NCBI RefSeq assembly: GCF_022843985.1
Contig: NZ_JALHMP010000002.1
Location: 124,001-188,000 of the forward strand
Length of the DNA stretch: 64,000 nucleotides
Reading direction: 5' to 3'
Source: Phreatobacter sp.
GTDB taxonomy: Bacteria; Pseudomonadota; Alphaproteobacteria; Rhizobiales; Phreatobacteraceae
Positions 1 through 64,000 of the stretch are shown in pieces. The first letter of the stretch is position 1. Every line of letters begins with the position of its first letter. Below the pieces are notes generated by a model that was not told the origin of the DNA, made no database searches, and saw nothing but the letters and a program-made list of their open reading frames with translations. The position numbers and the translations under genes were made by a program.

Positions 1-917
1 TCGGCATCAACGACCTCGGCCCCGTGGAGACGAACGCCCACCTGCTGCGCTTCGATTCGGTCCACGGCCGCTTTCCGGCCGAGGTCTCGGTGGATGGTGA
101 CACCCTCATCGTCGCCGGCAAGCGCATCAAGGTGACGGCGATCAAGGATCCGGCCGAGCTGCCGCACAAGTCGCTGAACGTTGACGTGGCGATGGAATGC
201 ACCGGCATCTTCACCACCCGCGACAAGGCCGCCGCCCATCTCAAGGCCGGCGCCAAGCGCGTGCTCGTCTCCGCCCCCTGCGACGGCGCCGACCTCACCG
301 TCGTCTACGGCGTCAACCACGAGGCCCTGACAAAGGACCATCTCGTCGTCTCCAACGCCTCCTGCACCACCAACTGCCTCGCCCCCGTCGTCGCCGTGCT
401 GCACAAGGCCTGCGGAATCGACAAGGGCTTCATGACGACGATCCATGCCTATACCGGCGACCAGCCGACGCTCGACACGATGCACAAGGACCTCTACCGC
501 GCCCGTGCCGCGGCGCTGTCGATGATCCCGACCTCGACGGGCGCGGCCAAGGCCATCGGCCTCGTCATCCCCGAGCTCAAGGGCCGCCTCGACGGCACCT
601 CGATCCGCGTGCCGACGCCGAACGTCTCGGTGGTGGACTTCAAGTTCCTCGCCAAGCGCAAGACCACCGTCGAGAAGGTCAACGAGGCCATCCTGAAGGC
701 GGCGAAGCGCGGCCCGCTGAAGGGCATCCTCGGCTACACCGACCAGCCCAACGTCTCCATCGACATGAACCACGACCCGCATTCGTCGATCTTCGCCCTC
801 GACCAGACCAAGGTCATGGATGAGAAGTTCGTCCGCGTGCTGTCCTGGTACGACAACGAGTGGGGCTTCTCGAACCGCATGAGCGACACCGCCGTCGCCA
901 TGGCGAAGCTGATCTGA
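1..917 (+). CDS. gap: Glyceraldehyde-3-phosphate dehydrogenase, 5' truncated by window edge
   Basis: Type I GAPDH converts glyceraldehyde 3-phosphate, NAD+ and phosphate to 1,3-bisphosphoglycerate in cytoplasmic glycolysis/gluconeogenesis. The frame is open at the left edge (first whole codon at base 3), and 304 residues are visible. About 30 N-terminal residues, including the start of the NAD-binding fold, lie outside the window. The active-site motif [12 protein letters not shown] is present, with its catalytic Cys codon near base 363. Also visible are the substrate-binding segment [20 protein letters not shown] and the C-terminal [13 protein letters not shown]. It is followed 60 bases later by pgk on the same strand, the usual alphaproteobacterial order. 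A strong hairpin lies in that gap. Identification is certain. The GTG that could be read as a start at base 24 lies inside the conserved domain and is not the real start. Confidence 0.97.
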
Positions 918-928
918 GCCCAACCATC

Positions 929-955
929 GGGCCGTCCGCCACCGGCGGGCGGCCC
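929..955 (+). terminator. Strong hairpin between gap and pgk
   Basis: A 12-base arm (929-940) pairs with 944-955 across a 3-base ACC loop. All pairs are Watson-Crick except one G-U. It begins 11 bases after the gap stop codon and ends 22 bases before the pgk ATG. No T-run follows (TCATTCC), so it may be an RNA-stabilising or partial attenuator hairpin rather than a full Rho-independent terminator. Seen directly; role inferred. Confidence 0.5.
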
Positions 956-977
956 TCATTCCTTTCCGAGTGACTCC

Positions 978-2168
978 ATGTCCAGCTTCCGCACCCTCGA
1001 TGATGCCGATCTTGCCGGAAAGCGCGTTCTCGTCCGCGTCGACCTCAACGTACCCATGGAGGATGGCAAGGTCTCGGACCTGACGCGTCTTGAGCGCATC
1101 GTGCCGACGCTGACCGACATCGCCGACTGCGGCGGAAAGGTCATCATCCTCGCCCATTTCGGCCGTCCGAAGGGCGTCGATCCCTCCCAGTCTCTCAAGG
1201 CCGTTGTCCCGGCCCTCGCCGATGTCCTGAAGCGCCCCGTCGCCTTCGCCGCCGACTGCATCGGCGACGTCGCGGCCAGGGCCGTCGACGCCATCAAGCC
1301 GGGCGAGATCCTGGTGCTGGAGAACACCCGCTTTCACAAGGGCGAGGAGAAGAACGAGCCCGATTTCGTCAAGGCGCTGGCCGCCAATGGCGACATCTTC
1401 GTCGCCGACGCCTTCTCCGCCGCCCACCGTGCCCATGCCTCGACCGAGGGCCTCGGCCATGTCCTGCCGGCCTATGCCGGCCGGACCATGCAGGCCGAAC
1501 TCGACGCCCTGACCCGGGCGCTGGAGAAGCCCGAACGTCCCGTGGTCGCCGTCGTCGGCGGCGCCAAGGTCTCCACCAAGCTCGACCTCCTCGGCAACCT
1601 GTCGAAGAAGGTGGACTTCCTCGTCATCGGCGGCGGCATGGCCAACACCTTCCTCGCCGCCGAAGGCAAGCCTGTCGGCAAGTCGCTGTGCGAGCACGAC
1701 CTCGTCGACACCGCCCGCGCCATCGTCGCCGAGGCGGCGCAGAACGGCTGCCGCATCGTCCTGCCCGTCGATGTCGTCTGCGCCAAGGACTTCAAGGCCC
1801 ATGCGCCGCACCGCGTCTGCGGCATCGACGACGTCGCGACCGACGAGATGATCCTCGACATCGGGCCGAAATCGGTCGAGCACGTCGTCTCCGTCCTCGG
1901 CCGCGCCAAGACCCTGGTCTGGAACGGCCCCTTCGGTGCCTTCGAGCTGGAGCCCTTCGACAACGGCACTGTTTCCGTCGCCGAGGCGGCCGCCGAACTG
2001 ACCCAGGCCGGCCATCTCGTTTCGGTCGCGGGGGGGGGCGACACGGTCGCGGCCCTCAACCAGGCGGGCGCAGCGGAGCGCTTCACCTATGTCTCGACCG
2101 CCGGCGGCGCCTTCCTTGAATGGCTGGAGGGCAAGCCCCTGCCAGGTGTCGATGTGCTGAGGACCTGA
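978..2168 (+). CDS. pgk: Phosphoglycerate kinase
   Basis: Transfers phosphate from 1,3-bisphosphoglycerate to ADP, giving 3-phosphoglycerate and ATP, in the cytoplasm. At 396 residues it matches the usual bacterial length. Diagnostic stretches include RVDLNVP near the N-terminus, [17 protein letters not shown] (substrate/hinge region), [11 protein letters not shown], and the nucleotide-binding [11 protein letters not shown] near the C-terminus. The ATG start at 978 precedes the conserved [20 protein letters not shown] opening with no plausible upstream alternative. It lies directly behind gap and upstream of a small hydrolase and fba, so the four plus-strand genes may be co-transcribed. One oddity is a run of nine G (2030-2038) inside the conserved VAGGGD loop, which could be prone to slippage or sequencing error. 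The frame is intact here. Confidence 0.98.
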
Positions 2169-2219
2169 TGGCAGGATCGTCGTGGGATGCGGGCAGGGGG
2201 CTTGCGAGAGACACGATCG

Positions 2220-2855
2220 ATGACAAAGCCCCGGTGCCGCGCCCTGATGGTGGTCATGGCCCTGCTGGCCATGCTCGGCCCGGCGCGCACCGATGACACC
2301 CGCGCGTCGGCCCTGTTGCTCGACGGCCTCTTCATCTATGTCCACCAGAGCTACGTCGGTGTCTCCGCCCTCGCCCCCATGCTGGAGCGGATGGGCTACA
2401 GCGCCGTCGTCGATACCCACCTGATGACCCGCTCCGCCCAGCGCGAGCCGGTGCTGATCATTGGCCATTCCATGGGCGGGACCACGGCACTCCGGCGGGC
2501 GCGCGAACTGGTCGAGGCCGGCAGACCCGCGCCTCTGGTGATCACCATCGACGCCGCCTTCGGCTCGCCCCCCTGTCCGGTGCCGCGCTGCATCAACTAT
2601 TACAGCCCCGGTTTTCCGAAGGTCGAGGGGGCCGAGAACATCGACGCCTGGCAGGCCGGCGCCTTCCTGGTGAACCACGCCATGCTGGCGACCAGCCCTG
2701 TCGTGCAGCAGCTGGTGCTGGAGCGCGCCAATGCGCTCATCGCTGAACGGGCCGCTGCCGAGGCCGCCGCCCGGCGCGAGACGGTGGAACCGCGCGCCAC
2801 CCCACCGCGCACCGCGCCACTGCCCCTGCCGCGACCTTTTGGAGCGGGGCGCTGA
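2220..2855 (+). CDS. Secreted alpha/beta-hydrolase-like (lipase-type) protein
   Basis: A protein of 211 residues beginning with a likely Sec signal peptide (MTKPRCRALMVVMALLAMLG, cleavage likely near PARTDD). The nucleophile-elbow motif GHSMGGTTALRRA lies about 80 residues in, typical of serine lipases and alpha/beta hydrolases. It is followed by ITIDAAFG (a possible acid residue) and a segment ending FLVNHAML with a possible catalytic His. A proline/arginine-rich tail follows. The substrate is unknown. The ATG at 2220 was preferred over an in-frame ATG at 2187 because it starts the signal peptide cleanly. It is placed between pgk (52 bases upstream) and fba (88 bases downstream) on the same strand, which is not a metabolic grouping I recognise. 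Function beyond hydrolase fold is not assignable. Confidence 0.75.
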   Translation: MTKPRCRALMVVMALLAMLGPARTDDTRASALLLDGLFIYVHQSYVGVSALAPMLERMGYSAVVDTHLMTRSAQREPVLIIGHSMGGTTALRRARELVEAGRPAPLVITIDAAFGSPPCPVPRCINYYSPGFPKVEGAENIDAWQAGAFLVNHAMLATSPVVQQLVLERANALIAERAAAEAAARRETVEPRATPPRTAPLPLPRPFGAGR

Positions 2856-2943
2856 ACATGTGAAGGGACGGCTTTTTTTGGCCGCTTCCTTGCGCTAGAG
2901 GGTCGCTGGCCTTCGTTCAAGAACGTCAGGATGGAAACCGCTC

Positions 2944-4011
2944 ATGGCCCGCATCACTCTCCGCCAGCTTCTCGACCATGCCGCCGAGAATGACTATGGC
3001 GTGCCCGCCTTCAACATCAACAACATGGAGCAGGCGCTGGCGATCATGGTGGCGGCCGATTCGGTCGATGCACCGGTCATCATCCAGGCGTCCCGCGGCG
3101 CGCGCTCCTACGCCAATGACATCATGCTGAAGCACATGATGGACGCCGTCACCGAGATCTATCCGCATATCCCGGTCTGTGTGCATCTCGACCACGGCAA
3201 CGAGCCGGCCACCTGCATGACCGCGATCCAGGCCGGTTTCACCTCCGTCATGATGGACGGCTCGCTGAAGGCCGATGGCAAGACCCCCGGTGACTGGGAC
3301 TACAATGTCGCCGTGACGAAGAAGGTCACCGAGATGGCCCATCTCGGCGGGATCTCGGTGGAGGGCGAACTCGGCGTGCTCGGTTCGCTCGAAAGCGGCA
3401 TGGGCGAGGCCGAGGACGGCCATGGCGCCGAGGGCAAGCTCTCCCACGACCAGTTGCTCACCAATCCGGACGAGGCCGTGAAATTCGTCCAGGAGACGAA
3501 GGTCGACGCCCTCGCCATCGCCATGGGCACCTCTCACGGCGCCTACAAGTTCACGCGCAAGCCCGACGGCAAGGTCCTCGCGATGAACGTCATCGAGGAG
3601 ATCCACCAGAAGCTGCCGAACACCCACCTCGTCATGCACGGCTCCTCGTCGGTGCCGCAGGAACTGCAGGACATCATCAACAGGTATGGCGGCCAGATGA
3701 AGCCGACCTGGGGCGTTCCGGTGGAGGAGATCCAGCGCGGCATCAAGCACGGCGTGCGCAAGATCAATATCGACACCGACAACCGCATGGCCATGACCGG
3801 CCAGATCCGCAAGGTCCTGTCGGAGAATCCCGGCGAGTTCGACCCGCGCAAGTATCTGAAGCCGGCCATGGAGGCGATGACGGCCCTGTGCAAGCAGCGC
3901 CTGCAGGAGTTCAACACCGCCGGCCAAGCCTCGAAGATCAAGCGCGTCGCCACTCTCGCCGACATGGCGAAGCGCTACGCCAAGGGTGAGCTCAACCCGA
4001 AGGTCGCCTGA
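2944..4011 (+). CDS. fba: Class II fructose-bisphosphate aldolase
   Basis: Zinc-dependent aldolase reversibly cleaving fructose 1,6-bisphosphate to dihydroxyacetone phosphate and glyceraldehyde 3-phosphate. At 355 residues it fits the CbbA/Fda-type class II enzymes. Motifs visible are the zinc/active-site [13 protein letters not shown], the [20 protein letters not shown] loop, [27 protein letters not shown] and [18 protein letters not shown]. The start is the ATG at 2944 ([20 protein letters not shown]), the conserved N-terminus of the family. It completes the gap-pgk-fba set and ends just before a GC-rich hairpin. It serves glycolysis and gluconeogenesis here, and no Calvin-cycle genes are visible in the window. 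Confidence 0.97.
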
Positions 4012-4036
4012 GCGCCACCATTGCCTGGATGCGGAG

Positions 4037-4060
4037 CGGGGAGGCGCGAGCCTCCCCGTT
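4037..4060 (+). terminator. Rho-independent-type hairpin after fba
   Basis: A perfect 9-base stem (4037-4045 with 4050-4058) closed by a GCGA tetraloop, 25 bases after the fba stop and followed by TTGTCGTT. It lies between two converging genes (fba and the minus-strand gene ending at 4121), so it could terminate either. The T-tract is imperfect. Confidence 0.6.
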
Positions 4061-4120
4061 GTCGTTGGGTCCCCTGCGGTTCCGGCATGTCCGGCTGAGG
4101 CGCCTCTCGCAGGGATGCCC

Positions 4121-6046
4121 CTATTCGTTCGCCTTCACGGTGATGTTGAACATGGGCATGGCGGCGAAGGGCGAGCCGCGCAGCGCCACGGCAAGGGCAG
4201 CCAGGGGGATGTCGCCCTTCGGCGTCAGTGTCACCGCCAGCGAGGTCGGATCGTCGAGGAACTCGCCGAAGGCCTCGACGATCTGCTCCGCGACGGTACG
4301 GTCCTGGATGAACTGGCCGACCAGCGCCCCGGCCTGGCCCTTGATCTGCTCCTTCAGGTCGTCCTCGCTCATGCCGGTCTGGGCGGCGAGATGGCTGATG
4401 AAACTGGCGACGCCGCCGTCTTCGGTATAGGTGAGCGTGATCCCTCCGGCCTTCGCCGACAGGCCCAGAACGGCGGCGCTGCCGGGCAGCGCCTCGATCT
4501 GGGCGCGATCGAGGCCGCCCACTGTCATCACCAGGTCCAGCGATCCGACATCGTCGACCTCGACGTTGAAGGTGCGCATGCGCAATTCCTTCGCGGCCTC
4601 GACATATTCGATCTCCAGTTCCGCCCCCAGGCTGATGCTCTCGGTCAGGCCGAGCGGGGCGAACTGTGCGCGCTGCCGCGCATTGGTGAGCGGGGCGACG
4701 AAGCCGGCCAGCTTCGCTCGCAGGCGCGAGGGCATCATGCCGACGCGCGGGCCACCCTCGATCTCGAAACGGCCGACCTTGGCAAGTTGCTGGCCGTTGG
4801 CGCGCTGCTTGACGTCGATGTCCTCGAAGAGGATGCGGGCGACGTGGGGATAGGCCGCCGGTGGCACGCTCTGGCCCGGGTTGAACCGGCTGCCGGAAAA
4901 GTCTTTGCCGAGGGCGAGAAGGCCCGAAGCATCGATGCCTTCGACCGAGAACCGGCCGATCGTCGTGTCATTGCCGTCCCGGGCGGACACGGCGACCCCG
5001 GAAACGGTCAACGCCGCGAGCTTGCCCTGGGCGAGGCCAGACAGGCTGAAGCGTCCCAGCCGGAACGGCAGGCCTTCCGGTGTTTCTCCGGCCATGCCGG
5101 CGACCTCGAACCGCTCCATGTCGAAGCGTTCCATGAATTCCACCAGCAGGCCCGCCTGGCGGCGACGCGATGCCTCGTCCTGGGCGGGACCGAGAGCCTG
5201 CATGCTCTGGGTCAGCGCGGCGATGGACTGGTCGCCGGGGCGGATGGAGACCTTCCCCATGCTGATGCCGGTGATGGTGAAAGCGGGTGCTCCGGGCCGG
5301 GGCGAGGCGATGGTGATCTGCTCGACCGTTCCGCTCTCCAGCCAGGTGCCGACCGGACCGGATGCGCGAACCGAGGCGACGGAATCGAGGCCCGTCAGCC
5401 GGATGCGGCCGGCGGTGGCGCCGGGGCCCGGCTGGCCGTCAGACGGAGTGATCTGCGTGCCGCTGACGACCATTTCGCTGATGCGGCCGCGCTGGTAGCC
5501 GTTGATGGTGATGTCGCCGTAGCGTGCCGTCTGCGGGCGGCCCTGGGGCGTCTGGGAGACGACCAGCCCGCGCGCCCCGATGGCCTGCGCCGAATAGCCG
5601 GTGGCCGTCGCCTCGTTGACCGGCTGCAGCAGCGGCGAGAGCGTCGCGAGGCTGCCCATGACGGCGGCGAGTGATCCCTGGGTGCCCTGCAGTTCCACCC
5701 GCGCCAGCCTGTAGCCCTGGCCGTCGGCGCCGGTGCCCTCGACATCCTCGATCAGGACCCGGGCATTGGCGAGGGCGCCGTCGGCACCCGCCGCGCCGGT
5801 GATCGTGGCGCGGCCGATCCGGACACCGACCGGCGTCGCGCCAGTCGAGGAGAACGTGACATTGGCGAGCACTGCGTTGCCGCCCTCGTCGCGCGCCTCG
5901 CCCACGGCACCGCCGCCCATCTGCAACGACGGAAACGCCGCGAGCGCCGCACGCGACAGGTCGTCGGCCGGGCCCGCGAGGGCGGTCGATCCCATCGCGA
6001 GCAGGAAGATGGCCGAAAGCCGGAGGGGCGAGGAAGAGCGCATCAT
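4121..6046 (-). CDS. Exported protein of unknown function
   Basis: Encodes 641 residues. It opens with a signal peptide (MMRSSSPLRLSAIFLLAMGSTALAG) followed by mature sequence starting PADDLSRAALAAFPS. The rest is repetitive beta-rich sequence: several segments read like I-x-[IV]-x-D/G-[VI]-x-G-T/S, with recurrent phrases such as IRLTGLDSVASV, FEVAGMAGETPEGLPFRLGRFSLSGL and FSVEGIDASGLLAL. This resembles the stacked-beta style of AsmA/DUF-type envelope proteins, but I do not recognise a named family. The start is ATG 6046; a much longer upstream extension is rejected because it lacks coding character and would bury the signal peptide. It is a single gene, convergent with fba and divergent from the ThiE-like gene. 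Periplasmic location is inferred; function unknown. Confidence 0.75.
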   Translation of the reverse strand: MMRSSSPLRLSAIFLLAMGSTALAGPADDLSRAALAAFPSLQMGGGAVGEARDEGGNAVLANVTFSSTGATPVGVRIGRATITGAAGADGALANARVLIEDVEGTGADGQGYRLARVELQGTQGSLAAVMGSLATLSPLLQPVNEATATGYSAQAIGARGLVVSQTPQGRPQTARYGDITINGYQRGRISEMVVSGTQITPSDGQPGPGATAGRIRLTGLDSVASVRASGPVGTWLESGTVEQITIASPRPGAPAFTITGISMGKVSIRPGDQSIAALTQSMQALGPAQDEASRRRQAGLLVEFMERFDMERFEVAGMAGETPEGLPFRLGRFSLSGLAQGKLAALTVSGVAVSARDGNDTTIGRFSVEGIDASGLLALGKDFSGSRFNPGQSVPPAAYPHVARILFEDIDVKQRANGQQLAKVGRFEIEGGPRVGMMPSRLRAKLAGFVAPLTNARQRAQFAPLGLTESISLGAELEIEYVEAAKELRMRTFNVEVDDVGSLDLVMTVGGLDRAQIEALPGSAAVLGLSAKAGGITLTYTEDGGVASFISHLAAQTGMSEDDLKEQIKGQAGALVGQFIQDRTVAEQIVEAFGEFLDDPTSLAVTLTPKGDIPLAALAVALRGSPFAAMPMFNITVKANE

Positions 6047-6230
6047 GGTGATCCTGATGTGGCGGCGGCAAAGGATAGGCGGGCGGGCGTCCCGCCGCGT
6101 CGGTTGATTTCCTGACGCGATGGCCGCATGGAAGCAAGGCTGGCGCCTCGATATTTCCAAACGATGTCGATCCCGCGTCGGTTTGCATTCTTCCGTTTTT
6201 TCGCCGCTTTCCCCGCTAGGGTGCCGCTCG

Positions 6231-6902
6231 ATGCGCGACAGCAGAACTCCCGACCCCGTCGAGACCCAGCTCGTTCTGGTGACGCCTGTCCTGGACGATC
6301 CGGAGGACTTCGCGTCGGTTCTGGCCAAGGCCCTCGCGGTCGGCCCGGTCGCCGCTGTGATCGGCCGTTTCGCCGCCTGCGACGAGCGCACGCTGGTCAA
6401 CCGCATCAAAGTCCTCACGCCCGTCGCCCAGAAGGGCGGCGCTGCCTTCATGGCCGAGGCGCCGGCCGAAGCGGTGACGCGCGGTGGCGCCGACGGCATG
6501 CACCTCCTCTATCAAGCCGAGGCCGTCGCCGAGGCGGTCGCGAGGCTCTCCCCGCAGCGCATGGTCGGTGTCGGCGGCCTCAAGTCGAAGGATGACGCCA
6601 TGGCGGCTGGCGAGGCTGGCGCCGATTACGTGATGTTTGGCGAGCCACAATCCTCCCGTTATGCCGAGAAGGACGGGGTCCTGCCGCCCTTCCATGCCGT
6701 GGTCGAGCGGGTCGCCTGGTGGGCCGAGGTGTTCCAGGTGCCCGTCGTCGGGTTCGCTCCCGATCTCGCCGGAACCGAGGCCCTCGCCCGGGTGCGTGCC
6801 GATTTCGTCGCCCTCGCCGGGCCTGTCTGGGATCATCCCGCCGGGCCGGCGGCCGCCGTTGCCGAGGCCTTGGCCCTGGCGCGTGCGGGGGCGGCCGCAT
6901 GA
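6231..6902 (+). CDS. ThiE-like TIM-barrel protein (thiamine-phosphate-synthase family, divergent)
   Basis: A protein of 223 residues that aligns with the thiamine phosphate synthase (ThiE/TenI) superfamily. It has QLVLVTPVLDDPEDF as first strand, a central GGADGMHLLYQ, then MVGVGGLKSKDDAMAAGEAGADYVMFGEPQ in place of the phosphate-binding strands. True ThiE enzymes carry a GQ-x-D motif after the VH strand and an ST/S-H element after IG(V/I). Here these read LLYQAEA and GGLKSKD, so catalysis of thiazole-pyrimidine coupling is doubtful. The start is ATG 6231; an upstream ATG at 6120 adds a non-homologous stretch. Its stop overlaps the next start (ATGA), so it is translationally coupled to the Sel1-repeat gene. 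Best called ThiE-like, possibly TenI-type or of another role. Confidence 0.75.
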   Translation: MRDSRTPDPVETQLVLVTPVLDDPEDFASVLAKALAVGPVAAVIGRFAACDERTLVNRIKVLTPVAQKGGAAFMAEAPAEAVTRGGADGMHLLYQAEAVAEAVARLSPQRMVGVGGLKSKDDAMAAGEAGADYVMFGEPQSSRYAEKDGVLPPFHAVVERVAWWAEVFQVPVVGFAPDLAGTEALARVRADFVALAGPVWDHPAGPAAAVAEALALARAGAAA

Positions 6903-7870
6903 CGCGCGGGGCTCTCGCCGCCCTTCTTGTGTGGCTGGCGGCGGCAGCTCCCGCCATGGCGCAGACGCGGCCGGCGTCCCGCCCGGCGGTGCCTGCCTCC
7001 ACTCCACCCGCAAATCCGGCGCCGCGGGCGGAGCCCCCCAGCGCCGACTCGGCCTATGCCGCCTACCAGCGCGGCCACTATCTCACCGCTTTCCGCGAGG
7101 CAACGGAACGGGTCGAGGCCCTCGCCGATCCCGTCTCGATGACGTTGCTGGCCGAGCTCCACGCGGCCGGCATCGGCATTCCGCAGAACGAGGAGCGGGC
7201 GCTCGGCTGGTACCGCCTCGCCGCCGAGCGCGGCGACCGCAACGCCGTTTTCGCACTGGGCATGATGCATATGGACGGCCGTGCCGGCCAGGCCCGCGAC
7301 CCGGCCCTCGCGCGGCCCTTCTTCGAGCGAGCGGCCAGTCTCGGCCATATCGCGGCTGCCTACAATCTCGGCCTGCTTGCGCTTGCCGGCGATGGCGGCC
7401 CGCGCGATCCCGCCGCGGCCGCGCGATGGTTCCAGATGGCCGCCGATCTCGGCAGTGCCGATGCCCAGTACGCCTTCGCCGTCCTGCTCAAGGACGGTAA
7501 CGGCGTGCCCGTCGACCTGCCGCGCGCCGCGACCTATATGGGCCGCGCTGCGGCACAGGATCTCATCGAGGCGCAGATCGATTTCGCCGTCATGGTGTTC
7601 AACGGGCAGGGCCTGCCGCGGGACGAGGCGCGCGCCGCGGCGCTGTTCCGCAAGGCGGCGCTGCGCGGCAACCCGCTCGCCATGAACCGCTATGCCCGCC
7701 TGCTCGCCGCCGGCCGCGGGACACGCCCGGATGCGCAGAAAGCGGCCCAGTGGCACATGACCGCCCATATGCTCGGCGCGCCCGACAACTGGCTCCAGGA
7801 ATTCGTCAAGACCATGGATCCTGTCCAGCGCGACGCTGCCGAACGTGGCGCGCGTGAATGGCTGCGGTGA
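6899..7870 (+). CDS. Exported Sel1-repeat (TPR-like) protein
   Basis: A protein of 323 residues with a signal peptide (MTRGALAALLVWLAAAAPAMAQ), a short proline/alanine-rich spacer, and then about six Sel1-like repeats. The repeats contain their usual signature, for example GIPQNEERALGWYRLAAERGD, DPALARPFFERAASLGH, DPAAAARWFQMAADLGSADAQYA, VPVDLPRAATYMGRAAAQD and RDEARAAALFRKAALRGN. Sel1 repeats form alpha-solenoids for protein-protein contact, often in the periplasm of alphaproteobacteria (for example ExoR- or PodJ-type). The partner is unknown. The ATG overlaps the TGA of the ThiE-like gene by four bases, so coupling is likely. It is followed by suhB 75 bases later. Confidence 0.85.
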   Translation: MTRGALAALLVWLAAAAPAMAQTRPASRPAVPASTPPANPAPRAEPPSADSAYAAYQRGHYLTAFREATERVEALADPVSMTLLAELHAAGIGIPQNEERALGWYRLAAERGDRNAVFALGMMHMDGRAGQARDPALARPFFERAASLGHIAAAYNLGLLALAGDGGPRDPAAAARWFQMAADLGSADAQYAFAVLLKDGNGVPVDLPRAATYMGRAAAQDLIEAQIDFAVMVFNGQGLPRDEARAAALFRKAALRGNPLAMNRYARLLAAGRGTRPDAQKAAQWHMTAHMLGAPDNWLQEFVKTMDPVQRDAAERGAREWLR

Positions 7871-7945
7871 GGTCGCAGGCGCGCGGCGCTTGACCGTGAC
7901 GCCACGCGCGGGCATGACCCCCGGAAAGCCAGCCGAAAGATCGAT

Positions 7946-8743
7946 ATGCTCCGTTCCGCCCTTCTCAACGTCATGGTCGGCGCCGCCCTCAAGGCCGGCC
8001 GCAGCCTCAAGCGCGACTTCGGCGAGGTCGAGCATCTGCAGGTCTCGCTGAAGGGGCCGGCCGATTTCGTTTCCGCCGCCGACCGCAAGGCCGAGCAGAT
8101 CGTCATGGCCGAGCTCATGAAGGCCCGCCCGGGCTACGGATTCATCGGCGAGGAGGGTGGCAAGATCGAGGGGACCGATTCCACCCATACCTGGATCGTC
8201 GACCCGCTCGACGGCACCACCAACTTCCTGCACGGCATTCCGCAATTCGCCGTATCCATCGGCCTTGAGCGCAACGGCGTGCCCGTCGCCGGCGTCGTCT
8301 ACAACCCCGCCAATGACGAACTCTACGTCGCCGAGCGCGGCACCGGCGCCTTCCTCAACGACCGCCGCCTTCGCGTCTCCGCCCGCACCAAGCCGGAAGC
8401 CAGTGTCGTCGGCGGGGGCATCCCGCATATCGCCCGTGGCGACCATGTGCAGTTCCGCAACGAGTTGAAGGTGGTGCAGTCGCGCTTTGCCGGCATCCGT
8501 CGCATGGGCGCCTGCGCCCTTGATCTCGCCTATGTCGCGGCCGGCCGTTTCGACGGCTTCTGGGAGCGCGGTGTTCATCCCTGGGACATGGCGGCCGGGA
8601 TCGTCCTGATCCGCGAGGCCGGCGGTTTCGTCACCGATTGCGACGGGCATGACAACATGATGCTGAACGGCACGATCTGCGCCGGCAACGAGCCGATCCA
8701 GAAGGCCCTGCTCGCTGCCGTCAAGGAAGGCCAGCGGGGCTGA
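7946..8743 (+). CDS. suhB: Inositol monophosphatase family protein
   Basis: Mg2+-dependent phosphatase of the IMPase/SuhB family, 265 residues, cytoplasmic. Signature metal-binding motifs are present: GFIGEEGG, WIVDPLDGTTNFLHGIPQFA and, near the C-terminus, HPWDMAAGIVLIREAGG. The substrate is probably inositol-1-phosphate or a related sugar phosphate; SuhB in enterobacteria also acts in rRNA antitermination. The start is ATG 7946 (MLRSALLNVMVGAALKAGRSLKRDF), as in alphaproteobacterial homologues. The next gene begins one base after the stop codon, so the two form a transcription unit. Confidence 0.92.
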   Translation: MLRSALLNVMVGAALKAGRSLKRDFGEVEHLQVSLKGPADFVSAADRKAEQIVMAELMKARPGYGFIGEEGGKIEGTDSTHTWIVDPLDGTTNFLHGIPQFAVSIGLERNGVPVAGVVYNPANDELYVAERGTGAFLNDRRLRVSARTKPEASVVGGGIPHIARGDHVQFRNELKVVQSRFAGIRRMGACALDLAYVAAGRFDGFWERGVHPWDMAAGIVLIREAGGFVTDCDGHDNMMLNGTICAGNEPIQKALLAAVKEGQRG

Positions 8744-8744
8744 G

Positions 8745-9293
8745 ATGGGGCAGGCCAAGCGGCGCAAGGACGCGGGCGAGCGCCTCTCCCACTGCCGCAC
8801 CTGCACCTATTGCTGTTCGCTGCCGCAGATCGAGGCGCTGACCAAGCCGGCCTACCGTCCGTGCAACCATATCGCTGATGGTGGCTGCTCCATTCACGGC
8901 CGTCCCGAGCGGCCCGGGGCATGCTCCGCCTATGCCTGCGCCTATCTCACCGCGCGCCTCGCCAATGCCCCCGACCGCAACCGAATTCCCCACCCCCTCG
9001 ATTGCGGCGCCTATTTCCACCGCGGCCCCCACGAGAAGGTGATCTTCGTCTTCGTCGATCCGGCGCGCCCCTTTCTCTGGAAGGCCTCCTCGCTCCTCAT
9101 CGACTTCCTGCGCCTCCAGGTTGGCGCCGGCTTCGTGCTCTTCGTCACTGACCGCGGCCGTCAGATGGTGATCCGCGATTCCGGCACGTTCGCGGAAATC
9201 CTTGCCCGCGATTTCGTCGCCATGGCTGATCGGGACGGGCGTCCGCTCGACGTGCCGAGTTTCAGCCAATTCGGCGCTACTCCCTCTGCGTGA
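8745..9293 (+). CDS. YkgJ/UPF0153-like cysteine-cluster protein
   Basis: A protein of 182 residues with an N-terminal cysteine cluster. The pattern C-x2-C-x2-CC (SHCRTCTYCC) is followed by PCNHIADGGCSIHGRPERPGACSAYACAY, typical of the YkgJ family of putative zinc- or iron-sulphur-binding proteins. The C-terminal half (KVIFVFVDPARPFLWKASSLL and onwards) has no motif I can name. The ATG lies one base beyond the suhB stop, so it is expected to be co-translated. Metal binding is inferred from the cysteines; the biochemical role is unknown. Confidence 0.8.
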   Translation: MGQAKRRKDAGERLSHCRTCTYCCSLPQIEALTKPAYRPCNHIADGGCSIHGRPERPGACSAYACAYLTARLANAPDRNRIPHPLDCGAYFHRGPHEKVIFVFVDPARPFLWKASSLLIDFLRLQVGAGFVLFVTDRGRQMVIRDSGTFAEILARDFVAMADRDGRPLDVPSFSQFGATPSA

Positions 9294-9372
9294 CCCTGCC
9301 GCGGTGCCGCTGGGTGAGCTTTACCTCCCTTTAAAGCGCCCGATGACAGACTGTCGTCAGGACAGGACCCCC

Positions 9373-10947
9373 ATGTATCGCGAGATGTTCCACAAGGGGA
9401 TCGAGTGGCGCGCTCACGCCCATGCGATCCGTCAGCTCTACGGCACCTGGCTGGCGCTGCGCGCCGACAACCGGGCCGTGCCGTTCCGCGAATTCGATCC
9501 GGCGACGATGGGGGACATCGCCGACGACATGATCGTCTTCCGTCCGGCAGGCAATGGCGACATGGTCTACAGCCATTACGGTCGTTCGCTCGTCGACCGG
9601 GTCGGCACCGACATGACGGGTCAGGCCAGTTCCAGAATCCGCGAGTCGGTCGGTGCCTTCTTCCGCGAGTGCAACGCCCGCGTTCTGGAGAGCGACCAAC
9701 CGCTGCTGACCCTTCACCGCAGCGCCTTGTCCGGGCAGGTTCATCTGTGGGAGCGGCTGGTCCTGCCGTGCCGCGATGCGGATGGCGAGCCGGTCATCGT
9801 CATCATTGCCAAGCCACGGCAGTTCCGGGACGACTTGTTGGCGGCCGTGCTCGACGCCTCGCTCGATGCGATCGTGGCGGTGCATCTTGTCCGCGACGAT
9901 GCCGGAATCCCTGTCGACGGGGAGTTCGTCTCGGTCAACCGCCGTGCCGCCGAATGGAGCGGCGTGACCGTCGAGGCCATGCTCCACCAATCCTCGGTTC
10001 TGACCCTTTGCCCCTGGCTCGTGGAGAGCGGCCTGTGGCGGCGCTATGTCGACGTCGCCTTGACGCGAGAGCCGCTGCAACTCGTCACCCGCTATCCCTG
10101 CGCCGATGCGGAGCGCTGGCTCGAGATCGCCTGCGTGCCCTTCGGCGACGGCTTCATGGTAACCCAGGCCGACATCACCGAGCGCAAACAGGCCGAGGAT
10201 GCCATGCGGCAGTCCCAGGCCGAATATGCCCGGGCAAACGCGGCGCTGAAGGCCGAGATTCTGCGCCGTCAGGCCCTCGAGGATGAACTCAGCCACCTCG
10301 CCACGCGCGACAGCCTGACCGGAGCGCTGAACCGTCGGGCCATCACACAGGGCCTGCGCGACGCCATGGCGCGATCCGCCCGCTACGCCCATCCCGTGTC
10401 GATCGTCACCATGGACCTCGACCATTTCAAGCATATCAACGATCGCTTCGGCCATGCCGGCGGCGACGCCGTTCTGCGGCGCACCGTCGACCTGCTCACC
10501 CACGGTCTGCGCGAGGATGTGGATATGGTTGGCCGTCTGGGCGGCGAGGAATTCGTCGTCGTCCTGCCCCATATTGGAGCGGCGGAAGGCGTCGGTGTCG
10601 CCTGCCGCATGCGCGAGCTGCTCGCCGGCGCCAGCGTCGATCACCCGGACGGTGATATCCGCTTCACCGGCTCGTTCGGCGTCGCCGCCTGGGACGGCCG
10701 CGAAACCATGGATCGTCTGCTGAGCCGCGCCGATGCCGCGCTCTACCGGGCCAAGGCCGCGGGTCGTGACCGGGTCGCGCTCGATGAGGGGCTCGGCGAT
10801 ATCCACGTTCTCGACCATGGCAGCGTTGTCCCGCTGCAGCCCTCGGCGGACCCGCCTCCCTTCACGCCGTCGACCCGGCAGGGAACGGCCCCGCGCGCGC
10901 CGCGTCGAGCCAGACGGCAAGCGCCTGTTCTGCCGCCGCAGGCGTGA
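9373..10947 (+). CDS. PAS-GGDEF diguanylate cyclase
   Basis: A protein of 524 residues predicted to make cyclic di-GMP from GTP. Residues about 1-160 form an N-terminal PAS-like sensor (alphaproteobacterial PAS_5 style, [19 protein letters not shown]). Residues about 160-280 hold a second PAS ending in the classic [14 protein letters not shown] short helical linker follows, then GGDEF at about 310-470 with [13 protein letters not shown] and an intact GGEEF active site ([14 protein letters not shown]). The inhibitory I-site would need RxxD five residues before GGEEF; here it reads EDVD, so product inhibition may be absent. No membrane helices. ATG 9373 has GACAGGA upstream; an in-frame ATG at 9343 is the alternative. 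The last 86 bases overlap the end of convergent miaA. Confidence 0.92.
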
Positions 10948-11866
10948 GCCAGAGGGCCTCCGGCATCTGGTGGCGGAACCAGGTCTCCTGGCGTTTCGCA
11001 TAGGCGCGCGTGTCGCGCTGGCCGCGCGCAACGGCCTCGGCGAGGGAGAGATCGCCCGCCAGATGCGCGACAAGCCCCGGCACCCCATGGGCCCGCATGG
11101 CGGGCAGTGTCGGATCGAGCCGCCGCATGGCAAGCGCCTCCACCTCGGCCAGCGCCCCTGACGCCATCATTGCCTCGAACCGCCGGTCGATCCGCGCCCG
11201 CAGCAGCTCCCGCTCGACGGTCAGGAACACCGTCGCAAGGTCGTAACCGGCCAGTACGGCGGCCTCCCGCCCGGCCTCCTGCCAATGGAGGAGCGGCCGT
11301 CCCGTGGCCTCCAGCACCTCGATGGCCCTGAGGATGCGCTGGGGATCGCTCGGCCGCAGCCGCGCCGCTGTCGCCGGATCGCGCGCGGCGAGGTAGGCGT
11401 GCAGGTCGGCCGGCGAGTGGCGCGCAGCCTCTAGCCGAACGCGCTCGCGCACGGCGGGAGAGACCTGGGGAATGGCCGAGAGGCCCGTGGTCAGCGCCTT
11501 GAAATAGAGGCCGGTGCCACCGACAAGGATCGGCAGGGCGCCCGCCGCCAGCGCCGCCGCGATCTCGGTTCCCGCCGCCGCGACCCAGCGTCCCGCCGAG
11601 AAGGTTTCGGCGGCTTCCACCGTGCCGTAGAGCCGGTGCGGGGCGAGCCCGGTCTCGGCCGCGGAGGGGCGAGCGGTGATGATGGCGAGGTCGTGATAGA
11701 CCTGCATGGAATCGGCATTGATGACGACGCCGCCGAAGCGGCGGGCGAGGTCGAGAGCCAGTGCCGACTTGCCGCTCGCCGTCGGACCTGCGATGAGGAC
11801 GGCCCTCGGCCTGTGGCCCTTGCGGGAAACCTCATCTTGACCCACGTCGCGACCCTCATCGCCCAT
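10862..11866 (-). CDS. miaA: tRNA dimethylallyltransferase
   Basis: Transfers a dimethylallyl group to A37 of tRNAs reading UNN codons, the first step to i6A/ms2i6A. It has 334 residues. It contains the P-loop [19 protein letters not shown], the [12 protein letters not shown] segment, [12 protein letters not shown], the [14 protein letters not shown] region and [18 protein letters not shown]. The start was taken as ATG 11866; GTG 11844 is an alternative and lies closer to the P-loop. The gene is divergent to serB, and the two 5' ends overlap. Its 3' end overlaps the diguanylate cyclase gene by 86 bases. There is therefore no private intergenic space on either side, and the promoter must lie within serB. 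Confidence 0.95.
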
Positions 11867-12733
11867 CCGCACAATCCGGTTCTGACCGCCGACGTCATCG
11901 CCGCCGCGGCGGCGCGGCTGCCGGGCGCCGGTAACCCGGCGATTCTCGACGCGGGCGTCGCCGCCGACATTCCTTTCGCACCTGGGGGGAATGCCGACAA
12001 CCGCCTGCTTGCCGACGACCTGCGCGGCGCGCTTGCCGGCCTTGCCCTCGACGTCGTCGTGCAGCCGGTCGCCGGCCGGGCCAAGCGGCTGTTCCTTGCC
12101 GATATGGATTCGACCATGATCGGCCAGGAATGCATCGATGAACTGGCAGATCTCGTCGGACTCAAGGACCATGTCTCGGCCATCACCGAGCGGGCCATGC
12201 GCGGCGAGATCGCCTTCGAGCCGGCGCTGCGCGAGCGCGTCGCTCTGCTCAGGGGGCTATCGGCGACGGTGGTCGACGATGTCGTCGCGCGGCGCATCAC
12301 CCTGACTGGCGGCGGCCCGGAACTGGTGCGCACCATGCGGGCCCGCGGCGGCTACACGGCCCTCGTTTCCGGGGGGTTCACGCTCTTCACTGCGCGGATC
12401 GGCGCGATGATCGGCTTCCACGAGGACCGGGCCAATCTCCTTGAGGTGGAGAACGGCCTGTTTGCGGGCACCGTGCGCGAGCCGATCCTCGGCCGCGAGG
12501 CGAAACGCGAGACGCTGGTGGAACTGCGCAGCCGCTTCGGCCTGTCGCCCGGACAGACCATGGCGGTCGGCGACGGTGCCAACGATCTCGCCATGCTCGG
12601 CGAGGCCGGCATCGGCATCGCCTATCACGCCAAGCCAAAAGTGGCCGAGGCCGCCGCGGTGCGCATCGACCATGGCGACCTGACGGCGCTGCTCTTCATG
12701 CAGGGCTATCGCCGCACCGACTTCGTCCTGTGA
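11837..12733 (+). CDS. serB: Phosphoserine phosphatase (TTG start)
   Basis: HAD-superfamily enzyme hydrolysing L-phosphoserine to serine, the last step of serine synthesis. Key motifs are [20 protein letters not shown] (nucleophile DxDxT), [13 protein letters not shown], and [27 protein letters not shown]. The N-terminal ACT-like part begins [20 protein letters not shown], matching alphaproteobacterial SerB. No ATG or GTG precedes this conserved stretch at the right position, so TTG at 11837 is proposed as start, giving 298 residues. The 5' end overlaps divergent miaA by 30 bases (8 if miaA uses GTG 11844). The stop lies 37 bases from the end of the convergent htrA-type gene. Confidence 0.94.
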
Positions 12734-12770
12734 ACCGGCCAGCCGTGCGGCCTGCCGGCATCGCCTGAGA

Positions 12771-14318
<1,548 letters not shown>

Positions 14319-14543
14319 CGAGATCCTGGTGGAATATCCGGAAGAGAAGGGGGGCGGGAGCCTGCGGGCGCCAATGGCATCGGCTTCGGCAGAGCGGTCA
14401 TCGGTCATGTCACATCTCCGTTCGGCCAAGTCATGAACGCCCGCCATGTTTCGGCGGAATTGCATCCGGACATAATCTCATGAAATGGGGCGCCATGGCG
14501 ACATCGGAAAGGCCCCGGAGGGCCCGCGGCAGGCCTGGGCTCA

Positions 14544-14942
14544 TCACACCTGTTTGAAGGCGTCGTCGACCGGCACCTGGAGGGCGGTCGCCAGGCGGTT
14601 CGTCTCGGCGGCCATGGCGACAACCGCGACAAGCTCCATGAACTGGGCATCGCTCATGCCCTTGGCGCGTGCCGCCGCGCCGTGCGAGCGGATGCAGTAT
14701 TCGCAGGAATTGGCCATGGAGACGGCGACGTAGATGAGCTCCTTGGTCAGCGGATCGAGCGCCCCCGGCGCCATCACCTGCCGGATGCTCTCCCATGTCC
14801 GCTTCAGTGCGACCGGGTCATGGGCGAGAACGCGCCAGAAATTGTTGACGAATTCGGTCTGCCGTGTCGCCCGGATGTCGGCGAAGACCGCCGCCGCCTC
14901 GGCCGACAGGTCCGAGTCCGCCAGCGGTGCCATCATCGTCAT
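14544..14942 (-). CDS. Carboxymuconolactone decarboxylase / AhpD-like protein
   Basis: A protein of 132 residues, all-helical, of the CMD/AhpD family. The redox motif CEYC followed by IRSH (C-x2-C-x3-H) is present in the context LIYVAVSMANSCEYCIRSHGAAARAKGM. This motif is the mark of the alkylhydroperoxidase-type branch rather than true PcaC decarboxylases. Role: probable peroxide or disulphide reduction in the cytoplasm; the substrate is unknown. It is 25 bases downstream of the M20 peptidase gene on the same strand, so the two are probably co-transcribed. Confidence 0.85.
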   Translation of the reverse strand: MTMMAPLADSDLSAEAAAVFADIRATRQTEFVNNFWRVLAHDPVALKRTWESIRQVMAPGALDPLTKELIYVAVSMANSCEYCIRSHGAAARAKGMSDAQFMELVAVVAMAAETNRLATALQVPVDDAFKQV

Positions 14943-14967
14943 GGCCGTCTCCTCCCGAACAGCCGGC

Positions 14968-16098
14968 TCAGCCGGCGATGTCCTCGATCAGCCCGCCGAG
15001 GATGGTTCCCCGCGGCAGGATCGAGCGAATGTCGCAATATTCTTCCTTGGTATGGATGCCTCCGCCCCACACGCCGAGGCCGTCGAGCGTCGGCACGCCC
15101 ATCGCCCCGGTGAAATTGCCGTCCGAGCCGCCGCCGGACTGCATGTGGTCGATCGGGTAGCCGTGCCGGTCGGCGATCGCCTTGGCCTTGGCGTAGAGCG
15201 CCATCGTGCCTTCGCCGGCGAGAAAGAGCGGGCGCACAGGTCCGGGCTCGATGGTGATGCGGGTGTTGGGGAAGGGCGGCCGCAGCGTGCGCAGACGCAC
15301 GTCGATGTCGGCGAGGTCCTCCGGCGTTGCCGCCACGCACAGGACCTCCGCCGAGCACAGCACCGGCACGACGTTGACCCAGGTGCCGGAATTGACACGC
15401 CCGACCGCAAAGGTCTGGCCGCGCTCGTAGTCCGACCAGTCCTCGATGGTCTCGATGATCCGCGCCATGGCCCGAATCGAGGACACGCCGCGGCTGATGG
15501 CGGCGCCGGCATGGGAGGGGCGACCGTGGACATGGACCATGTAGCGCACGACGGCGTGGCGGCCTGACGTGACGAAATGGTCGCGCCCGGGCTCGGGGAC
15601 CAGGACATGAGCCGCCTTCGCGGCCTCCGCCTCGATGGTCATTCGCGAAGACGGCGACCCCACCTCCTCGTCGGGAATGAGAACGACGGTGACGCTGCGG
15701 CGCAGGCGCCCCCCCTTCTGGCGGATCAGCTTGCCGAGGACGTGGAGCGCCAGCACCGTGCCGCCCTTCATGTCGGTGACGCCCGGCCCGTAGAGCCGGT
15801 CGCCCTCGCGGCGGATGGGCAGCGGACCGGCGAGCGTTCCCACGGCGTGGACGGTGTCGACATGGGCGAGGATGAGGAGGCCGGGTCCCGGCTCGGTCCC
15901 TGCCAGGCGGCCGATGACGATGTCGCCGAAACCCTGTGTGCCCGGTAGCCTGTCGATGTCGAAGCCCATGACGCCGAGGTCACGCGCCCCTTCGTCCATC
16001 ATGCGGTTGACGGCCGCGGCATCATAGGTCGGACTCTCGATCGAGGCCCAGCGCATGATGTCGGCAACGACCTGTTCGACATCTGTGGTCACGGACAT
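14968..16098 (-). CDS. M20-family metallopeptidase (carboxypeptidase/deacylase-like)
   Basis: A 376-residue zinc hydrolase of the M20/ArgE/DapE/CPG2 family. The metal and catalytic motifs are LLILAHVDTVHAVG (His, Asp), GPGVTDMKGGTVLAL (bridging Asp) and LIPDEEVGSPSSR (base Glu plus metal Glu). The lid/dimerisation segment HGRPSHAGAAISRGVSSI and the C-terminal GGGSDGNFTGAMGVPTLDGLG with metal His follow. This pattern is closest to glutamate carboxypeptidase-like members. The substrate, an N-acyl amino acid or small peptide, cannot be fixed. The start is ATG 16098 with AAGGAGGAG-type sequence upstream. The AhpD-like gene follows 25 bases downstream. Confidence 0.88.
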   Translation of the reverse strand: MSVTTDVEQVVADIMRWASIESPTYDAAAVNRMMDEGARDLGVMGFDIDRLPGTQGFGDIVIGRLAGTEPGPGLLILAHVDTVHAVGTLAGPLPIRREGDRLYGPGVTDMKGGTVLALHVLGKLIRQKGGRLRRSVTVVLIPDEEVGSPSSRMTIEAEAAKAAHVLVPEPGRDHFVTSGRHAVVRYMVHVHGRPSHAGAAISRGVSSIRAMARIIETIEDWSDYERGQTFAVGRVNSGTWVNVVPVLCSAEVLCVAATPEDLADIDVRLRTLRPPFPNTRITIEPGPVRPLFLAGEGTMALYAKAKAIADRHGYPIDHMQSGGGSDGNFTGAMGVPTLDGLGVWGGGIHTKEEYCDIRSILPRGTILGGLIEDIAG

Positions 16099-16152
16099 GC
16101 AAGGCTCCTCCTTTGACGTTGCGGGAGCCTAGAACCGCCATGGCCGCCGCGT

Positions 16153-17310
16153 CTATGGCCGCTGCGGCTCACGAGCTATGATGCCGAAGTTCTGCCCGCC
16201 GAAGCGCTGCTCGATCTGCTCGATGCGCTTTTCGTGGTCCCGCCAGTTGAAGCGGCTGGTCGAGCGCTGGCCGGGAGGCGGTGTTTCCGCACCGGTCGGC
16301 ACGGTGATGCCGCGTGCCAGCGGCGATCCGATGGCGGTGAGATGCACCACGGCACGTCGGCAATATTCGAGCGACAGGGCGCTCATCTCCGTTTCGTCCC
16401 AGCCGGCGCGGTACTTCATCAGGGCCTGGCAGAGGTTGCCGCCGGACCTTTCCCAGGCGCCGGCGAGATAGGTCATGCCGAGGCGGACGTTGGTTTCCGG
16501 GTCGAACAGGTCCTGGATCGTGCCGTCGAATCCCAGTTGCCGCGCGATGGCCGGGCGCACCTGCATGAGGCCGATATCGTCGACGAGGCCGACGGCATGC
16601 GGATCATAGGCGCTTTCCACCATGACCACCGCGTCGGCGAGGTCGATCGGTACGCGCAGGGCTGCGGCGAGCCGGCGCACGGTCGGGTAGTGTGCCCGCC
16701 GTCCGACGAGGTAGCGGGTGTCGGAAAAGGCTCGGCCCTCGAAGCGCCGCGGCGGCGCCTCGGCGAAGGGGGCCTCAAGCTGCGGCAGGTCGGTGGCCGT
16801 GTCGACGGCGGTGGGCTCGGCGGGCCGCGGGGATGTGGCGGGAGCGCGCGTTGCACCTCCAGCTCCCGTCGGCGGCATTTGGGCATTGATTACGGCGGGA
16901 TGGCTATCGGGAATGGCCGGCGCCCGTCGGCTCGCGGCCTCGGTCTCGCGGAATGCATCGTCGATCAGACCCGGCGTGGCCTGGCCTGCCGTCGGCTCGG
17001 GACGGACCGGTGACGCGGTCACGGGCGGCACCGGCGGAGCAACAGGGGCAGGGGCCGGGGCGACCGACGGAACCGTTGCGAGTTCCGGCGCCGCCACCGG
17101 TTCCCCGTCGCCGGCATCAGCCGGTCGCGGTTCCGGAACCGGGGCCGTCCGGGGTGCCCGCACGACCGGGCGGGCCGGGCGCGGGGCCTGCTGTCCGGCT
17201 GGCGGCTGAGAGACCCCGGGTGGCGTCAGGTCGAGCTGGGCATGGGCCGGCATCGCGGTTAGAACCACGGCGACGGCGGCAATGGACATCAGCGGCAGGC
17301 CGGTACGCAT
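16153..17310 (-). CDS. Exported lytic transglycosylase (SLT domain)
   Basis: A protein of 385 residues with a signal peptide (MRTGLPLMSIAAVAVVLTAM, cleavage near AHAQ). A long low-complexity Pro/Ala/Val-rich linker runs to about residue 185. A C-terminal SLT (GH23 type) domain follows. The catalytic Glu lies in AVVMVESAYDPHAVG, followed by the family motifs DIGLMQVRPAIARQLG and LFDPETNVRLGMTYLAG. It cleaves peptidoglycan glycan strands with 1,6-anhydro formation. The proline-rich linker suggests reach across the periplasm. It lies just upstream of the M20 peptidase gene (54 bases between, same strand); no secretion-system genes are adjacent. Exact class unresolved. Confidence 0.88.
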   Translation of the reverse strand: MRTGLPLMSIAAVAVVLTAMPAHAQLDLTPPGVSQPPAGQQAPRPARPVVRAPRTAPVPEPRPADAGDGEPVAAPELATVPSVAPAPAPVAPPVPPVTASPVRPEPTAGQATPGLIDDAFRETEAASRRAPAIPDSHPAVINAQMPPTGAGGATRAPATSPRPAEPTAVDTATDLPQLEAPFAEAPPRRFEGRAFSDTRYLVGRRAHYPTVRRLAAALRVPIDLADAVVMVESAYDPHAVGLVDDIGLMQVRPAIARQLGFDGTIQDLFDPETNVRLGMTYLAGAWERSGGNLCQALMKYRAGWDETEMSALSLEYCRRAVVHLTAIGSPLARGITVPTGAETPPPGQRSTSRFNWRDHEKRIEQIEQRFGGQNFGIIAREPQRP

Positions 17311-17361
17311 CAGAGGAAGTCTAACCCGAGCGGGGCGGTCGATGCCACCCGGCAGGAAAAC

Positions 17362-18246
17362 TCATCCCGAACGCATGCGGCTTCCCACCAGCACGACGAC
17401 GGCCACGGCCAGCGCGAAGATGATGGTTTCTGGCCCCACCGCCTCACCGTTGGCGGCTGCCGCGACGGCGAGCGTCACGAAGGTTTGAAGCAGTTGCACC
17501 TGCCCGACGCGGGCGATGCCACCCAGCGCCAGGCCGGCATTCCAGAAGAAGAAGCCGATATACTGGCTGAACAGGGCCACATAGGCGAAGCTCCACCAGG
17601 CGGAGGCGGGGACCGCGCCCGGATCAGCCGGCGCAAACCACCATGCCGCGGGAATCGTCGCCGGGAGAGACAGAACCAGCATCCAGGAAACGACCTCCCA
17701 GCCCGGCCTGCTGCGGGTGAGCATGGCACTGACCGTATAGCCGAGCGCGGCAGCTGCCACGGCAAGGAGGAGAAAGACGTCGCCGGCCGACAGATGCAGC
17801 CCGCCGGCCTGCCGCAGGGCAAAGACGCAGACGAGTCCCGCCCCGACGATCCCCATCAGCCAGAAGCCGAGGGAGGGCCTCTCCCCGGAGACGAGAGCCG
17901 CAGCGACGGCGGTCGCCAGCGGAAGGACGCCGAGCACCACGCCGCCGTGGCTGGCCGGCACCGTGACCATGGCCAGCGCCGTCAAGCCGGGAAAGCCGGC
18001 GATGAGGCCGGCCATGGCGATGCCGTAGAGCGGCAGGTCCCGCCGGTCAGGTAGCGGGCGCCGCAGGATGGCAAGGATCGCGGCCGCGAGAATACCGGCG
18101 CCGGCGGCGCGTCCGAAGGTGACGAACCAGGGGTCAAGCGCGGCGACGGCAAGCCGTGTCATCGGCAGTGTCGCGCCGAAGATCACGACACCGACGAAGC
18201 CGAGGCCTAGCCCGAGGAGGATGCGGGGGGAGGGAGAGGAAGGCAT
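17362..18246 (-). CDS. EamA/DMT-family transporter
   Basis: A protein of 294 residues with ten predicted membrane segments in two repeated EamA halves (ILLGLGLGFVGVVIFGATLP and FLLLAVAAAALGYTVSAML). It is a drug/metabolite-type permease, and members export amino acids, metabolites or drugs; the substrate is unknown. The start is ATG 18246; an in-frame upstream extension to 18336 has no membrane or family character. It is transcribed in the same direction as, and 112 bases downstream of, the marR gene, so it could belong to the same regulated group. Confidence 0.85.
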   Translation of the reverse strand: MPSSPSPRILLGLGLGFVGVVIFGATLPMTRLAVAALDPWFVTFGRAAGAGILAAAILAILRRPLPDRRDLPLYGIAMAGLIAGFPGLTALAMVTVPASHGGVVLGVLPLATAVAAALVSGERPSLGFWLMGIVGAGLVCVFALRQAGGLHLSAGDVFLLLAVAAAALGYTVSAMLTRSRPGWEVVSWMLVLSLPATIPAAWWFAPADPGAVPASAWWSFAYVALFSQYIGFFFWNAGLALGGIARVGQVQLLQTFVTLAVAAAANGEAVGPETIIFALAVAVVVLVGSRMRSG

Positions 18247-18357
18247 GGACCTTGGCTCGGGTGGCCGGTCATCCGTCTCACACAACGACACGTGTGGGCC
18301 AATGCATTTGGCTGATGGATGGCATTCAGGGCGCACGGCCTTGTCGGCTGACGGCTC

Positions 18358-18816
18358 TCAGTCCCTCATCCGGTCGAGCTTCTCGCGGATCTCGGCCAGC
18401 GGCGCGAGGGCGGCGGCGAAGGGCCCGCGCCCGACCTGCGCCAGGATGTCGGCGAGCAAGGGGCCGAGCCGCTGAAGGCAGTCCGCATGCATGGCGCGGC
18501 CGGCATCGGTGATCGCGACCAGACGGCTGCGCCCGTCGCTCTCGTCCGCGACGATCTCGACCAGGCCCTTCGGTTCGAGCCGCTGCAACGTCGAGGTCAT
18601 GGTCGCCCGCGTGACCTGGAAGGCGCTGGCGAGGTCCGAGGGGCGCTTGCGACCGCCGAGCCTGACGAAGTGGTTGAGAATGGAGAACTGGGCGAGCGTC
18701 ATCCCCTCCGGCATGACGCGCTCGAAGGCGGTGCTCGACAGCTGCGCGATGATGCCGACCTCGTTGAACACGCGGAACAGGAGGTCGGCGTCGCTGGCGG
18801 GGGCTTGTCGGGTCAT
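18358..18816 (-). CDS. MarR-family transcriptional regulator
   Basis: A protein of 152 residues with the winged-helix MarR fold. The DNA-binding region spans roughly residues 40-100 (MTLAQFSILNHFVRLGGRKRPSDLASAFQVTRATMTSTLQRLEPKGLVE), with the wing IVADESDGRSRLVAITDAG. It acts as a dimer, typically repressing its own operon until a phenolic or oxidant ligand binds. Its ATG overlaps the stop of the upstream nitroreductase-like gene by four bases (ATGA), so both are made from one mRNA. Three operator-like boxes upstream of that gene (19977-20043) are the likely target, implying autoregulation. Confidence 0.9.
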   Translation of the reverse strand: MTRQAPASDADLLFRVFNEVGIIAQLSSTAFERVMPEGMTLAQFSILNHFVRLGGRKRPSDLASAFQVTRATMTSTLQRLEPKGLVEIVADESDGRSRLVAITDAGRAMHADCLQRLGPLLADILAQVGRGPFAAALAPLAEIREKLDRMRD

Positions 18817-19961
18817 GCGGTCCTGATTCGCGAGGCCGCAGGCCAGCGTGGCGTCTGCGGTACGGCTGGACCGTAGCCCAATCGCGCCAGCATGTGCAGT
18901 CGCTTGGGCCGCCCGGTGCCGAGGAGCTGGTCGAGTTCCGCGCGGGTCGCGTCCATCTCCGGGAATTCCTGCAGCGCCTGGCTCACCGGCTGCATGGACA
19001 GTCCGAGCGCCGTCGCCGTCAGGTTGGCCCTCATATAGGCGCGTCCTGCCGCGAATTCGCCGCCGCGGCCGTCGTCATCAGCCGTGACGGTGAGATAGGC
19101 CGGCGTCGCCGCCAGCATGGCGCGGTACATGTCCTGGCCCTGCCGGAATGCGCTGGAGGCAGGGTCTGCCAGCTGCGCGCGGGACAACTGGCCAACGAGG
19201 GACAGTCCTTCGAGAAAGGCACCACCGAGCGAAATCCCGTCGGGACTGGCCTCGATCTCACGGCGGCCGATGCGCATCAGGTCGACGCTCTCCTTGTGCG
19301 TGCGCGCGGTGCGGCTCTCGACATCCCACGCCGCCCAGGTGAGGGCGCGCAGCCGCGCGGTCATCCGCGCCTCCGTGATGGTTGCGACCTCAAGGCCGGG
19401 CGAGGACAGCGCGGCGAGCGCGGACAGGGCGGCTGCGGGAACGGGCCGGGCCATGTCATAGGGTCGTTTCGTCGACCGGCGCGCCGCCACATGCGCGAAC
19501 AGCGGATCGGGCGACGCGGCCTGATCCTGCACCAGCGTCAGATGGGCCACCGGCCGGCGATCGAGGCGCGGCCGTGCCGCGCCGTCCGGAAAGGGCGTGA
19601 CATCGAGCCGGTAGCCGATGCCTGTGGCGGCGATGCGCGCAAGCTCGCAGAAGCAGCCGAGGCCGATGAGGATCTGCCGGTCGAACGGGTCGGTCTCGGG
19701 CAGCCGGCGGTCGAGGTCGCAATAGAGGGTCATCGACGTCGGGCCGGTCAATTCCACGATCCACGGCTGACGGTTGTGCGGGTTGGGCGCGAGGATCGCA
19801 TGGCCGATGACGAAGCGACGGGGGTCCTGCCTGGTCGTGGCGGCTTCGGCCCAGGGCAGCAGCGCCGCCGTCGGGGTCCGGGTCAGGGCGAAGGCGGTAG
19901 CACCGGTGGCGGCGACGAGGCCGGTGGCGGCGGAGGAGAGAAGGAACAGGCGGCGGTTCAT
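18813..19961 (-). CDS. Exported nitroreductase-like (Acg family) flavoprotein
   Basis: A 382-residue protein with an N-terminal twin-arginine-like signal (MNRRLFLLSSAATGLVAATG), suggesting cofactor-loaded export. The body resembles the Acg/nitroreductase-like FMN-binding family: HAILAPNPHNRQPWIVEL (flavin-contact region), the RRSTKRPYDMARP segment, and a C-terminal MRANLTATALGLSMQPVSQALQEFPE. Members reduce or sequester flavin; activity on nitro compounds is unproven. GGAG lies about nine bases before the ATG. It is the first gene of a pair with marR (4-base overlap). The promoter region carries repeated TTTGAT-type boxes. Confidence 0.82.
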   Translation of the reverse strand: MNRRLFLLSSAATGLVAATGATAFALTRTPTAALLPWAEAATTRQDPRRFVIGHAILAPNPHNRQPWIVELTGPTSMTLYCDLDRRLPETDPFDRQILIGLGCFCELARIAATGIGYRLDVTPFPDGAARPRLDRRPVAHLTLVQDQAASPDPLFAHVAARRSTKRPYDMARPVPAAALSALAALSSPGLEVATITEARMTARLRALTWAAWDVESRTARTHKESVDLMRIGRREIEASPDGISLGGAFLEGLSLVGQLSRAQLADPASSAFRQGQDMYRAMLAATPAYLTVTADDDGRGGEFAAGRAYMRANLTATALGLSMQPVSQALQEFPEMDATRAELDQLLGTGRPKRLHMLARLGYGPAVPQTPRWPAASRIRTA

Positions 19962-19975
19962 GCGAAGCTCCTATT

Positions 19976-20049
19976 GTTTGATGTCGAACTATATAATTCG
20001 ATATCAAACTGAACGGTCGCCGTCAATCTCATTTGATGTCAAATCAAAT
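19976..20049 (-). promoter_or_regulatory. Operator-like repeats upstream of nitroreductase-marR
   Basis: Three 12-base pseudo-palindromes fit TTYGATRTCRAA: 19977-19988, 19997-20008 and 20032-20043. The first two form a 13-base-arm inverted repeat (19976-19988 against 19997-20009, one mismatch) around CTATATAA. The third sits in a perfect ATTTGAT/ATCAAAT repeat (20031-20049). The block lies 15-88 bases upstream of the nitroreductase-like ATG and is AT-rich in a GC-rich genome. A minus-strand TTGACG (20021-20026) could be a -35 element. MarR binding is inferred. Confidence 0.72.
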
Positions 20050-20120
20050 GGGGAGTCGTGGCGGTCGCCGGTCGTCCGCAGCCTTCGCTCCGCAGCCGGG
20101 TAAAGTCTGGGGGCGGGCTG

Positions 20121-21176
20121 TCAGCGCGGCGCACCCCAGGATCGGCTCGCCTGGACCATGGAGGGCAGATCCTGTCGCTGCGGCATGGCGGGCGGGTGAG
20201 GCGGCATGTCGGGCATCCGTCCGCCAGCCAGCTCGACCAGGGCCTGGACCCTCTTGGTGATCGAGGGATGGGTCGAGAACAGGTCGGCGAAATCATCCGG
20301 ATCGTTCTCGAAACACATATCCATGACGCCGGAGGGCACGCCGTCAATATCGGCCCGGCCGGAGATCTTGAGTAGCGCCGAGATCATCGCGTCGGGGTCC
20401 TTGGTGAGTTCGACGGCGCCGGCATCGGCGAGATATTCGCGCGAGCGCGACAGGGACAGCCTGACCACGATCGCCAGGATCCACGAGACGACGACCAGGG
20501 CGACGCCGATCAGCACGACGACGATGGTGCCGCCGCCCTTGCGGTCGCTGTTCGACGACGACCGGATGCCGCCGCGCAGGAAGGCCCGGAACACCAGTTC
20601 GCCGACCAGCGAAACGACCCCGGAGATGACGACGGCGATGATCATCAGCCGGACGTCGCCGTTGCGGATATGGGTCAGTTCATGGGCGAGGACGGCCTCG
20701 ACCTCCTTGTCGTCGAGCTGGTTGAGGAGCCCGCGCGTCACCGTCACGGTGAACTGCTTCTCGTTGACGCCGGAGGCGAAGGCATTGAGCGCCTCGCTCT
20801 CCAGGATCGCCAGTTTCGGCGTCGGCATGCCGCGCGAGATGCACAGGTTCTCCAGCATCCGGTAGAGCTTGGGGTCGTCAGCCGGGGTGATCGTCTGCGC
20901 CCCTGTCATGCGGCCGATCAGCGCCACGTTGAACCGGAAGCCGATGAACACCCACAGCGCCGTCGCCGCGGTGACGAAGGGCAGGGCGGTGAGGAAGACG
21001 CGGCCGGCCTCTCCGACCAGGTGCCGCCCGAGCGGCGCGCCGGACATGCCATAGCCGATCAGGATGATGCCGAAGGTCATCACATAGGCGAGCAGGAACA
21101 GGCCGGCGATGAGGAAGCCGGACCGGATCCTGTTGTTGCGGATATGGCCGTAGAGCCCGTAGGCCGCGCCGATCAT
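20121..21176 (-). CDS. M48-family membrane metalloprotease (HtpX-like)
   Basis: A protein of 351 residues. Two N-terminal membrane helices (about 18-40 and 60-80) are followed by the M48 peptidase domain. The zinc motif HELTHIRNGD (HExxH) is intact; NAFASGVNEKQFTVTVTRGLLNQLDDKEVEAVLA precedes it, and two more helices follow (about 180-200 and 225-250). The third zinc ligand is likely the Glu of SREYLADAGAVELTKDP. HtpX-type enzymes degrade misfolded membrane proteins. It starts 13 bases after the lemA stop, forming the common LemA-M48 pair. A C-terminal Pro/Met-rich tail follows the domain. Confidence 0.9.
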   Translation of the reverse strand: MIGAAYGLYGHIRNNRIRSGFLIAGLFLLAYVMTFGIILIGYGMSGAPLGRHLVGEAGRVFLTALPFVTAATALWVFIGFRFNVALIGRMTGAQTITPADDPKLYRMLENLCISRGMPTPKLAILESEALNAFASGVNEKQFTVTVTRGLLNQLDDKEVEAVLAHELTHIRNGDVRLMIIAVVISGVVSLVGELVFRAFLRGGIRSSSNSDRKGGGTIVVVLIGVALVVVSWILAIVVRLSLSRSREYLADAGAVELTKDPDAMISALLKISGRADIDGVPSGVMDMCFENDPDDFADLFSTHPSITKRVQALVELAGGRMPDMPPHPPAMPQRQDLPSMVQASRSWGAPR

Positions 21177-21189
21177 CGCGATCCCGGGG

Positions 21190-21747
21190 TCAGAATTTCA
21201 CCGTCGGGGCGGTCTCGATCTGGGCCCGCGCCTCCGGCCCGACGTCGAAGAACTCGCGCGACGTGAAGCCCATCGAGGCCGCGAAGAGCACGGCCGGGAA
21301 GGCCTGGATGGAGGCGTTGAACTCGCTCACGGCATTGTTGAAGAAGCGGCGAGCGGCGGCGAGCTTGTCCTCGACATTGCCGAGATCGACCTGAAGCTGC
21401 TGGAAATTGGCGCTGGCCTTGAGATCGGGATAGGCCTCGCCGAGCGCGAGGAGGCGGCCGACGGCTCCCGAGAGCTGCTGCTCGGCGGCGGCCTGAGCCG
21501 CCGGACCATGAGCGCCCTGCGCCGCGTTGCGCGCGGCGATCACCGCATCCAGCGTCGATTTCTCGTGGGCCGCGTAGCCCTTGACCGTTTCAACCAGGTT
21601 CGGGACGAGGTCGTGGCGCTGCTTCAACTGCACGTCGATATCGGCAAAGGCCTGGTTGACCCGCTGTCTGAGCCCGACGAGGCCGTTATAGACGAAGACG
21701 GCGTAGATGGCGGCGGCGGCGACGATGCCGAGAATGGCCCAACCCAT
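21190..21747 (-). CDS. lemA: LemA family protein
   Basis: A protein of 185 residues. One N-terminal membrane helix (MGWAILGIVAAAAIYAVFVYN) is followed by a long helical bundle with the family signature VNQAFADIDVQLKQRHDLVPNLVETVKGYAAHEKSTL. Further family features are NFQQLQVDLGNVEDKLAAARRFFNNAVSEFNASIQAFPA and a C-terminal REFFDVG. LemA proteins are membrane-anchored with a cytoplasmic or periplasmic helical domain, of unclear function, and often sit beside M48 proteases, as here. ATG 21747 agrees with family N-termini. Confidence 0.93.
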   Translation of the reverse strand: MGWAILGIVAAAAIYAVFVYNGLVGLRQRVNQAFADIDVQLKQRHDLVPNLVETVKGYAAHEKSTLDAVIAARNAAQGAHGPAAQAAAEQQLSGAVGRLLALGEAYPDLKASANFQQLQVDLGNVEDKLAAARRFFNNAVSEFNASIQAFPAVLFAASMGFTSREFFDVGPEARAQIETAPTVKF

Positions 21748-21942
21748 GACGTGGCTCCTGCGCGAACGGACGAACGGCGATGCGGCCCGGTGACAGTGTC
21801 ACGGGCATGGCCGTTTCGCCAAGACAAGGCGGCCGGCGTGTTTCAGCGCGATGTCGAGACCGGCGGGCTCCTGTCACATGCCTGCCGCAATGCCCGACAT
21901 GGCGAGGCCCCGGACGCTGTCGCGCCAGGGGCCTCTCAACAT

Positions 21943-22325
21943 GTCAGTCGGCCTGTAAGCCGGGTTTTGTGGGGCGGGATTGCTCCCGCGCGACGACCAT
22001 TCCTCTAGGCGACCGATTGCTCGGCCGCTCTGGCAACCTACCCGGACGACGGCGCGGATCCACGCCCGGGGCTGCCCCCTGTCGTCCCTATTCGGTTTTG
22101 CTCCCGGTGGGGTTTACCGTGCCGCTTCCGTTGCCGGTCGCGCGGTGGGCTCTTACCCCACCTTTTCACCCTTGCCGGGGCGAGCCCCGGCGGTCTGTTT
22201 TCTGTGGCACTGTCCCTGGGGTCGCCCCCGCCGGACGTTATCCGGCACCGTGTTTCCGTGGAGCCCGGACTTTCCTCCCCCGCGCCCTTTCGGGTGATGC
22301 GGCGGCGGCCGTCCGGCCGGCTGAC
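21943..22325 (-). ncRNA. rnpB: RNase P RNA (class A)
   Basis: Catalytic RNA that trims tRNA 5' leaders. Read on the minus strand, it contains the conserved block GAGGAAAGTCCGGGCTCC (22260-22277), CACAGAAAACAGACCGCC, GGTAAGAGCCCACCG and the 3' segment CCCGGCTTACAGGCC. The two ends pair as helix P1: GTCAG-C-CGGCC at the 5' end with GGCCG-A-CTGAC at the 3' end, which fixes the approximate boundaries. The length of about 383 bases is normal for alphaproteobacteria. The true 5'/3' ends may differ by a few bases. No protein-coding frame in this stretch should be accepted. Confidence 0.96.
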
Positions 22326-22373
22326 AGGCCTCAAGTGTGACACGCGGGCGATGGTGTCAAGCGGCATACCCCC

Positions 22374-22616
22374 TCAGTCGGCGGGCGGCCCATCGACGGA
22401 TTTGCGTCCCTTCGGTGCGCCGACGCTGCTCATTGGTGTTGAGGGCTTGGCCGGATCACTCGCGGGAAAGGATTCTTCCAGCGCCTCATTGAGCGCGTCT
22501 TCGTCCGCCCTGTTCATCGCATTCTTCGGCATTGTCGGCCCCTTGCCGGAAATGGCCTCCTCGAACTCGCGGGTGCCCTGGTCCTGCAGCTCTTGGGCTT
22601 TGGTGTCGCCGGACAT
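22374..22616 (-). CDS. Small conserved-type hypothetical protein
   Basis: An 80-residue hydrophilic, acidic protein without membrane segments. It contains a segment DALNEALEESFPASDPAKPS; ESFPASDP-like motifs recur in small alphaproteobacterial proteins of unknown role. AGGAGG-type sequence lies just upstream of the ATG at 22616 (GGAGGGACGC on the minus strand), supporting translation. It is transcribed towards rnpB, ends 48 bases before the rnpB 5' end, and is divergent from pcaB. Likely cytoplasmic and partly disordered. Confidence 0.7.
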   Translation of the reverse strand: MSGDTKAQELQDQGTREFEEAISGKGPTMPKNAMNRADEDALNEALEESFPASDPAKPSTPMSSVGAPKGRKSVDGPPAD

Positions 22617-22742
22617 GCGTCCCTCCTGTGGCCATAGCGTTCCGTGACCAACAACCCGCCAGCCCGCCCCATGGTTCCTGCATCGGTGGCCGGCATCCGC
22701 CTTGGTTCACGGTCTCCAGCTCTGCTAAGGCTGGAGCCCGCA

Positions 22743-24104
22743 ATGGATGAGGTTGCCATGCCGTCGCCGCTTCTCGCGCCCCTCTTCGGTTCGCCGACCA
22801 TGGAGGCGGTCTGGTCGGACGAGGCCGCCGTCGTCGCCATGCTGACTTTCGAGGCCGCGCTGGCCGTGGCGGAGGGAGACGCTGGCGTTATCCCCGCCTC
22901 GGCTGTCGTGCCGATCAATGCCGGCTGCACGATGCTCGATGTCGACATGGCGGCACTGGCGCAGGCGGCTGCAATCGCCGGCAACACGGCGATCCCTCTC
23001 GTCAAGATGGCGACCGCGAAAGTGGCGGCATCCGATCCGGAAGCCGCCAAATGGGTGCATTACGGCGCCACCAGCCAGGACGTGATGGACACCGGCCTGG
23101 TGCTGCAATTGCGCGAGGCCTTCAAGGTCATCGAGGCCGATCTCGTCCGCGCCATGGCTGCCGCCGCAGCCCTCGCGAAGGCCCATCGCGACACGCCGAT
23201 GGCCGGCCGCACCTGGTTGCAGCAGGCTCTGCCGATCACCTTCGGCCTGAAGATGGCGGGAACGCTCGATGCGCTGATGCGCCATCGCGACCGGCTGGCC
23301 GAAGCGCGCCCGCGCATCCTCGCGCTGCAGTTCGGCGGTGCCGCGGGCACACTCGCCTCGCTCGGCGGCAAGGGGCCGGAGGTCGCCCGCCTGCTCGCCG
23401 CGCGCCTCGACCTATCGTTGCCCGACACGCCCTGGCACGGCCAGCGCGACCGCATCCTGGAAGCCGCGAGCCTCATGGCGGGGCTGGTCGCCACGGGCGC
23501 CAAGGTCGCCCGTGACGTCGCCCTCATGATGCAGACCGAGGTCGGCGAGGTGCTGGAGCCGGCCGCGCCGGGACGCGGCGGCTCCTCCACCATGCCGCAC
23601 AAGCGCAATCCTGCCCTCTCCGCCACCATCCTCGGCGCGGCCGGCCTCGCGCCCCAACTCCTTGCCACCATCGCCGCTGGCGGCGCGGGCGAGCACGAGC
23701 GCTTCGCCGGCGGCTGGCAGTCCGAATGGCTGGCACTGCCCGAACTCGCCCGCCTCACCGGCGGAGTCCTTGCCCGCCTCGGGGAACTGCTGGAGGGGAT
23801 GGAGGTGAAGCCTGAGCGCATGCGCGCCAATCTCGGCACCACGGGCGGTCTGCTCATGGCCGAGGCCGTGCAGATGGCGCTGGCGCCGACGCTCGGCCGT
23901 CTCGCCGCCCATGATCGGATCGAGGCGGCCTGTCGCAAGGCGAACGGCGAGGGCAGGGCGCTTCTCGACGTTCTGGCGGAGGACGCCTCCATCGCGCCCC
24001 ATGCGTCCCGCGAGCGCCTCGCCGAGCTCCTCGACCCCACCGGCTATCTCGGCGCGGCGGGGGTTTTCGTGGATGGCGTGTTGCAGCGGTATGCGGCCCG
24101 CTGA
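22743..24104 (+). CDS. pcaB: 3-carboxy-cis,cis-muconate cycloisomerase
   Basis: A 453-residue member of the fumarase/aspartase superfamily. PcaB cyclises 3-carboxy-cis,cis-muconate to 4-carboxymuconolactone in the protocatechuate branch of the beta-ketoadipate pathway. The superfamily signature GGSSTMPHKRNP is present, as is WVHYGATSQDVMDTGLVLQLRE (His/Thr active-site region). The N-terminus LLAPLFGSPTMEAVWSDEAAV is typical of PcaB rather than adenylosuccinate lyase. The start is ATG 22743 with GGAG seven bases upstream; another ATG lies at 22758. No other pca gene is in the window, so it is separated from the usual operon. It converges on matB with three bases between the stops. Confidence 0.9.
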   Translation: MDEVAMPSPLLAPLFGSPTMEAVWSDEAAVVAMLTFEAALAVAEGDAGVIPASAVVPINAGCTMLDVDMAALAQAAAIAGNTAIPLVKMATAKVAASDPEAAKWVHYGATSQDVMDTGLVLQLREAFKVIEADLVRAMAAAAALAKAHRDTPMAGRTWLQQALPITFGLKMAGTLDALMRHRDRLAEARPRILALQFGGAAGTLASLGGKGPEVARLLAARLDLSLPDTPWHGQRDRILEAASLMAGLVATGAKVARDVALMMQTEVGEVLEPAAPGRGGSSTMPHKRNPALSATILGAAGLAPQLLATIAAGGAGEHERFAGGWQSEWLALPELARLTGGVLARLGELLEGMEVKPERMRANLGTTGGLLMAEAVQMALAPTLGRLAAHDRIEAACRKANGEGRALLDVLAEDASIAPHASRERLAELLDPTGYLGAAGVFVDGVLQRYAAR

Positions 24105-24107
24105 GTC

Positions 24108-25625
24108 TCAGCCTCCGTAGAGGCCCTTGTAGGTCTCGCGAAGGACGTTCTTCTGCACCTTGCCCATGGTGTTGCGCGGGAGGTCATCGACGATGATGAC
24201 CTGTTTCGGCAGCTTGAACTTGGCAAGGCGGGCCTCGAGGGCCTGGAGGATGGCGCCCGCATCCAGCGTCGCGCCGGGCACGGGGACGACCACGGCGGTG
24301 ACGCCCTCGCCGAAATCAGGATGGGGAACACCGATCACGGCACTCTCGAAGACGCCGGCCATGCCGTCGATTTCCGTCTCCACTTCCTTCGGATAGACGT
24401 TGTAGCCGCCGGAAATGACGAGGTCCTTGCCGCGCCCGACGATATGGACATAGCCGTCGGCGTCGATCTTGCCGAGGTCGCCGGTGATGAAAAAGCCGTC
24501 CGCGCGAAACTCGGCTTCGGTCTTCTCCGGCATGCGCCAGTAACCCTTGAAGACATTCGGCCCCTTCACCTCGATCATGCCGATCTCGCCCTTGGCCAAT
24601 TCCGTGCCCGTCTCCGGATCGGTGACACGCAGTTCGACCCCTGGCAGCGGGAAACCCACCGTGCCGGCGATCCGCTCGCCGTCATAGGGATTGGAGGTGT
24701 TCATATTGGTCTCGGTCATGCCGTAGCGCTCGAGGATCGCCTGGCCGGTCTTCTCGCGGAAGGCGCGGTGCGTCTCGGCGAGCAGCGGTGCCGAGCCCGA
24801 GATGAACAGACGCATGTGGCGCGTCGCGCCGGGGGTGAGGCGCTTGTCCTGCACCAGGCGCACATAGAAGGTCGGGACACCCATCATGGTCGTGGCGCGT
24901 GGCATCAGTTCGAACACCTTGTCGGCGTCAAACTTCGGCAGGAACAGCATGGTCGCCCCCGCCATCAGGATCGTGTTGGTGGCAACGAAAAGGCCGTGGG
25001 TGTGGAAGATCGGCAGGGCGTGCAGGAGCACGTCGTCGCGCGTGAAATGCCAGTAGTCCTTGAGCGTCAGCGCGTTGGAGGCGAGGTTGTCATGGGTCAG
25101 CATGGCGCCCTTGGAGCGCCCCGTCGTCCCCGATGTGTAGAGGATGGCGGCGAGATCGTCGGCGCCGCGCGCCACCGTGTCGAAGACCGGCTGTGCGGCG
25201 AGCGCCTTCTGCCACAGCGAACCATCCTTCCCCCGGCCGAGCGTTTCGACGGCCGGCACGCCGGTGCGGGCCGCCACTTCGGCGATCCCCTCGCGGCGGG
25301 AGGGATCACAGACCACCATCGCCGGCTCGGCGTCGGAGAGGAAATATTCGATCTCCGCGAGCGTGTAGCCCGTGTTGAGCGGCAGGAACACCGCCCCGGC
25401 CCTGACACAGGCGAGATAGAGGAAGATCGCGCCCGGCGATTTTTCGACCTGTACCGCCACCCGGTCGCCGGGCTTCACCCCTGCTGCCACCAGCGCATGG
25501 GCGAAGCAGCCGGTCGCGGCGAACAGGTCCTCATAGGTGAAGACCGTCCCGTCCTCGGTCTCGATGAAGGTCTTGGTCGGATCGGTGCCGAAGAGGCGGA
25601 CGAGATCGAAGAGATGATTGGCCAT
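24108..25625 (-). CDS. matB: Malonyl-CoA synthetase (acyl-adenylate-forming enzyme)
   Basis: A 505-residue ANL-superfamily ligase. The AMP-binding P-loop AAILYTSGTTGRSKGAMLTH, the A5 motif RYGMTETNMNTSNP, the A7/A8 region ITGDLGKIDADGYVHIVGRGKDLVISGGYNVYP and the A10 lysine motif NTMGKVQKNVLRE are all intact. The MatB subfamily is supported by RYGMTETNMNTSNPYDGERIAGTVG, which matches the malonate-binding region of known MatB enzymes from memory. It makes malonyl-CoA from malonate, ATP and CoA. It normally sits with matA or a dct transporter; here it stands between pcaB (convergent) and the Amt-kinase gene (same strand, upstream). Confidence 0.88.
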   Translation of the reverse strand: MANHLFDLVRLFGTDPTKTFIETEDGTVFTYEDLFAATGCFAHALVAAGVKPGDRVAVQVEKSPGAIFLYLACVRAGAVFLPLNTGYTLAEIEYFLSDAEPAMVVCDPSRREGIAEVAARTGVPAVETLGRGKDGSLWQKALAAQPVFDTVARGADDLAAILYTSGTTGRSKGAMLTHDNLASNALTLKDYWHFTRDDVLLHALPIFHTHGLFVATNTILMAGATMLFLPKFDADKVFELMPRATTMMGVPTFYVRLVQDKRLTPGATRHMRLFISGSAPLLAETHRAFREKTGQAILERYGMTETNMNTSNPYDGERIAGTVGFPLPGVELRVTDPETGTELAKGEIGMIEVKGPNVFKGYWRMPEKTEAEFRADGFFITGDLGKIDADGYVHIVGRGKDLVISGGYNVYPKEVETEIDGMAGVFESAVIGVPHPDFGEGVTAVVVPVPGATLDAGAILQALEARLAKFKLPKQVIIVDDLPRNTMGKVQKNVLRETYKGLYGG

Positions 25626-25725
25626 GGCTCAGCGGGTGGTGCTCGGCGATGCGATCGGTGGAACGCGGGAGGCCGGACCATGCCGCATCCCGCCGGTCAG
25701 GTCGAGGGGCGGGTCGGGCCGCCCG

Positions 25726-27915
25726 TCAGCCGGCGCGCGCCATCGGCTTGCCGAGATGATCGGCCCGGATGGTGGCGCGGACCTGCGTCCCGGCCCCGGG
25801 CTTGGAGCGGATGGTCAGCGCACCGCCATGCAGGTCGATCAGCTTTTTGACGAGGGCGAGGCCCAGTTCGGCCCCTTCGCCCTCGCCTTCCGCCAGCGGA
25901 TCGAGGGCCTGCGCCAGTTGCCCCGGTGAGACGCCGTCACCGGAATCGACCACGTCGAGCACCAGTTCGCCAGCGGGGCCCTGTTTGACGGAGACATTGA
26001 CGATCCCGCCGCGCGGGGTGGTGGCGATGGCGTTGTTGACGAGTTCGCCCATGATCTTGCGCAGTGCCGCCGCATTGGCGGACATGGTGGAGACTTCCGG
26101 CGTCCAGACCACCCGGAACTTAACGCCCTTGGATTCCGCCCGCGGCCGGCAGAGCAGGTTGACCTCGCCGATGAGCTTCTCGATCGGCGCCTGGTCGCCG
26201 GCCGGCGGCGCCTCGATGGCGGAGGCTTGTGCATAGTCGAGCACGTCGGCAAGACGGCGGGCGAGCCTGGCCGATTCCTCCCGCGCCGCATCGATCAGCG
26301 CATCGATATCGTCCTGGTGGCGGCTCGATGCGGCGCGCCGCGCCATCAGGTGCAGCCGTTCGATCGGTTGGCGGAAGGTCCGGCCGATCAGCCGTACCAG
26401 TCCCGAGCGCACGCCCTTGAGGTTTTCGACGGCGATCAGCGAGCGGGCGACCTGGTCGGTCAGGAAGGCGACCTCGCGCGTCGCCGAATCGAGCTTGTGC
26501 TCGCGCTCCTGGACGTCGCTGGCGAGCCGGGCATTGAGGTCGTTGGCCTGCTCGGCGGCCGCCTCGGCAAGCGAGAGCTTTTCCTTCACGCCCTTGATCT
26601 GCGCCTGGAAGATGTCGACGGCGCGGTTGTATTCGCGGGCGATCTGGCCGAGTTCGCCGTCGGAATCGGCCTCCAGATAGGCGAAGGCGCCGGCATTCAG
26701 GTTGAGGGCGCCGAGCTGGCTCACCAGCATGGCAACGTCCGTCGTCATGGCATGCTCGGTGACGTTCAGGCCGATGCGCTCTTCCTCGCGCCCGACCCTC
26801 AGGCGGATGACAAATTGCAGGCCGAAGGCGGTGGCGCCCATGACCGCCGCTGACCATGCGACGATGGCGAGGAGGCCGATGGCCTGCAGGATCAGGGTCG
26901 GAACCAAGGTTTCGGGCAGGCAGAGGGCCACCGCTAGGACGCCGAGCATGCCCGGAAAGAGATGGGCAGAGGCGATGCCGAGGGCATCGTCGATCTCAAG
27001 CTGCTCGAGCGCGCGCGCGCCCGCGATCGCCAGCGCCGCCCCTGCCGCCCCGAGCGCGATCGCGCCAAGCGGGTGCAGCAGATGGGCCGCCGCCGAGGCC
27101 GCCACGACCCCGGCCAGCGTCGCATGGATGATGTGGACGACGGTAACGCGCGAGGGGCGGATCTGGTTGGCGAGGAAGGTCGCGGTGATCGCCGCGGCAC
27201 CGGCGAGAACCAAATTGATCACGACGGGAGCGATGGCGATGCCGGCGGCCAACGCCTGGCCGATGGCGATGCCGAACCAGCCGAGCCACAGCAGCATCAC
27301 GCCGAGGGCGGCGAAGGGAAAGCTCTGGCTCTGCACCACGAGGCTGCGCCGGGTTCCGTTGAAGCGACCGGTCCGTGCGCCGACGGCATGGGCGGCCACC
27401 AGTGCGGCGGTGCCTCCGGCGACGTGGATGACCCCGCCGCCGGCGAGGTCGATGAAGCCGAGGCCCTTGAGCCAGCCGGGGGTCTCGCCCTGCGCCCAGG
27501 CCCAATGCATGACGAGGGGCAGCACGCCCAGGCTGAACACCGCCACGAGCGCCGCATAGCCGCGCAGCGTCGTGCGTTCTGCCAGCGGTCCGGACAGGAG
27601 CGTCGCCGCGGCGCAGGCGATGGCGAGCGCGAAGACGAGGTCCGAGCCGCCGTCTGAAGGCATGAATGGGCCATTGCCGGCCAGGGGGCCGCCGGCATTC
27701 ATGATGCCATACCCCGCCGCCCAGACGATGAGGACCGTGATGCCGACCTGAACGAGGAGCTTGGCTGCGGCGTTGACGCTGTGCTTGGCGCGCACCAGCC
27801 CGCTTTCCAGCGTGACATGGCCGGCAAGGACGAGGAACACGCAGAGCGCGATGATGACGGGCCAGAGCAGATCTTGCGGCGTCGGAGGCATCATGAAACC
27901 AGTGGCGAGACGCAT
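25726..27915 (-). CDS. Ammonium-transporter-like sensor fused to degenerate histidine kinase
   Basis: A 729-residue two-part protein. Residues about 10-375 form an Amt/Mep/Rh domain of about eleven helices. It keeps the pore histidines (H164 in GVIHVAGG, H318 in SAHLFPG), D156 and W140. Both positions equivalent to the AmtB Phe gate are Ile (I99, I216), and the S219-equivalent is Gln. A coiled linker (about 385-495) leads to a HisKA/HATPase unit. The H-box position, normally SHELRTP, reads GRTFRQP, so Arg512 replaces the phospho-accepting His. The N-box (LVNNAI), G1 (DSGDGV) and a GAELGLAL lid remain. It is probably an ammonium sensor with an ATP-binding pseudokinase output. The start is uncertain: ATG 27915, GTG 27930 or ATG 27894. 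It lies next to a nuclease gene. Confidence 0.88.
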   Translation of the reverse strand: MRLATGFMMPPTPQDLLWPVIIALCVFLVLAGHVTLESGLVRAKHSVNAAAKLLVQVGITVLIVWAAGYGIMNAGGPLAGNGPFMPSDGGSDLVFALAIACAAATLLSGPLAERTTLRGYAALVAVFSLGVLPLVMHWAWAQGETPGWLKGLGFIDLAGGGVIHVAGGTAALVAAHAVGARTGRFNGTRRSLVVQSQSFPFAALGVMLLWLGWFGIAIGQALAAGIAIAPVVINLVLAGAAAITATFLANQIRPSRVTVVHIIHATLAGVVAASAAAHLLHPLGAIALGAAGAALAIAGARALEQLEIDDALGIASAHLFPGMLGVLAVALCLPETLVPTLILQAIGLLAIVAWSAAVMGATAFGLQFVIRLRVGREEERIGLNVTEHAMTTDVAMLVSQLGALNLNAGAFAYLEADSDGELGQIAREYNRAVDIFQAQIKGVKEKLSLAEAAAEQANDLNARLASDVQEREHKLDSATREVAFLTDQVARSLIAVENLKGVRSGLVRLIGRTFRQPIERLHLMARRAASSRHQDDIDALIDAAREESARLARRLADVLDYAQASAIEAPPAGDQAPIEKLIGEVNLLCRPRAESKGVKFRVVWTPEVSTMSANAAALRKIMGELVNNAIATTPRGGIVNVSVKQGPAGELVLDVVDSGDGVSPGQLAQALDPLAEGEGEGAELGLALVKKLIDLHGGALTIRSKPGAGTQVRATIRADHLGKPMARAG

Positions 27916-28003
27916 CGCTCGCCGTCGCACTGTCTGCTATCATGGTTAACGCAAGGTTATCCGACGCCGAAACTGACAGGATCAGAACCGTTTAGCAGCG
28001 GCG

Positions 28004-28546
28004 TCAGCTCTCGGGCATCACCCCCGGCCGGTGCCGGTCGCGCCATTCGCGCGGGCGGACGAACTCGCCGGCCCACAGGCCCCGACGTGCAGTTCGGGCC
28101 GAGGCCTCGTCCTGGTAGTAGGCGCCATAGGCGACGGCATGGCCGGAGAGAACCTGTGCCCGTCCGAGGTCGACATCCTCGACCCGGCACACGGCGATGG
28201 TCCGCCCATATTGGTCGATGTTTCGACGCTCGCAGGCGAGGGGCTGGCCGGCGACCACGGCGATCAGTGAACGGGCGGATTCCCGTCCGCAGCGCACCTC
28301 CCGGCCGTCGCGCGTGCAGCGCTGGAAGAGCTCCGGCGCATCGATGCCAAAAAGCCTCACCTCGAGTCCGGCGACGACCAGGCTGTCACCATCGACGATG
28401 CGCGCATAACCGCCGAAGCTGCCGCCGGCCGTGGGTCCCTGCAGGGCATGGTGGATCGCATAGGCGGTCACCGCCGCAACGGCCAGGACGAGCCAGACAA
28501 AGCCGGTATTTGGCCGCAGGCTGCGGAACCGGGAAAAGCGCAGCAT
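28004..28546 (-). CDS. Thermonuclease (SNase) family protein, membrane-anchored or secreted
   Basis: A 180-residue protein with an N-terminal hydrophobic segment (VWLVLAVAAVTAYAIHHAL) acting as signal or anchor, then a staphylococcal-nuclease-like OB fold. Residues equivalent to the nuclease active site are visible: Arg and Glu in VRLFGIDAPELFQ, and the second Arg in DQYGRTIAVC. The core ARIVDGDSLVV matches the DGDT-type calcium-binding start. Probable Ca2+-dependent extracytoplasmic nuclease. The gene lies 88 bases upstream of the Amt-kinase gene (same strand) and is divergent from the membrane histidine kinase gene. The start is ATG 28546. Confidence 0.88.
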   Translation of the reverse strand: MLRFSRFRSLRPNTGFVWLVLAVAAVTAYAIHHALQGPTAGGSFGGYARIVDGDSLVVAGLEVRLFGIDAPELFQRCTRDGREVRCGRESARSLIAVVAGQPLACERRNIDQYGRTIAVCRVEDVDLGRAQVLSGHAVAYGAYYQDEASARTARRGLWAGEFVRPREWRDRHRPGVMPES

Positions 28547-28679
28547 TGCGGGCCCAGGGCGGGGAATCAGGAATGAAGCGGCGTGTTCATGGTTCGTTTA
28601 CCATGGATATCGACCCGCCGTTAATCAACCTCTGCCACATTTCGACCCGAGTGGCGTTGCGTTGGAGAGGTGCCCGGGG

Positions 28680-30293
28680 ATGGGCGTGACGGCGGCAGAC
28701 GGACGGCCGGCCGACCGGCAGGCCGAAAAGGCGCGTGAGCACGCCCAGAGCCGCAAACGCGTCGTCCGTCAGGTGCGCGATGCGCGTGATCGGCTGACCT
28801 CGACCACCGGCACGAAGCGCTCGTTCGAATATGAGTTGATGCGCGTCTTCGCGCAGAACAAGCGTTCGGCGGGCATCGCCGTCGCTCTCATTGCCGTCGC
28901 CACCGGCTGGGTTGCCGGCTGGGCCACCAATCCGGCGCTAGGAGCCGCGGCGGGTCTCGTCATCCTCGTTGCCCATGGCTTCTGCATGCTCATGGCGCGG
29001 TCCTTCCTCAAGGTCGCGCCAGACAAGGCCGATCTCGGATCCTGGCGCCTGCGCTTCGTCATCGCCGAGGTGATGCTCGGACTGGCCTGGGTTCTTGCCT
29101 TCATCGTCGTCATGCGAACCGAGGTCGCCGAGGCGAGCAATTTCCTGCTCGTCGGCATGCTCATCGTCGTCGCCGTCTCGGCGATGATCGGCTCGACCCT
29201 GCCGGCCGCCGTCTTGGCCTCCTCGCTGCCCGTCGCCGGCACGGTGATCGCTTATTTTCTGCTGCTCCACGGCATGCAGGGCGCGGTTCTCGGAGCCATG
29301 GCCCTCGGCACGCTCGTCTTCTTCGCCATCATCTCGGCGCGCCTCTACCAGACCAACCTCGCCACCATCGAGGCGCGGGCCGAGAAGGACGCGCTGATCG
29401 GCGAGTTGGAGACCGCCAAGACGAATTCCGACGAGGCCCGGCGCAATGCCGAGATGGCCAATATCGCCAAGTCGCAGTTCCTTGCCCAGATGAGCCACGA
29501 ACTGCGCACACCACTGAACGCTATCCTCGGCTTCTCGGAGGTGATGAAGGGGGAGATGTTCGGCCCCCACTCCTCCCCTCAATATGCCGAGTATGCCGGC
29601 GACATCCATTCCTCGGGACAGCATCTGCTCTCGCTGATCAACGAGATCCTCGACCTGTCGCGCATCGAGGCGGGCCGCTACGACCTTAACGAGGAGGCCT
29701 TGACGCTCGCCTATGTCGTTGAGGACTGCCATCACCTGCTCAAGGTGCGCGCCAAGAACAAGGGCGTCGCCATCATAGAGCGCTTCGAGACCGACATGCC
29801 GAAGCTCTGGGCGGACGAGCGCTCGATCCGGCAGATCGTGCTCAATCTGATGTCCAACGCTATCAAGTTCACCCCGGTCGGTGGCGAGATCACCCTGAAG
29901 GTCGGCTGGACCGCATCGGGCGGACAGTATATCGCGGTGAAAGACACGGGGCCCGGCATTCCCGAGGACGAGATTCCAATCGTCCTGTCGAATTTCGGCC
30001 AGGGCTCCAATGCGATCAAGAATGCCGAACAGGGCACCGGCCTGGGACTGCCCATCGTCCAGGGCCTGGTCTCCATGCATGGCGGTACCTTCACGCTGAA
30101 GTCGACCGTGCGCATCGGGACCGAGGTGACCGTGACCTTCCCGGCCGAACGCGTGATGGAAGCACTGCCAGCCATCGCCAGCCCGCCCGTGGTCGCTCCC
30201 ATCGACATTCCCATGGCCGAGGAGCCGATGCCCGCCGCCATGGTGCAGAATGTCGGAGCGCTCCGCCGCGCCCTGTTCGGGCCGCGCCGCTGA
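28680..30293 (+). CDS. Membrane sensor histidine kinase (DivJ/PleC/PdhS-like)
   Basis: A 537-residue protein. A basic, cytosolic N-terminus is followed by about six membrane helices (roughly residues 68-230), a helical linker, then a complete kinase. The H-box SQFLAQMSHELRTPLNAILGF is intact, as are the N-box (LNLMSNAIKFTPVGG), G1 (VKDTGPGIPEDE) and G2 (GTGLGLPIVQGLVSMHGG). The H-box neighbourhood (GFSEVMKGEMFGPHSSPQYAEYAGDIHSSGQHLLSLIN) resembles the DivJ/PleC/PdhS group that controls cell-cycle regulator DivK in alphaproteobacteria; that assignment is inferred. No response regulator is adjacent. ATG 28680 has GGAGAGG upstream; TTG 28662 is a less likely start. Confidence 0.9.
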   Translation: MGVTAADGRPADRQAEKAREHAQSRKRVVRQVRDARDRLTSTTGTKRSFEYELMRVFAQNKRSAGIAVALIAVATGWVAGWATNPALGAAAGLVILVAHGFCMLMARSFLKVAPDKADLGSWRLRFVIAEVMLGLAWVLAFIVVMRTEVAEASNFLLVGMLIVVAVSAMIGSTLPAAVLASSLPVAGTVIAYFLLLHGMQGAVLGAMALGTLVFFAIISARLYQTNLATIEARAEKDALIGELETAKTNSDEARRNAEMANIAKSQFLAQMSHELRTPLNAILGFSEVMKGEMFGPHSSPQYAEYAGDIHSSGQHLLSLINEILDLSRIEAGRYDLNEEALTLAYVVEDCHHLLKVRAKNKGVAIIERFETDMPKLWADERSIRQIVLNLMSNAIKFTPVGGEITLKVGWTASGGQYIAVKDTGPGIPEDEIPIVLSNFGQGSNAIKNAEQGTGLGLPIVQGLVSMHGGTFTLKSTVRIGTEVTVTFPAERVMEALPAIASPPVVAPIDIPMAEEPMPAAMVQNVGALRRALFGPRR

Positions 30294-30382
30294 AGCCCAT
30301 CCTCCATCCCGCCGGCTTGACCCTTCCCGAGCGATGATGTGCAGTTACACGATAGGAAGCCTGCCGCACGAGGACGTCTGCG

Positions 30383-30994
30383 ATGAAGCTCTACGATACC
30401 CCGCTTGCACCCAATCCGCGCCGCGTCCGCGTCTTCCTCGCCGAAAAGGGCCTCGATATCCCCAAGGTCACCATCGACCTCGGCAAGATGGAACAGAAGT
30501 CGGAGAGCTACGCCGCCGTCAATCCACGCCAGCGAACGCCCGCCCTCGAGCTGGAAGACGGTTCGATCCTGTGTGAATCCATCGCCATCTGCCGCTATAT
30601 CGAGGCGCTCCATCCCGAGCCGAACCTCTTCGGGCAGACGCCCAGGGAAATCGGTGAGATCGAGATGTGGTCGCGTCGCGCCGAGCTGAATCTTCTCTCG
30701 ACGATCGCCTCGGCTTTCCGCCATCTGCACCCCGCCATGGCCGCCATGGAAGTGCCGCAGGTGAAGGAATGGGGCGAGGTCAACAAGGCCCGCATCGTCG
30801 ACGAACTCGCCTTCCTCGACAGACAGCTCGCCGGTCGCGACTTCGTCTGCTGCGACCGTTTCACCAATGCCGACATCACCGCGATGATCGGGATCGATTT
30901 CCTCAAGCCGACCCGCGTCGCCGTTCCGGACGAACTGGTCGACCTGAAGCGCTGGCATGCGGCTATGGCCGCCCGTCCCAGCGCCAAGGCCTGA
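30383..30994 (+). CDS. Glutathione S-transferase family protein
   Basis: A 203-residue two-domain GST. The thioredoxin-like N-terminal domain begins MKLYDTPLAPNPRRVRVFLAE and holds the glutathione-contact motif LEDGSILCESIAICRYIE (cis-Pro region PRQRTPALEL before it). The helical C-terminal domain includes DRFTNADITAMIGIDFL, the usual N-capping/hydrophobic staple site. It conjugates or reduces electrophiles with glutathione; the substrate is unknown. The N-terminal Asn/Pro context resembles Beta/Nu-like bacterial GSTs. It lies 89 bases after the sensor kinase on the same strand and 40 bases before the UDG-like gene. Confidence 0.92.
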   Translation: MKLYDTPLAPNPRRVRVFLAEKGLDIPKVTIDLGKMEQKSESYAAVNPRQRTPALELEDGSILCESIAICRYIEALHPEPNLFGQTPREIGEIEMWSRRAELNLLSTIASAFRHLHPAMAAMEVPQVKEWGEVNKARIVDELAFLDRQLAGRDFVCCDRFTNADITAMIGIDFLKPTRVAVPDELVDLKRWHAAMAARPSAKA

Positions 30995-31034
30995 GGGCGG
31001 AAGCCTGACCGCCGGGCGGCGTCTCAGCGACGGC

Positions 31035-31676
31035 ATGGCAGGTGAGGGCGCAGACGCCCTCGCGGCCCTTGAGCGCGCTATATCCACCTGCCGGATCTGC
31101 GCCGACACCCCCCGTGGCGCGCCGCTTCCCCATGCCCCGCGACCCGTCGCCTGGCCTTCGGCCACAGCGCGCATCCTGGTCGCTGGCCAGGCCCCCGGCA
31201 CCCGCGTCCATGCCTCGGGCCGGCCCTTCACCGACCCGTCCGGCGACAGGCTGCGCTCGTGGATGGGGCTGGACGAGGCCGTCTTCTACGACCGTTCCCG
31301 CCTCGCCATCCTTCCCATGGGCTTCTGCTTTCCCGGCCTCGACGCCAAGGGAGCTGACCTGCCGCCGCGCCGCGAATGCCGTGACGCCTGGCATGACCGG
31401 GTGATGGCGGCCATGCCGCAGGTCGACCTGATCCTTGCCATCGGTGCTGCGGCGCAGGCCTATCACCTCGCTCGGCTTGGCCTGGGGCATCTGCGCGGCG
31501 CGACCCTGACCGAGACTGTCGCCGCCTGGCGCACCATTCTCGCGGCACGCGCCAGCCCGGCCGTCTTCGTCCTGCCGCACCCTTCCTGGCGCAATTCGGG
31601 ATGGCTGAAGCGCCATCCCTGGTTCGAGGTCGACATTGTCCCGGCGCTGCGGCGGGCAGTGGCGGCGCGGGTTTAG
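31035..31676 (+). CDS. Uracil-DNA-glycosylase-family protein
   Basis: A 213-residue member of the uracil-DNA glycosylase superfamily. The first motif reads ILVAGQAPGTRVHASGRPF (family 4 and relatives have GEAPG; here Gln replaces Glu). ILPMGFCFPG and ILAIGAAAQAYHL follow, and the C-terminal catalytic/intercalation motif is LPHPSWRNSGWLKR. Only two cysteines lie near the N-terminus (CRICAD), so the four-cysteine iron-sulphur cluster of family 4 is incomplete or absent. It may act in base excision repair, or on another substrate as some YgiF-type relatives do. The start is ATG 31035; a longer upstream frame overlaps the GST gene. Confidence 0.83.
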   Translation: MAGEGADALAALERAISTCRICADTPRGAPLPHAPRPVAWPSATARILVAGQAPGTRVHASGRPFTDPSGDRLRSWMGLDEAVFYDRSRLAILPMGFCFPGLDAKGADLPPRRECRDAWHDRVMAAMPQVDLILAIGAAAQAYHLARLGLGHLRGATLTETVAAWRTILAARASPAVFVLPHPSWRNSGWLKRHPWFEVDIVPALRRAVAARV

Positions 31677-31713
31677 GGCCGTTGGCCGGGGAACGGTGCC
31701 GGGGGGTGGGGCG

Positions 31714-32586
31714 TCACTTCCGCTCGAGGCGGGCGAACAGGCTGGACGTGTCCCAGCGGCCGCCGCCCATCGCCTGGACCTCGCCATAGAACTGGTCAAC
31801 CACCGCGGTCACCGGCAGAGTCGCACCGTTCCGGCGGGCCTCCGCCAGGCAGATCGACAGGTCCTTGCGCATCCAGTCCACGGCAAAGCCGAAGTCGAAC
31901 TTGTCCTGGTTCATTGTCTTGTGACGGTTCTCCATCTGCCACGACCCGGCGGCACCCTTGGAAATGACGTCGACGAGCTGCTCAATGTCGAGACCGGCTT
32001 TCCTAGCGAAATGCAGCCCCTCGGAAAGACCCTGGACGAGGCCGGCGATGCAGATCTGGTTGACCATCTTGGCGAGCTGGCCGGCCCCCGGTCCGCCAAG
32101 CCGGCGGGCGGCGCGGGCAAAGGCCATGATCACGGGTTCGGCGCGGGCATAGTCCGCCTCCTCGCCGCCGCACATGACCGTGAGAACGCCGTTCTCGGCA
32201 CCGGCCTGGCCGCCCGAGACAGGCGCGTCGACGAAGCCGATCCCGAGGGCCTTCGCCTTGGCCTGGAGCTCGCGCGCGACATCGGCGGACGCGGTGGTGT
32301 TGTCGACGAAGACCGTGCCGGGCGCCATGGCCTGGAACGCGCCGTCCGGGCCGATGGTGACGGCCCGCAGGTCATCGTCATTGCCGACGCAGGCGAAGAC
32401 GAAATCCTGACCGGCAGCCGCCTCCTTCGGCGTCCGCGCCGCTCTGCCACCATGCTGCGCCACCCAGGAATCGGCCTTGGCGGCCGTGCGGTTGTAGACG
32501 GTCAGGGCATGGCCGCCCTTGGCCTTGAGGTGGCCGGCCATGGGATAGCCCATGACGCCGAGACCGAGGAACGCGACTTTCGCCAT
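31714..32586 (-). CDS. NAD(P)-dependent 3-hydroxyisobutyrate-dehydrogenase-like oxidoreductase
   Basis: A 290-residue beta-hydroxyacid dehydrogenase. The N-terminal Rossmann motif FLGLGVMGYPMAGHL (GxGxMGxxMA) with VYNRTAAKA suggests NADP preference (Arg after Asn). The substrate motif VDAPVSGGQAGAENG and the catalytic lysine in GAGQLAKMVNQI are intact. This family includes 3-hydroxyisobutyrate, tartronate semialdehyde (GlxR) and related dehydrogenases. The exact substrate is not determined. ATG 32586 is the natural start. The gene is convergent with the UDG-like gene and divergent from the dctP-like gene 247 bases away. Confidence 0.88.
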   Translation of the reverse strand: MAKVAFLGLGVMGYPMAGHLKAKGGHALTVYNRTAAKADSWVAQHGGRAARTPKEAAAGQDFVFACVGNDDDLRAVTIGPDGAFQAMAPGTVFVDNTTASADVARELQAKAKALGIGFVDAPVSGGQAGAENGVLTVMCGGEEADYARAEPVIMAFARAARRLGGPGAGQLAKMVNQICIAGLVQGLSEGLHFARKAGLDIEQLVDVISKGAAGSWQMENRHKTMNQDKFDFGFAVDWMRKDLSICLAEARRNGATLPVTAVVDQFYGEVQAMGGGRWDTSSLFARLERK

Positions 32587-32716
32587 GATGTGAACTCCGC
32601 TGCGATAGCTGGAAAGAAGGGACGCCTACCATCCCCGTGGCGGACGTGAGGTCAAGCCTTGCGGTTCGCCAACCCACTGCCGAGTCGCGATTACGTACAA
32701 ACACTTGGCCATGTGA

Positions 32717-33928
<1,212 letters not shown>

Positions 33929-33949
33929 TCTCGCCCAGGCGAGTGACAC

Positions 33950-33982
33950 AAAACCCCGGCGGAGCAATCCACCGGGGTTTTT
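33950..33982 (+). terminator. Rho-independent terminator after dctP
   Basis: AAAACCCCGG (33950-33959) and CCGGGGTTTT (33972-33981) form a perfect 10-base stem with a 12-base loop and a T5 tract. It starts 22 bases after the dctP stop. The A-tract on the other side makes it able to act for the convergent patatin gene too. Confidence 0.88.
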
Positions 33983-34025
33983 CATGGGATCATCGGGATA
34001 CCGTACCGAAGTCCTTGCCCGGACC

Positions 34026-35204
34026 TCAGGGACGATAGCCGGGCGGGCGCTTCAGCCAGGGCTGGTTGGTGCGGATCTCGTTGCGGCCGAACTCGAACAG
34101 CGCGTTCATGTAGACGGGATCGAAGGGCTTCTCGTAAGGCACCGTGAATCGCCTGGAAATATAGGCGAGATTGAAGTCGACCCGGTCGCGCTGGGTGACC
34201 AAATACATCCGGTAAATGTCGCCGATGGCGTTCGACGTGATCATCGTCGAGATGGACCGCGCGGCAATCTGCAACAGGCCGCGCTTGACCTCCTCGTTCA
34301 GTTCCTGTGTCCGGCCGTTGCGGATGATCCAGGCCACCCGTGGGACGCGGCGCACCACGGCAGGTGCATTCCGCAGCGGGGCATCGCTCGGGTAGAGGAA
34401 CACCTGGGTCGTTGCCCCGCCGTCGACATGCATTTCCTGGCGCCGTGTAGCGCCCACCATGACGTCCATCATCACGGGCGGAAACGCCCCCGGGATGGAG
34501 GCCGAGGCGAGCAGGATGTCACGGATCGCCTGGACCTTGCCCGGATGGTTGCTGATAGCGATCGCGCCGATATTCCACGCCACCGGCTGGCCAAGGTCGA
34601 GATTGGTGGTGCCGATCATCAGCACGCGACCCTTCCGGTACTCGCGGCCGATCTCCTCGACCATCTCGGGCGTGATATGGGTAGCGATCAGCGCAGCAAG
34701 CGGCCGGCTGTCGGCGACGGAATCGCCGTTGAGGATGGTGACGATCGGCAGGATCTGGGCGATGTTGTCGCGCTGGATGGTCGTATAGACAGCCTTGAGC
34801 TGCGCGTCGTAGCGGCTTCCGAGGAAGGCGAAGGGCGCTGTCAGGGCGCCGGTGGAGACGCCGGTCACCAGGCGGAACTGCGGCCGGTCGCCCCGTTCCG
34901 TCCAGCCGTAGAGCAATCCCGCTCCGAACGCGCCGTTCTCGCCGCCGCCTGAAATGGCGAGCAGATGATCCGTGCCGGTTTCCCCCGACAGGCGCCGCCG
35001 CTGTTCGGATGCGGCAAAGCTGGCGGTGAGGGCCGCAGTGTCCCCGCTGAGGGAGAAACGCGCATCGGGAATACCGAGGAACGACGCCTCGGCCGTCTCG
35101 TGCCGCGGAACGGCCGGCAGCCGCGGCTGGGTCGAACACCCCGCGAGAACCACGGTCATCGCCATGATGGCGAACTGAAACAGGCGAGGCACTGTCGGTT
35201 GCAT
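34026..35204 (-). CDS. Patatin-like phospholipase, lipoprotein
   Basis: A 392-residue protein with a lipoprotein signal: hydrophobic segment then lipobox LAGC (Cys about residue 23), so the mature protein is membrane-tethered. The patatin domain has the oxyanion loop ISGGGENGAFGAGLL, the nucleophile GVSTGALTAPF (GxSxG) and the catalytic Asp in HVDGGATTQ, forming the Ser-Asp dyad of acyl hydrolases. Substrates are usually phospholipid acyl chains. The gene stands between dctP (convergent) and dctM (same strand, upstream, 94 bases away), so it may be a read-through partner of the TRAP permease genes. Whether it shares their function is unknown. Confidence 0.88.
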   Translation of the reverse strand: MQPTVPRLFQFAIMAMTVVLAGCSTQPRLPAVPRHETAEASFLGIPDARFSLSGDTAALTASFAASEQRRRLSGETGTDHLLAISGGGENGAFGAGLLYGWTERGDRPQFRLVTGVSTGALTAPFAFLGSRYDAQLKAVYTTIQRDNIAQILPIVTILNGDSVADSRPLAALIATHITPEMVEEIGREYRKGRVLMIGTTNLDLGQPVAWNIGAIAISNHPGKVQAIRDILLASASIPGAFPPVMMDVMVGATRRQEMHVDGGATTQVFLYPSDAPLRNAPAVVRRVPRVAWIIRNGRTQELNEEVKRGLLQIAARSISTMITSNAIGDIYRMYLVTQRDRVDFNLAYISRRFTVPYEKPFDPVYMNALFEFGRNEIRTNQPWLKRPPGYRP

Positions 35205-35298
35205 GAACCACTCCGTGCCTCATCGATAAAGGGCGGCTCGCGGAGCGTCTAGGGCCGAAAAGACACGGGCCGCGACGGTCAGGCGCGGCCCGGTCATC

Positions 35299-37380
35299 TC
35301 AGTTGCGCGGCGCCGGCGGTGGCTCCAGCCCGGGCGGCGGTCCGCCAAGGCCAGGCGGCGGTCCGCCCAGGCCTGGTGGCGGTCCGCCCAGGCCTGGTGG
35401 CGGGCCTCCGAGCCCAGGCAAGCCGCCCGGCGCATCGAAGCTCGGCAGGCCGGTGCCGAGGCCCGGCAACTCGATGCGGATCTCCACCTTGGAGGGGTCC
35501 ACCGTCGGCGCCGTGCCCTTGTAATGCATGACGAGGCCCGGGAAGGCGATGACCAGCGTCACCATGATGCACTGGATGAAGACGAATGGCACCGCGCCCT
35601 GGTAGATCTGCAGGGTCTTGACGGGTTCCATGGGTTTACCCGTGACCTTGTCGGTAAAGGGATCCTTCGGCGCGACCGAGCGCAGATAGAACAGCGCGAA
35701 GCCGAACGGCGGCGTCAGGAAAGAGGTCTGCATGTTCACGGACAGGATCACCCCGAACCAGATCAGATCGATCCCCAGTTTCTCGGCGGCTGGTCCCATC
35801 AAAGGCACGATGATGAAGGCCAGTTCGAAAAAGTCGAGGAAGAAGCCAAGGATGAAGACGACGAGGTTGACCACGATGAGGAAGCCCACCTGGCCACCCG
35901 GCAGCGAGGTCAGAAGGTGTTCGACCCAGATGTGACCGTTCACGCCGTAGAACGTGAGCCCGAACACGCGGGCGCCGACCAGGATGAAGAGCACGAAGGC
36001 CGACAGTTTCGCCGTCGACTCGGTCGCCTGCTTGATGATGCCGAAATTGAAGCGGCGCTCCTCGCCGGTCAGGTAACGCTTCACGCCGGCCAGCAGGAGT
36101 GCGCCGGCCGCTCCCATCGCGCCGCCTTCCGTGGGCGTGGCGACACCGATGAAGATCGTCCCGAGCACCAGGAAGATGAGGGCCAACGGCGGCACCATCA
36201 CGAAGGTGACCTGCTCGGCGATGTTGGAGATGAGACGTCTGCCGGTGAAGCGCTCCATGAGGCCGACGACGAGCGCATAGAGGCTGCCGAAGGCGATCGC
36301 TTCCGAACTCACGGCCAGCAGCGGCTGCGCCGTTTCGCGCAGATAGTACCAGCCGAAGCCGAAGACCACCGATGCGATGAACGTCACGTACCAGTACTTG
36401 GCGCCGAACAGGTAGTTGAGCAGCGCACAGAGGAAAGCCACCAGGACCGTCACCGACATCGTCAGGATGATGAAGTCGGCCAAACCCGTCACGTTAGTCT
36501 GGCTCATCACGTGATAGGCGACGAGGCCCGAGAACAGCGTGAGGATGCCGAGCTGCGCCACACCGCGCGAACCGTCGGGCTCGAGAAAACCGACATCCTG
36601 CTTCGGCAGACCGGGCACGGCCTGCGGATTGATCATGGAGACGATGAAAACCCAGCCCGCATACATGAGCGTCAGAATCAGGCCGGGCAAGAAGGCGCCC
36701 TGGTACATGTCGCCCACGGACCGGCCCAGCTGGTCGGCCATGACGATGAGCACCAGCGAGGGCGGGATGATCTGCGCCAGCGTCCCTGAGGCCAGGATGA
36801 CGCCGCTCGCCAGCCGTCGATCATAACCGTAGCGCAGCATGATGGGCAGTGAGATGAGCCCCATGGAGATCACCGATGCCGCCACCACACCGGTGGTCGC
36901 CGCAAGCAGAGCACCCACGAAAATGACCGCATAGGCGAGGCCGCCTCGGACCGTTCCGAAGAGTTGCCCGATCGTGTCGAGCAGGTCCTCCGCCATGCCG
37001 GAGCGCTCGAGGATGAGCCCCATGAAGGTGAAGAACGGGATCGCCAGCAGCGTCTCGTTGTTCATCGTGCCGAAAATGCGTTCAGGCAGCGCCTGCAGGA
37101 AGTTCGGCTGGAACAGTCCGAGTTCGATGCCGATGATGGCGAAGAACAGGCCATTGGCGGCGAGCGCGAAGGCGACCGGGTAACCCAGCAGCATGAACAT
37201 CACCAGCACGACGAACATCACCGGCGCCATGTTGGCGCGAAGGAAGTCGCCCACACCGCTGCCGGTGGCCGCCTGGGCCGGTTCCGTGAGGAATGTCAGG
37301 GCGAGAACGGTGAGGGCGGCGGCGGCGAGCGCGCCCGACAGGAAACGGCGGATGGTCACTGAATGTCTCCTGGTGCGCAT
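35299..37380 (-). CDS. TRAP transporter large permease (DctM/TakM-like) with proline-rich tail
   Basis: A 693-residue multi-pass membrane protein. After a signal-anchor-like N-terminus, the DctM domain (GYPVAFALAANGLFFAIIGI, ALPERIFGTMNNETLLAIPFF, IMLRYGYDRRLASGVILASGTLAQIIPPSLVL) supplies sodium-driven transport. It is longer than the common 425-residue DctM and matches the large TakM-type subunits, with an extended middle region of extra helices. The C-terminal ~40 residues carry GLGGPPP repeats. Its ATG overlaps the dctQ stop (TGATG), so the pair is translationally coupled. The partner binding protein is presumably the TakP-like protein at 32834-33928. GTG 37383 is an alternative start. 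Confidence 0.92.
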   Translation of the reverse strand: MRTRRHSVTIRRFLSGALAAAALTVLALTFLTEPAQAATGSGVGDFLRANMAPVMFVVLVMFMLLGYPVAFALAANGLFFAIIGIELGLFQPNFLQALPERIFGTMNNETLLAIPFFTFMGLILERSGMAEDLLDTIGQLFGTVRGGLAYAVIFVGALLAATTGVVAASVISMGLISLPIMLRYGYDRRLASGVILASGTLAQIIPPSLVLIVMADQLGRSVGDMYQGAFLPGLILTLMYAGWVFIVSMINPQAVPGLPKQDVGFLEPDGSRGVAQLGILTLFSGLVAYHVMSQTNVTGLADFIILTMSVTVLVAFLCALLNYLFGAKYWYVTFIASVVFGFGWYYLRETAQPLLAVSSEAIAFGSLYALVVGLMERFTGRRLISNIAEQVTFVMVPPLALIFLVLGTIFIGVATPTEGGAMGAAGALLLAGVKRYLTGEERRFNFGIIKQATESTAKLSAFVLFILVGARVFGLTFYGVNGHIWVEHLLTSLPGGQVGFLIVVNLVVFILGFFLDFFELAFIIVPLMGPAAEKLGIDLIWFGVILSVNMQTSFLTPPFGFALFYLRSVAPKDPFTDKVTGKPMEPVKTLQIYQGAVPFVFIQCIMVTLVIAFPGLVMHYKGTAPTVDPSKVEIRIELPGLGTGLPSFDAPGGLPGLGGPPPGLGGPPPGLGGPPPGLGGPPPGLEPPPAPRN
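35339..35422 (-). repeat. 21-bp tandem repeats encoding GLGGPPP
   Basis: Four consecutive 21-base units (35339-35359, 35360-35380, 35381-35401, 35402-35422) at the 3' end of dctM. Units two and three are identical; the outer two have diverged. Each encodes one heptapeptide GLGGPPP (phase shifted), giving a proline/glycine-rich cytoplasmic or periplasmic tail. The unit length is a multiple of three, so copy-number change would keep the frame. Confidence 0.85.
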
Positions 37381-37988
37381 CACTTCTTGGCGGCGTCGAG
37401 CAGGCCCTGGGCCCTAGCGGCCTCGAGCAGGCGGGCGGCTTCCGCCTCGGCCATCTCGCTATGGCCACCGCCGTGGACGTCCTCGATGTCACCGCGCATG
37501 ATGGCAATTCGCTTGATCAACTCGCTGATGCCCTGGAACAGCAGCAGCACGAAGCCGGCCAACACCAGGAATTTGGCAGGCCAGACGACAAGGCCGCCGG
37601 CATTCATCGACTGCTCGTTCTGCAGGTAGGACTTGAGGAAGAACGGCCAGCTGTCCAGCAGCAGCAGGATACAGAACGGCATCAGGAACAGGGTGTGGCC
37701 CAGCACCTCGATCCAGTTGCGCACGCGCTTCGGGAAGCGGCTGCTGACGATGTCGATCCGGATGTGCTCGTTGGACAGCAACGTCCACGCCGCGCAGAGC
37801 ATGAAGACGGCACCGAACAGGTACCATTGCGCTTCCAGCCAGGCGTTCGAGGAGCTCGAGAACGCCTTTCGGATGATCGCGTTGCCAGCCGAAATGAGAA
37901 TGGCGACGAGGATCAGCCAACTGGCCGCCCTGCCGATATGGGTGTTCACCGCGTCGATGACACGGCTGATCGACAGAAGTCCCTGCAT
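37380..37988 (-). CDS. TRAP transporter small permease (DctQ/TakQ-like)
   Basis: About 202 residues with four membrane helices: IGRAASWLILVAILISAGNAI, then LEAQWYLFGAVFMLCAAWTLL with NEHIRIDIV, then HTLFLMPFCILLLLDSWPFF, then AKFLVLAGFVLLLFQGISELI. This is the classic DctQ architecture, bridging receptor and large permease. The C-terminus (about 40 residues) is hydrophilic. The start is uncertain: ATG 37988 (MQGLLSISRVIDAVNTHIG) matches TakQ N-termini and has GGGGAG upstream; ATG 38015 adds nine residues. Its stop overlaps the dctM start by one base (TGATG). Confidence 0.88.
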   Translation of the reverse strand: MQGLLSISRVIDAVNTHIGRAASWLILVAILISAGNAIIRKAFSSSSNAWLEAQWYLFGAVFMLCAAWTLLSNEHIRIDIVSSRFPKRVRNWIEVLGHTLFLMPFCILLLLDSWPFFLKSYLQNEQSMNAGGLVVWPAKFLVLAGFVLLLFQGISELIKRIAIMRGDIEDVHGGGHSEMAEAEAARLLEAARAQGLLDAAKK

Positions 37989-38346
37989 GCCGGGTAGACT
38001 CCCCTGGAAGGCCATCACCTCGCGGGGCCGCAGGAGAGGACGCCTTTGCACCCCGCTCTCACGCATGCGAGCGGAAGACCCGCTGCCATGAAGCATCATG
38101 AAACGTGTCTGCCGACAATGTCCGGTCGCTGCGTCATGGACGCAGCCCGCATTGTCCCTCGATCGCCCACCATGCCTGTCCCGCTGACCGACCCCGCAAT
38201 TGTTGTGCGGTGACCGGTACGACGTCGAAATGTCGCACCTCCTCTATGCCACGGCTGCGGCGGGGACAACAGTGGCATGCGGAATGAACAGCGGGATTTG
38301 CCCGCATCTGGCGCCATTCTTTTGAAAACGTGGCGACGCCGCCAGA
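37989..38346. other. Intergenic region upstream of dctQM
   Basis: These 358 bases carry no gene I can support. They separate the end of the EamA gene from the dctQ start, both on the minus strand, so they should hold the dctQM promoter. The only clear structure is a compound inverted repeat at 38114-38156, described separately. No tRNA or open frame of coding character was seen. Confidence 0.5.
38114..38156. repeat. Compound inverted repeat upstream of dctQM
   Basis: Nested perfect arms: outer GACAATG (38114-38120) with CATTGTC (38150-38156), and inner GCTGCGTC (38128-38135) with GACGCAGC (38139-38146) around an ATG loop. The internal gaps are 7 and 3 bases. It lies about 125 bases upstream of the dctQ start and 190 bases downstream of the EamA stop. 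It has no T-run on the minus strand, so an operator or structured leader is likelier than a terminator. Role inferred. Confidence 0.6.
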
Positions 38347-39282
38347 TCAGGGGAGGGTCGTCCGCGCCTCCACCTCGGAGCTTCTCATCCTCAGCCGGAC
38401 CCGCTCGCGATGCAGGGTGTAGAGGCCGGCACCGACGATCAGGGCGATGCCGCCCCAACTGGTCGCATCCGGCCATTCGCCGAACACGGTGATGCCGGAG
38501 ACGATGGCCCATATCATGACCGAGTATCGGAATGGCGAGACGAGCGAGACTTCGACCCCACGGAAGGCGAGGATCATGGCGTGATTGCCAACAACGACGA
38601 CGGTTGCCGCCGCGAAAAGCAGCCCGACGTGGGTCAGGCTCGGGGGGACCCATGTCTGGAACGGGATCATCGCAGCTCCGAACAGGGCCACCGCGACGCA
38701 GGTTGTCAGCGTGATGACGATGGTTGGAATGCGCGGGTCGATGAAGCGGGTGACCATGTCGCGAATGGCGCAGAAGGCGACGCTGGCCAGCGCCATGGCC
38801 GTGGCCGAGCCGGCGACGAAGCCGGCGCCGCCCGGCTTCACCACCAGCAGCATGCCGAGGAATCCGGCAGCGACCGCCGACCAGCGACGCCAGCCGACCT
38901 TCTCCTTTAGAAGGGGGCCGGACAAGGCCGTGATCAGGAGCGGCGTGATCAGGAAGATGGCGGTGATGTCGGCGATCGGCATCGACGCGATGGCGGTGAT
39001 GAACAGGAAGGCGACGACCGCCTCGAGTCCGGCGCGGGTCGCCACCAGTGGCGATGCCGCCATGCCGATCTGACGGGCATGGCCGGCGATCACCAGCCAG
39101 GTGAAGACCATCACGGTCGCGAAGGCGCCGCGGATGGCGATCATCTGGCCGGAGGGCAGGTCCTCCGCGACCACCTTGACCAGCGTGTCATTGGTCATGA
39201 AACAGGCCATGGCGGTGCACATGGCGATAATGCCGCGCCGGTTGGCGCCGCTGGCGACCGCAGGAGCGGTGAGGGAAGTCAC
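38347..39282 (-). CDS. EamA/DMT-family permease
   Basis: A 311-residue membrane protein with about ten helices in two EamA repeats (GIIAMCTAMACFMTNDTLVK and FVAGSATAMALASVAFCAIRDMVTRF). The second repeat's LVSPFRYSVMIWAIVSGITVFGEWPDATSWGGIALIVGAGLY is diagnostic of the family. The substrate is unknown; its context with a SolA-like oxidase suggests an amino-acid or methylated-amine metabolite. ATG 39282 overlaps the stop of the upstream oxidase gene by four bases, so they are co-translated. Convergent features are absent; it ends 358 bases before dctQ. Confidence 0.87.
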   Translation of the reverse strand: MTSLTAPAVASGANRRGIIAMCTAMACFMTNDTLVKVVAEDLPSGQMIAIRGAFATVMVFTWLVIAGHARQIGMAASPLVATRAGLEAVVAFLFITAIASMPIADITAIFLITPLLITALSGPLLKEKVGWRRWSAVAAGFLGMLLVVKPGGAGFVAGSATAMALASVAFCAIRDMVTRFIDPRIPTIVITLTTCVAVALFGAAMIPFQTWVPPSLTHVGLLFAAATVVVVGNHAMILAFRGVEVSLVSPFRYSVMIWAIVSGITVFGEWPDATSWGGIALIVGAGLYTLHRERVRLRMRSSEVEARTTLP

Positions 39283-40427
39283 GGGAGTGCTCCCGCCTGG
39301 GCAAAGCGGTCGAGACGGAAGAGCGAGAGATCGTGTCGGCTGCTGCCCCTTGTGGTCAGGTCGGCGAGGATCTCGCCGATGACGCTGGCGAATTTGAATC
39401 CATGGCCGGAGCAGGGGGAGGCGACAACGACCTGCGGCAGGCCGGGCAGCATGTCGATGACGAAATGCTCGTCGGGCATGTTGGTGAACAGGCAGCAGCG
39501 CAGCGCCAGGGTCGGCCCGTCCGCTGCGGGGAAGACGTCGCGCATGACTTCGCGCAGCGCCGCTTCGTCCCGGGCGTTCGGCTCCCGCGACAGGGTATCG
39601 GCATGGCCCGTCTCCCGGCGGTGGTTGTAGAGGCCGATCTTGAAGCCTGGAACATGGAAGACCGGGAACTGGTAGCAGGATCCGAAGCGCGTCTCGACGA
39701 TCGAAACCGGGAAGGCACCGAGCGCGAAGGGGGCGGGATCGCGCGGCTGGAACCAGCCCAGCACCTGGCGCTCGGGCACGGCGAGGTGGGCAAGGCCGGG
39801 CGCATGGTCGGCGATCCAGGCCCCTGTCGACAGGATCAGACGTTCGGCCTCATAGGTCGCCCGTGTCGTGGTGACCCTGACCCCGCCACCGGCTGTGGGT
39901 TCCCAGCCGGTCAATGCCTCGCGCCCGCGGATGTCGGCACCCGCCGCCATCGCCATCGTGCTCTGGGCGACGATGGCGCGCTCGCTCATCACGAAGCCGG
40001 CATCCGGCTGGAAATTGGCGACATGCCCATCGTCCAGTCGATAGGCCGGAAAGCGGCGACGGGTCTCGCGCGCATCCATCAGTTCGTGGGGCAGGTCGTG
40101 CTCACGGCAGGCCGCAAGCGATCCCGCGACGATCCGTCCATCGGCCGGGCCGGCGTCGAGCCCTCCGGTGACATGGAGCAGTTGCTCGCCGAAGGCCGCC
40201 TCCGTCTCGCGCCACAGCTCATAGGCCCGCCGCAGCAGCGGCACATAGAGCGGGTGTTCAAAATAGGCGAGGCGGATGATGCGGTTGATGCCTTGGGACG
40301 AGCCCATGGCATGGGGTATGTCGAAACGCTCAAGGCCGAGCACGCAGCGTCCCCGCCGGGCCAGCTGATAGGCCGCGGCGGATCCCATCGCGCCGACGCC
40401 GGCGACGATCACGTCGTAATGGGCCAC
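39279..40427 (-). CDS. solA: N-methyl-L-tryptophan oxidase / sarcosine-oxidase-like flavoenzyme
   Basis: A 382-residue monomeric sarcosine oxidase family protein. The N-terminal FAD motif YDVIVAGVGAMGSAAAYQLARRG (GxGxxG) is followed by LERFDIPHAMGSSQGINRIIRLAYFEHPLYVPL, which is highly typical. The C-terminal SPCSGHGFKFASVIGEIL holds the Cys that covalently binds FAD in MSOX/SolA. It oxidises N-methyl amino acids to the amine, formaldehyde and H2O2. GTG 40427 (V-A-H-Y-D) is chosen as start; no ATG fits, and the longer frame to 40580 is unlike the family. Coupled to the EamA gene by a 4-base overlap. The substrate is not certain: N-methyltryptophan, sarcosine or another. Confidence 0.87.
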   Translation of the reverse strand: MAHYDVIVAGVGAMGSAAAYQLARRGRCVLGLERFDIPHAMGSSQGINRIIRLAYFEHPLYVPLLRRAYELWRETEAAFGEQLLHVTGGLDAGPADGRIVAGSLAACREHDLPHELMDARETRRRFPAYRLDDGHVANFQPDAGFVMSERAIVAQSTMAMAAGADIRGREALTGWEPTAGGGVRVTTTRATYEAERLILSTGAWIADHAPGLAHLAVPERQVLGWFQPRDPAPFALGAFPVSIVETRFGSCYQFPVFHVPGFKIGLYNHRRETGHADTLSREPNARDEAALREVMRDVFPAADGPTLALRCCLFTNMPDEHFVIDMLPGLPQVVVASPCSGHGFKFASVIGEILADLTTRGSSRHDLSLFRLDRFAQAGALP

Positions 40428-40554
40428 GCTTCGGCGCTCCGGTCGTTTCGTCCCTGCGACCGTGCTACCGCCCGGCAGGCCGTTGGTCGAGCGTCGCTTC
40501 GTCGCATCAGCCCCGCGAAGGCTACCGCCGTCGGCCGTCTGCCGATGGATGCAC

Positions 40555-41295
40555 TCAACCGGGGCCTGCATGGACGACAAAGCCGGGCTGGCCGGGCCCG
40601 CCGTTCCCTCGGCGCAGACAGGTTCCAGTCTGACGATAGCTGCGCTCCACCCGCTCGTGGATCTGCGCGAAAATCGGGTCAGCCGTCGCTATCTTCTCCG
40701 CAGCGCGAACATGCTCGTGCCCGATCGTCAGCGAGGCCACGTAGCCAGTCGCATCGCCGCGCAGCTGAGCCGCCATGAGCACGACGGTCAGGACGACATC
40801 CACAGCGAGGATCGCCGAGATGGCAATGAGCCAGCGGGCGGAGTTCGCGAAGGCCGCGCGGCGCGGGCGCACCACAGGCGCGACCGGGACAGGCACGACA
40901 TTGGGGCGGAGTGGATCCGTGGGATCAACCCCGGCGGCGGTCATCGTCATCAGCTCGAAGGTCGGCCGATAGCTGCCCGGCGCCATCCGGATCCGCAGCG
41001 GATCGCGCGCTCCCGGGCCGGCATAGTAGAGGTCGAGGGCATTGCGCAGCCTCATCGCTGCGACGCGCACGGTCGAATCGCGGTCCGGGTTGAAATCCGG
41101 GGACCGGCCGAGGCCCTCGACGGCGATCGTATAGGCCTTGATCGTGCGTTCGTCGCCGGCAAGCGTGCGCTCGACGACATGGGTGAGGATCGTCGCCGGC
41201 ACCGATCCGGCCGGAACGAAGGTGGAAGATGTGATGCGGCGCAGCGCGTCCCGCACGGTCGCGGGATCGGGCTGCGGCGTGGATGCAGAGGTCAT
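40555..41295 (-). CDS. Membrane protein of unknown function with cyclase/CadC-associated N-terminal domain
   Basis: 246 residues. The N-terminal ~100 residues read like the domain found before adenylate cyclase or TPR regions in Rhizobiales proteins: RDALRRITSSTFVPAGSVPATILTHVVERTLAGDERTIKAYTIAVEGLG, DPDRDSTVRVAAMRLRNAL and DLYYAGPGARDPLRIRMAPGSYRPTFEL. Here no catalytic or DNA-binding domain follows. Instead comes one membrane helix (ARWLIAISAILAVDVVLTVVLMA) and a ~55-residue tail of uncertain folding with a single Cys. The start is ATG 41295; a longer frame to 41394 begins at TTG. It may be a stand-alone regulatory anchor. The upstream ~240 bases are AT-richer than the surroundings. No function is assignable. 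Confidence 0.6.
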   Translation of the reverse strand: MTSASTPQPDPATVRDALRRITSSTFVPAGSVPATILTHVVERTLAGDERTIKAYTIAVEGLGRSPDFNPDRDSTVRVAAMRLRNALDLYYAGPGARDPLRIRMAPGSYRPTFELMTMTAAGVDPTDPLRPNVVPVPVAPVVRPRRAAFANSARWLIAISAILAVDVVLTVVLMAAQLRGDATGYVASLTIGHEHVRAAEKIATADPIFAQIHERVERSYRQTGTCLRRGNGGPGQPGFVVHAGPG

Positions 41296-41537
41296 CGCGG
41301 ACGCCTTTGGAAAAGAATCGCCACTGCGCGCGAAGGCGACGGACGACGGTTGATCAGGGATGCCTGTCGGGTCCGTCGCAGTTTGATCCGCCAAAGCGAG
41401 CCGCCCGTCTGGCGCGGCTTAAGCAAGAGAATTGCGACTGAAAAGTGGCAAATTCCGTTGCGTCAATTGCATGGGTGTCAATCGTCTTAAGTATTGGCAT
41501 AATGTTGCAGAGGGGAAGTTCTAGACGAAACGATCTT

Positions 41538-42560
41538 TCATCCGCCCGTCATGCTCATGTGACGCGACACGGCCGGCTGACGGGTGCGGCGATCGATCAC
41601 GAAATCATGACCCTTGGGCTTGCGGGCGATGGCGCGATCGATGGCCTCGCTGAGCAGATCGTTTGACTCTGACGCCCGGAGCGGCGCGCGCAGGTCGGCC
41701 GCGTCATCCTGTCCGAGGCACATGTAGAGCGTTCCGGTGCAGGTGATGCGCACGCGGTTGCAGCTCTCGCAGAAATTGTGGGTCATGGGCGTGATGAACC
41801 CCACCCGCCCACCGGTTTCGGCAACATCGACATAGCGCGCCGGTCCGCCGGTCCGATGCGGGCTCTCGGTCAGCGTCCACCGTTCGCCGAGCCGCGCCCG
41901 CAGCAGCGACAGCGGCAGGTACTGGTCGAGGCGGGAGGGCTCGATGTCGCCGAGCGGCATGACCTCGATGAAGGAAATATCCATGCCCTTGCCGTGGGCC
42001 CAGGCCACCAGGTCTTCGATCTCGGCCTCGTTGACACCGCGCAGCGCCACGGCGTTGATCTTGACGTGGATGCCGGCGGCAAGCGCCGCGTCGATTCCCT
42101 TGACGACCGCGTCAAGGTCGCCCCAGCGGGTGATCTCGCGGAACTTCGCCGTGTCCAGCGTGTCCAGCGAGACGTTGATGCGCCGGATACCGCAGGCAGC
42201 GAGATCAGCGGCATGGCGGGCGAGCTGTGACCCGTTGGTGGTCAGGGTCAGTTCGTCCAGCGTCCCATGATCGAGATGGCGTGACAGCGACCGGAACAGA
42301 GTCATGACATCCTTGCGGACCAGCGGCTCGCCGCCGGTCAGGCGCAGCTTGCGGACACCCTTGCCGATGAAGGCGGAGCAGAGACGGTCAAGCTCCTCGA
42401 GCGTCAGCAGGTCTTTCTTCGGCAGGAAGGCCATGTTTTCCGACATGCAATACACGCAGCGAAAATCGCAGCGGTCGGTCACGGAGACGCGCAGGTAGTC
42501 GATCGATCGTCCATAGGGATCGATCATCGGCAGCGGTCTCGTCGCAGCTTGGTCGAACAT
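41538..42560 (-). CDS. moaA: GTP 3',8-cyclase (molybdenum cofactor biosynthesis)
   Basis: A 340-residue radical-SAM enzyme that converts GTP to 3',8-cyclo-7,8-dihydro-GTP, the first step of Moco synthesis. The N-terminal cluster motif CDFRCVYC (CxxxCxxC) and the second C-terminal cluster ([19 protein letters not shown]) are intact, as is GGEPLVRKD. The protein ends in the functional GG dipeptide (SMTGG). ATG 42560 has GGGAGG five bases upstream; GTG 42566 is less likely. It stands alone here without moaB/C/D/E, which must be elsewhere. A hairpin overlapping its ribosome-binding site (42566-42587) could regulate translation. Confidence 0.96.
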
Positions 42561-42565
42561 ACGCA

Positions 42566-42587
42566 CCTCCCGGTCGCGTCCCGGAGG
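42566..42587 (-). promoter_or_regulatory. Hairpin over the moaA ribosome-binding site
   Basis: On the minus strand CCTCCGG (42587-42581) can pair with CCGGGAGG (42573-42566), which contains the moaA Shine-Dalgarno GGGAGG. A bulged G and a 7-base loop complete the hairpin. Pairing would hide the ribosome-binding site. I do not see the larger Moco-riboswitch architecture clearly, so riboswitch status is not claimed. Confidence 0.4.
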
Positions 42588-42718
42588 ATGGCGACCGCCT
42601 CTTTTGTCTATTTAGGCGTTGACGGCGCCGTCGTCACCTCCTGCGAGATTGAAGAGGGCGAAAGAACAGTCTACCTCTCCGATCCGTCCTGCGTCACGTC
42701 TCAGACAGGAGCTCCGCC

Positions 42719-43123
42719 ATGACGGAGATCAGTAGCGTCGAGAGCGCCACCGGCCGGCAGTACGCCTGGCCGACCGAACTCAGGCTGTCCGCCGACCGCC
42801 GGCGGCTGACAGTCACTTACGACGACGGGCATATTTTCGCCCTCGACGCCGAATATCTCCGTGTGGAGAGCCCGTCTGCGGAGGTGCAGGGGCATTCGCC
42901 GTCTGAGCGCAAATTCGTCGGGGGCAAGAAGGACGTCCAGTTGATCGGCATCGATCGGGTCGGGCATTACGCCGTCCGCCTGACCTTCGACGACATGCAT
43001 TCCTCCGGCATCTATTCATGGGACTACCTGTATGAGCTCGGACGAGACCACGACGCGACCTGGACCCGCTACCTCGACGGACTCGCCTCCGCCGGCGCCT
43101 CCCGCGACCGCCCCGGCCGTTGA
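42719..43123 (+). CDS. DUF971 (gamma-butyrobetaine-hydroxylase N-terminal-like) protein
   Basis: A 134-residue stand-alone DUF971 domain protein. Family features are WPTELRLSADRRRLTVTYDDGHIFALDAEYLRVESPSAEVQGH, the KKDVQLIGIDRVGHYAVRLTFDDMHSSGIYSWDYLYELG core and the WTRYLDGL end. In carnitine-biosynthesis enzymes this fold binds zinc and precedes the oxygenase domain; small bacterial versions often occur with Fe-S or Moco-related genes. It is divergent from moaA with 158 bases between the starts. AGGAG is seen just before ATG 42719. Its last 92 bases may overlap the next gene if that starts at 43032. Confidence 0.9.
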   Translation: MTEISSVESATGRQYAWPTELRLSADRRRLTVTYDDGHIFALDAEYLRVESPSAEVQGHSPSERKFVGGKKDVQLIGIDRVGHYAVRLTFDDMHSSGIYSWDYLYELGRDHDATWTRYLDGLASAGASRDRPGR

Positions 43124-43142
43124 GCTCGGACCCGACGACCGG

Positions 43143-44069
43143 ATGAAGCTCGACGAACTCTCCGCCGCGCTCGCAGGCCTCAGCCTCGATCGGCCGGTTC
43201 CGCCCTTGGGCTCAGCCGCCCCCGCTGCCGCCCCCCCGCCGGTGCCATCCGAACCCGTCGCCGTGCTGCCGTCGCCCATGACGGGTGTCGTCGCCCCCGA
43301 CCTGCCCCCCGTCGCGCCCGTTCCTCCCCCGCCGGTCGCCGTCGCGCCACCACCTGTGGTGAAACCGGCCCCCGTTTCCGCTCCCTCCCTGCCCACGAGT
43401 TCCGCCGCCATGATCCCCTGGATCGAGACCAAGCAGTTCACCGTCGACCTGTTTCCCAACTGGACCAAGACAGAGGGCGACAAGGAGTGGAGCCTCGGGG
43501 CGGTCACCGTGGACGTGCCCGCCATCACCAGCCGTCTCGACCAGCTCATCGCCTCGCTGAACGAGGACCAGTGGGAGATCAAGATGGTCGTGCCGCTCGA
43601 CAAGAGCCTGACCTATCACGAGCATCAGAAGGTCGTGCGGGCGGGCAGCCGCCGCGAGCCCGAAGCCGTGCTGGGCGCCTTCGGTCTCGGGTGGGCCGCG
43701 GGCACCACGGCCTCCCTGCTCGTCGTCTGCCAGCGCACCGAATGGCTGGAAGCTGCCGATTACCGCGCCCGTATCGACGCCCGGAACGCCAAGCTCGCCG
43801 GCGCCCAGCGCGAGCGGGACCGCGCCCAGGCGCTTGACCACAACGCCGCCGTCAATGCCAAGATCACCGCGGCCCAGACGGTTCTCGACGACCTCAAGAC
43901 CCATGGCGTCAAGGTGAAGAAGTCCGGCTTCCTGCGCGGCGAGAAGTTCGTCGTCGACGGCGCCGAGTTCGCCAACCGGACCGAAGCCGAATCGGCCCTG
44001 CGCGCCCGGATCGGAGAGCTCGAGGCCGACCTCGCCGCGCTGCCGCGGCAGTTGAAGGCCATGCCTTAA
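43143..44069 (+). CDS. Proline-rich hypothetical protein
   Basis: 308 residues (345 if started at the earlier ATG 43032, which would overlap the DUF971 gene by 92 bases in another frame). The N-terminal part is Pro/Ala/Val-rich. The middle is a folded domain without a motif I can name (MIPWIETKQFTVDLFPNWTK, LDQLIASLNEDQWEIKMVVPL, FGLGWAAGTTASLLVVCQRTEW). The C-terminal ~100 residues are a charged coiled coil (RIDARNAKLAGAQRERDRAQALDHN). There is no signal peptide. The start is not settled: the DUF971 frame has the better codon bias in the overlap, so 43143 is given. No function recognised. Confidence 0.65.
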   Translation: MKLDELSAALAGLSLDRPVPPLGSAAPAAAPPPVPSEPVAVLPSPMTGVVAPDLPPVAPVPPPPVAVAPPPVVKPAPVSAPSLPTSSAAMIPWIETKQFTVDLFPNWTKTEGDKEWSLGAVTVDVPAITSRLDQLIASLNEDQWEIKMVVPLDKSLTYHEHQKVVRAGSRREPEAVLGAFGLGWAAGTTASLLVVCQRTEWLEAADYRARIDARNAKLAGAQRERDRAQALDHNAAVNAKITAAQTVLDDLKTHGVKVKKSGFLRGEKFVVDGAEFANRTEAESALRARIGELEADLAALPRQLKAMP

Positions 44070-44241
44070 GGCGTGCCGGGCAGGACGGGCCCGTGCTGCC
44101 AGGCGGCGCCCACTTCAATCCGACCACCATTTTCGCCATCGCGCCGACGCGGCTGCCTCGGCGGTTGCGCACAGGGGAAGCCGTGTTAGGCTCCCGGCCA
44201 AGACGGGATCAAACCCGCATGCATTCATCTCAGGAGGAACC

Positions 44242-45234
44242 ATGACCAAGTCTATCGACAGGCGCACCGTGCTCGGCTTGGCGGCCGGAACGCTCGCCAC
44301 CCCCTTCATCGGCACCAAGGGCTTCGCGCAGAGCTACCCGGCCCGTCCCGTGACCTGCATCGTGCCCTTCGGCGCCGGTGGTTCGACGGACGTCATCGGC
44401 CGCATCGTCTGCGAGAAGCTCACTCAGAGGTTCGGGCAGAGCTTCATCATCGAGAACCGCGCCGGTGCCGGCGGCAATGTCGGCGTGGCGGCAATCGCAC
44501 GCGCGCAGCCCGACGGCTACACGATAGGCATGACGACCATCTCCACCCACGGGATCAATCCTAACCTCTTTGGCGATCGCCTGCCGTTCAAGCCGATGGA
44601 CGATTTCGAGTTCATCGGCCTGTCCTCGTCACAGCCGAACTTCCTCTGCATCCACCCCTCGATCCCGGCCAACAATCTGGCGGAGCTGATCGCCTATCTG
44701 AGGGCCAATCCAGGCAAGGAGAACTTCGGCTCTTCCGGAATCGGCACGTCCATCCACTTGTCGGCTGAACTGTTCATGCAGCTCACCGGTACGCGCATGA
44801 CCCACGTGCCGTTCCGTTCCTCGGCCGCGCTGGTGCAGGGGCTGATCACTGGCGAGGTCAAGCTGTCCTTCGACAATTTCACCTCGCCCTTCCCGCACTA
44901 CAAGGCCGGCACTATTCGCGGCATCGCTGTCACCTCGGCCACCAGGGTGGCAATCGCTCCCGAAATCCCGCCGCTCAACGACACCCTCCCGGGCTTCGAC
45001 ATCACCTCTTGGAACGGCTTCGTCGCCCCCAAGGGCACGCCGAAGGAGATCATCGAGGCGCTGGAGAAGGCGCAGATGGAGGCGCTGAAGGACGCGGCCG
45101 TCGTGAAGCGCTTCGAGGAGATGGGTGCCGCTGCCATTCCCTCCACCGGCGCCGAAATGCGTCAGAAGTCCGCTACCGAGATCGCCAAGTTCAAGACGAT
45201 CATCGAAAAGGGCAACATCAAGCTCCAGAACTGA
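44242..45234 (+). CDS. Tripartite tricarboxylate transporter receptor (Bug/TctC family)
   Basis: A 330-residue periplasmic solute-binding protein with a twin-arginine-like signal (SIDRRTVLGLAAGTLATPFI). Bug-family motifs include YPARPVTCIVPFGAGGSTDVIGRIV, FIIENRAGAGGNVGVAAIARAQPDGYTIG, FGSSGIGTSIHLSAELFM and NGFVAPKGTPKEIIEALEKA. The ligand, often a carboxylate or similar, is unknown. AGGAGGAACC precedes the ATG. No TctA/TctB permease genes are nearby, so this is an orphan receptor that may share a permease encoded elsewhere or act in sensing, as many orphan Bug proteins are thought to do. Confidence 0.9.
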   Translation: MTKSIDRRTVLGLAAGTLATPFIGTKGFAQSYPARPVTCIVPFGAGGSTDVIGRIVCEKLTQRFGQSFIIENRAGAGGNVGVAAIARAQPDGYTIGMTTISTHGINPNLFGDRLPFKPMDDFEFIGLSSSQPNFLCIHPSIPANNLAELIAYLRANPGKENFGSSGIGTSIHLSAELFMQLTGTRMTHVPFRSSAALVQGLITGEVKLSFDNFTSPFPHYKAGTIRGIAVTSATRVAIAPEIPPLNDTLPGFDITSWNGFVAPKGTPKEIIEALEKAQMEALKDAAVVKRFEEMGAAAIPSTGAEMRQKSATEIAKFKTIIEKGNIKLQN

Positions 45235-45261
45235 TCGTTCTGCTCCCGACAGCCACTGCGC

Positions 45262-45612
45262 TCAGGCGCGGTGGCTCGCCCGGCTGTCGTCGGGTGCCTG
45301 GTCCCGGTTCTCGGTCATGCCGTAGTCGCGCATCACTGCCGCGACGCGCAGGCGGTACCCGGCGAACATGCCGTCCCGGCCTGCCGTCTGCGTCGCCCGG
45401 TGCATGGCGTGGTTGCGCCAGGCCTTGACCGCCGCCTCATCGCGCCAGAACGACAGCGACAGAAGCTTGGCCGGGTCGGTCAAGCTCTGGAATCGCTCGA
45501 CAGAAATGAAGCCATCCATCGCCTCCAGTTCCGGCCTGAGCCGTTTCGCGTGCTCCAGATAGCCGGGGAGAGCGCCCTCCGCCGGCACGACCTCGAAAAT
45601 CACTGCGATCAT
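45262..45612 (-). CDS. Antibiotic-biosynthesis-monooxygenase (ABM) domain protein
   Basis: A 116-residue ferredoxin-like ABM domain. The opening MIAVIFEVVPAEGALPGYLEHAKRLRPELEAMDGFISVERFQSL is typical. The LLSLSFWRDEAAVKAWRNHAMHRATQTAGR segment includes the HxxxQ-like region used by heme- or quinol-monooxygenase members. The substrate is unknown; bacterial stand-alone members range from heme-degrading enzymes to stress proteins. ATG 45612 (with AAGGATAGG upstream on the minus strand) is preferred over GTG 45615. It converges on the Bug gene. Confidence 0.85.
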   Translation of the reverse strand: MIAVIFEVVPAEGALPGYLEHAKRLRPELEAMDGFISVERFQSLTDPAKLLSLSFWRDEAAVKAWRNHAMHRATQTAGRDGMFAGYRLRVAAVMRDYGMTENRDQAPDDSRASHRA

Positions 45613-45773
45613 CACCTATCCTTCGGTCTTCTGCGCGCTTCGTGATTAGGGCAGATCGGACCGGCTGTCAGGGGGGGTGCGCAGCACGCCAGACTGTCGC
45701 GGGAACCGTCCGGGGGTGCCATGGTTGGTTTCCCAAGAGGTTCGGGGCTGGGGCTTAAGAAAAGGAGATCGCG

Positions 45774-46175
45774 ATGAAGAGGACATTGACTGTCGCCGCC
45801 ATGGTCGCCGCCCTCGGTGCTGCGCCCGCGCTCGCCAGGCCGGCCATGGTGGAAACCGATCTCAACGTGCGCGCCGGCCAGGGCACGAGCCACCCGGTGA
45901 TCGGCGTTTTGCCGAAGGGCACCGTCGTCAATGTGCGCGGCTGCGGTGACGGCTGGTGCTACCTGCCCGCGCTCGGAGGTTATGCCAGCGCTTCCTATCT
46001 GCAGCCCGTTCGCGGCGGTGCCCTGCGCGCCGAGCGTCGCGTGCCCTATGCCGGGCCCATGGCCTATGATCCGGTCTGGCGGGACGGCTACTACGACGAG
46101 CCCTACATCCGTGGCGGCGGGATCGGCTTCAGCTTCGGCACCCCCGGCGTCCATGTGGATGGCTGGCGCTACTGA
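45774..46175 (+). CDS. Exported bacterial SH3-domain protein
   Basis: A 133-residue protein with a signal peptide (MKRTLTVAAMVAALGAAPALA) followed by one SH3b domain: VETDLNVRAGQGTSHPVIGVLPKGTVVNVRGCGDGWCYLPA, then GYASASYL. The paired cysteines (GCGDGWC) could form a disulphide. The C-terminal part is Tyr/Gly/Arg-rich (YDPVWRDGYYDEPYIRGGGIG) and probably disordered. SH3b domains bind peptidoglycan or protein ligands in the periplasm. ATG 45774 has AAAGGAGATCG upstream. No neighbour gives functional context. Confidence 0.88.
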   Translation: MKRTLTVAAMVAALGAAPALARPAMVETDLNVRAGQGTSHPVIGVLPKGTVVNVRGCGDGWCYLPALGGYASASYLQPVRGGALRAERRVPYAGPMAYDPVWRDGYYDEPYIRGGGIGFSFGTPGVHVDGWRY

Positions 46176-46299
46176 CGCGGTCCCCTGCCGGGTGGCAACC
46201 GGCCATAACGGGGATGATGGACGCGGATGATTTTGCCGGTTTCTGTCCGCGGCAGCAACGCATTGGCATGCGTGGCATCTTACCCGTTCCCGGCAGGCA

Positions 46300-46340
46300 G
46301 CCCGCCGCTCTCCGCAAGGGAGGGCGGCGGGCTCTCCCTT
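46300..46340 (+). terminator. Long GC-rich hairpin between SH3 and lysE genes
   Basis: A 14-base stem (46300-46313 with 46319-46332, one G-U pair) around GCAAG, followed by TCTCCCTT. It lies about 125 bases beyond the SH3-domain gene and 60 bases before the LysE start. Acts as terminator or leader hairpin; the T-tract is weak. Confidence 0.55.
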
Positions 46341-46400
46341 GAGGCCTGCTCCCGGCTGTGCTCCGCTGGAGACATCTGCCGCCGCGCGAGTCTCCCCGCC

Positions 46401-47033
46401 ATGACCTTCGGCCTGTTCTTCGCCACCCTCGCCGCCGCGATGATCTATGTGCTCACGCCCGGGCCGGCCTTCCTCGCGATCTTCGCTCTGGCGGCCAGGG
46501 AAGGGCGAATGTCGGGAACATGGTTCGTGACCGGCCATCTCGTCGGCGACCTGCTCTGGGGCACGCTGGCGCTTGCCGCCATCGTCGGCGTGAACCAGAT
46601 GGGTCCGCTCCTCTTCGAGATCCTCGGCCTCGCCTGCGGCGCCTATCTCATCGTGCTCGGCATCCGGGCGCTGATGGCGAGGGAGGCGGCCGGGACGGCT
46701 GTTGTCGGCGGCCGTCATCCACTCCTTGCCGGCCTCGTCTTCGGCGTCACCAATCCCAAGGCCTATCCCGTCTCGGTGGCGATGTTCACCGTGCTGGTCG
46801 GCCATTATTCCGGGCTTTTGACCTGGGACCTCGCGCCGCAGGTCATGCTCGTTGCTTTCCTCGGCTTCATCCTTGCCGACGTGATCCTGATCGCCGTGGC
46901 CGGGCTGCCGGCGGTGCGGCGCTTCTTCATGACCCATGGGTTGATCGTCACCCGCTTCGTCGGGGTGACCTTCGTGCTCTTCGGCGCGAAATCCGTGGCC
47001 GATGCCGTGCAGAGCTATCGCCAGCGCGCCTGA
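46401..47033 (+). CDS. LysE/RhtB-family amino-acid exporter
   Basis: A 210-residue membrane protein with about six helices. The family motif YVLTPGPAFLAIFALAAREGR (N-terminal helix 1-loop), GHLVGDLLWGTLALAAIVG and the central GVTNPKAYPVSVAMFT are present. LysE/RhtB proteins export amino acids or homoserine lactone-like compounds using the proton gradient; the substrate is unknown. The start is ATG 46401; the upstream in-frame extension to 46227 crosses the hairpin and lacks coding features. The GT39 gene follows 17 bases after the stop, probably in one transcript. Confidence 0.9.
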   Translation: MTFGLFFATLAAAMIYVLTPGPAFLAIFALAAREGRMSGTWFVTGHLVGDLLWGTLALAAIVGVNQMGPLLFEILGLACGAYLIVLGIRALMAREAAGTAVVGGRHPLLAGLVFGVTNPKAYPVSVAMFTVLVGHYSGLLTWDLAPQVMLVAFLGFILADVILIAVAGLPAVRRFFMTHGLIVTRFVGVTFVLFGAKSVADAVQSYRQRA

Positions 47034-47050
47034 TCGGTTAATCCGCCGGC

Positions 47051-48586
47051 ATGACAGCCGCGACGAGCGCCAAGCCCTTCCACCTCCTGCCCGAGGAGCC
47101 CGCCCGGGCGGCGCTGGTGGTGATCGCCGGCTTCACGGTCCTGCGCATCGCCTTCGCCGGGCTGCTCGGCTTCGGCGTCGACGAGAGCTACACGCTGGGC
47201 CAGGCGCGGCGCCTGGCGCTCTCCTATTTCGATCATCCGCCGCTCCATCTCTGGCTCGCCAATCTGTCCATGGTCGTCTTCGGGACGACATGGGCGGTGC
47301 GCCTGCCATTCATCCTGCTCTTTGCCGGCACCTCCTACCTGCTCTTCGCCCTGACGCGCCGCCTGTTCGGCGGTTGGGAGGGTGTCTGGGCCGTGCTGGC
47401 GCTGAACGCCTCGCTGTTCTTCCTGGCCTCGCCCGGCACCTGGATCGTCCCGGACGGGCCGCTGCTGTTCTGTCTGGCCGGCGGCGTGCTGGCGCTGGCA
47501 CGACTGTTCTTTCCCGCCCCGGGCGAGAACCCGTCTGCCTGGAAGTGCTGGCTCGTGGCCGGGCTCTGCTTCGGCCTCGCCGGCCTATCCAAGTATTCCG
47601 CACTCTTCGTCGTCGGCGGGCTCGCGCTCTTCCTGCTCACCAGCGAGCACCGTCGCTGGCTCGCCCATCCCGCCCCCTATGTGGGCGCGCTTCTCGCGGC
47701 CCTCGCCATCTCGCCGGTGATCGTCTGGAACCTCGCCAATGACTGGGCTTCGCTGCGCTTCCAGGCCGGCCGGGGCGGCGGCCGGGGCCTGACGCTCGCC
47801 GCCTTCGCGCAGATGCTCGCCGGCCAGTTCGTCTGGCTGGCTCCCTGGATCGCAGTGCCGCTCGCCACCATCGCCGCGCTGAACCTGCGCCTCCTCCGGG
47901 ATCCGCGCCGCCTCTTCCTGATGGCGCTGGCGGCCCCGACCATCCTCTACTTCACGCTGCAGTCGCTATGGTCGGGCTGGGCCCTGCCACACTGGCCGAT
48001 GCCGGGCTGGTTCTTTATCTTCCCGCTGCTCGGGGCCTGGATGGTCGCCAATCCCGCGGCCAGTCCCTCTCCCAGGGCCTGGGCAGGATGGAGCGCCGGT
48101 CTCGCCGTGATCATTGTTCTCGTGGTCGGCGGGCTGGGCGCCACGGGCCTTCTGACCCGCCTTGGCGTACCGGTCAGGGCCGATCCGACCATCGACGCCT
48201 TCGACTGGACGGCGCTGCGGTCCACCCTTGCGGCCAAGGGCGTGGTGCGCGGCGCCGGGCCGGTCGTGATCGGCCTGACCTGGAACGAGGGTGGCAAGGT
48301 CGACCTGGCGGTCGGCGACCGAGCCGACGTCATGGTGATCGGGCCCGATCCCCGCGGCTTCGCCTTCCGGCAGGTGCCCCGCGCCTACCAGGGCGCCGAT
48401 ATCCTCATCGTCGCGCTGGCCGGCACATGGGCCCGCCAGCAGGCGACGCTGCAGGGCCAGTTCGCGGTGATCGGGGAACCCGAGCGCCTGTCCATCGGCC
48501 GCGGTGGGCGCGCCGAACTCGAGCTTGTCGTCGTGCCGGCGCGGGGCCTGAAATCGCTGGCGCCGGTGAGTGTGGCGGCGCGCTGA
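47051..48586 (+). CDS. Glycosyltransferase family 39 (ArnT/PMT-like) membrane protein
   Basis: A 511-residue polytopic membrane protein. The GT39 N-terminal loop with catalytic acidic residues is seen in GFGVDESYTLGQARRLALSYFDHPPLHLWL (DE motif plus the DHPPL segment), then several helices and SPGTWIVPDGPLLF. Members transfer a sugar from a polyprenyl-phosphate donor to lipid A, protein or another acceptor. The acceptor here cannot be told. About ten to eleven helices end near residue 370, followed by a ~130-residue soluble domain. No lipid A modification genes are adjacent. Confidence 0.88.
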   Translation: MTAATSAKPFHLLPEEPARAALVVIAGFTVLRIAFAGLLGFGVDESYTLGQARRLALSYFDHPPLHLWLANLSMVVFGTTWAVRLPFILLFAGTSYLLFALTRRLFGGWEGVWAVLALNASLFFLASPGTWIVPDGPLLFCLAGGVLALARLFFPAPGENPSAWKCWLVAGLCFGLAGLSKYSALFVVGGLALFLLTSEHRRWLAHPAPYVGALLAALAISPVIVWNLANDWASLRFQAGRGGGRGLTLAAFAQMLAGQFVWLAPWIAVPLATIAALNLRLLRDPRRLFLMALAAPTILYFTLQSLWSGWALPHWPMPGWFFIFPLLGAWMVANPAASPSPRAWAGWSAGLAVIIVLVVGGLGATGLLTRLGVPVRADPTIDAFDWTALRSTLAAKGVVRGAGPVVIGLTWNEGGKVDLAVGDRADVMVIGPDPRGFAFRQVPRAYQGADILIVALAGTWARQQATLQGQFAVIGEPERLSIGRGGRAELELVVVPARGLKSLAPVSVAAR

Positions 48587-48641
48587 AGGCGCACCGGCAT
48601 GACCAGGACGGCGCGGCGCCGCCCTGGAACGCCTGACAGGC

Positions 48642-50114
48642 TTACTGGATGCCGCCGAGCATCATCAACTTGATCTCGATGAACTCGTCGAGCCCGTAAT
48701 GCGAGCCCTCGCGGCCGAGGCCCGATTCCTTGACGCCGCCGAAGGGCGCCACATCGGTGCCGACAAGGCCGGTATTGATGCCGACCATGCCATATTCCAG
48801 TGCCTCTGCGACGCGGAAGATGCGGCCGATGTCACGGCCGTAGAAATAGCTCGCCAGGCCGAACTGCGTGGCATTGGCCAATGCCACCGCCTCGTCCTCG
48901 GTCTTGAACTTGTAGATCGGGGCGAGTGGGCCGAAAGTCTCCTCGTTGGTCACGAGCATGTCGACGGTGACGCCGGAAATCACCGTCGGCTCGTAGAAGG
49001 TATGGCCGAGGGCAGAGCGCTTGCCGCCGGTCTCGACCTTGCCGCCCTTGGCGATCGCGTCCTTGACGTGGGCCTCGACCTTGTCGACGGCGGCTGGCTT
49101 GATCAGCGGGCCCTGGTCGATGCCGGCTTCGAGGCCATTGCCGACCTTGAGCGCCTTCACCCTGGCAGTGAACTTGGCGACGAACTCGTCATGCACCGAT
49201 TCCTGCACGAAGATGCGGTTGGCGCAGACGCAGGTCTGCCCCATGTTCCGGTACTTCGAGACCATCGCTCCCTCGACGGCCGCATCAACGTCGGCATCGT
49301 CGAAGACGATGAAGGGCGCATTGCCGCCGAGTTCGAGGCCGACGCGCTTCACGGTGGAGGCGGCCTGCGCCATCAGCAGCTTGCCGACCGGCGTCGAACC
49401 GGTGAAGCCGATGAAGCGCACCGTCGGATGCTCGCACCAGACCTTGCCGATGGGAGCGGCGTCGCCGGTGATGATGTTGATGACTCCCGCCGGAATGCCG
49501 GCGCGATGGGCGAGCTCAGCCAACGCCAGCGCCGTAAGCGGCGTTTCCGGGGCGGGCTTCACCACCATGGTGCAGCCCACCGCAATGGCCGGCGAGCACT
49601 TACGGGTGATCATCGCCGCCGGGAAGTTCCAGGGCGTGATGGCGGCACAGACGCCGATGGCCTGTTTGTGCACGAGGATGCGGTGGTCGGGCCGGTGTTG
49701 CGGAATGATGTCGCCATAGACGCGCCGCGCCTCCTCGGCGAAGAACTCGACGAAGGAGGCGGCATAGGCCACCTCGCCCTTGGCCTCGGCCAGCGGCTTG
49801 CCCTGCTCGGCGGTCATGATCAGGCCAAGATCGTCCGTGTTGGCGATCATCAGGTCGAACCATTTGCGCAGGATATTCGAGCGCTCCTTGGCGGTCCTTT
49901 TCGACCACAGCTTGAAAGCCTTGTCAGCATGAGCGACCGCCTCGGCGGCTTCCGTCGCACCGAAGCGCGGCACGTGGCCGATCGTCTGGCCGGTGGCCGG
50001 ATTGACGACGGGGTCCGTGGGGGTGCCGACCCATTCGCCGTTGACGTAGCACTGCGACTTCAGGAGTGTCGGGTCCTTCAGCGGCAGGGGCGTGGTCTTC
50101 AGGGGCGCGTTCAT
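48642..50114 (-). CDS. gabD: NAD(P)-dependent succinate-semialdehyde dehydrogenase
   Basis: A 490-residue aldehyde dehydrogenase. The catalytic Cys lies in NMGQTCVCANRIFVQE, the general-base Glu in GLELGGNAPFIVFDDAD, and the cofactor loop in IGFTGSTPVGKLLM; TPWNFPAAMITRKCSPAIAVGC is the substrate/cofactor channel. The GQTCVC motif and overall identity fit SSADH GabD, which oxidises succinate semialdehyde to succinate in GABA catabolism. Other semialdehydes are possible. The start is ATG 50114 (MNAPLKTTPLPLKDPTLLKS); longer upstream frames are unsupported. No gabT is near. The divergent gph-like gene starts 153 bases away. Confidence 0.9.
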   Translation of the reverse strand: MNAPLKTTPLPLKDPTLLKSQCYVNGEWVGTPTDPVVNPATGQTIGHVPRFGATEAAEAVAHADKAFKLWSKRTAKERSNILRKWFDLMIANTDDLGLIMTAEQGKPLAEAKGEVAYAASFVEFFAEEARRVYGDIIPQHRPDHRILVHKQAIGVCAAITPWNFPAAMITRKCSPAIAVGCTMVVKPAPETPLTALALAELAHRAGIPAGVINIITGDAAPIGKVWCEHPTVRFIGFTGSTPVGKLLMAQAASTVKRVGLELGGNAPFIVFDDADVDAAVEGAMVSKYRNMGQTCVCANRIFVQESVHDEFVAKFTARVKALKVGNGLEAGIDQGPLIKPAAVDKVEAHVKDAIAKGGKVETGGKRSALGHTFYEPTVISGVTVDMLVTNEETFGPLAPIYKFKTEDEAVALANATQFGLASYFYGRDIGRIFRVAEALEYGMVGINTGLVGTDVAPFGGVKESGLGREGSHYGLDEFIEIKLMMLGGIQ

Positions 50115-50266
50115 CGGAGCCTCCGGGGCTTGTTGCGGGACGTGGGGGCTTTCTAGCACCCGCCCGCAGGCGGCGCATCCCGACGGGCGGCACGGCAGCC
50201 AAACGTCTGGTGACATTCCCGCCGATATTCGGCATGACCTGCCGGGTCTTCATGGAGAGCACAGGC

Positions 50267-50947
50267 ATGTCGGCTGCCACCATCGTCTTCGATCTCGACG
50301 GCACGCTCGTCGACACCCATCCGGACCTGATCGGTACGCTCTCCTGGCTGCTTGAGGAGGAGGGGCTCGACCCCATCGATCTCGAGGCGGCGAAAAAGCT
50401 GATCGGCCACGGCATGAAGCCGATGGTGGAAAAGGCGCTGAAGCTGAAGGGCAGGGGCGGCACCCAGGACGAGATCGAGGCGGTCTATGCCCGCTACGTC
50501 GCCGTCTACGAGACGCGCCTCACCCGTGATAGCCGCCCCTTTCCCGGCATGCTCGATGCGCTCGACCGGCTGGCCGACGCGGGGATGATCCTTGCCGTCT
50601 GCACCAACAAGATCGAACGCCTGGCCAAGAAGCTCCTTTACGAACTGGACATGACGCGCCGCTTCGCCTTCGTCGCCGGGGCCGACACCTATGCGCTCCG
50701 CAAGCCCGATCCCCGCCATATCCTGCTGACCGTCCGCGATGCCGGCGGTGATCCTGCGCGCGCGATCATGGTGGGCGATTCCGACACCGATATTCGCGCC
50801 GCCCAGGGCGCCGGCGTACCGGTCGTGGCCTATTCCGGCGGCTATACCGCGGTACCGCTTGAAAGCCTCCGCCCCGACGTCATCATCGACCATTACGACA
50901 GTCTGCCAGCGACCGTCGCGCGCCTGCTGGATTCGACGAAAGTCTAA
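50267..50947 (+). CDS. gph: HAD-family hydrolase, phosphoglycolate-phosphatase-like
   Basis: A 226-residue HAD enzyme of subfamily IA. Motif I is FDLDGTLVDTHPDLIG (nucleophile Asp), motif II TNK in LAVCTNKIER, motif III K in RKPDPRHIL and motif IV MVGDSDTDIRAAQGAGVP. The helical cap between residues about 20-85 fits Gph. It probably dephosphorylates 2-phosphoglycolate, but related HAD enzymes act on other small phosphates. ATG 50267 is preferred; ATG 50252 (MESTGMSAAT) is an alternative. It is followed by the chemoreceptor gene 108 bases later. Confidence 0.85.
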   Translation: MSAATIVFDLDGTLVDTHPDLIGTLSWLLEEEGLDPIDLEAAKKLIGHGMKPMVEKALKLKGRGGTQDEIEAVYARYVAVYETRLTRDSRPFPGMLDALDRLADAGMILAVCTNKIERLAKKLLYELDMTRRFAFVAGADTYALRKPDPRHILLTVRDAGGDPARAIMVGDSDTDIRAAQGAGVPVVAYSGGYTAVPLESLRPDVIIDHYDSLPATVARLLDSTKV

Positions 50948-51055
50948 GAACGGGCCGCGTCCCGCTCATCGATACGCTTAAGCGACCGTTTACCCTCGTG
51001 CGCGACAATTTACGTCATATTGACGCCAATTGACGGGCAGCCAGAGGGAACGCCG

Positions 51056-52822
51056 ATGGACTTTGGCCGCATGCGCAAGGCGCGCAACCCGGCAGATGAG
51101 GCGTTGTCGCAGGGGCCTGCAGCCGAGCCAGAGGGGGCGGCCGCGGAAGTCGCGCGTCTGAAAGCCGAGATCATCCAGGTTCGCGACACGATCGGTCTTG
51201 TCGAGTCCGATCTCTTGAAGGTGATCGCGGATGTCTCGGACTCCGCCGACCATGTCCATCAGGGCACGGCTGCCGCGAGCCGGGCCCTGGCGGCCATTCG
51301 TGACCGCTCGCGCGCGCTTGACCAACTCGCCGCCGGCGCTTCGCAGAATTCGAGCCAACTCGCTGCCGCCACCGAGGAATTCGGGCAGAGTGCCGCGGCG
51401 ATCGGCGATCGCGTGCGTCAGGCGACGCGTTTCACGCAGGAGGCCATCGAGGCGGCGGGTCTCGCCTCGGCGAGCGTCGACGGCTTGAGAGCCTCATCAA
51501 GCGAGATTGATCAGGTGGTCGGCCTGATCGCCAAGATCGCCCGCCAGACCAACCTCCTCGCGCTCAATGCGACGATCGAGGCGGCCCGCGCCGGCGAGGC
51601 CGGCAGGGGTTTCGCGGTGGTTGCCACCGAGGTGAAGAGCCTCAGCCTCGAGACGCAGCGGGCGATCGACGAGATCTCGCGGCGCGTCGCCAAGCTGCAG
51701 GCGGATTCACAGGCCTCCATCACCGCCGTCCAGCAAATCGCCGGCGCCGTCGATGCAATCCGCCCGGTCTTCGCCTCTGTCGCCGAGGCCGTGGAACAGC
51801 AGGTCGCCACCATCGGCGAACTCTCGCGCTCGGCCGGCAACAGCGCCGCCTTCATCGCCGACGTCGCTTCCGGCGCCGGTGCCATCGATCAGGCAGCAGT
51901 CCAGGCCGAGACCACCTCCGATGAAGCCGATGAGGCCGGCCGCCAGGCCAAGCTGCTGACCGAGAAGCTGCGGTCGCGCTTCACCATCTTCCTGCGCCAG
52001 TCGGAAGTCGGCGACCGGCGTCGCCATGACCGGCTTCCCGTCGAACGCGCCGTCCGCCTCGATGGCCCCGCAGGCGCCATCCGCACGAAGACCATGGACC
52101 TCTCCGAAGGCGGGATGCTGCTGGCGGCGGGCGAGGTCGACCGGCTGCCGGTCGGCGCGATGGCGACAGCCGCCGTGAACGACATCTCCACGTTCCGCAT
52201 CAGGGTTGTCGCCCGGTCGGCGCTGGGCACCCATTGCGAGTTCATTGCGCCGGACGAGGCCGGGCGTGCCGCCCTGGCGAAGACGATCGCCGCGCTGCGC
52301 GAGGCCGATGCCCTGCGCATCGATCACGTGGTCAAGGCCGCTGCCGAGATCACCCGTGCGGTGGAACAGGCCATCGAGGCTGGAAGGCTGTCGCGCGACG
52401 ATGCCTTCGACAATAACTATGTGCGCATTCCCGGCACCGATCCCATCCAGTTCTCGACCCGCTATCTCAAGGTCTTCGAGGAGATCCTGCCGCCCATCCA
52501 GGAGCGCTGGCTTGCCGTCGACAGGCAGATGGCCTTCTGCGCTGCCGTGGACCGCAATGCCTATCTGCCGGTCCACAACCGCATCTATGCCCATCCGCAG
52601 AAGCCCGGCGATCCGGTCTGGAACGCCGCCAACTGCCGCAACAAGCGCATCTTCGACGACCGTGCTGGCCTGTCGGCGGCCCGCTCCTCGCGCCCCTACC
52701 TCGTTCAGTCCTATGTTCGCGACATGGGCAACGGCGTCACGGTCAACATGAAGGAGATCGACGCACCGATCCGCATCTTCGGCCGCCACTGGGGCGGCCT
52801 CAGGATGGCCTATCGACTGTGA
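51056..52822 (+). CDS. Soluble methyl-accepting chemotaxis protein with PilZ domain
   Basis: A 588-residue protein without membrane helices. Residues about 30-310 form the MCP signalling coil, with the conserved tip [33 protein letters not shown] (161-193), which contacts CheA/CheW. Residues about 318-410 are a PilZ domain: RRHDR (RxxxR, 322-326) and DLSEGG (DxSxxG, 348-353) provide the c-di-GMP-binding motif. Residues about 430-588 form a C-terminal module ([54 protein letters not shown]) seen in other alphaproteobacterial MCPs, possibly ligand- or redox-sensing. ATG 51056 has AGAGGGAA eight bases upstream. No che genes are nearby. Confidence 0.92.
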
Positions 52823-52826
52823 CGGC

Positions 52827-54002
52827 TCAGGCTCCCTCGGCCTGCAACGCGGCGCGGGACGCGTCCTGGGCGGACAGGGGCGGCACCGGCTTTGCCCCGG
52901 CTGCCGGACTTGCCCATGGTGCTGCCTTGAACAGGCGCGCCAGCCAGGCTGCTGCGACGATCCCTGCAAGGCCGGCGAGATTGACCAGGGCCGTCGGTCC
53001 GGGCGCATCGCCCACAATGTCGAGCGCGATGCCACCGATCCAGGCAAGCACCGTACAGGCGAGGAAGGCCGGCAGCGACTGGGTGCCGACGAGGGTCAGG
53101 ACCGCCGCCGCGCGCGTCTCCAGCAGCCAGCGCGCCCCTTCCAGCAGCGACAGGACGAGATAGGCCAGCGCCAGGAAGTGGATGATGCGCACCGGGTGGA
53201 TGTTGGTCCAGCTATTGGCTGGCAGCACCAGCATCTGCAGGTCGATAAAGACGGGAAAGGCGTCGGTGATCATCCAGAAGTTGAACGGCACCGAGACCGT
53301 GACGATAGCCGCAGCCAGTCCGACCAGCGGTGGCCGCGCCAGGGCTGGCGGTTTCCACCAGCCGAGGCCGATGGCGAAGCCGGCGAAGAACAGCACCTGC
53401 CAGGCGAAGGGGTTGAAGAACCAGGTCCCGGCATTGTCGGAGCGTCCGGGCATGGCAAGGCCGAAGGCCAGGGCGGCGATGTAGAGCGCCGCCGAGAGGG
53501 CGACGGGGGCGACGGGGTGCAGCCGGTGCGCCGCCATCATCACCGGCACCAGCGCCAGCACGACGATGTAGAGCGGCAGGATGTCGAGCAGCATCGGCAC
53601 ATAGGTCAGCGTCACGAGACCGCCCAGCGCCTGGGCCGGCGCCGCGAAGACATGGGCGAGGGCGCGCATGGCATGGCTGTCGGCCGGAGCGAGAAGAACG
53701 GTGACGCCGGCCAGCGCGACGAACAGCGCCAGATGGGCCCAGTAGAGCTGCCAGATGCGCTGGATGATCTTCAGCGTCGCCGGGACGAAGCCGGCGCTGG
53801 CATAGGTCCGCCCGAAGGCCATGGCGCTGGCGAAGCCGGAGCCGAAGACGAAAAGCTCTGTTGCCGAGGAAAAGCCGAAGCGCGCCGGGATCCAGGCGAG
53901 CCAGGGGTTCTGCGGCATATGGGCGATGAAGATGATCAGCATGCACAGGCCGCGGAAGGCATCAAGGCGCACGTCGCGCGGGCGCTTGAGCGGAGCGGTC
54001 AT
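52827..54002 (-). CDS. opgC: OpgC-domain acyltransferase-like membrane protein
   Basis: A 391-residue membrane protein with about ten helices. The OpgC hallmark RDVRLDAFRGLCMLIIFIAHMPQNPWLAW, with the SSATELFVFGSGFASAMAFGRTY segment, is present, as is the late IHPVRIIHFLALAYLVLSL. OpgC adds succinyl groups to osmoregulated periplasmic glucans in some bacteria, and many rhizobial members are of unproven role. ATG 54002 has AGGCGAG upstream; TTG 54029 is a weaker choice. It converges with the chemoreceptor gene (4 bases between the stop codons) and is divergent from a small membrane protein gene 195 bases away. Confidence 0.88.
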   Translation of the reverse strand: MTAPLKRPRDVRLDAFRGLCMLIIFIAHMPQNPWLAWIPARFGFSSATELFVFGSGFASAMAFGRTYASAGFVPATLKIIQRIWQLYWAHLALFVALAGVTVLLAPADSHAMRALAHVFAAPAQALGGLVTLTYVPMLLDILPLYIVVLALVPVMMAAHRLHPVAPVALSAALYIAALAFGLAMPGRSDNAGTWFFNPFAWQVLFFAGFAIGLGWWKPPALARPPLVGLAAAIVTVSVPFNFWMITDAFPVFIDLQMLVLPANSWTNIHPVRIIHFLALAYLVLSLLEGARWLLETRAAAVLTLVGTQSLPAFLACTVLAWIGGIALDIVGDAPGPTALVNLAGLAGIVAAAWLARLFKAAPWASPAAGAKPVPPLSAQDASRAALQAEGA

Positions 54003-54197
54003 GTCGGGCTCGCCTGTCGGTTGCTGCAATGCGGACTACGCCGTGACCGACCGGGGCGTTACACCGCGGCCGCCAGCGCGGCGACATGGCCCCTTCACGC
54101 TCTGGTGAGACCAGCGAAAGGTAACGCCGCAGCGCGCCCGGCGAAGAGTCAGTCAGGGGGCGAGGTCGCCCCGCATCATGACCTGAGGGGCCCCGCC

Positions 54198-54716
54198 ATG
54201 ATCGCCGGCACTGCTCATGCCACCACGAACCAGCCGTTCCGTCTGGGCGGCATCGCCCTGCCGGGCCCCAGGGAAATGCTCGCCCTCATGGTCGGCGGAT
54301 TCGCCGGCCTCGGCCTGTGGGATATCTGGGCCAATGTCCCCACCGCCATCGTTGCCGGCGGGCCACTGGAGCCGCCGGGTCTGATCAAGGCGCTGTTCGC
54401 GGCCCGTCTCGGCTTCGAGCCCTCCGACGTCGCCGCCAAGGCGCTGCACTACATCACTGGCGTCGTCGGCTATCCGCTCGGCTATTATCTCCTGACCCGC
54501 AACGGGCTTGCGCTGGGCCGGCGCTGGAACGGCTGGCTCTGGGGCACCTTCACCACCTTTATCGCGCTCGGCATCTTCGCCCCGCTCGCCGGCCTGCCCT
54601 TCCTGCTCCTTGCCTGGGGCGGCCAGCTCACCATTATGAGCACGATCGGCCATGCCCTCTATGGCGCCATGGCGGCCTATGTCACCGAGATGATGCTCGA
54701 CCGCGACCGCAGCTGA
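54198..54716 (+). CDS. Small membrane protein of unknown function
   Basis: A 172-residue protein with about four hydrophobic segments (MLALMVGGFAGLGLWDIWANV, LHYITGVVGYPLGYYLLT, GWLWGTFTTFIALGIFAPLAG, FLLLAWGGQLTIMSTIGHALYGAMAAYVTEMML). I do not recognise a family. GAGGGG precedes the ATG at 54198 by about ten bases. Probably inner-membrane. It is divergent from opgC, which may share the 195-base regulatory gap, and upstream of a ribbon-helix-helix gene (157 bases). Confidence 0.7.
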   Translation: MIAGTAHATTNQPFRLGGIALPGPREMLALMVGGFAGLGLWDIWANVPTAIVAGGPLEPPGLIKALFAARLGFEPSDVAAKALHYITGVVGYPLGYYLLTRNGLALGRRWNGWLWGTFTTFIALGIFAPLAGLPFLLLAWGGQLTIMSTIGHALYGAMAAYVTEMMLDRDRS

Positions 54717-54873
54717 CTCGTCGCTACGCGGCCCCGGGATCCACATCGCGACATTTGCTGCGACAGGGACAAGGAACCGGCAACCCTGATCGCCGTCAGG
54801 GCTTGCCCGTTAACCATTCCTGTACGAGAAAGTCGCCATCGTGCCGCTCAAGAGCACGTTTGAGGATGCGCGC

Positions 54874-55077
54874 ATGACCACCATCAAGCTGCAGATCCCG
54901 CCGGACCTCCTGGCCGCGGTCGACCGCTTCATCGAGGAGGAGGTGCCCGACGTGAGCCGTCCCGACGCGCTGCTCGCCGCCCTTCGCGCCTGGGCCGTCG
55001 GCAATGGTCTGATGCTGTCCTGGCGCAGCCCGCAGGACCCGCCCGCCACCTGGCCTGCGGCCGCCAACGACGGGTGA
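54874..55077 (+). CDS. Small ribbon-helix-helix-like protein
   Basis: A 67-residue protein. The N-terminal TTIKLQIPPDLLAAVDRFIEEE followed by SRPDALLAALRAWA fits the RHH (CopG/Arc-like) fold: one strand then two helices. These usually bind DNA as dimers, either as antitoxins or as regulators. No toxin gene is adjacent, so a stand-alone role is suggested. ATG 54874 has GAGGA ten bases upstream; GTG 54841 is an alternative. A terminator follows. Confidence 0.65.
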   Translation: MTTIKLQIPPDLLAAVDRFIEEEVPDVSRPDALLAALRAWAVGNGLMLSWRSPQDPPATWPAAANDG

Positions 55078-55112
55078 GGGGCTCGCGCCCCTTCCCCGCG
55101 CACGGACATGAC

Positions 55113-55142
55113 GCCCGGCCTCTGCGCCGGGCTTTTCCTTTC
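55113..55142 (+). terminator. Rho-independent terminator
   Basis: GCCCGGC (55113-55119) pairs with GCCGGGC (55126-55132) around CTCTGC, followed by TTTTCCTTT. It sits 36 bases after the RHH gene and 15 bases before the end of the convergent TRAP permease gene. It can end the plus-strand transcript. Confidence 0.85.
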
Positions 55143-55156
55143 GGTTGCCTCGCGGC

Positions 55157-56431
55157 TTAACGGTACCAGAGCGTCGGCAGCGCCGTGGTGAACCACGGGA
55201 AGACCGAGATCAGCACCAGCACGAACAGCAGCGGCACCAGGAAGGGCGTCACGCCCGATACGGTGCGTTCGAAGGAGATATTGGCCACTTTCGACAGGAC
55301 GAAGAGCACCATCCCGACGGGCGGTGTGATCAGGCCAATCATCAGATTCAGCACCATCACGACGCCGAACTGGACGGGATCGATGCCGACCTTCAGGATG
55401 ATGGGCATCAAGATCGGCACGAGAATGGAGATCACCGCGATCGTCTCCATGAAGCAGCCCACCACCAGCAGGAAGAGGTTGATGAGCAGCATGATCAGCA
55501 GCGGGTTGTCGGTGATCGACAGCAACCCTGTGGCAATCGCCTCGGTCACGCGCGTGGTGGTCAGCACCCAACCGAACAGCGACGCGGCGGCGACGATGAT
55601 GAGCACGCTGGCCGTGGTCTCGATGGTCTCCACCGTGATGCGGTAGAACTGTTTGAGCGACAGCGACCGGTAGAGCAGCGCCCCGAGCAGCAGCGCCCAG
55701 GCGCAGGCCGCGATCGCCGCCTCGGTCGGCGTGAAGATGCCCAGCGACATCCCGCCGATGATCAGCGCCGGTGTGAACAGCGCCGGGATCGCGCGGACGA
55801 AGGTCTGCCCCAGCGCCTTCATCCGGAACACCTGGTCGCGGCCGATCCCGTGCCGGCGTGCATACCAGGTGACGTAGAACATCAGGATCACCGCCATGAG
55901 GACTCCGGGAATGAGCCCGCCGGCGAAGAGCTGGCCGATGGAGACATTGCCGACGACGCCGAAGATCACCATCGGCAGCGAGGGGGGGATGATCGGCCCG
56001 ATGGTCGAGGAGGCCGCGGTGATTCCGACGGCGAACTCGTCCTTGTAGCCATGGTCGCGCATGGCCTTGATCTCGATCGTGCCGAGGCCTCCGGCATCCG
56101 CCACGGCCGTTCCCGACATGCCCGCGAAGACCACCGAGCCCACGACATTGACGTGGCCGAGGCCGCCTTTCATCCAGCCGACCGCCGAGACGGCGAAATC
56201 ATAGATGCGGTTGGTGATGCCGGCGGTGTTCATCAGGTTGCCGGCGAGGATGAAGAAGGGCACGGCCAGCAGCGGGAAGGAATCGACGCCGCCGGCCATG
56301 CGGTGGAGCACCACGAAGTCCGGGATCATCGTCTCGAACTTGATGTAGGCGAGTGACCCCGCCGCGAGTGCCACGAAGATCGGCGTACCGAGGAGCAAAA
56401 GGATGACGAAGATGCCGAAAAGCCAGAACAT
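55157..56431 (-). CDS. dctM: TRAP transporter large permease (DctM)
   Basis: A 424-residue, twelve-helix-type DctM subunit of the usual length, catalysing sodium-coupled uptake of the substrate delivered by the receptor. Family sequence runs from LLLLGTPIFVALAAGSLAYI through SAVGWMKGGLGHVNVVGSVVFAGMSGTAVADAGGLGTIEIKAM and GPIIPPSLPMVIFGV to GIDPVQFGVVMVLNLMIGLITPPVGMVLFVLS. It ends the operon gntR-dctP-dctQ-dctM on the minus strand, nine bases after dctQ. The substrate is likely an organic or sugar acid but cannot be fixed. The C-terminus faces a terminator. Confidence 0.94.
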   Translation of the reverse strand: MFWLFGIFVILLLLGTPIFVALAAGSLAYIKFETMIPDFVVLHRMAGGVDSFPLLAVPFFILAGNLMNTAGITNRIYDFAVSAVGWMKGGLGHVNVVGSVVFAGMSGTAVADAGGLGTIEIKAMRDHGYKDEFAVGITAASSTIGPIIPPSLPMVIFGVVGNVSIGQLFAGGLIPGVLMAVILMFYVTWYARRHGIGRDQVFRMKALGQTFVRAIPALFTPALIIGGMSLGIFTPTEAAIAACAWALLLGALLYRSLSLKQFYRITVETIETTASVLIIVAAASLFGWVLTTTRVTEAIATGLLSITDNPLLIMLLINLFLLVVGCFMETIAVISILVPILMPIILKVGIDPVQFGVVMVLNLMIGLITPPVGMVLFVLSKVANISFERTVSGVTPFLVPLLFVLVLISVFPWFTTALPTLWYR

Positions 56432-56440
56432 GCTCAGCCC

Positions 56441-56995
56441 TCAATCGATGATGAGGCCCTGACGGGCCGGGTCCGGGCGCCAGCCACGGCGGGCATTGGC
56501 GATGAACATCTGGCCGGCACGCCAGAGCATGAGCAGGCAGCCGACGAGGATGCCGCCATAGACGATGCTCATCGACAGGTCGAAGACCGTCATGCGCTGG
56601 ATCTCCATGCGCTCGGTCACCTGCCAGGCGAACCAGACGAGCAGGGCGACGAAGCCCAGCACGATCACGTCGATCAGGAAGTTGAGCAGGCGGACGGCCG
56701 GTGCCGGAAGGAACTGATGCAGCACCTCCACGGCGATGTGGCTGCGCCGGCGCATGGCCACTGCCGAGCCGACGAAGGTCACCCACATCAGCAGGTAGCG
56801 GGCGATCTCCTCCGTCCATGCGAAGGACGAGTTGAGGATGTAGCGGGAGAAGAACTGGAGGAAGACGACGAAGGCCATCAACCAGAACAGGGCGAAGGCG
56901 ATCCAGTCCTCGGGATAGTGCTCGATCTGCACATCCGGGTCTTCGACGACGATCAGATGATCGGCGCCGGGCGCGGTCGGGGGCTGCGGTGACAT
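56441..56995 (-). CDS. dctQ: TRAP transporter small permease (DctQ)
   Basis: A 184-residue protein with four membrane helices: WIAFALFWLMAFVVFLQFFSRYI, then YLLMWVTFVGSAVAMRRRSHIAVEVL, then FLIDVIVLGFVALLVWFAW, then MSIVYGGILVGCLLMLWRA. The SFAWTEEIARYLLMWVTFVGSA segment is the DctQ signature. The start is ATG 56995 (MSPQPPTAPGADHLI); in-frame codons further upstream run into non-coding sequence and the end of dctP. It sits between dctP and dctM. Confidence 0.92.
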   Translation of the reverse strand: MSPQPPTAPGADHLIVVEDPDVQIEHYPEDWIAFALFWLMAFVVFLQFFSRYILNSSFAWTEEIARYLLMWVTFVGSAVAMRRRSHIAVEVLHQFLPAPAVRLLNFLIDVIVLGFVALLVWFAWQVTERMEIQRMTVFDLSMSIVYGGILVGCLLMLWRAGQMFIANARRGWRPDPARQGLIID

Positions 56996-57099
56996 GGGAA
57001 CCTTGTCGGCCAGGCGGTGTGGGACGCTGCAGGGGACGGTGGCGCCGGCGCAGGCACCACCGTCCCCAGTGTCGGAGCGGAGCGGGCGGCGGGGCCGCC

Positions 57100-58110
57100 T
57101 CAGCTGGAGGAGGCGAGCCCCTGGAGTGCGTCGTATTCGGCCTTCGACCAGCCGGCGCCAGAGGCCGCATCGTTGTGCAGCGGCACAGCCGCAGCCCGGA
57201 ACGCCGCGCGGTCCGGTGAGATGACGGTCTTGCCGAGCTTGCGGAATTCCTCCGCCAGCTTCTGCTCGCTCTCGCGGATCTGGTTCGACGCGCGCGAGGC
57301 GGCCTCCATCAACACGTCCGAGAAGATCTTTTTCTCCGCGTCGTTCAGCCGGGCCCAGATGTGGCTGCCGACGATCGACAGCAGCGACTCCGTGATGTGG
57401 CCGGTGAGCATGATGTGGCTCTGCACCTCGTAGAACTTCTTCGCCATGATCGTGGGAAGCGGGTTCTCCTGGCCGTCGACCGTGCCCTGCTGCAGCGCCA
57501 GATAGACTTCGGCGAAGGCGATCGGCGTGGCGTTGGCGCCCACCGACTTGGTGAACATCAGGAAGAGAGGCGCCGGCGGCACGCGCAGCTTCATGCCGCG
57601 CATGTCCTCGGGCTTGTTGATCGCACGGTTGGCGGTCACATGGCGCTCGCCGTAATAGGTGAGGGCGGTCACCTTGTGTCGCGTGCGGCCCTCGTAGCCC
57701 GAGGCGATCTGCCGGAACAGCGGCGAGTCGCGGTAGGCCCTCCAGTGGTTGAAGTCGCGCAGCACATAGGGCGCGTTGGTGATGGCGATCGGCCTGTGGA
57801 TTGAGCCGGCAAAGGCGACGCCGGTATAGATGATGTCGACCGTTCCGAGGCCGAGCGCCTCGTTGATCTGGTTCTCGTTGCCGAGCTGCGAAGCCGGGAA
57901 GACCTCGATCTGGTATTTGCCATTGGTTCGCTTGGCGATCTCCGAGGCGGCCCAGAGCGCATCGGTGTGATAGGGCTCGGCGGTCTCGTAGACATGGGCC
58001 CATTTCAGCTTCGTCTGCTGGGCGCGCAGCGGCGTGGCGCTGAAGGGGGCGATGGCTGTCGTTGCAAGTCCGGCGCCCGCGATCAGGGCGTTGCGGCGTG
58101 TGATGGTCAT
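57100..58110 (-). CDS. dctP: TRAP transporter solute-binding protein (DctP)
   Basis: A 336-residue periplasmic receptor with a signal peptide (TITRRNALIAGAGLATTAIA, cleavage near LRAQQ). DctP-type features are KLKWAHVYETAEPYHTDALWAA, YQIEVFPASQLGNENQINEALGLGTVDIIYTGVA, the conserved Arg segment DMRGMKLRVPPAPLFLMF, NATPIAFAEVYLALQQGTVDGQENP and KFYEVQSHIMLTGH. The Arg in KLRVP binds carboxylate ligands in this family. First structural gene after gntR; dctQ and dctM follow. The ligand is probably a C4-dicarboxylate, sugar acid or similar. Confidence 0.93.
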   Translation of the reverse strand: MTITRRNALIAGAGLATTAIAPFSATPLRAQQTKLKWAHVYETAEPYHTDALWAASEIAKRTNGKYQIEVFPASQLGNENQINEALGLGTVDIIYTGVAFAGSIHRPIAITNAPYVLRDFNHWRAYRDSPLFRQIASGYEGRTRHKVTALTYYGERHVTANRAINKPEDMRGMKLRVPPAPLFLMFTKSVGANATPIAFAEVYLALQQGTVDGQENPLPTIMAKKFYEVQSHIMLTGHITESLLSIVGSHIWARLNDAEKKIFSDVLMEAASRASNQIRESEQKLAEEFRKLGKTVISPDRAAFRAAAVPLHNDAASGAGWSKAEYDALQGLASSS

Positions 58111-58206
58111 GGGGTGTCCTCCCTACCCGTGGTGGTGATGGTTTGGGCGGTTGATCCGCCGCTTGTTGCCGCGCCGCCCTTGGCGGGTGCACGCGGTGTG
58201 AATGTC

Positions 58207-58935
58207 TCAGGCGCGCTTCAGGTCGGGCCGCCCCGTATCCTCCAGGAAAAAGTCCGGATTGAAGCGCTCGAGATCCTCGGCGCCGAGTTTGAGCCCGTCG
58301 AGATGCCGGCCCATGGCTTCGGCGGCGGCGTCCGGCCGGCGTTGTTCGATGGCCTTCAGCACGGCGTCGTGCTCGGCGACCACCCGCGCCATCCGTCCGG
58401 CGAGGGGCAGGGTCAGGCGTCGGAACCGGTCGACCTGCAATTTCACATGCCTGACGAGCGACCAGACGCCGGGATGGCCGCCGGCAGCGGCAATCGCCTC
58501 GTGAAAGGCCTCGTCAGCCCGGTGAAAGGCTTCGGTATCGCCGGCTTCGGCTGCTTCCGCCGTGCGGGCCACGATGGCGCCGAGCTCGATGATCTGGCTT
58601 CGGGACGCGCGCTCCACGGCAGCGCGTACCGCATGCTGCTCCAGAACCCGCCGGATGGTGATCGCTTCGGGAAGGTCGGCGAGCGGGATGCGCGAGACAT
58701 AGGTCCCTGACTTCGAGACGATGTCCACCAGCCCCTCGTCCGACAGGCGCAGCAAGGCCTCGCGCACCGGCGTGCGGCTGACGCCGTGCTGGGCGGCGAT
58801 ATCCTTCTCGTTGAGCTGAGACCCCGGTGCGAGACGGAGCGACAGGATATCGTCGCGCAACAGGCCATGGACCGTCGTCGCCGCCGTCCGGCCGCGTGAC
58901 GCCCTGTCCCGCACTCCCCCGATCACTGTCAGCAT
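58207..58935 (-). CDS. GntR-family (FadR/FCD) transcriptional regulator
   Basis: A 242-residue regulator. The winged-helix N-terminal part has LRDDILSLRLAPGSQLNEKDIAAQHGVSRTPVREALLRLSDEGLV, typical of GntR. The C-terminal FCD ligand domain holds the metal/carboxylate-binding Asp/His pattern (AFHRADEAFHEAIAAAGGH and VVAEHDAVLKAI). It likely senses the TRAP substrate or a breakdown product. It lies directly upstream of dctP on the same strand (96 bases). A perfect 12-base palindrome 27 bases before its ATG is the probable operator. Confidence 0.93.
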   Translation of the reverse strand: MLTVIGGVRDRASRGRTAATTVHGLLRDDILSLRLAPGSQLNEKDIAAQHGVSRTPVREALLRLSDEGLVDIVSKSGTYVSRIPLADLPEAITIRRVLEQHAVRAAVERASRSQIIELGAIVARTAEAAEAGDTEAFHRADEAFHEAIAAAGGHPGVWSLVRHVKLQVDRFRRLTLPLAGRMARVVAEHDAVLKAIEQRRPDAAAEAMGRHLDGLKLGAEDLERFNPDFFLEDTGRPDLKRA

Positions 58936-58961
58936 ATCCACTCCTGATATGAGAGGTACAC

Positions 58962-58973
58962 CTGATATATCAG
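58962..58973. promoter_or_regulatory. GntR-type palindromic operator
   Basis: CTGATATATCAG is a perfect 12-base palindrome 27 bases upstream of the gntR start. A half-site CTGATAT lies at 58944-58950, 18 bases away. AT-rich palindromes of this type are common FadR-subfamily operators. Autoregulation and control of the TRAP operon are inferred. Confidence 0.65.
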
Positions 58974-59261
58974 CTTGGCAACGGGCTCGGGAAGAATGCA
59001 GGTGGCGCGGGGGATCGGGTGTGGCGCGAGATTGCGCAGCGAGTCGCGGTCCGTGATCACGGGGTGACGACGCGGCCAGACCGACGTGACAGGAGCAGGA
59101 CCCGTCAACTGGCGTCAGATCCGTACCGGTCCTGACCAACCTGAACTGGGGGTATGGCGATGGGGGAGAGCATGTAGACAGCCGCGGCGCAGGTCCGACG
59201 CCGATCCGGTTTGTGGCCGAATTGAGTATGGACGCTGAGTGGCTGCTGCAGCGGAGGGCGG

Positions 59262-59603
59262 ATGCCAAGGCTGTTGGGTCTGACTGCCTTGATGGCGGTG
59301 GTATTCAGTACAACCTATGCGTTGATGAATGCCGATGTTCTTGACCCCAGTGCCGGCGTTCGAGCGGTCACTGCGCAAATTCTGGTCCTGGTCGTCAGCA
59401 TTTTCGGAGCGAGCCGATCCACGTGGGTCGTGGTTACCGCGGTGCTGAATGCCGAGATGCAGGTCTGGATGACGATCCGCGTGTCACGCCATGGCTCCCC
59501 TTTGGAATACCGGTTCTGGCTGGCGATTCACACTGCAGTCGGAATGGCATTCCTCGGGCTTGTCATCCGTTCCGCGGCAAAACTAGCGAATGCCGGCGTC
59601 TGA
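59262..59603 (+). CDS. Small membrane protein, unknown
   Basis: A 113-residue protein with about three or four hydrophobic segments (LGLTALMAVVFSTTYALMNA, AQILVLVVSIFGASRSTWVVVTAVLN, FWLAIHTAVGMAFLGLVIRSAA). It has no recognised family. GGAGGG five bases before ATG 59262 is a good ribosome-binding site. The coding bias is weaker and the G+C lower than in the neighbours, hinting at acquired or relaxed DNA. It lies about 290 bases beyond the gntR operator and is convergent with a small minus-strand gene. Confidence 0.55.
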   Translation: MPRLLGLTALMAVVFSTTYALMNADVLDPSAGVRAVTAQILVLVVSIFGASRSTWVVVTAVLNAEMQVWMTIRVSRHGSPLEYRFWLAIHTAVGMAFLGLVIRSAAKLANAGV

Positions 59604-59628
59604 CCCTGCGTCATCGGACGGTTGGGAG

Positions 59629-59829
59629 CTATATCCTGCCATTGGGCCGCGGATGGGTTGAAGATCCGGGAATGGTTTTGCCAGGGGGCATCCGTCCGAT
59701 CTGTTCGCGAAAGGCTGGTGGATCACGCCGCCAACGACGGTACCACGCGATCACAACCAACCCGATCAGCAGGACCGCGGTCATTGCCCAGCCCGTGAGG
59801 GCATCGAGGTCGAAGTTAGCCTCACCCAA
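59629..59829 (-). CDS. Small single-helix membrane protein
   Basis: 66 residues starting at TTG 59829 with AAAGGA eight bases upstream (ATG 59784 is an alternative). One membrane helix (WAMTAVLLIGLVVIAWYRRWRR) is followed by a basic stop-transfer and a hydrophilic tail. Unknown family. Convergent with the preceding small membrane gene. Evidence is limited to hydropathy and ribosome-binding site. Confidence 0.45.
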   Translation of the reverse strand: MGEANFDLDALTGWAMTAVLLIGLVVIAWYRRWRRDPPAFREQIGRMPPGKTIPGSSTHPRPNGRI

Positions 59830-59849
59830 GATAGTCGTCCTTTGGTATG

Positions 59850-59981
59850 TCAGGGAAGTCTACCACTGAGACCGACTACGAGAATAACCAGAATGAGCAC
59901 GGTCACGATAGCCCATCGTCTTGCAGATGAGGCAAACGGAGTAAAAAGCCACAAAATCCAAGGTGGTCGGTGCCCTCGCAT
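59850..59981 (-). CDS. Possible small membrane protein
   Basis: 43 residues (HRPPWILWLFTPFASSARR then AIVTVLILVILVVGL): a basic N-terminus and one strong membrane helix. The upstream Shine-Dalgarno is weak and homologues are not known to me. It lies in a low-GC patch with no better gene. Listed as tentative. Confidence 0.3.
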   Translation of the reverse strand: MRGHRPPWILWLFTPFASSARRWAIVTVLILVILVVGLSGRLP

Positions 59982-60220
59982 CAGCTCTGCTCTTGGTTGT
60001 TGCGTCAGGGAGATTCGATTGGGCTCCATCCTACTTGGAAGTTGGAGCCTCCGACAAACCGGGGGCGGTTCAGTATAAGCCACCCAGCCCGCGTGACGTA
60101 ACGATCCGAGCTGCACTCCCGAATGGGATCTCACGTCTGCCAAGACGGACGGCGATCTTCGATGTCGTTGCCTTGGCTCGACGATCGATGGCCCGTCAAA
60201 ACAGTCAATGGATCGCCGAC

Positions 60221-61084
60221 ATGCTCAATCGCCGTACTCTATTTGCGACTGCTGGCGCTATCGTCGCATCGCCTGCCTACCTCAGGGCTCAAGGCACCCG
60301 GCTTCGCTTTGCCGTCGGTCCGTTCCAGCCGACGCCTTCGGACACGCGAAGGGCTTTTGAGCCCTTTTTCAGGCATCTGGCCGAGCGGCTCGGTCGGCCT
60401 TATGACCTCGTCGTCACGAATGACTGGGCGGGAATCGCGATCGCGCTGGCCAATGGGCAGGCAGATGTTGCGTGGATGGGGCCCTGGGGCTACGTCCTTG
60501 CCCATCATCAGGGCGGCGCGCAGGCCATCGCCACCGTCAAGTACGATGGCAATCCCTTCTATCATGCGATCATTCTCGCACGTCCGGGCCTCACAATCTC
60601 CTCCTGGCCCGATGGTGCCAAGGGCTTGCGGATCTCCTTCGCCGATGTGGGCTCGACCTCGGGTTGGCTGATCCCGACCCATTATTTCAGGACGCGCGGG
60701 ATCGATCCCAAGACCTTCTTCCAGTACCGGGATGGCGCCTCCCATCCGGCCAATGTAACGGCGGTTGCCAATGGCCATGTCGATCTTGCCACAGATTTCG
60801 ATCGCAATTTCAACGGTATGGCCGATCGCGGCCTTGTCAGGCGCGATGAGGTGAAGATCGTCTGGACATCCGAGCCTTTGCCGAACGACCCGCTTGTTGT
60901 CCGCGCCGGCTTTGATCCGGCAATCACGGACCGGATCCGGGAGATTGTCACGGCGATCTCCGAAGGTGATGCACGCAGTATCATGCCCCCTCGCTACACG
61001 GGCTGGGTCAGTGCGGATCACAAGGCCTATGCGCTGATCGAAGCGGCGGGTGTTGCTGTTGGCCGCCTGCAGCCGAAAACCTGA
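60221..61084 (+). CDS. phnD: Phosphonate-type ABC transporter substrate-binding protein (PhnD-like)
   Basis: A 287-residue PhnD-like periplasmic binding protein with a twin-arginine-like signal (MLNRRTLFATAGAIVASPAY). It shows LRFAVGPFQPTPSDTRRAFEPFFRHLAERLGR, YDLVVTNDWAGIAIALANGQADVAWMGPWGYVLA and ISFADVGSTSGWLIP, the ligand-binding pattern for phosphonates, phosphite or phosphate esters. The start is ATG 60221 (signal peptide in good position); ATG 60188 is an alternative. Its stop overlaps the phnE start (TGATG). The first gene of phnD-phnE-phnC. Confidence 0.88.
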   Translation: MLNRRTLFATAGAIVASPAYLRAQGTRLRFAVGPFQPTPSDTRRAFEPFFRHLAERLGRPYDLVVTNDWAGIAIALANGQADVAWMGPWGYVLAHHQGGAQAIATVKYDGNPFYHAIILARPGLTISSWPDGAKGLRISFADVGSTSGWLIPTHYFRTRGIDPKTFFQYRDGASHPANVTAVANGHVDLATDFDRNFNGMADRGLVRRDEVKIVWTSEPLPNDPLVVRAGFDPAITDRIREIVTAISEGDARSIMPPRYTGWVSADHKAYALIEAAGVAVGRLQPKT

Positions 61085-61935
61085 TGCTTTCCCCGCATGC
61101 CGCGCCGGGAGGCGGAACGAAACCGACGTCAAAGGATCCTGGGGTGCCGGACAAGCCATCGACCCCGGTGGCCGCACCGGGGCGACGGCTGGGCTTCTTC
61201 CTGCTCCTGCTCGGCGGGGTCGCCTTCTATGCGCTTTGCCTTTCGGTTGCCGAGGTCAGCGTCCCGCGGCTTCTGGAGGGCCTTCCCCGCCTTGGAACCT
61301 GGATCGCCCGATCCTGGCCGCCCGACCTGAGCGAACTCGACGTTCTCGTCTACCGAGGCCTCGAGACCGTGGCGATGGCTACGGTCGGCGTGTCATTCGG
61401 CGCTCTCATCGCAGCCCCTGTCTGTCTGCTTGCGGCACGCAATACCGGCATCTCTCCGCTTGTTGCCCTTCCGGCACGATGGCTTCTGAATGTTCTGCGC
61501 GGGATCGATTCCTTCGTCTTCGCGCTCATCTTCGTTGCCGCCGTGGGGCTCGGGCCATTTGCCGGGGTGCTCGGCATCGCGCTGCATACAGCCGGATCGA
61601 TCGCCAAGCTCTGGGCCGAAGCCATCGAGGCGACCGAGATCGGCCCGGTCGAGGCGGCTCGGATGAGCGGGGCAGGGCGGCTCAGCGTGTTCCTGCATGC
61701 GCAGTTGCCGGATGTGCTGCCGCAACTCTCCTCGATCCTGCTCTACATGTGGGAGTTCAACGTCCGCGCTTCGACGGTGCTGGGCATTGTGGGCGCTGGT
61801 GGTATCGGCCAGGAGCTCAAGAACAGTGTCGACCTGCTTCTCTTCGATCGGGTTTTGACGATCCTTCTCGTTATCCTCGTGATGGTCACGCTCATCGACC
61901 AGTTGAGCGCTTGGCTCCGGCGGCGGCTTTCATGA
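61084..61935 (+). CDS. phnE: Phosphonate-type ABC transporter permease (PhnE-like)
   Basis: A 283-residue inner-membrane permease with about six helices. The coupling EAA-like loop with the ABC protein is seen in AEAIEATEIGPVEAARMSGAG, then LPDVLPQLSSILLYMWEFNVRASTVLGIVGAGGIGQEL, typical of PhnE. Its first residues are a cytosolic tail before helix LGFFLLLLGGVAFYALCLSV. Start and stop each overlap the neighbouring genes (TGATG and ATGA), so the three are translated in coupled fashion. Confidence 0.9.
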   Translation: MLSPHAAPGGGTKPTSKDPGVPDKPSTPVAAPGRRLGFFLLLLGGVAFYALCLSVAEVSVPRLLEGLPRLGTWIARSWPPDLSELDVLVYRGLETVAMATVGVSFGALIAAPVCLLAARNTGISPLVALPARWLLNVLRGIDSFVFALIFVAAVGLGPFAGVLGIALHTAGSIAKLWAEAIEATEIGPVEAARMSGAGRLSVFLHAQLPDVLPQLSSILLYMWEFNVRASTVLGIVGAGGIGQELKNSVDLLLFDRVLTILLVILVMVTLIDQLSAWLRRRLS

Positions 61936-62636
61936 CCACGGTTCTCGCAGTCTCCGGGCTCTCCAAGCGTTTCGGACACCTGGTCGCGCTTGACGATGCG
62001 TCACTGGAGGTGGCTGCCGGAGAAGTGGTTGCCGTACTTGGCCCCAGCGGATCCGGCAAGTCCACGCTCTTTCGATGCATCGCCCGGCTGACCGAACCTG
62101 ATAGGGGTTCGATTCAGATCAACCGGGTCGCCTATGATGGACTGAAGGGCCGCGCCCTGCGCCAAGCCCGCGGCCAGATCGGTGTCGTCTTCCAACAGTT
62201 CAACCTGGTCAGGCGGCGATCGGCGTGTGCCAACGTCATGACGGCGGCTCTGCCATCGCTTCCAGCCTGGCGGGTTGCATTGGGACTTTATCCGCCCGCC
62301 CTCAGGGCCAAGGCCGATGATGCGCTGGCATCGGTGGGGCTTGCCGCTCAACGGAACCAGCGCGCCGATACGCTCTCGGGTGGCCAGCAGCAGCGGGTGG
62401 CCATCGCACGGGCGCTCATGCAGGACAGCTGCATCCTGCTCGCCGATGAGCCTGTCGCAAGTCTCGATCCGGATGCGGCACGCCTCGTTCTCGGATTGAT
62501 GCGTGACCTCGCCCGTTCACGCGGCCTCGGCATTCTCTGCACCTTGCATCAACCCGAACTTGCCGCCGAATTCGCAGACAGGATCTTGTCGATGGAGGCA
62601 GGTCGCATCGTCAGCCAAGGTACCTGTCGGGCCTGA
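61932..62636 (+). CDS. phnC: Phosphonate-type ABC transporter ATPase (PhnC-like)
   Basis: A 234-residue ABC ATPase. Walker A GPSGSGKST, Q-loop VVFQQFNLV, signature LSGGQQQRVAIARAL, Walker B CILLADEPVASLD and the H-loop His (LHQPE) are all intact. The 'VVFQQFNLVRRRSACANVM' stretch is typical of PhnC. It powers the PhnE permease from the cytoplasmic face. ATG overlaps phnE by four bases. No C-P lyase or phosphonatase genes are in the window, so the substrate could equally be phosphite or another P-ester. Confidence 0.92.
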   Translation: MTTVLAVSGLSKRFGHLVALDDASLEVAAGEVVAVLGPSGSGKSTLFRCIARLTEPDRGSIQINRVAYDGLKGRALRQARGQIGVVFQQFNLVRRRSACANVMTAALPSLPAWRVALGLYPPALRAKADDALASVGLAAQRNQRADTLSGGQQQRVAIARALMQDSCILLADEPVASLDPDAARLVLGLMRDLARSRGLGILCTLHQPELAAEFADRILSMEAGRIVSQGTCRA

Positions 62637-63261
62637 CGATTGGTTCCCTGCCGGCGTGCCCGCTCCATTCGACTCGCGGGGCCAGACGTTCCCGATTTCC
62701 GTTTGGCGGCCCCAGAAAGCGACCGGTTGGCAAGGTCAGCTTCGCGCCGCCAAACCGTAAGCAATAGTGGACCCCGAAGGCAGACCCTTCGCAACCTGAC
62801 CTATTTCGCTGCGGCTTTTTCGGCGCTGAGGACAGCGCTAGTCTGACGACAAGAGCGAGGCGCCGTGCGGCCGTGACTGCGGCAAGGCCTCCGGGGCTTT
62901 CCTGGAGGGCGGCCAGGCAGTCACCGACGCAGCGGGCTTGAGGACTGTTCAGCCTGTTGAGGCCGTCATGGCTGGACATCGTCGCCCGTCTCTCCTCCTG
63001 GTGCGCCGGGTCCGAAGACCTCACGGCCACTGCCTGGCCTGCGGACGCCAGCCATGGAGCTTGTCGCCGCCGAAGCTCCCGGGTCCGGACCATGAGGTCG
63101 CTGTTCCGTGTCAAAATCCCGCGCTCGCGGCACGGAAAGGCCTATCGCGGTGAAATGCCGCGGTATGGCCTTGTTCCAGGTCAATCCCGAACCCGCCCGC
63201 TCTGCCAAAGTGACCCCAGTTCGGACCACGGGGTAGGCGTCTTGGTCCCCTGAAGGGAGCG
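62637..63261. other. Intergenic region without a supported gene
   Basis: 625 bases between phnC and phaC. Open frames here (for example on the minus strand, 62611-63114) show no recognisable domain, biased arginine/serine-rich translations and no good ribosome-binding sites. The segment CAAAGTGACCCC near 63205 resembles sequences found at ends of some IS21-like elements, but no transposase remnant was seen. The phaC promoter should lie in the last ~100 bases; AAGGGAG precedes its start. Confidence 0.5.
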
Positions 63262-64000
63262 ATGATGAAAGCATCGACAGCATCGCCTGCAAGGACGCCA
63301 GCAGTCCGGCCATCGGTCGGCTTATCCCCCGGTGCGCCGGCCGACGAAGCGGGGGCGGAGGTGCGCGCGGCATCAACCAACCCTCTCGACCGGAAACTGT
63401 GGGCCCTCGCCGGACGGTTGACCGGTGGCGTGTCGGTGCTGGCGCTCATGGGCGCCTGGGGCGACTGGTTCTCTCATCTTGCGGCCTCGCCGGGCCGGCA
63501 GATGGAACTTGCCGGGCTCGCCTTCGAACAGGTGCTGCAACTGGCCGAGGACGGCGGACCCCTTGGCGCCTGCGGGCCGCTGTGCCAGGCGGCCCGTGAC
63601 AGCGACCGGCGCTTCCGAGATGCCACGTGGCATGGGTGGCCCTACCGACAACTGGCCCGGTCGCACCTCGCTGCGGAGGCCTGGTGGGATGCCGCGACCA
63701 GCGGCGTCCACGGCGTTTCCCCTCAGAACGCGGCTATTGTTGACTTCGCCGCGCGCCAGATCCTCGATTTCTGGTCGCCGTCCAATTTCATGGCGACCAA
63801 CCCGGAGGTGCTGCAGAAGGCGATCAGGACAGGCGGGCAATCGCTTGTGGAAGGCTTTCGCCACTGGCTGGAAGACGTGCAGACCGCGGCGACCGGCGCT
63901 CCCGCAACCGGCGTCGAAGCTTTCCGGGTCGGGGAAACGGTCGCGGTCACGCCCGGCCAGGTAGTGGCCCGTACGCGGCTTGCCGAGATCATCCAGTATG
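63262..64000 (+). CDS. phaC: Poly(3-hydroxyalkanoate) synthase, 3' truncated by window edge
   Basis: The N-terminal 246 residues of a PHA synthase, frame open to the window end. After a ~45-residue poorly conserved start, the PhaC N-terminal domain is clear: SDRRFRDATWHGWPYRQLARS, AAEAWWDAA, IVDFAARQILDFWSPSNFMA, TNPEVLQKAI and then VGETVAVTPGQVVARTRLAEIIQY, where typical PhaC reads VAxTPGxVVFxNxLxExIQY. The catalytic lipase-box Cys lies beyond the window. It polymerises hydroxyacyl-CoA into storage granules. ATG 63262 (or the adjacent ATG 63265) has AAGGGAG six bases upstream. The class (probably I) needs the missing part. Confidence 0.92.
   Translation, partial: MMKASTASPARTPAVRPSVGLSPGAPADEAGAEVRAASTNPLDRKLWALAGRLTGGVSVLALMGAWGDWFSHLAASPGRQMELAGLAFEQVLQLAEDGGPLGACGPLCQAARDSDRRFRDATWHGWPYRQLARSHLAAEAWWDAATSGVHGVSPQNAAIVDFAARQILDFWSPSNFMATNPEVLQKAIRTGGQSLVEGFRHWLEDVQTAATGAPATGVEAFRVGETVAVTPGQVVARTRLAEIIQY

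Follow-up and report, generated by a model that had tools for sequence, protein, structure and literature searches.

Receptors built on an Amt domain offer a clear example of transporters that have become sensors, and the kinase version that has been studied, Ks-Amt5 of Ca. Kuenenia stuttgartiensis, is active. It is described as binding ammonium without efficient translocation, with a kinase that responds (PMC5764959). Proteins of this type carry an Amt domain N-terminal to a DHp-CA histidine kinase module that has a phospho-accepting histidine followed by an acid. A second point of reference is Caulobacter DivL, a DHp-CA protein without the histidine that is described as binding a phosphorylated regulator at the usual docking face, and in which R553 (at +3) is reported to be required for binding DivK~P (PMC4211667). 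Our literature search found no published Amt fusion lacking the histidine, and no claim is made beyond that search.

An Amt domain fused to a kinase module without the acceptor histidine

The window, by which we mean the whole 64,000-nucleotide stretch of the Phreatobacter sp. contig that was analysed, contains an Amt-kinase fusion gene at 25726..27930 on the reverse strand, with 734 codons counted from the first GTG. Translation probably starts at 27894 or 27891 (Met13 or Met14), a column at which Met is common to all 12 proteins of the genus. An earlier note on this DNA took the ATG at 27915 as the start, and its residue numbers are those used here minus 5. Pfam identifies Ammonium_transp at residues 23–396 (26743..27864, reverse strand, as are all features of the gene) and HATPase_c at 620–723, within a CA domain of residues 619–724 (25759..26076), whereas HisKA gives no match at E 0.001. 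Between these lie a linker after the last Amt helix (residues 397–450; 26581..26742) and DHp-like helices (506–570; 26221..26415) without the phospho-accepting histidine. The linker is HAMP-like by eye only, and Pfam gives no HAMP match there even at E 5; a PAS domain is likewise absent from the Pfam scan. The earlier note's description of an Amt domain joined to a histidine kinase module that lacks its acceptor histidine is thus confirmed by the ORF, the Pfam domains and an Arg at residue 517 in 12/12 genus proteins. Among named records, the closest protein relatives are encoded by Phreatobacter MAGs (96 and 94% identity), followed by a 'Rhizobiales' MAG (86%).

The Amt domain precedes the kinase module (PF00909 and PF02518) and is fused directly to DHp-CA as in Ks-Amt5 (6eu6; PMC5764959), but the phospho-accepting histidine with its acid is absent. 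Ks-Amt5 is described as having an active kinase and an intact Phe gate, and the fusion protein appears to have neither. Ks-Amt5 ranks third among the distinct solved sequences listed as matches to the Amt part (E 2.5e-46). The best solved relative of the Amt part plus linker (residues 22–447) is an 'Ammonium transporter' of 644–661 aa with a C-terminal extension (8qj3/8qpf), of whose chain the alignment covers only residues 9–454.

A closer comparison is offered by 25 intact Amt-histidine kinases of alphaproteobacteria (among L059–L084), which have the same order of Amt, linker and DHp-CA and measure 706–854 aa between stops. They differ from the fusion protein in what they keep: the H box reads SHELRTP in 25/25, the Phe/Phe gate, Ser219, Trp148, Q24, E31, N47, D50 and T109 columns hold their residues in all 25, and the twin pore histidines are present in 25 and 24 (one gap).

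The pore and the ammonium site

The twin pore histidines H169 (27424–27426) and H323 (26962–26964) are retained in the fusion protein together with Asp161 and Trp145. Isoleucine replaces Phe at both columns of the Phe gate (I104, 27619–27621; I221, 27268–27270), and Gln replaces Ser at the Ser219 column (Q225, 27256–27258), all as the earlier note had read them. Across the genus the twin histidines and Asp160 of conducting Amt/AmtB proteins are found in 12/12, as are the Trp212 and E31 columns, and the Trp148 column is Trp in ten and Phe in two. The F107/F215 gate of conducting proteins is lost, the outer column being Ile in five, Leu in six and Val in one, and the inner column Ile in eight, Val in two and Phe in two. 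The Ser219 column is Gln in 11 and Lys in one.

The intramembrane ammonium site of Ks-Amt5 (Q24, E31, N47, D50, T51, T109, T112) is also not preserved as a whole. Q24, N47 and D50 correspond to Leu, Leu and Gln in the fusion protein, and in the genus to Leu (10), Val (1) or Met (1), to Leu (5) or Ala (7), and to Gln (11) or Leu (1), respectively. The T51 column is replaced in 12/12 genus proteins, and in 25/25 intact relatives too; T109 is retained in 10/12 and the T112 column is Ser in 12/12.

AmtB is reported to be inactivated by F215 variants and by the F107A/F215A double mutation, and not by F107A alone (PMC10433425, PMC6856177), and by analogy it is plausible that the pore of the fusion protein is non-conducting. 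The same genome encodes a separate GlnK-AmtB pair, so nitrogen uptake need not depend on the fusion protein. Signal flow could also run in reverse, with the pseudokinase as the input for a phosphorylated regulator or nucleotide and gating a conducting Amt pore, as GlnK acts on AmtB. The twin histidines, Asp161 and Trp218 present in 12/12 would suit such a role, the GlnK-AmtB uptake pair would leave the fusion protein free for control, and DivL is described as a precedent for an output domain turned input sensor (PMC4211667). We nevertheless regard reverse flow as unlikely, given that loss of both Phe-gate residues is reported to inactivate AmtB (PMC6856177), that Gln or Lys occupies the Ser219 column in 12/12, and that a divergent family (f44, below) lacking the twin histidines in all 15 proteins read still keeps the fusion.

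Arginine in the histidine column

Arg517 (26380..26382; Arg512 in the earlier note, which had assigned it to the histidine site of the H box) stands in the phospho-acceptor column in 12/12 genus proteins, and the alignments place no His there. Arg is followed by Thr at +1 in all 12, and the +4 position is Gln in nine, Ala in two and Pro in one. The resulting motif, GRTFR[QAP]P, agrees with SHELRTP at Arg+3 and Pro+5 in 12/12.

Columns were assigned by ungapped profile anchoring, by a sub-threshold HisKA match and by a Pro-anchored reading of the motif; a MAFFT alignment of all sequences together put the intact H box in the wrong place, and global hhalign gave no sensible alignment of the first DHp helix. 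HisKA (PF00512) scores 13.4 bits (E 0.083) against a gathering cut-off of 26.9 bits, with 51 residues (519–569) matched to 51 profile positions (13–63). The match starts two residues past Arg517, and carrying it back without gaps puts Arg517 at profile position 11, which is also the position of Tyr463 in the DivL-type protein of the same genome (both by hand count). When a profile of intact Amt-kinases is instead fitted without gaps over CA and the second DHp helix, Arg513, four residues earlier, becomes the expected column; the loop is shorter in the fusion protein. The exact acceptor column is debatable by four residues, but no such placement yields a histidine in the genus. The nearest His after the column in the genus is His527 (26350..26352; His522 in the earlier note), ten residues on. 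With the relatives described below included, 29/31 proteins read by ungapped profile anchoring have no His at the expected column or up to 12 residues from it, the exceptions being L040 (+3) and L047 (+9); column assignments are less sure in these divergent members than in the genus.

Conservation within Phreatobacter

Each of the 12 Phreatobacter genomes has one orthologue, the other 11 being 60–96% identical to the fusion protein, and a family-level search returned the same 12 genomes. The L013 orthologue (genome G004) is without 11 residues directly before the N box.

Gly516, Arg517, Thr518, Arg520, Pro522 and His527 are invariant in 12/12. The fraction of invariant columns (n=12) is highest in DHp (0.62), followed by the linker (0.56), CA (0.42), Amt (0.36), the DHp-CA connection (0.35) and the coil (0.24). 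Similarly, dN/dS calculated from seven pairs, three of them sharing G000, is 0–0.063 for DHp, 0–0.142 for the linker, 0.073–0.236 for Amt, 0.027–0.251 for CA and 0.035–0.337 for the coil. DHp is therefore the most conserved region and that with the lowest dN/dS despite the loss of the histidine, which argues for a maintained pseudokinase rather than decay; the best-preserved region is the one for which a dead kinase should have no use. A decaying pseudogene or sequencing artefact might be suggested by the L013 protein with its missing residues and by a relative in genome G357 that is split over two frames. This explanation is rejected as extremely improbable on the strength of an open frame with the Arg in 12/12 genus genomes and of dN/dS below 0.34 for all regions and pairs computed.

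In HisKA kinases the acceptor histidine, the acid that follows it and the +4 Thr all have roles in the H-box motif, the +4 position (Thr in the phosphatase motif) serving dephosphorylation, and the second Asn of the N box is a Mg2+ ligand. The first three are absent here, so kinase and phosphatase activity both look lost. At the N box, where N633 (26032–26034) varies within the alignment of 12, the second Asn column reads Asn in six, His in four and Thr in two. The G1 box (DSGxG, including the conserved D662 at 25945–25947) and the Gly-Leu of G2 are retained in the genus, and the F box is LDP in the fusion protein versus EPF in most intact relatives. The earlier note's statement that the N, G1 and G2 boxes persist therefore stands for G1 and the Gly-Leu of G2, but not for the second Asn of the N box. 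Its proposal to look for the Arg and Ile residues in close relatives had a similarly divided outcome, the Arg being found in 12/12 and Ile only in part (outer gate I5 L6 V1; inner gate I8 V2 F2).

Together these motif changes support a catalytically dead kinase module as the predicted state of the protein. Phosphorylation on the conserved His527 could still occur, and a working kinase that uses this or another residue would be consistent with the invariance of His527 in 12/12 and with the retained G1 and Gly-Leu of G2. We consider it improbable, as His527 lies ten residues from the acceptor column, the Mg2+-ligand Asn of the N box varies between Asn, His and Thr, and there is no His at that site in the G104 protein or in six aligned f44 rows.

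Distribution and a graded series

A profile of 17 Amt-pseudokinase fusions (A1) was searched over 397 sampled genomes of the order to which Phreatobacter belongs, and 32 of these contain a match over the full length (E no higher than 2.8e-193, with its end at position 723–730 of the 731-position profile). Below them come the split gene of G357 (4.5e-137) and then other Amt fusions from 7e-108 down. By coded family the full-length matches number 12 in f1 (the genus), one in f11 (plus the split gene), one each in f13 and f27, and 17 in f44; H boxes were read in 31 of the 33 (32 full-length plus the split gene), with G315 and G329 left out. Searching the same 397 genomes with an intact Amt-kinase (L060, 715 aa) found no intact Amt-kinase among the matches listed, to about E 1e-73. 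The best match covers residues 9–405 (391.8 bits), and among the matches listed none passes L060 residue 582, the G1 box of L060 being at 635.

Beyond the order, 30 of 385 genomes in a class sample match the window protein at 1e-45, its own genome included, and the 25 proteins fetched (one per genome, each carrying SHELRTP and the G1 motif) are the intact kinases described above, from other orders of the same class. In a phylum sample of 349 genomes 18 match A1 at 1e-95, with a full-length match only in the genome of the window; the partial matches include three of 741–770 aa. A search for plasmid copies of the divergent type returned three Vibrio records, in which the match is weak and incomplete (25% identity over 71%).

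Other Amt fusions are also present. Amt-GGDEF-EAL fusions recur in the order with open frames of about 1065–1178 aa (L027–L034, L036–L038; by Pfam on L027 and by motif elsewhere), and fusions of Amt to an MCP signalling domain, which recur there as well, measure 816–822 aa (L025 and L048; Pfam on both). A cyanobacterial MAG encodes an Amt-PAS-SpoIIE protein (L006:4779–7388).

The relatives without the histidine look like a graded series. The G104 protein (L039) has an H box without His yet retains all the gate, pore and ammonium-site residues listed for the intact kinases, and the Amt frame of the split G357 gene has, by eye, the same gate and site residues. In Phreatobacter the gate and most of the ammonium site are lost and the twin histidines kept; G214 and G106 likewise have the twin histidines and have lost the gate pair and Ser219. 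A further branch, f44, lacks both pore histidines in 15/15 proteins read (of 17), and its G1 box is DTG-x-A/V with the third Gly missing (six aligned). From G104 and the split G357 gene we infer that the kinase motif was probably lost before the pore. It is possible, and we put it forward tentatively, that this Hyphomicrobiales family gave up catalysis first and its ammonium pore later while keeping the fusion, such that the late members would be transporter-shaped receptors for another ligand that signal by protein binding alone.

The Pro-anchored His column of f44 (15 read) is Glu in eight, Asp in five, Gln in one (L108) and Leu in one (L041). It is thus acidic in 13/15, possibly a fixed phospho-mimic (L041–L046, L104, L108, L110–L116).

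In the Amt tree 19 rows without the His or with a degenerate C-terminus fall on one side of a branch (89/93, not starred). In the HK tree all nine His-less rows that were given (six of the 12 genus proteins, L039, L023 and L040, with L047 and f44 left out) likewise share one side of a branch (92/97, not starred), outside the intact group. Both trees contain long branches, and the placement of long rows in the HK tree is unsure, but taken together they favour a single origin of the His-less group. Descent of the module from intact Amt-kinases found in other orders was considered; the HK tree, with its long branches, does not nest it there. Nor does the HK tree join it to the DivL-type row of its own genome, with the same caution about long rows.

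The neighbouring kinase

An intact membrane histidine kinase (HisKA by Pfam, SHELRTP) is encoded at 28662..30293 on the forward strand, and the earlier note had suggested it as the partner of the receptor. The two genes are side by side in 10/10 extended genus loci, which would suit a heterodimer or phosphorylation partnership. The entire block is syntenic, though, from 3-carboxymuconate cycloisomerase-like and malonyl-CoA synthase-like genes to two genes beyond the kinase, so that adjacency says little. Outside the genus a full-length orthologue of the kinase (E < 1e-100) is present in 20 of 21 receptor-bearing genomes versus 18 of 20 receptor-less ones (picked from the first listed without a receptor match). 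In the 20 non-genus genomes with both genes these are at least 500 kb apart on one contig in 12 and on different contigs in eight. The kinase is distributed like a core kinase of the order, being about equally common without the receptor, and it has its own intact histidine. Co-inheritance was sought and not found, and a specific partnership is accordingly rejected as rather unlikely.

No response regulator was recognised by Pfam in 10 flanking ORFs at five non-genus loci, some of these ORFs probably being antisense. Several features of the loci may be recorded. Directly upstream of the fusion gene, and like it on the reverse strand, lies a Staphylococcal-nuclease-like gene (PF00565; 28004–28546) whose position is syntenic in 10/10 extended genus loci. 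In G010 the neighbouring kinase is split into two overlapping ORFs (L056:7107–8932), and a diguanylate cyclase (GGDEF) gene runs convergently towards the receptor gene in G378 (L041:3130–4716).

A possible docking output

Among solved structures the kinase part matches DivL best by sequence (4q20, E 2e-18), although this match covers the module only from the second DHp helix onward. Apart from itself, the module scores highest within its own genome against a DivL-type protein that has Tyr in the histidine position (30% identical; L128, G000 C30 near 43103). The fusion protein resembles DivL in having a non-His residue at the acceptor site of a DHp-CA module, as recognised by sequence, and an Arg at +3 (Arg520, invariant in 12/12). 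It differs in its Amt rather than PAS input and in the residue at the His site, Arg rather than Tyr; the DivL-type protein of the same genome also has a normal HisKA score (65.4 bits versus 13.4 bits). The +3 Arg, the nearly invariant first DHp helix and DivL as best solved match make docking the best-supported guess for the genus. Outside the genus, however, all 16 Pro-anchored members lack the +3 Arg, and f44 shows no preferential conservation of DHp (8% of columns invariant, versus 15% each for Amt and CA), so the argument for a binding surface covers the genus and not the whole family.

We thus propose, with about an even chance of being right, that the gene encodes a maintained Amt-derived receptor with a pseudokinase whose output is DivL-like docking or allostery. 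The Amt trimer would still sense a ligand, whether ammonium or a different small molecule that enters the altered pore, and the conserved linker would pass the change on to the DHp helices. These would bind a response regulator or an active kinase and alter its availability or activity, as modelled on DivL with DivK~P and CckA. No phosphate would pass through the fusion protein, and the partner is probably encoded elsewhere.

Such a protein would widen the range of bacterial pseudo-histidine kinases, for which DivL has served here as the studied example, to include a membrane receptor based on Amt. The graded series provides natural variants with which sensor and output could be tested separately. 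Conservation of a His-less version in several families of one order suggests that the signal of an Amt receptor may exit without phosphotransfer.
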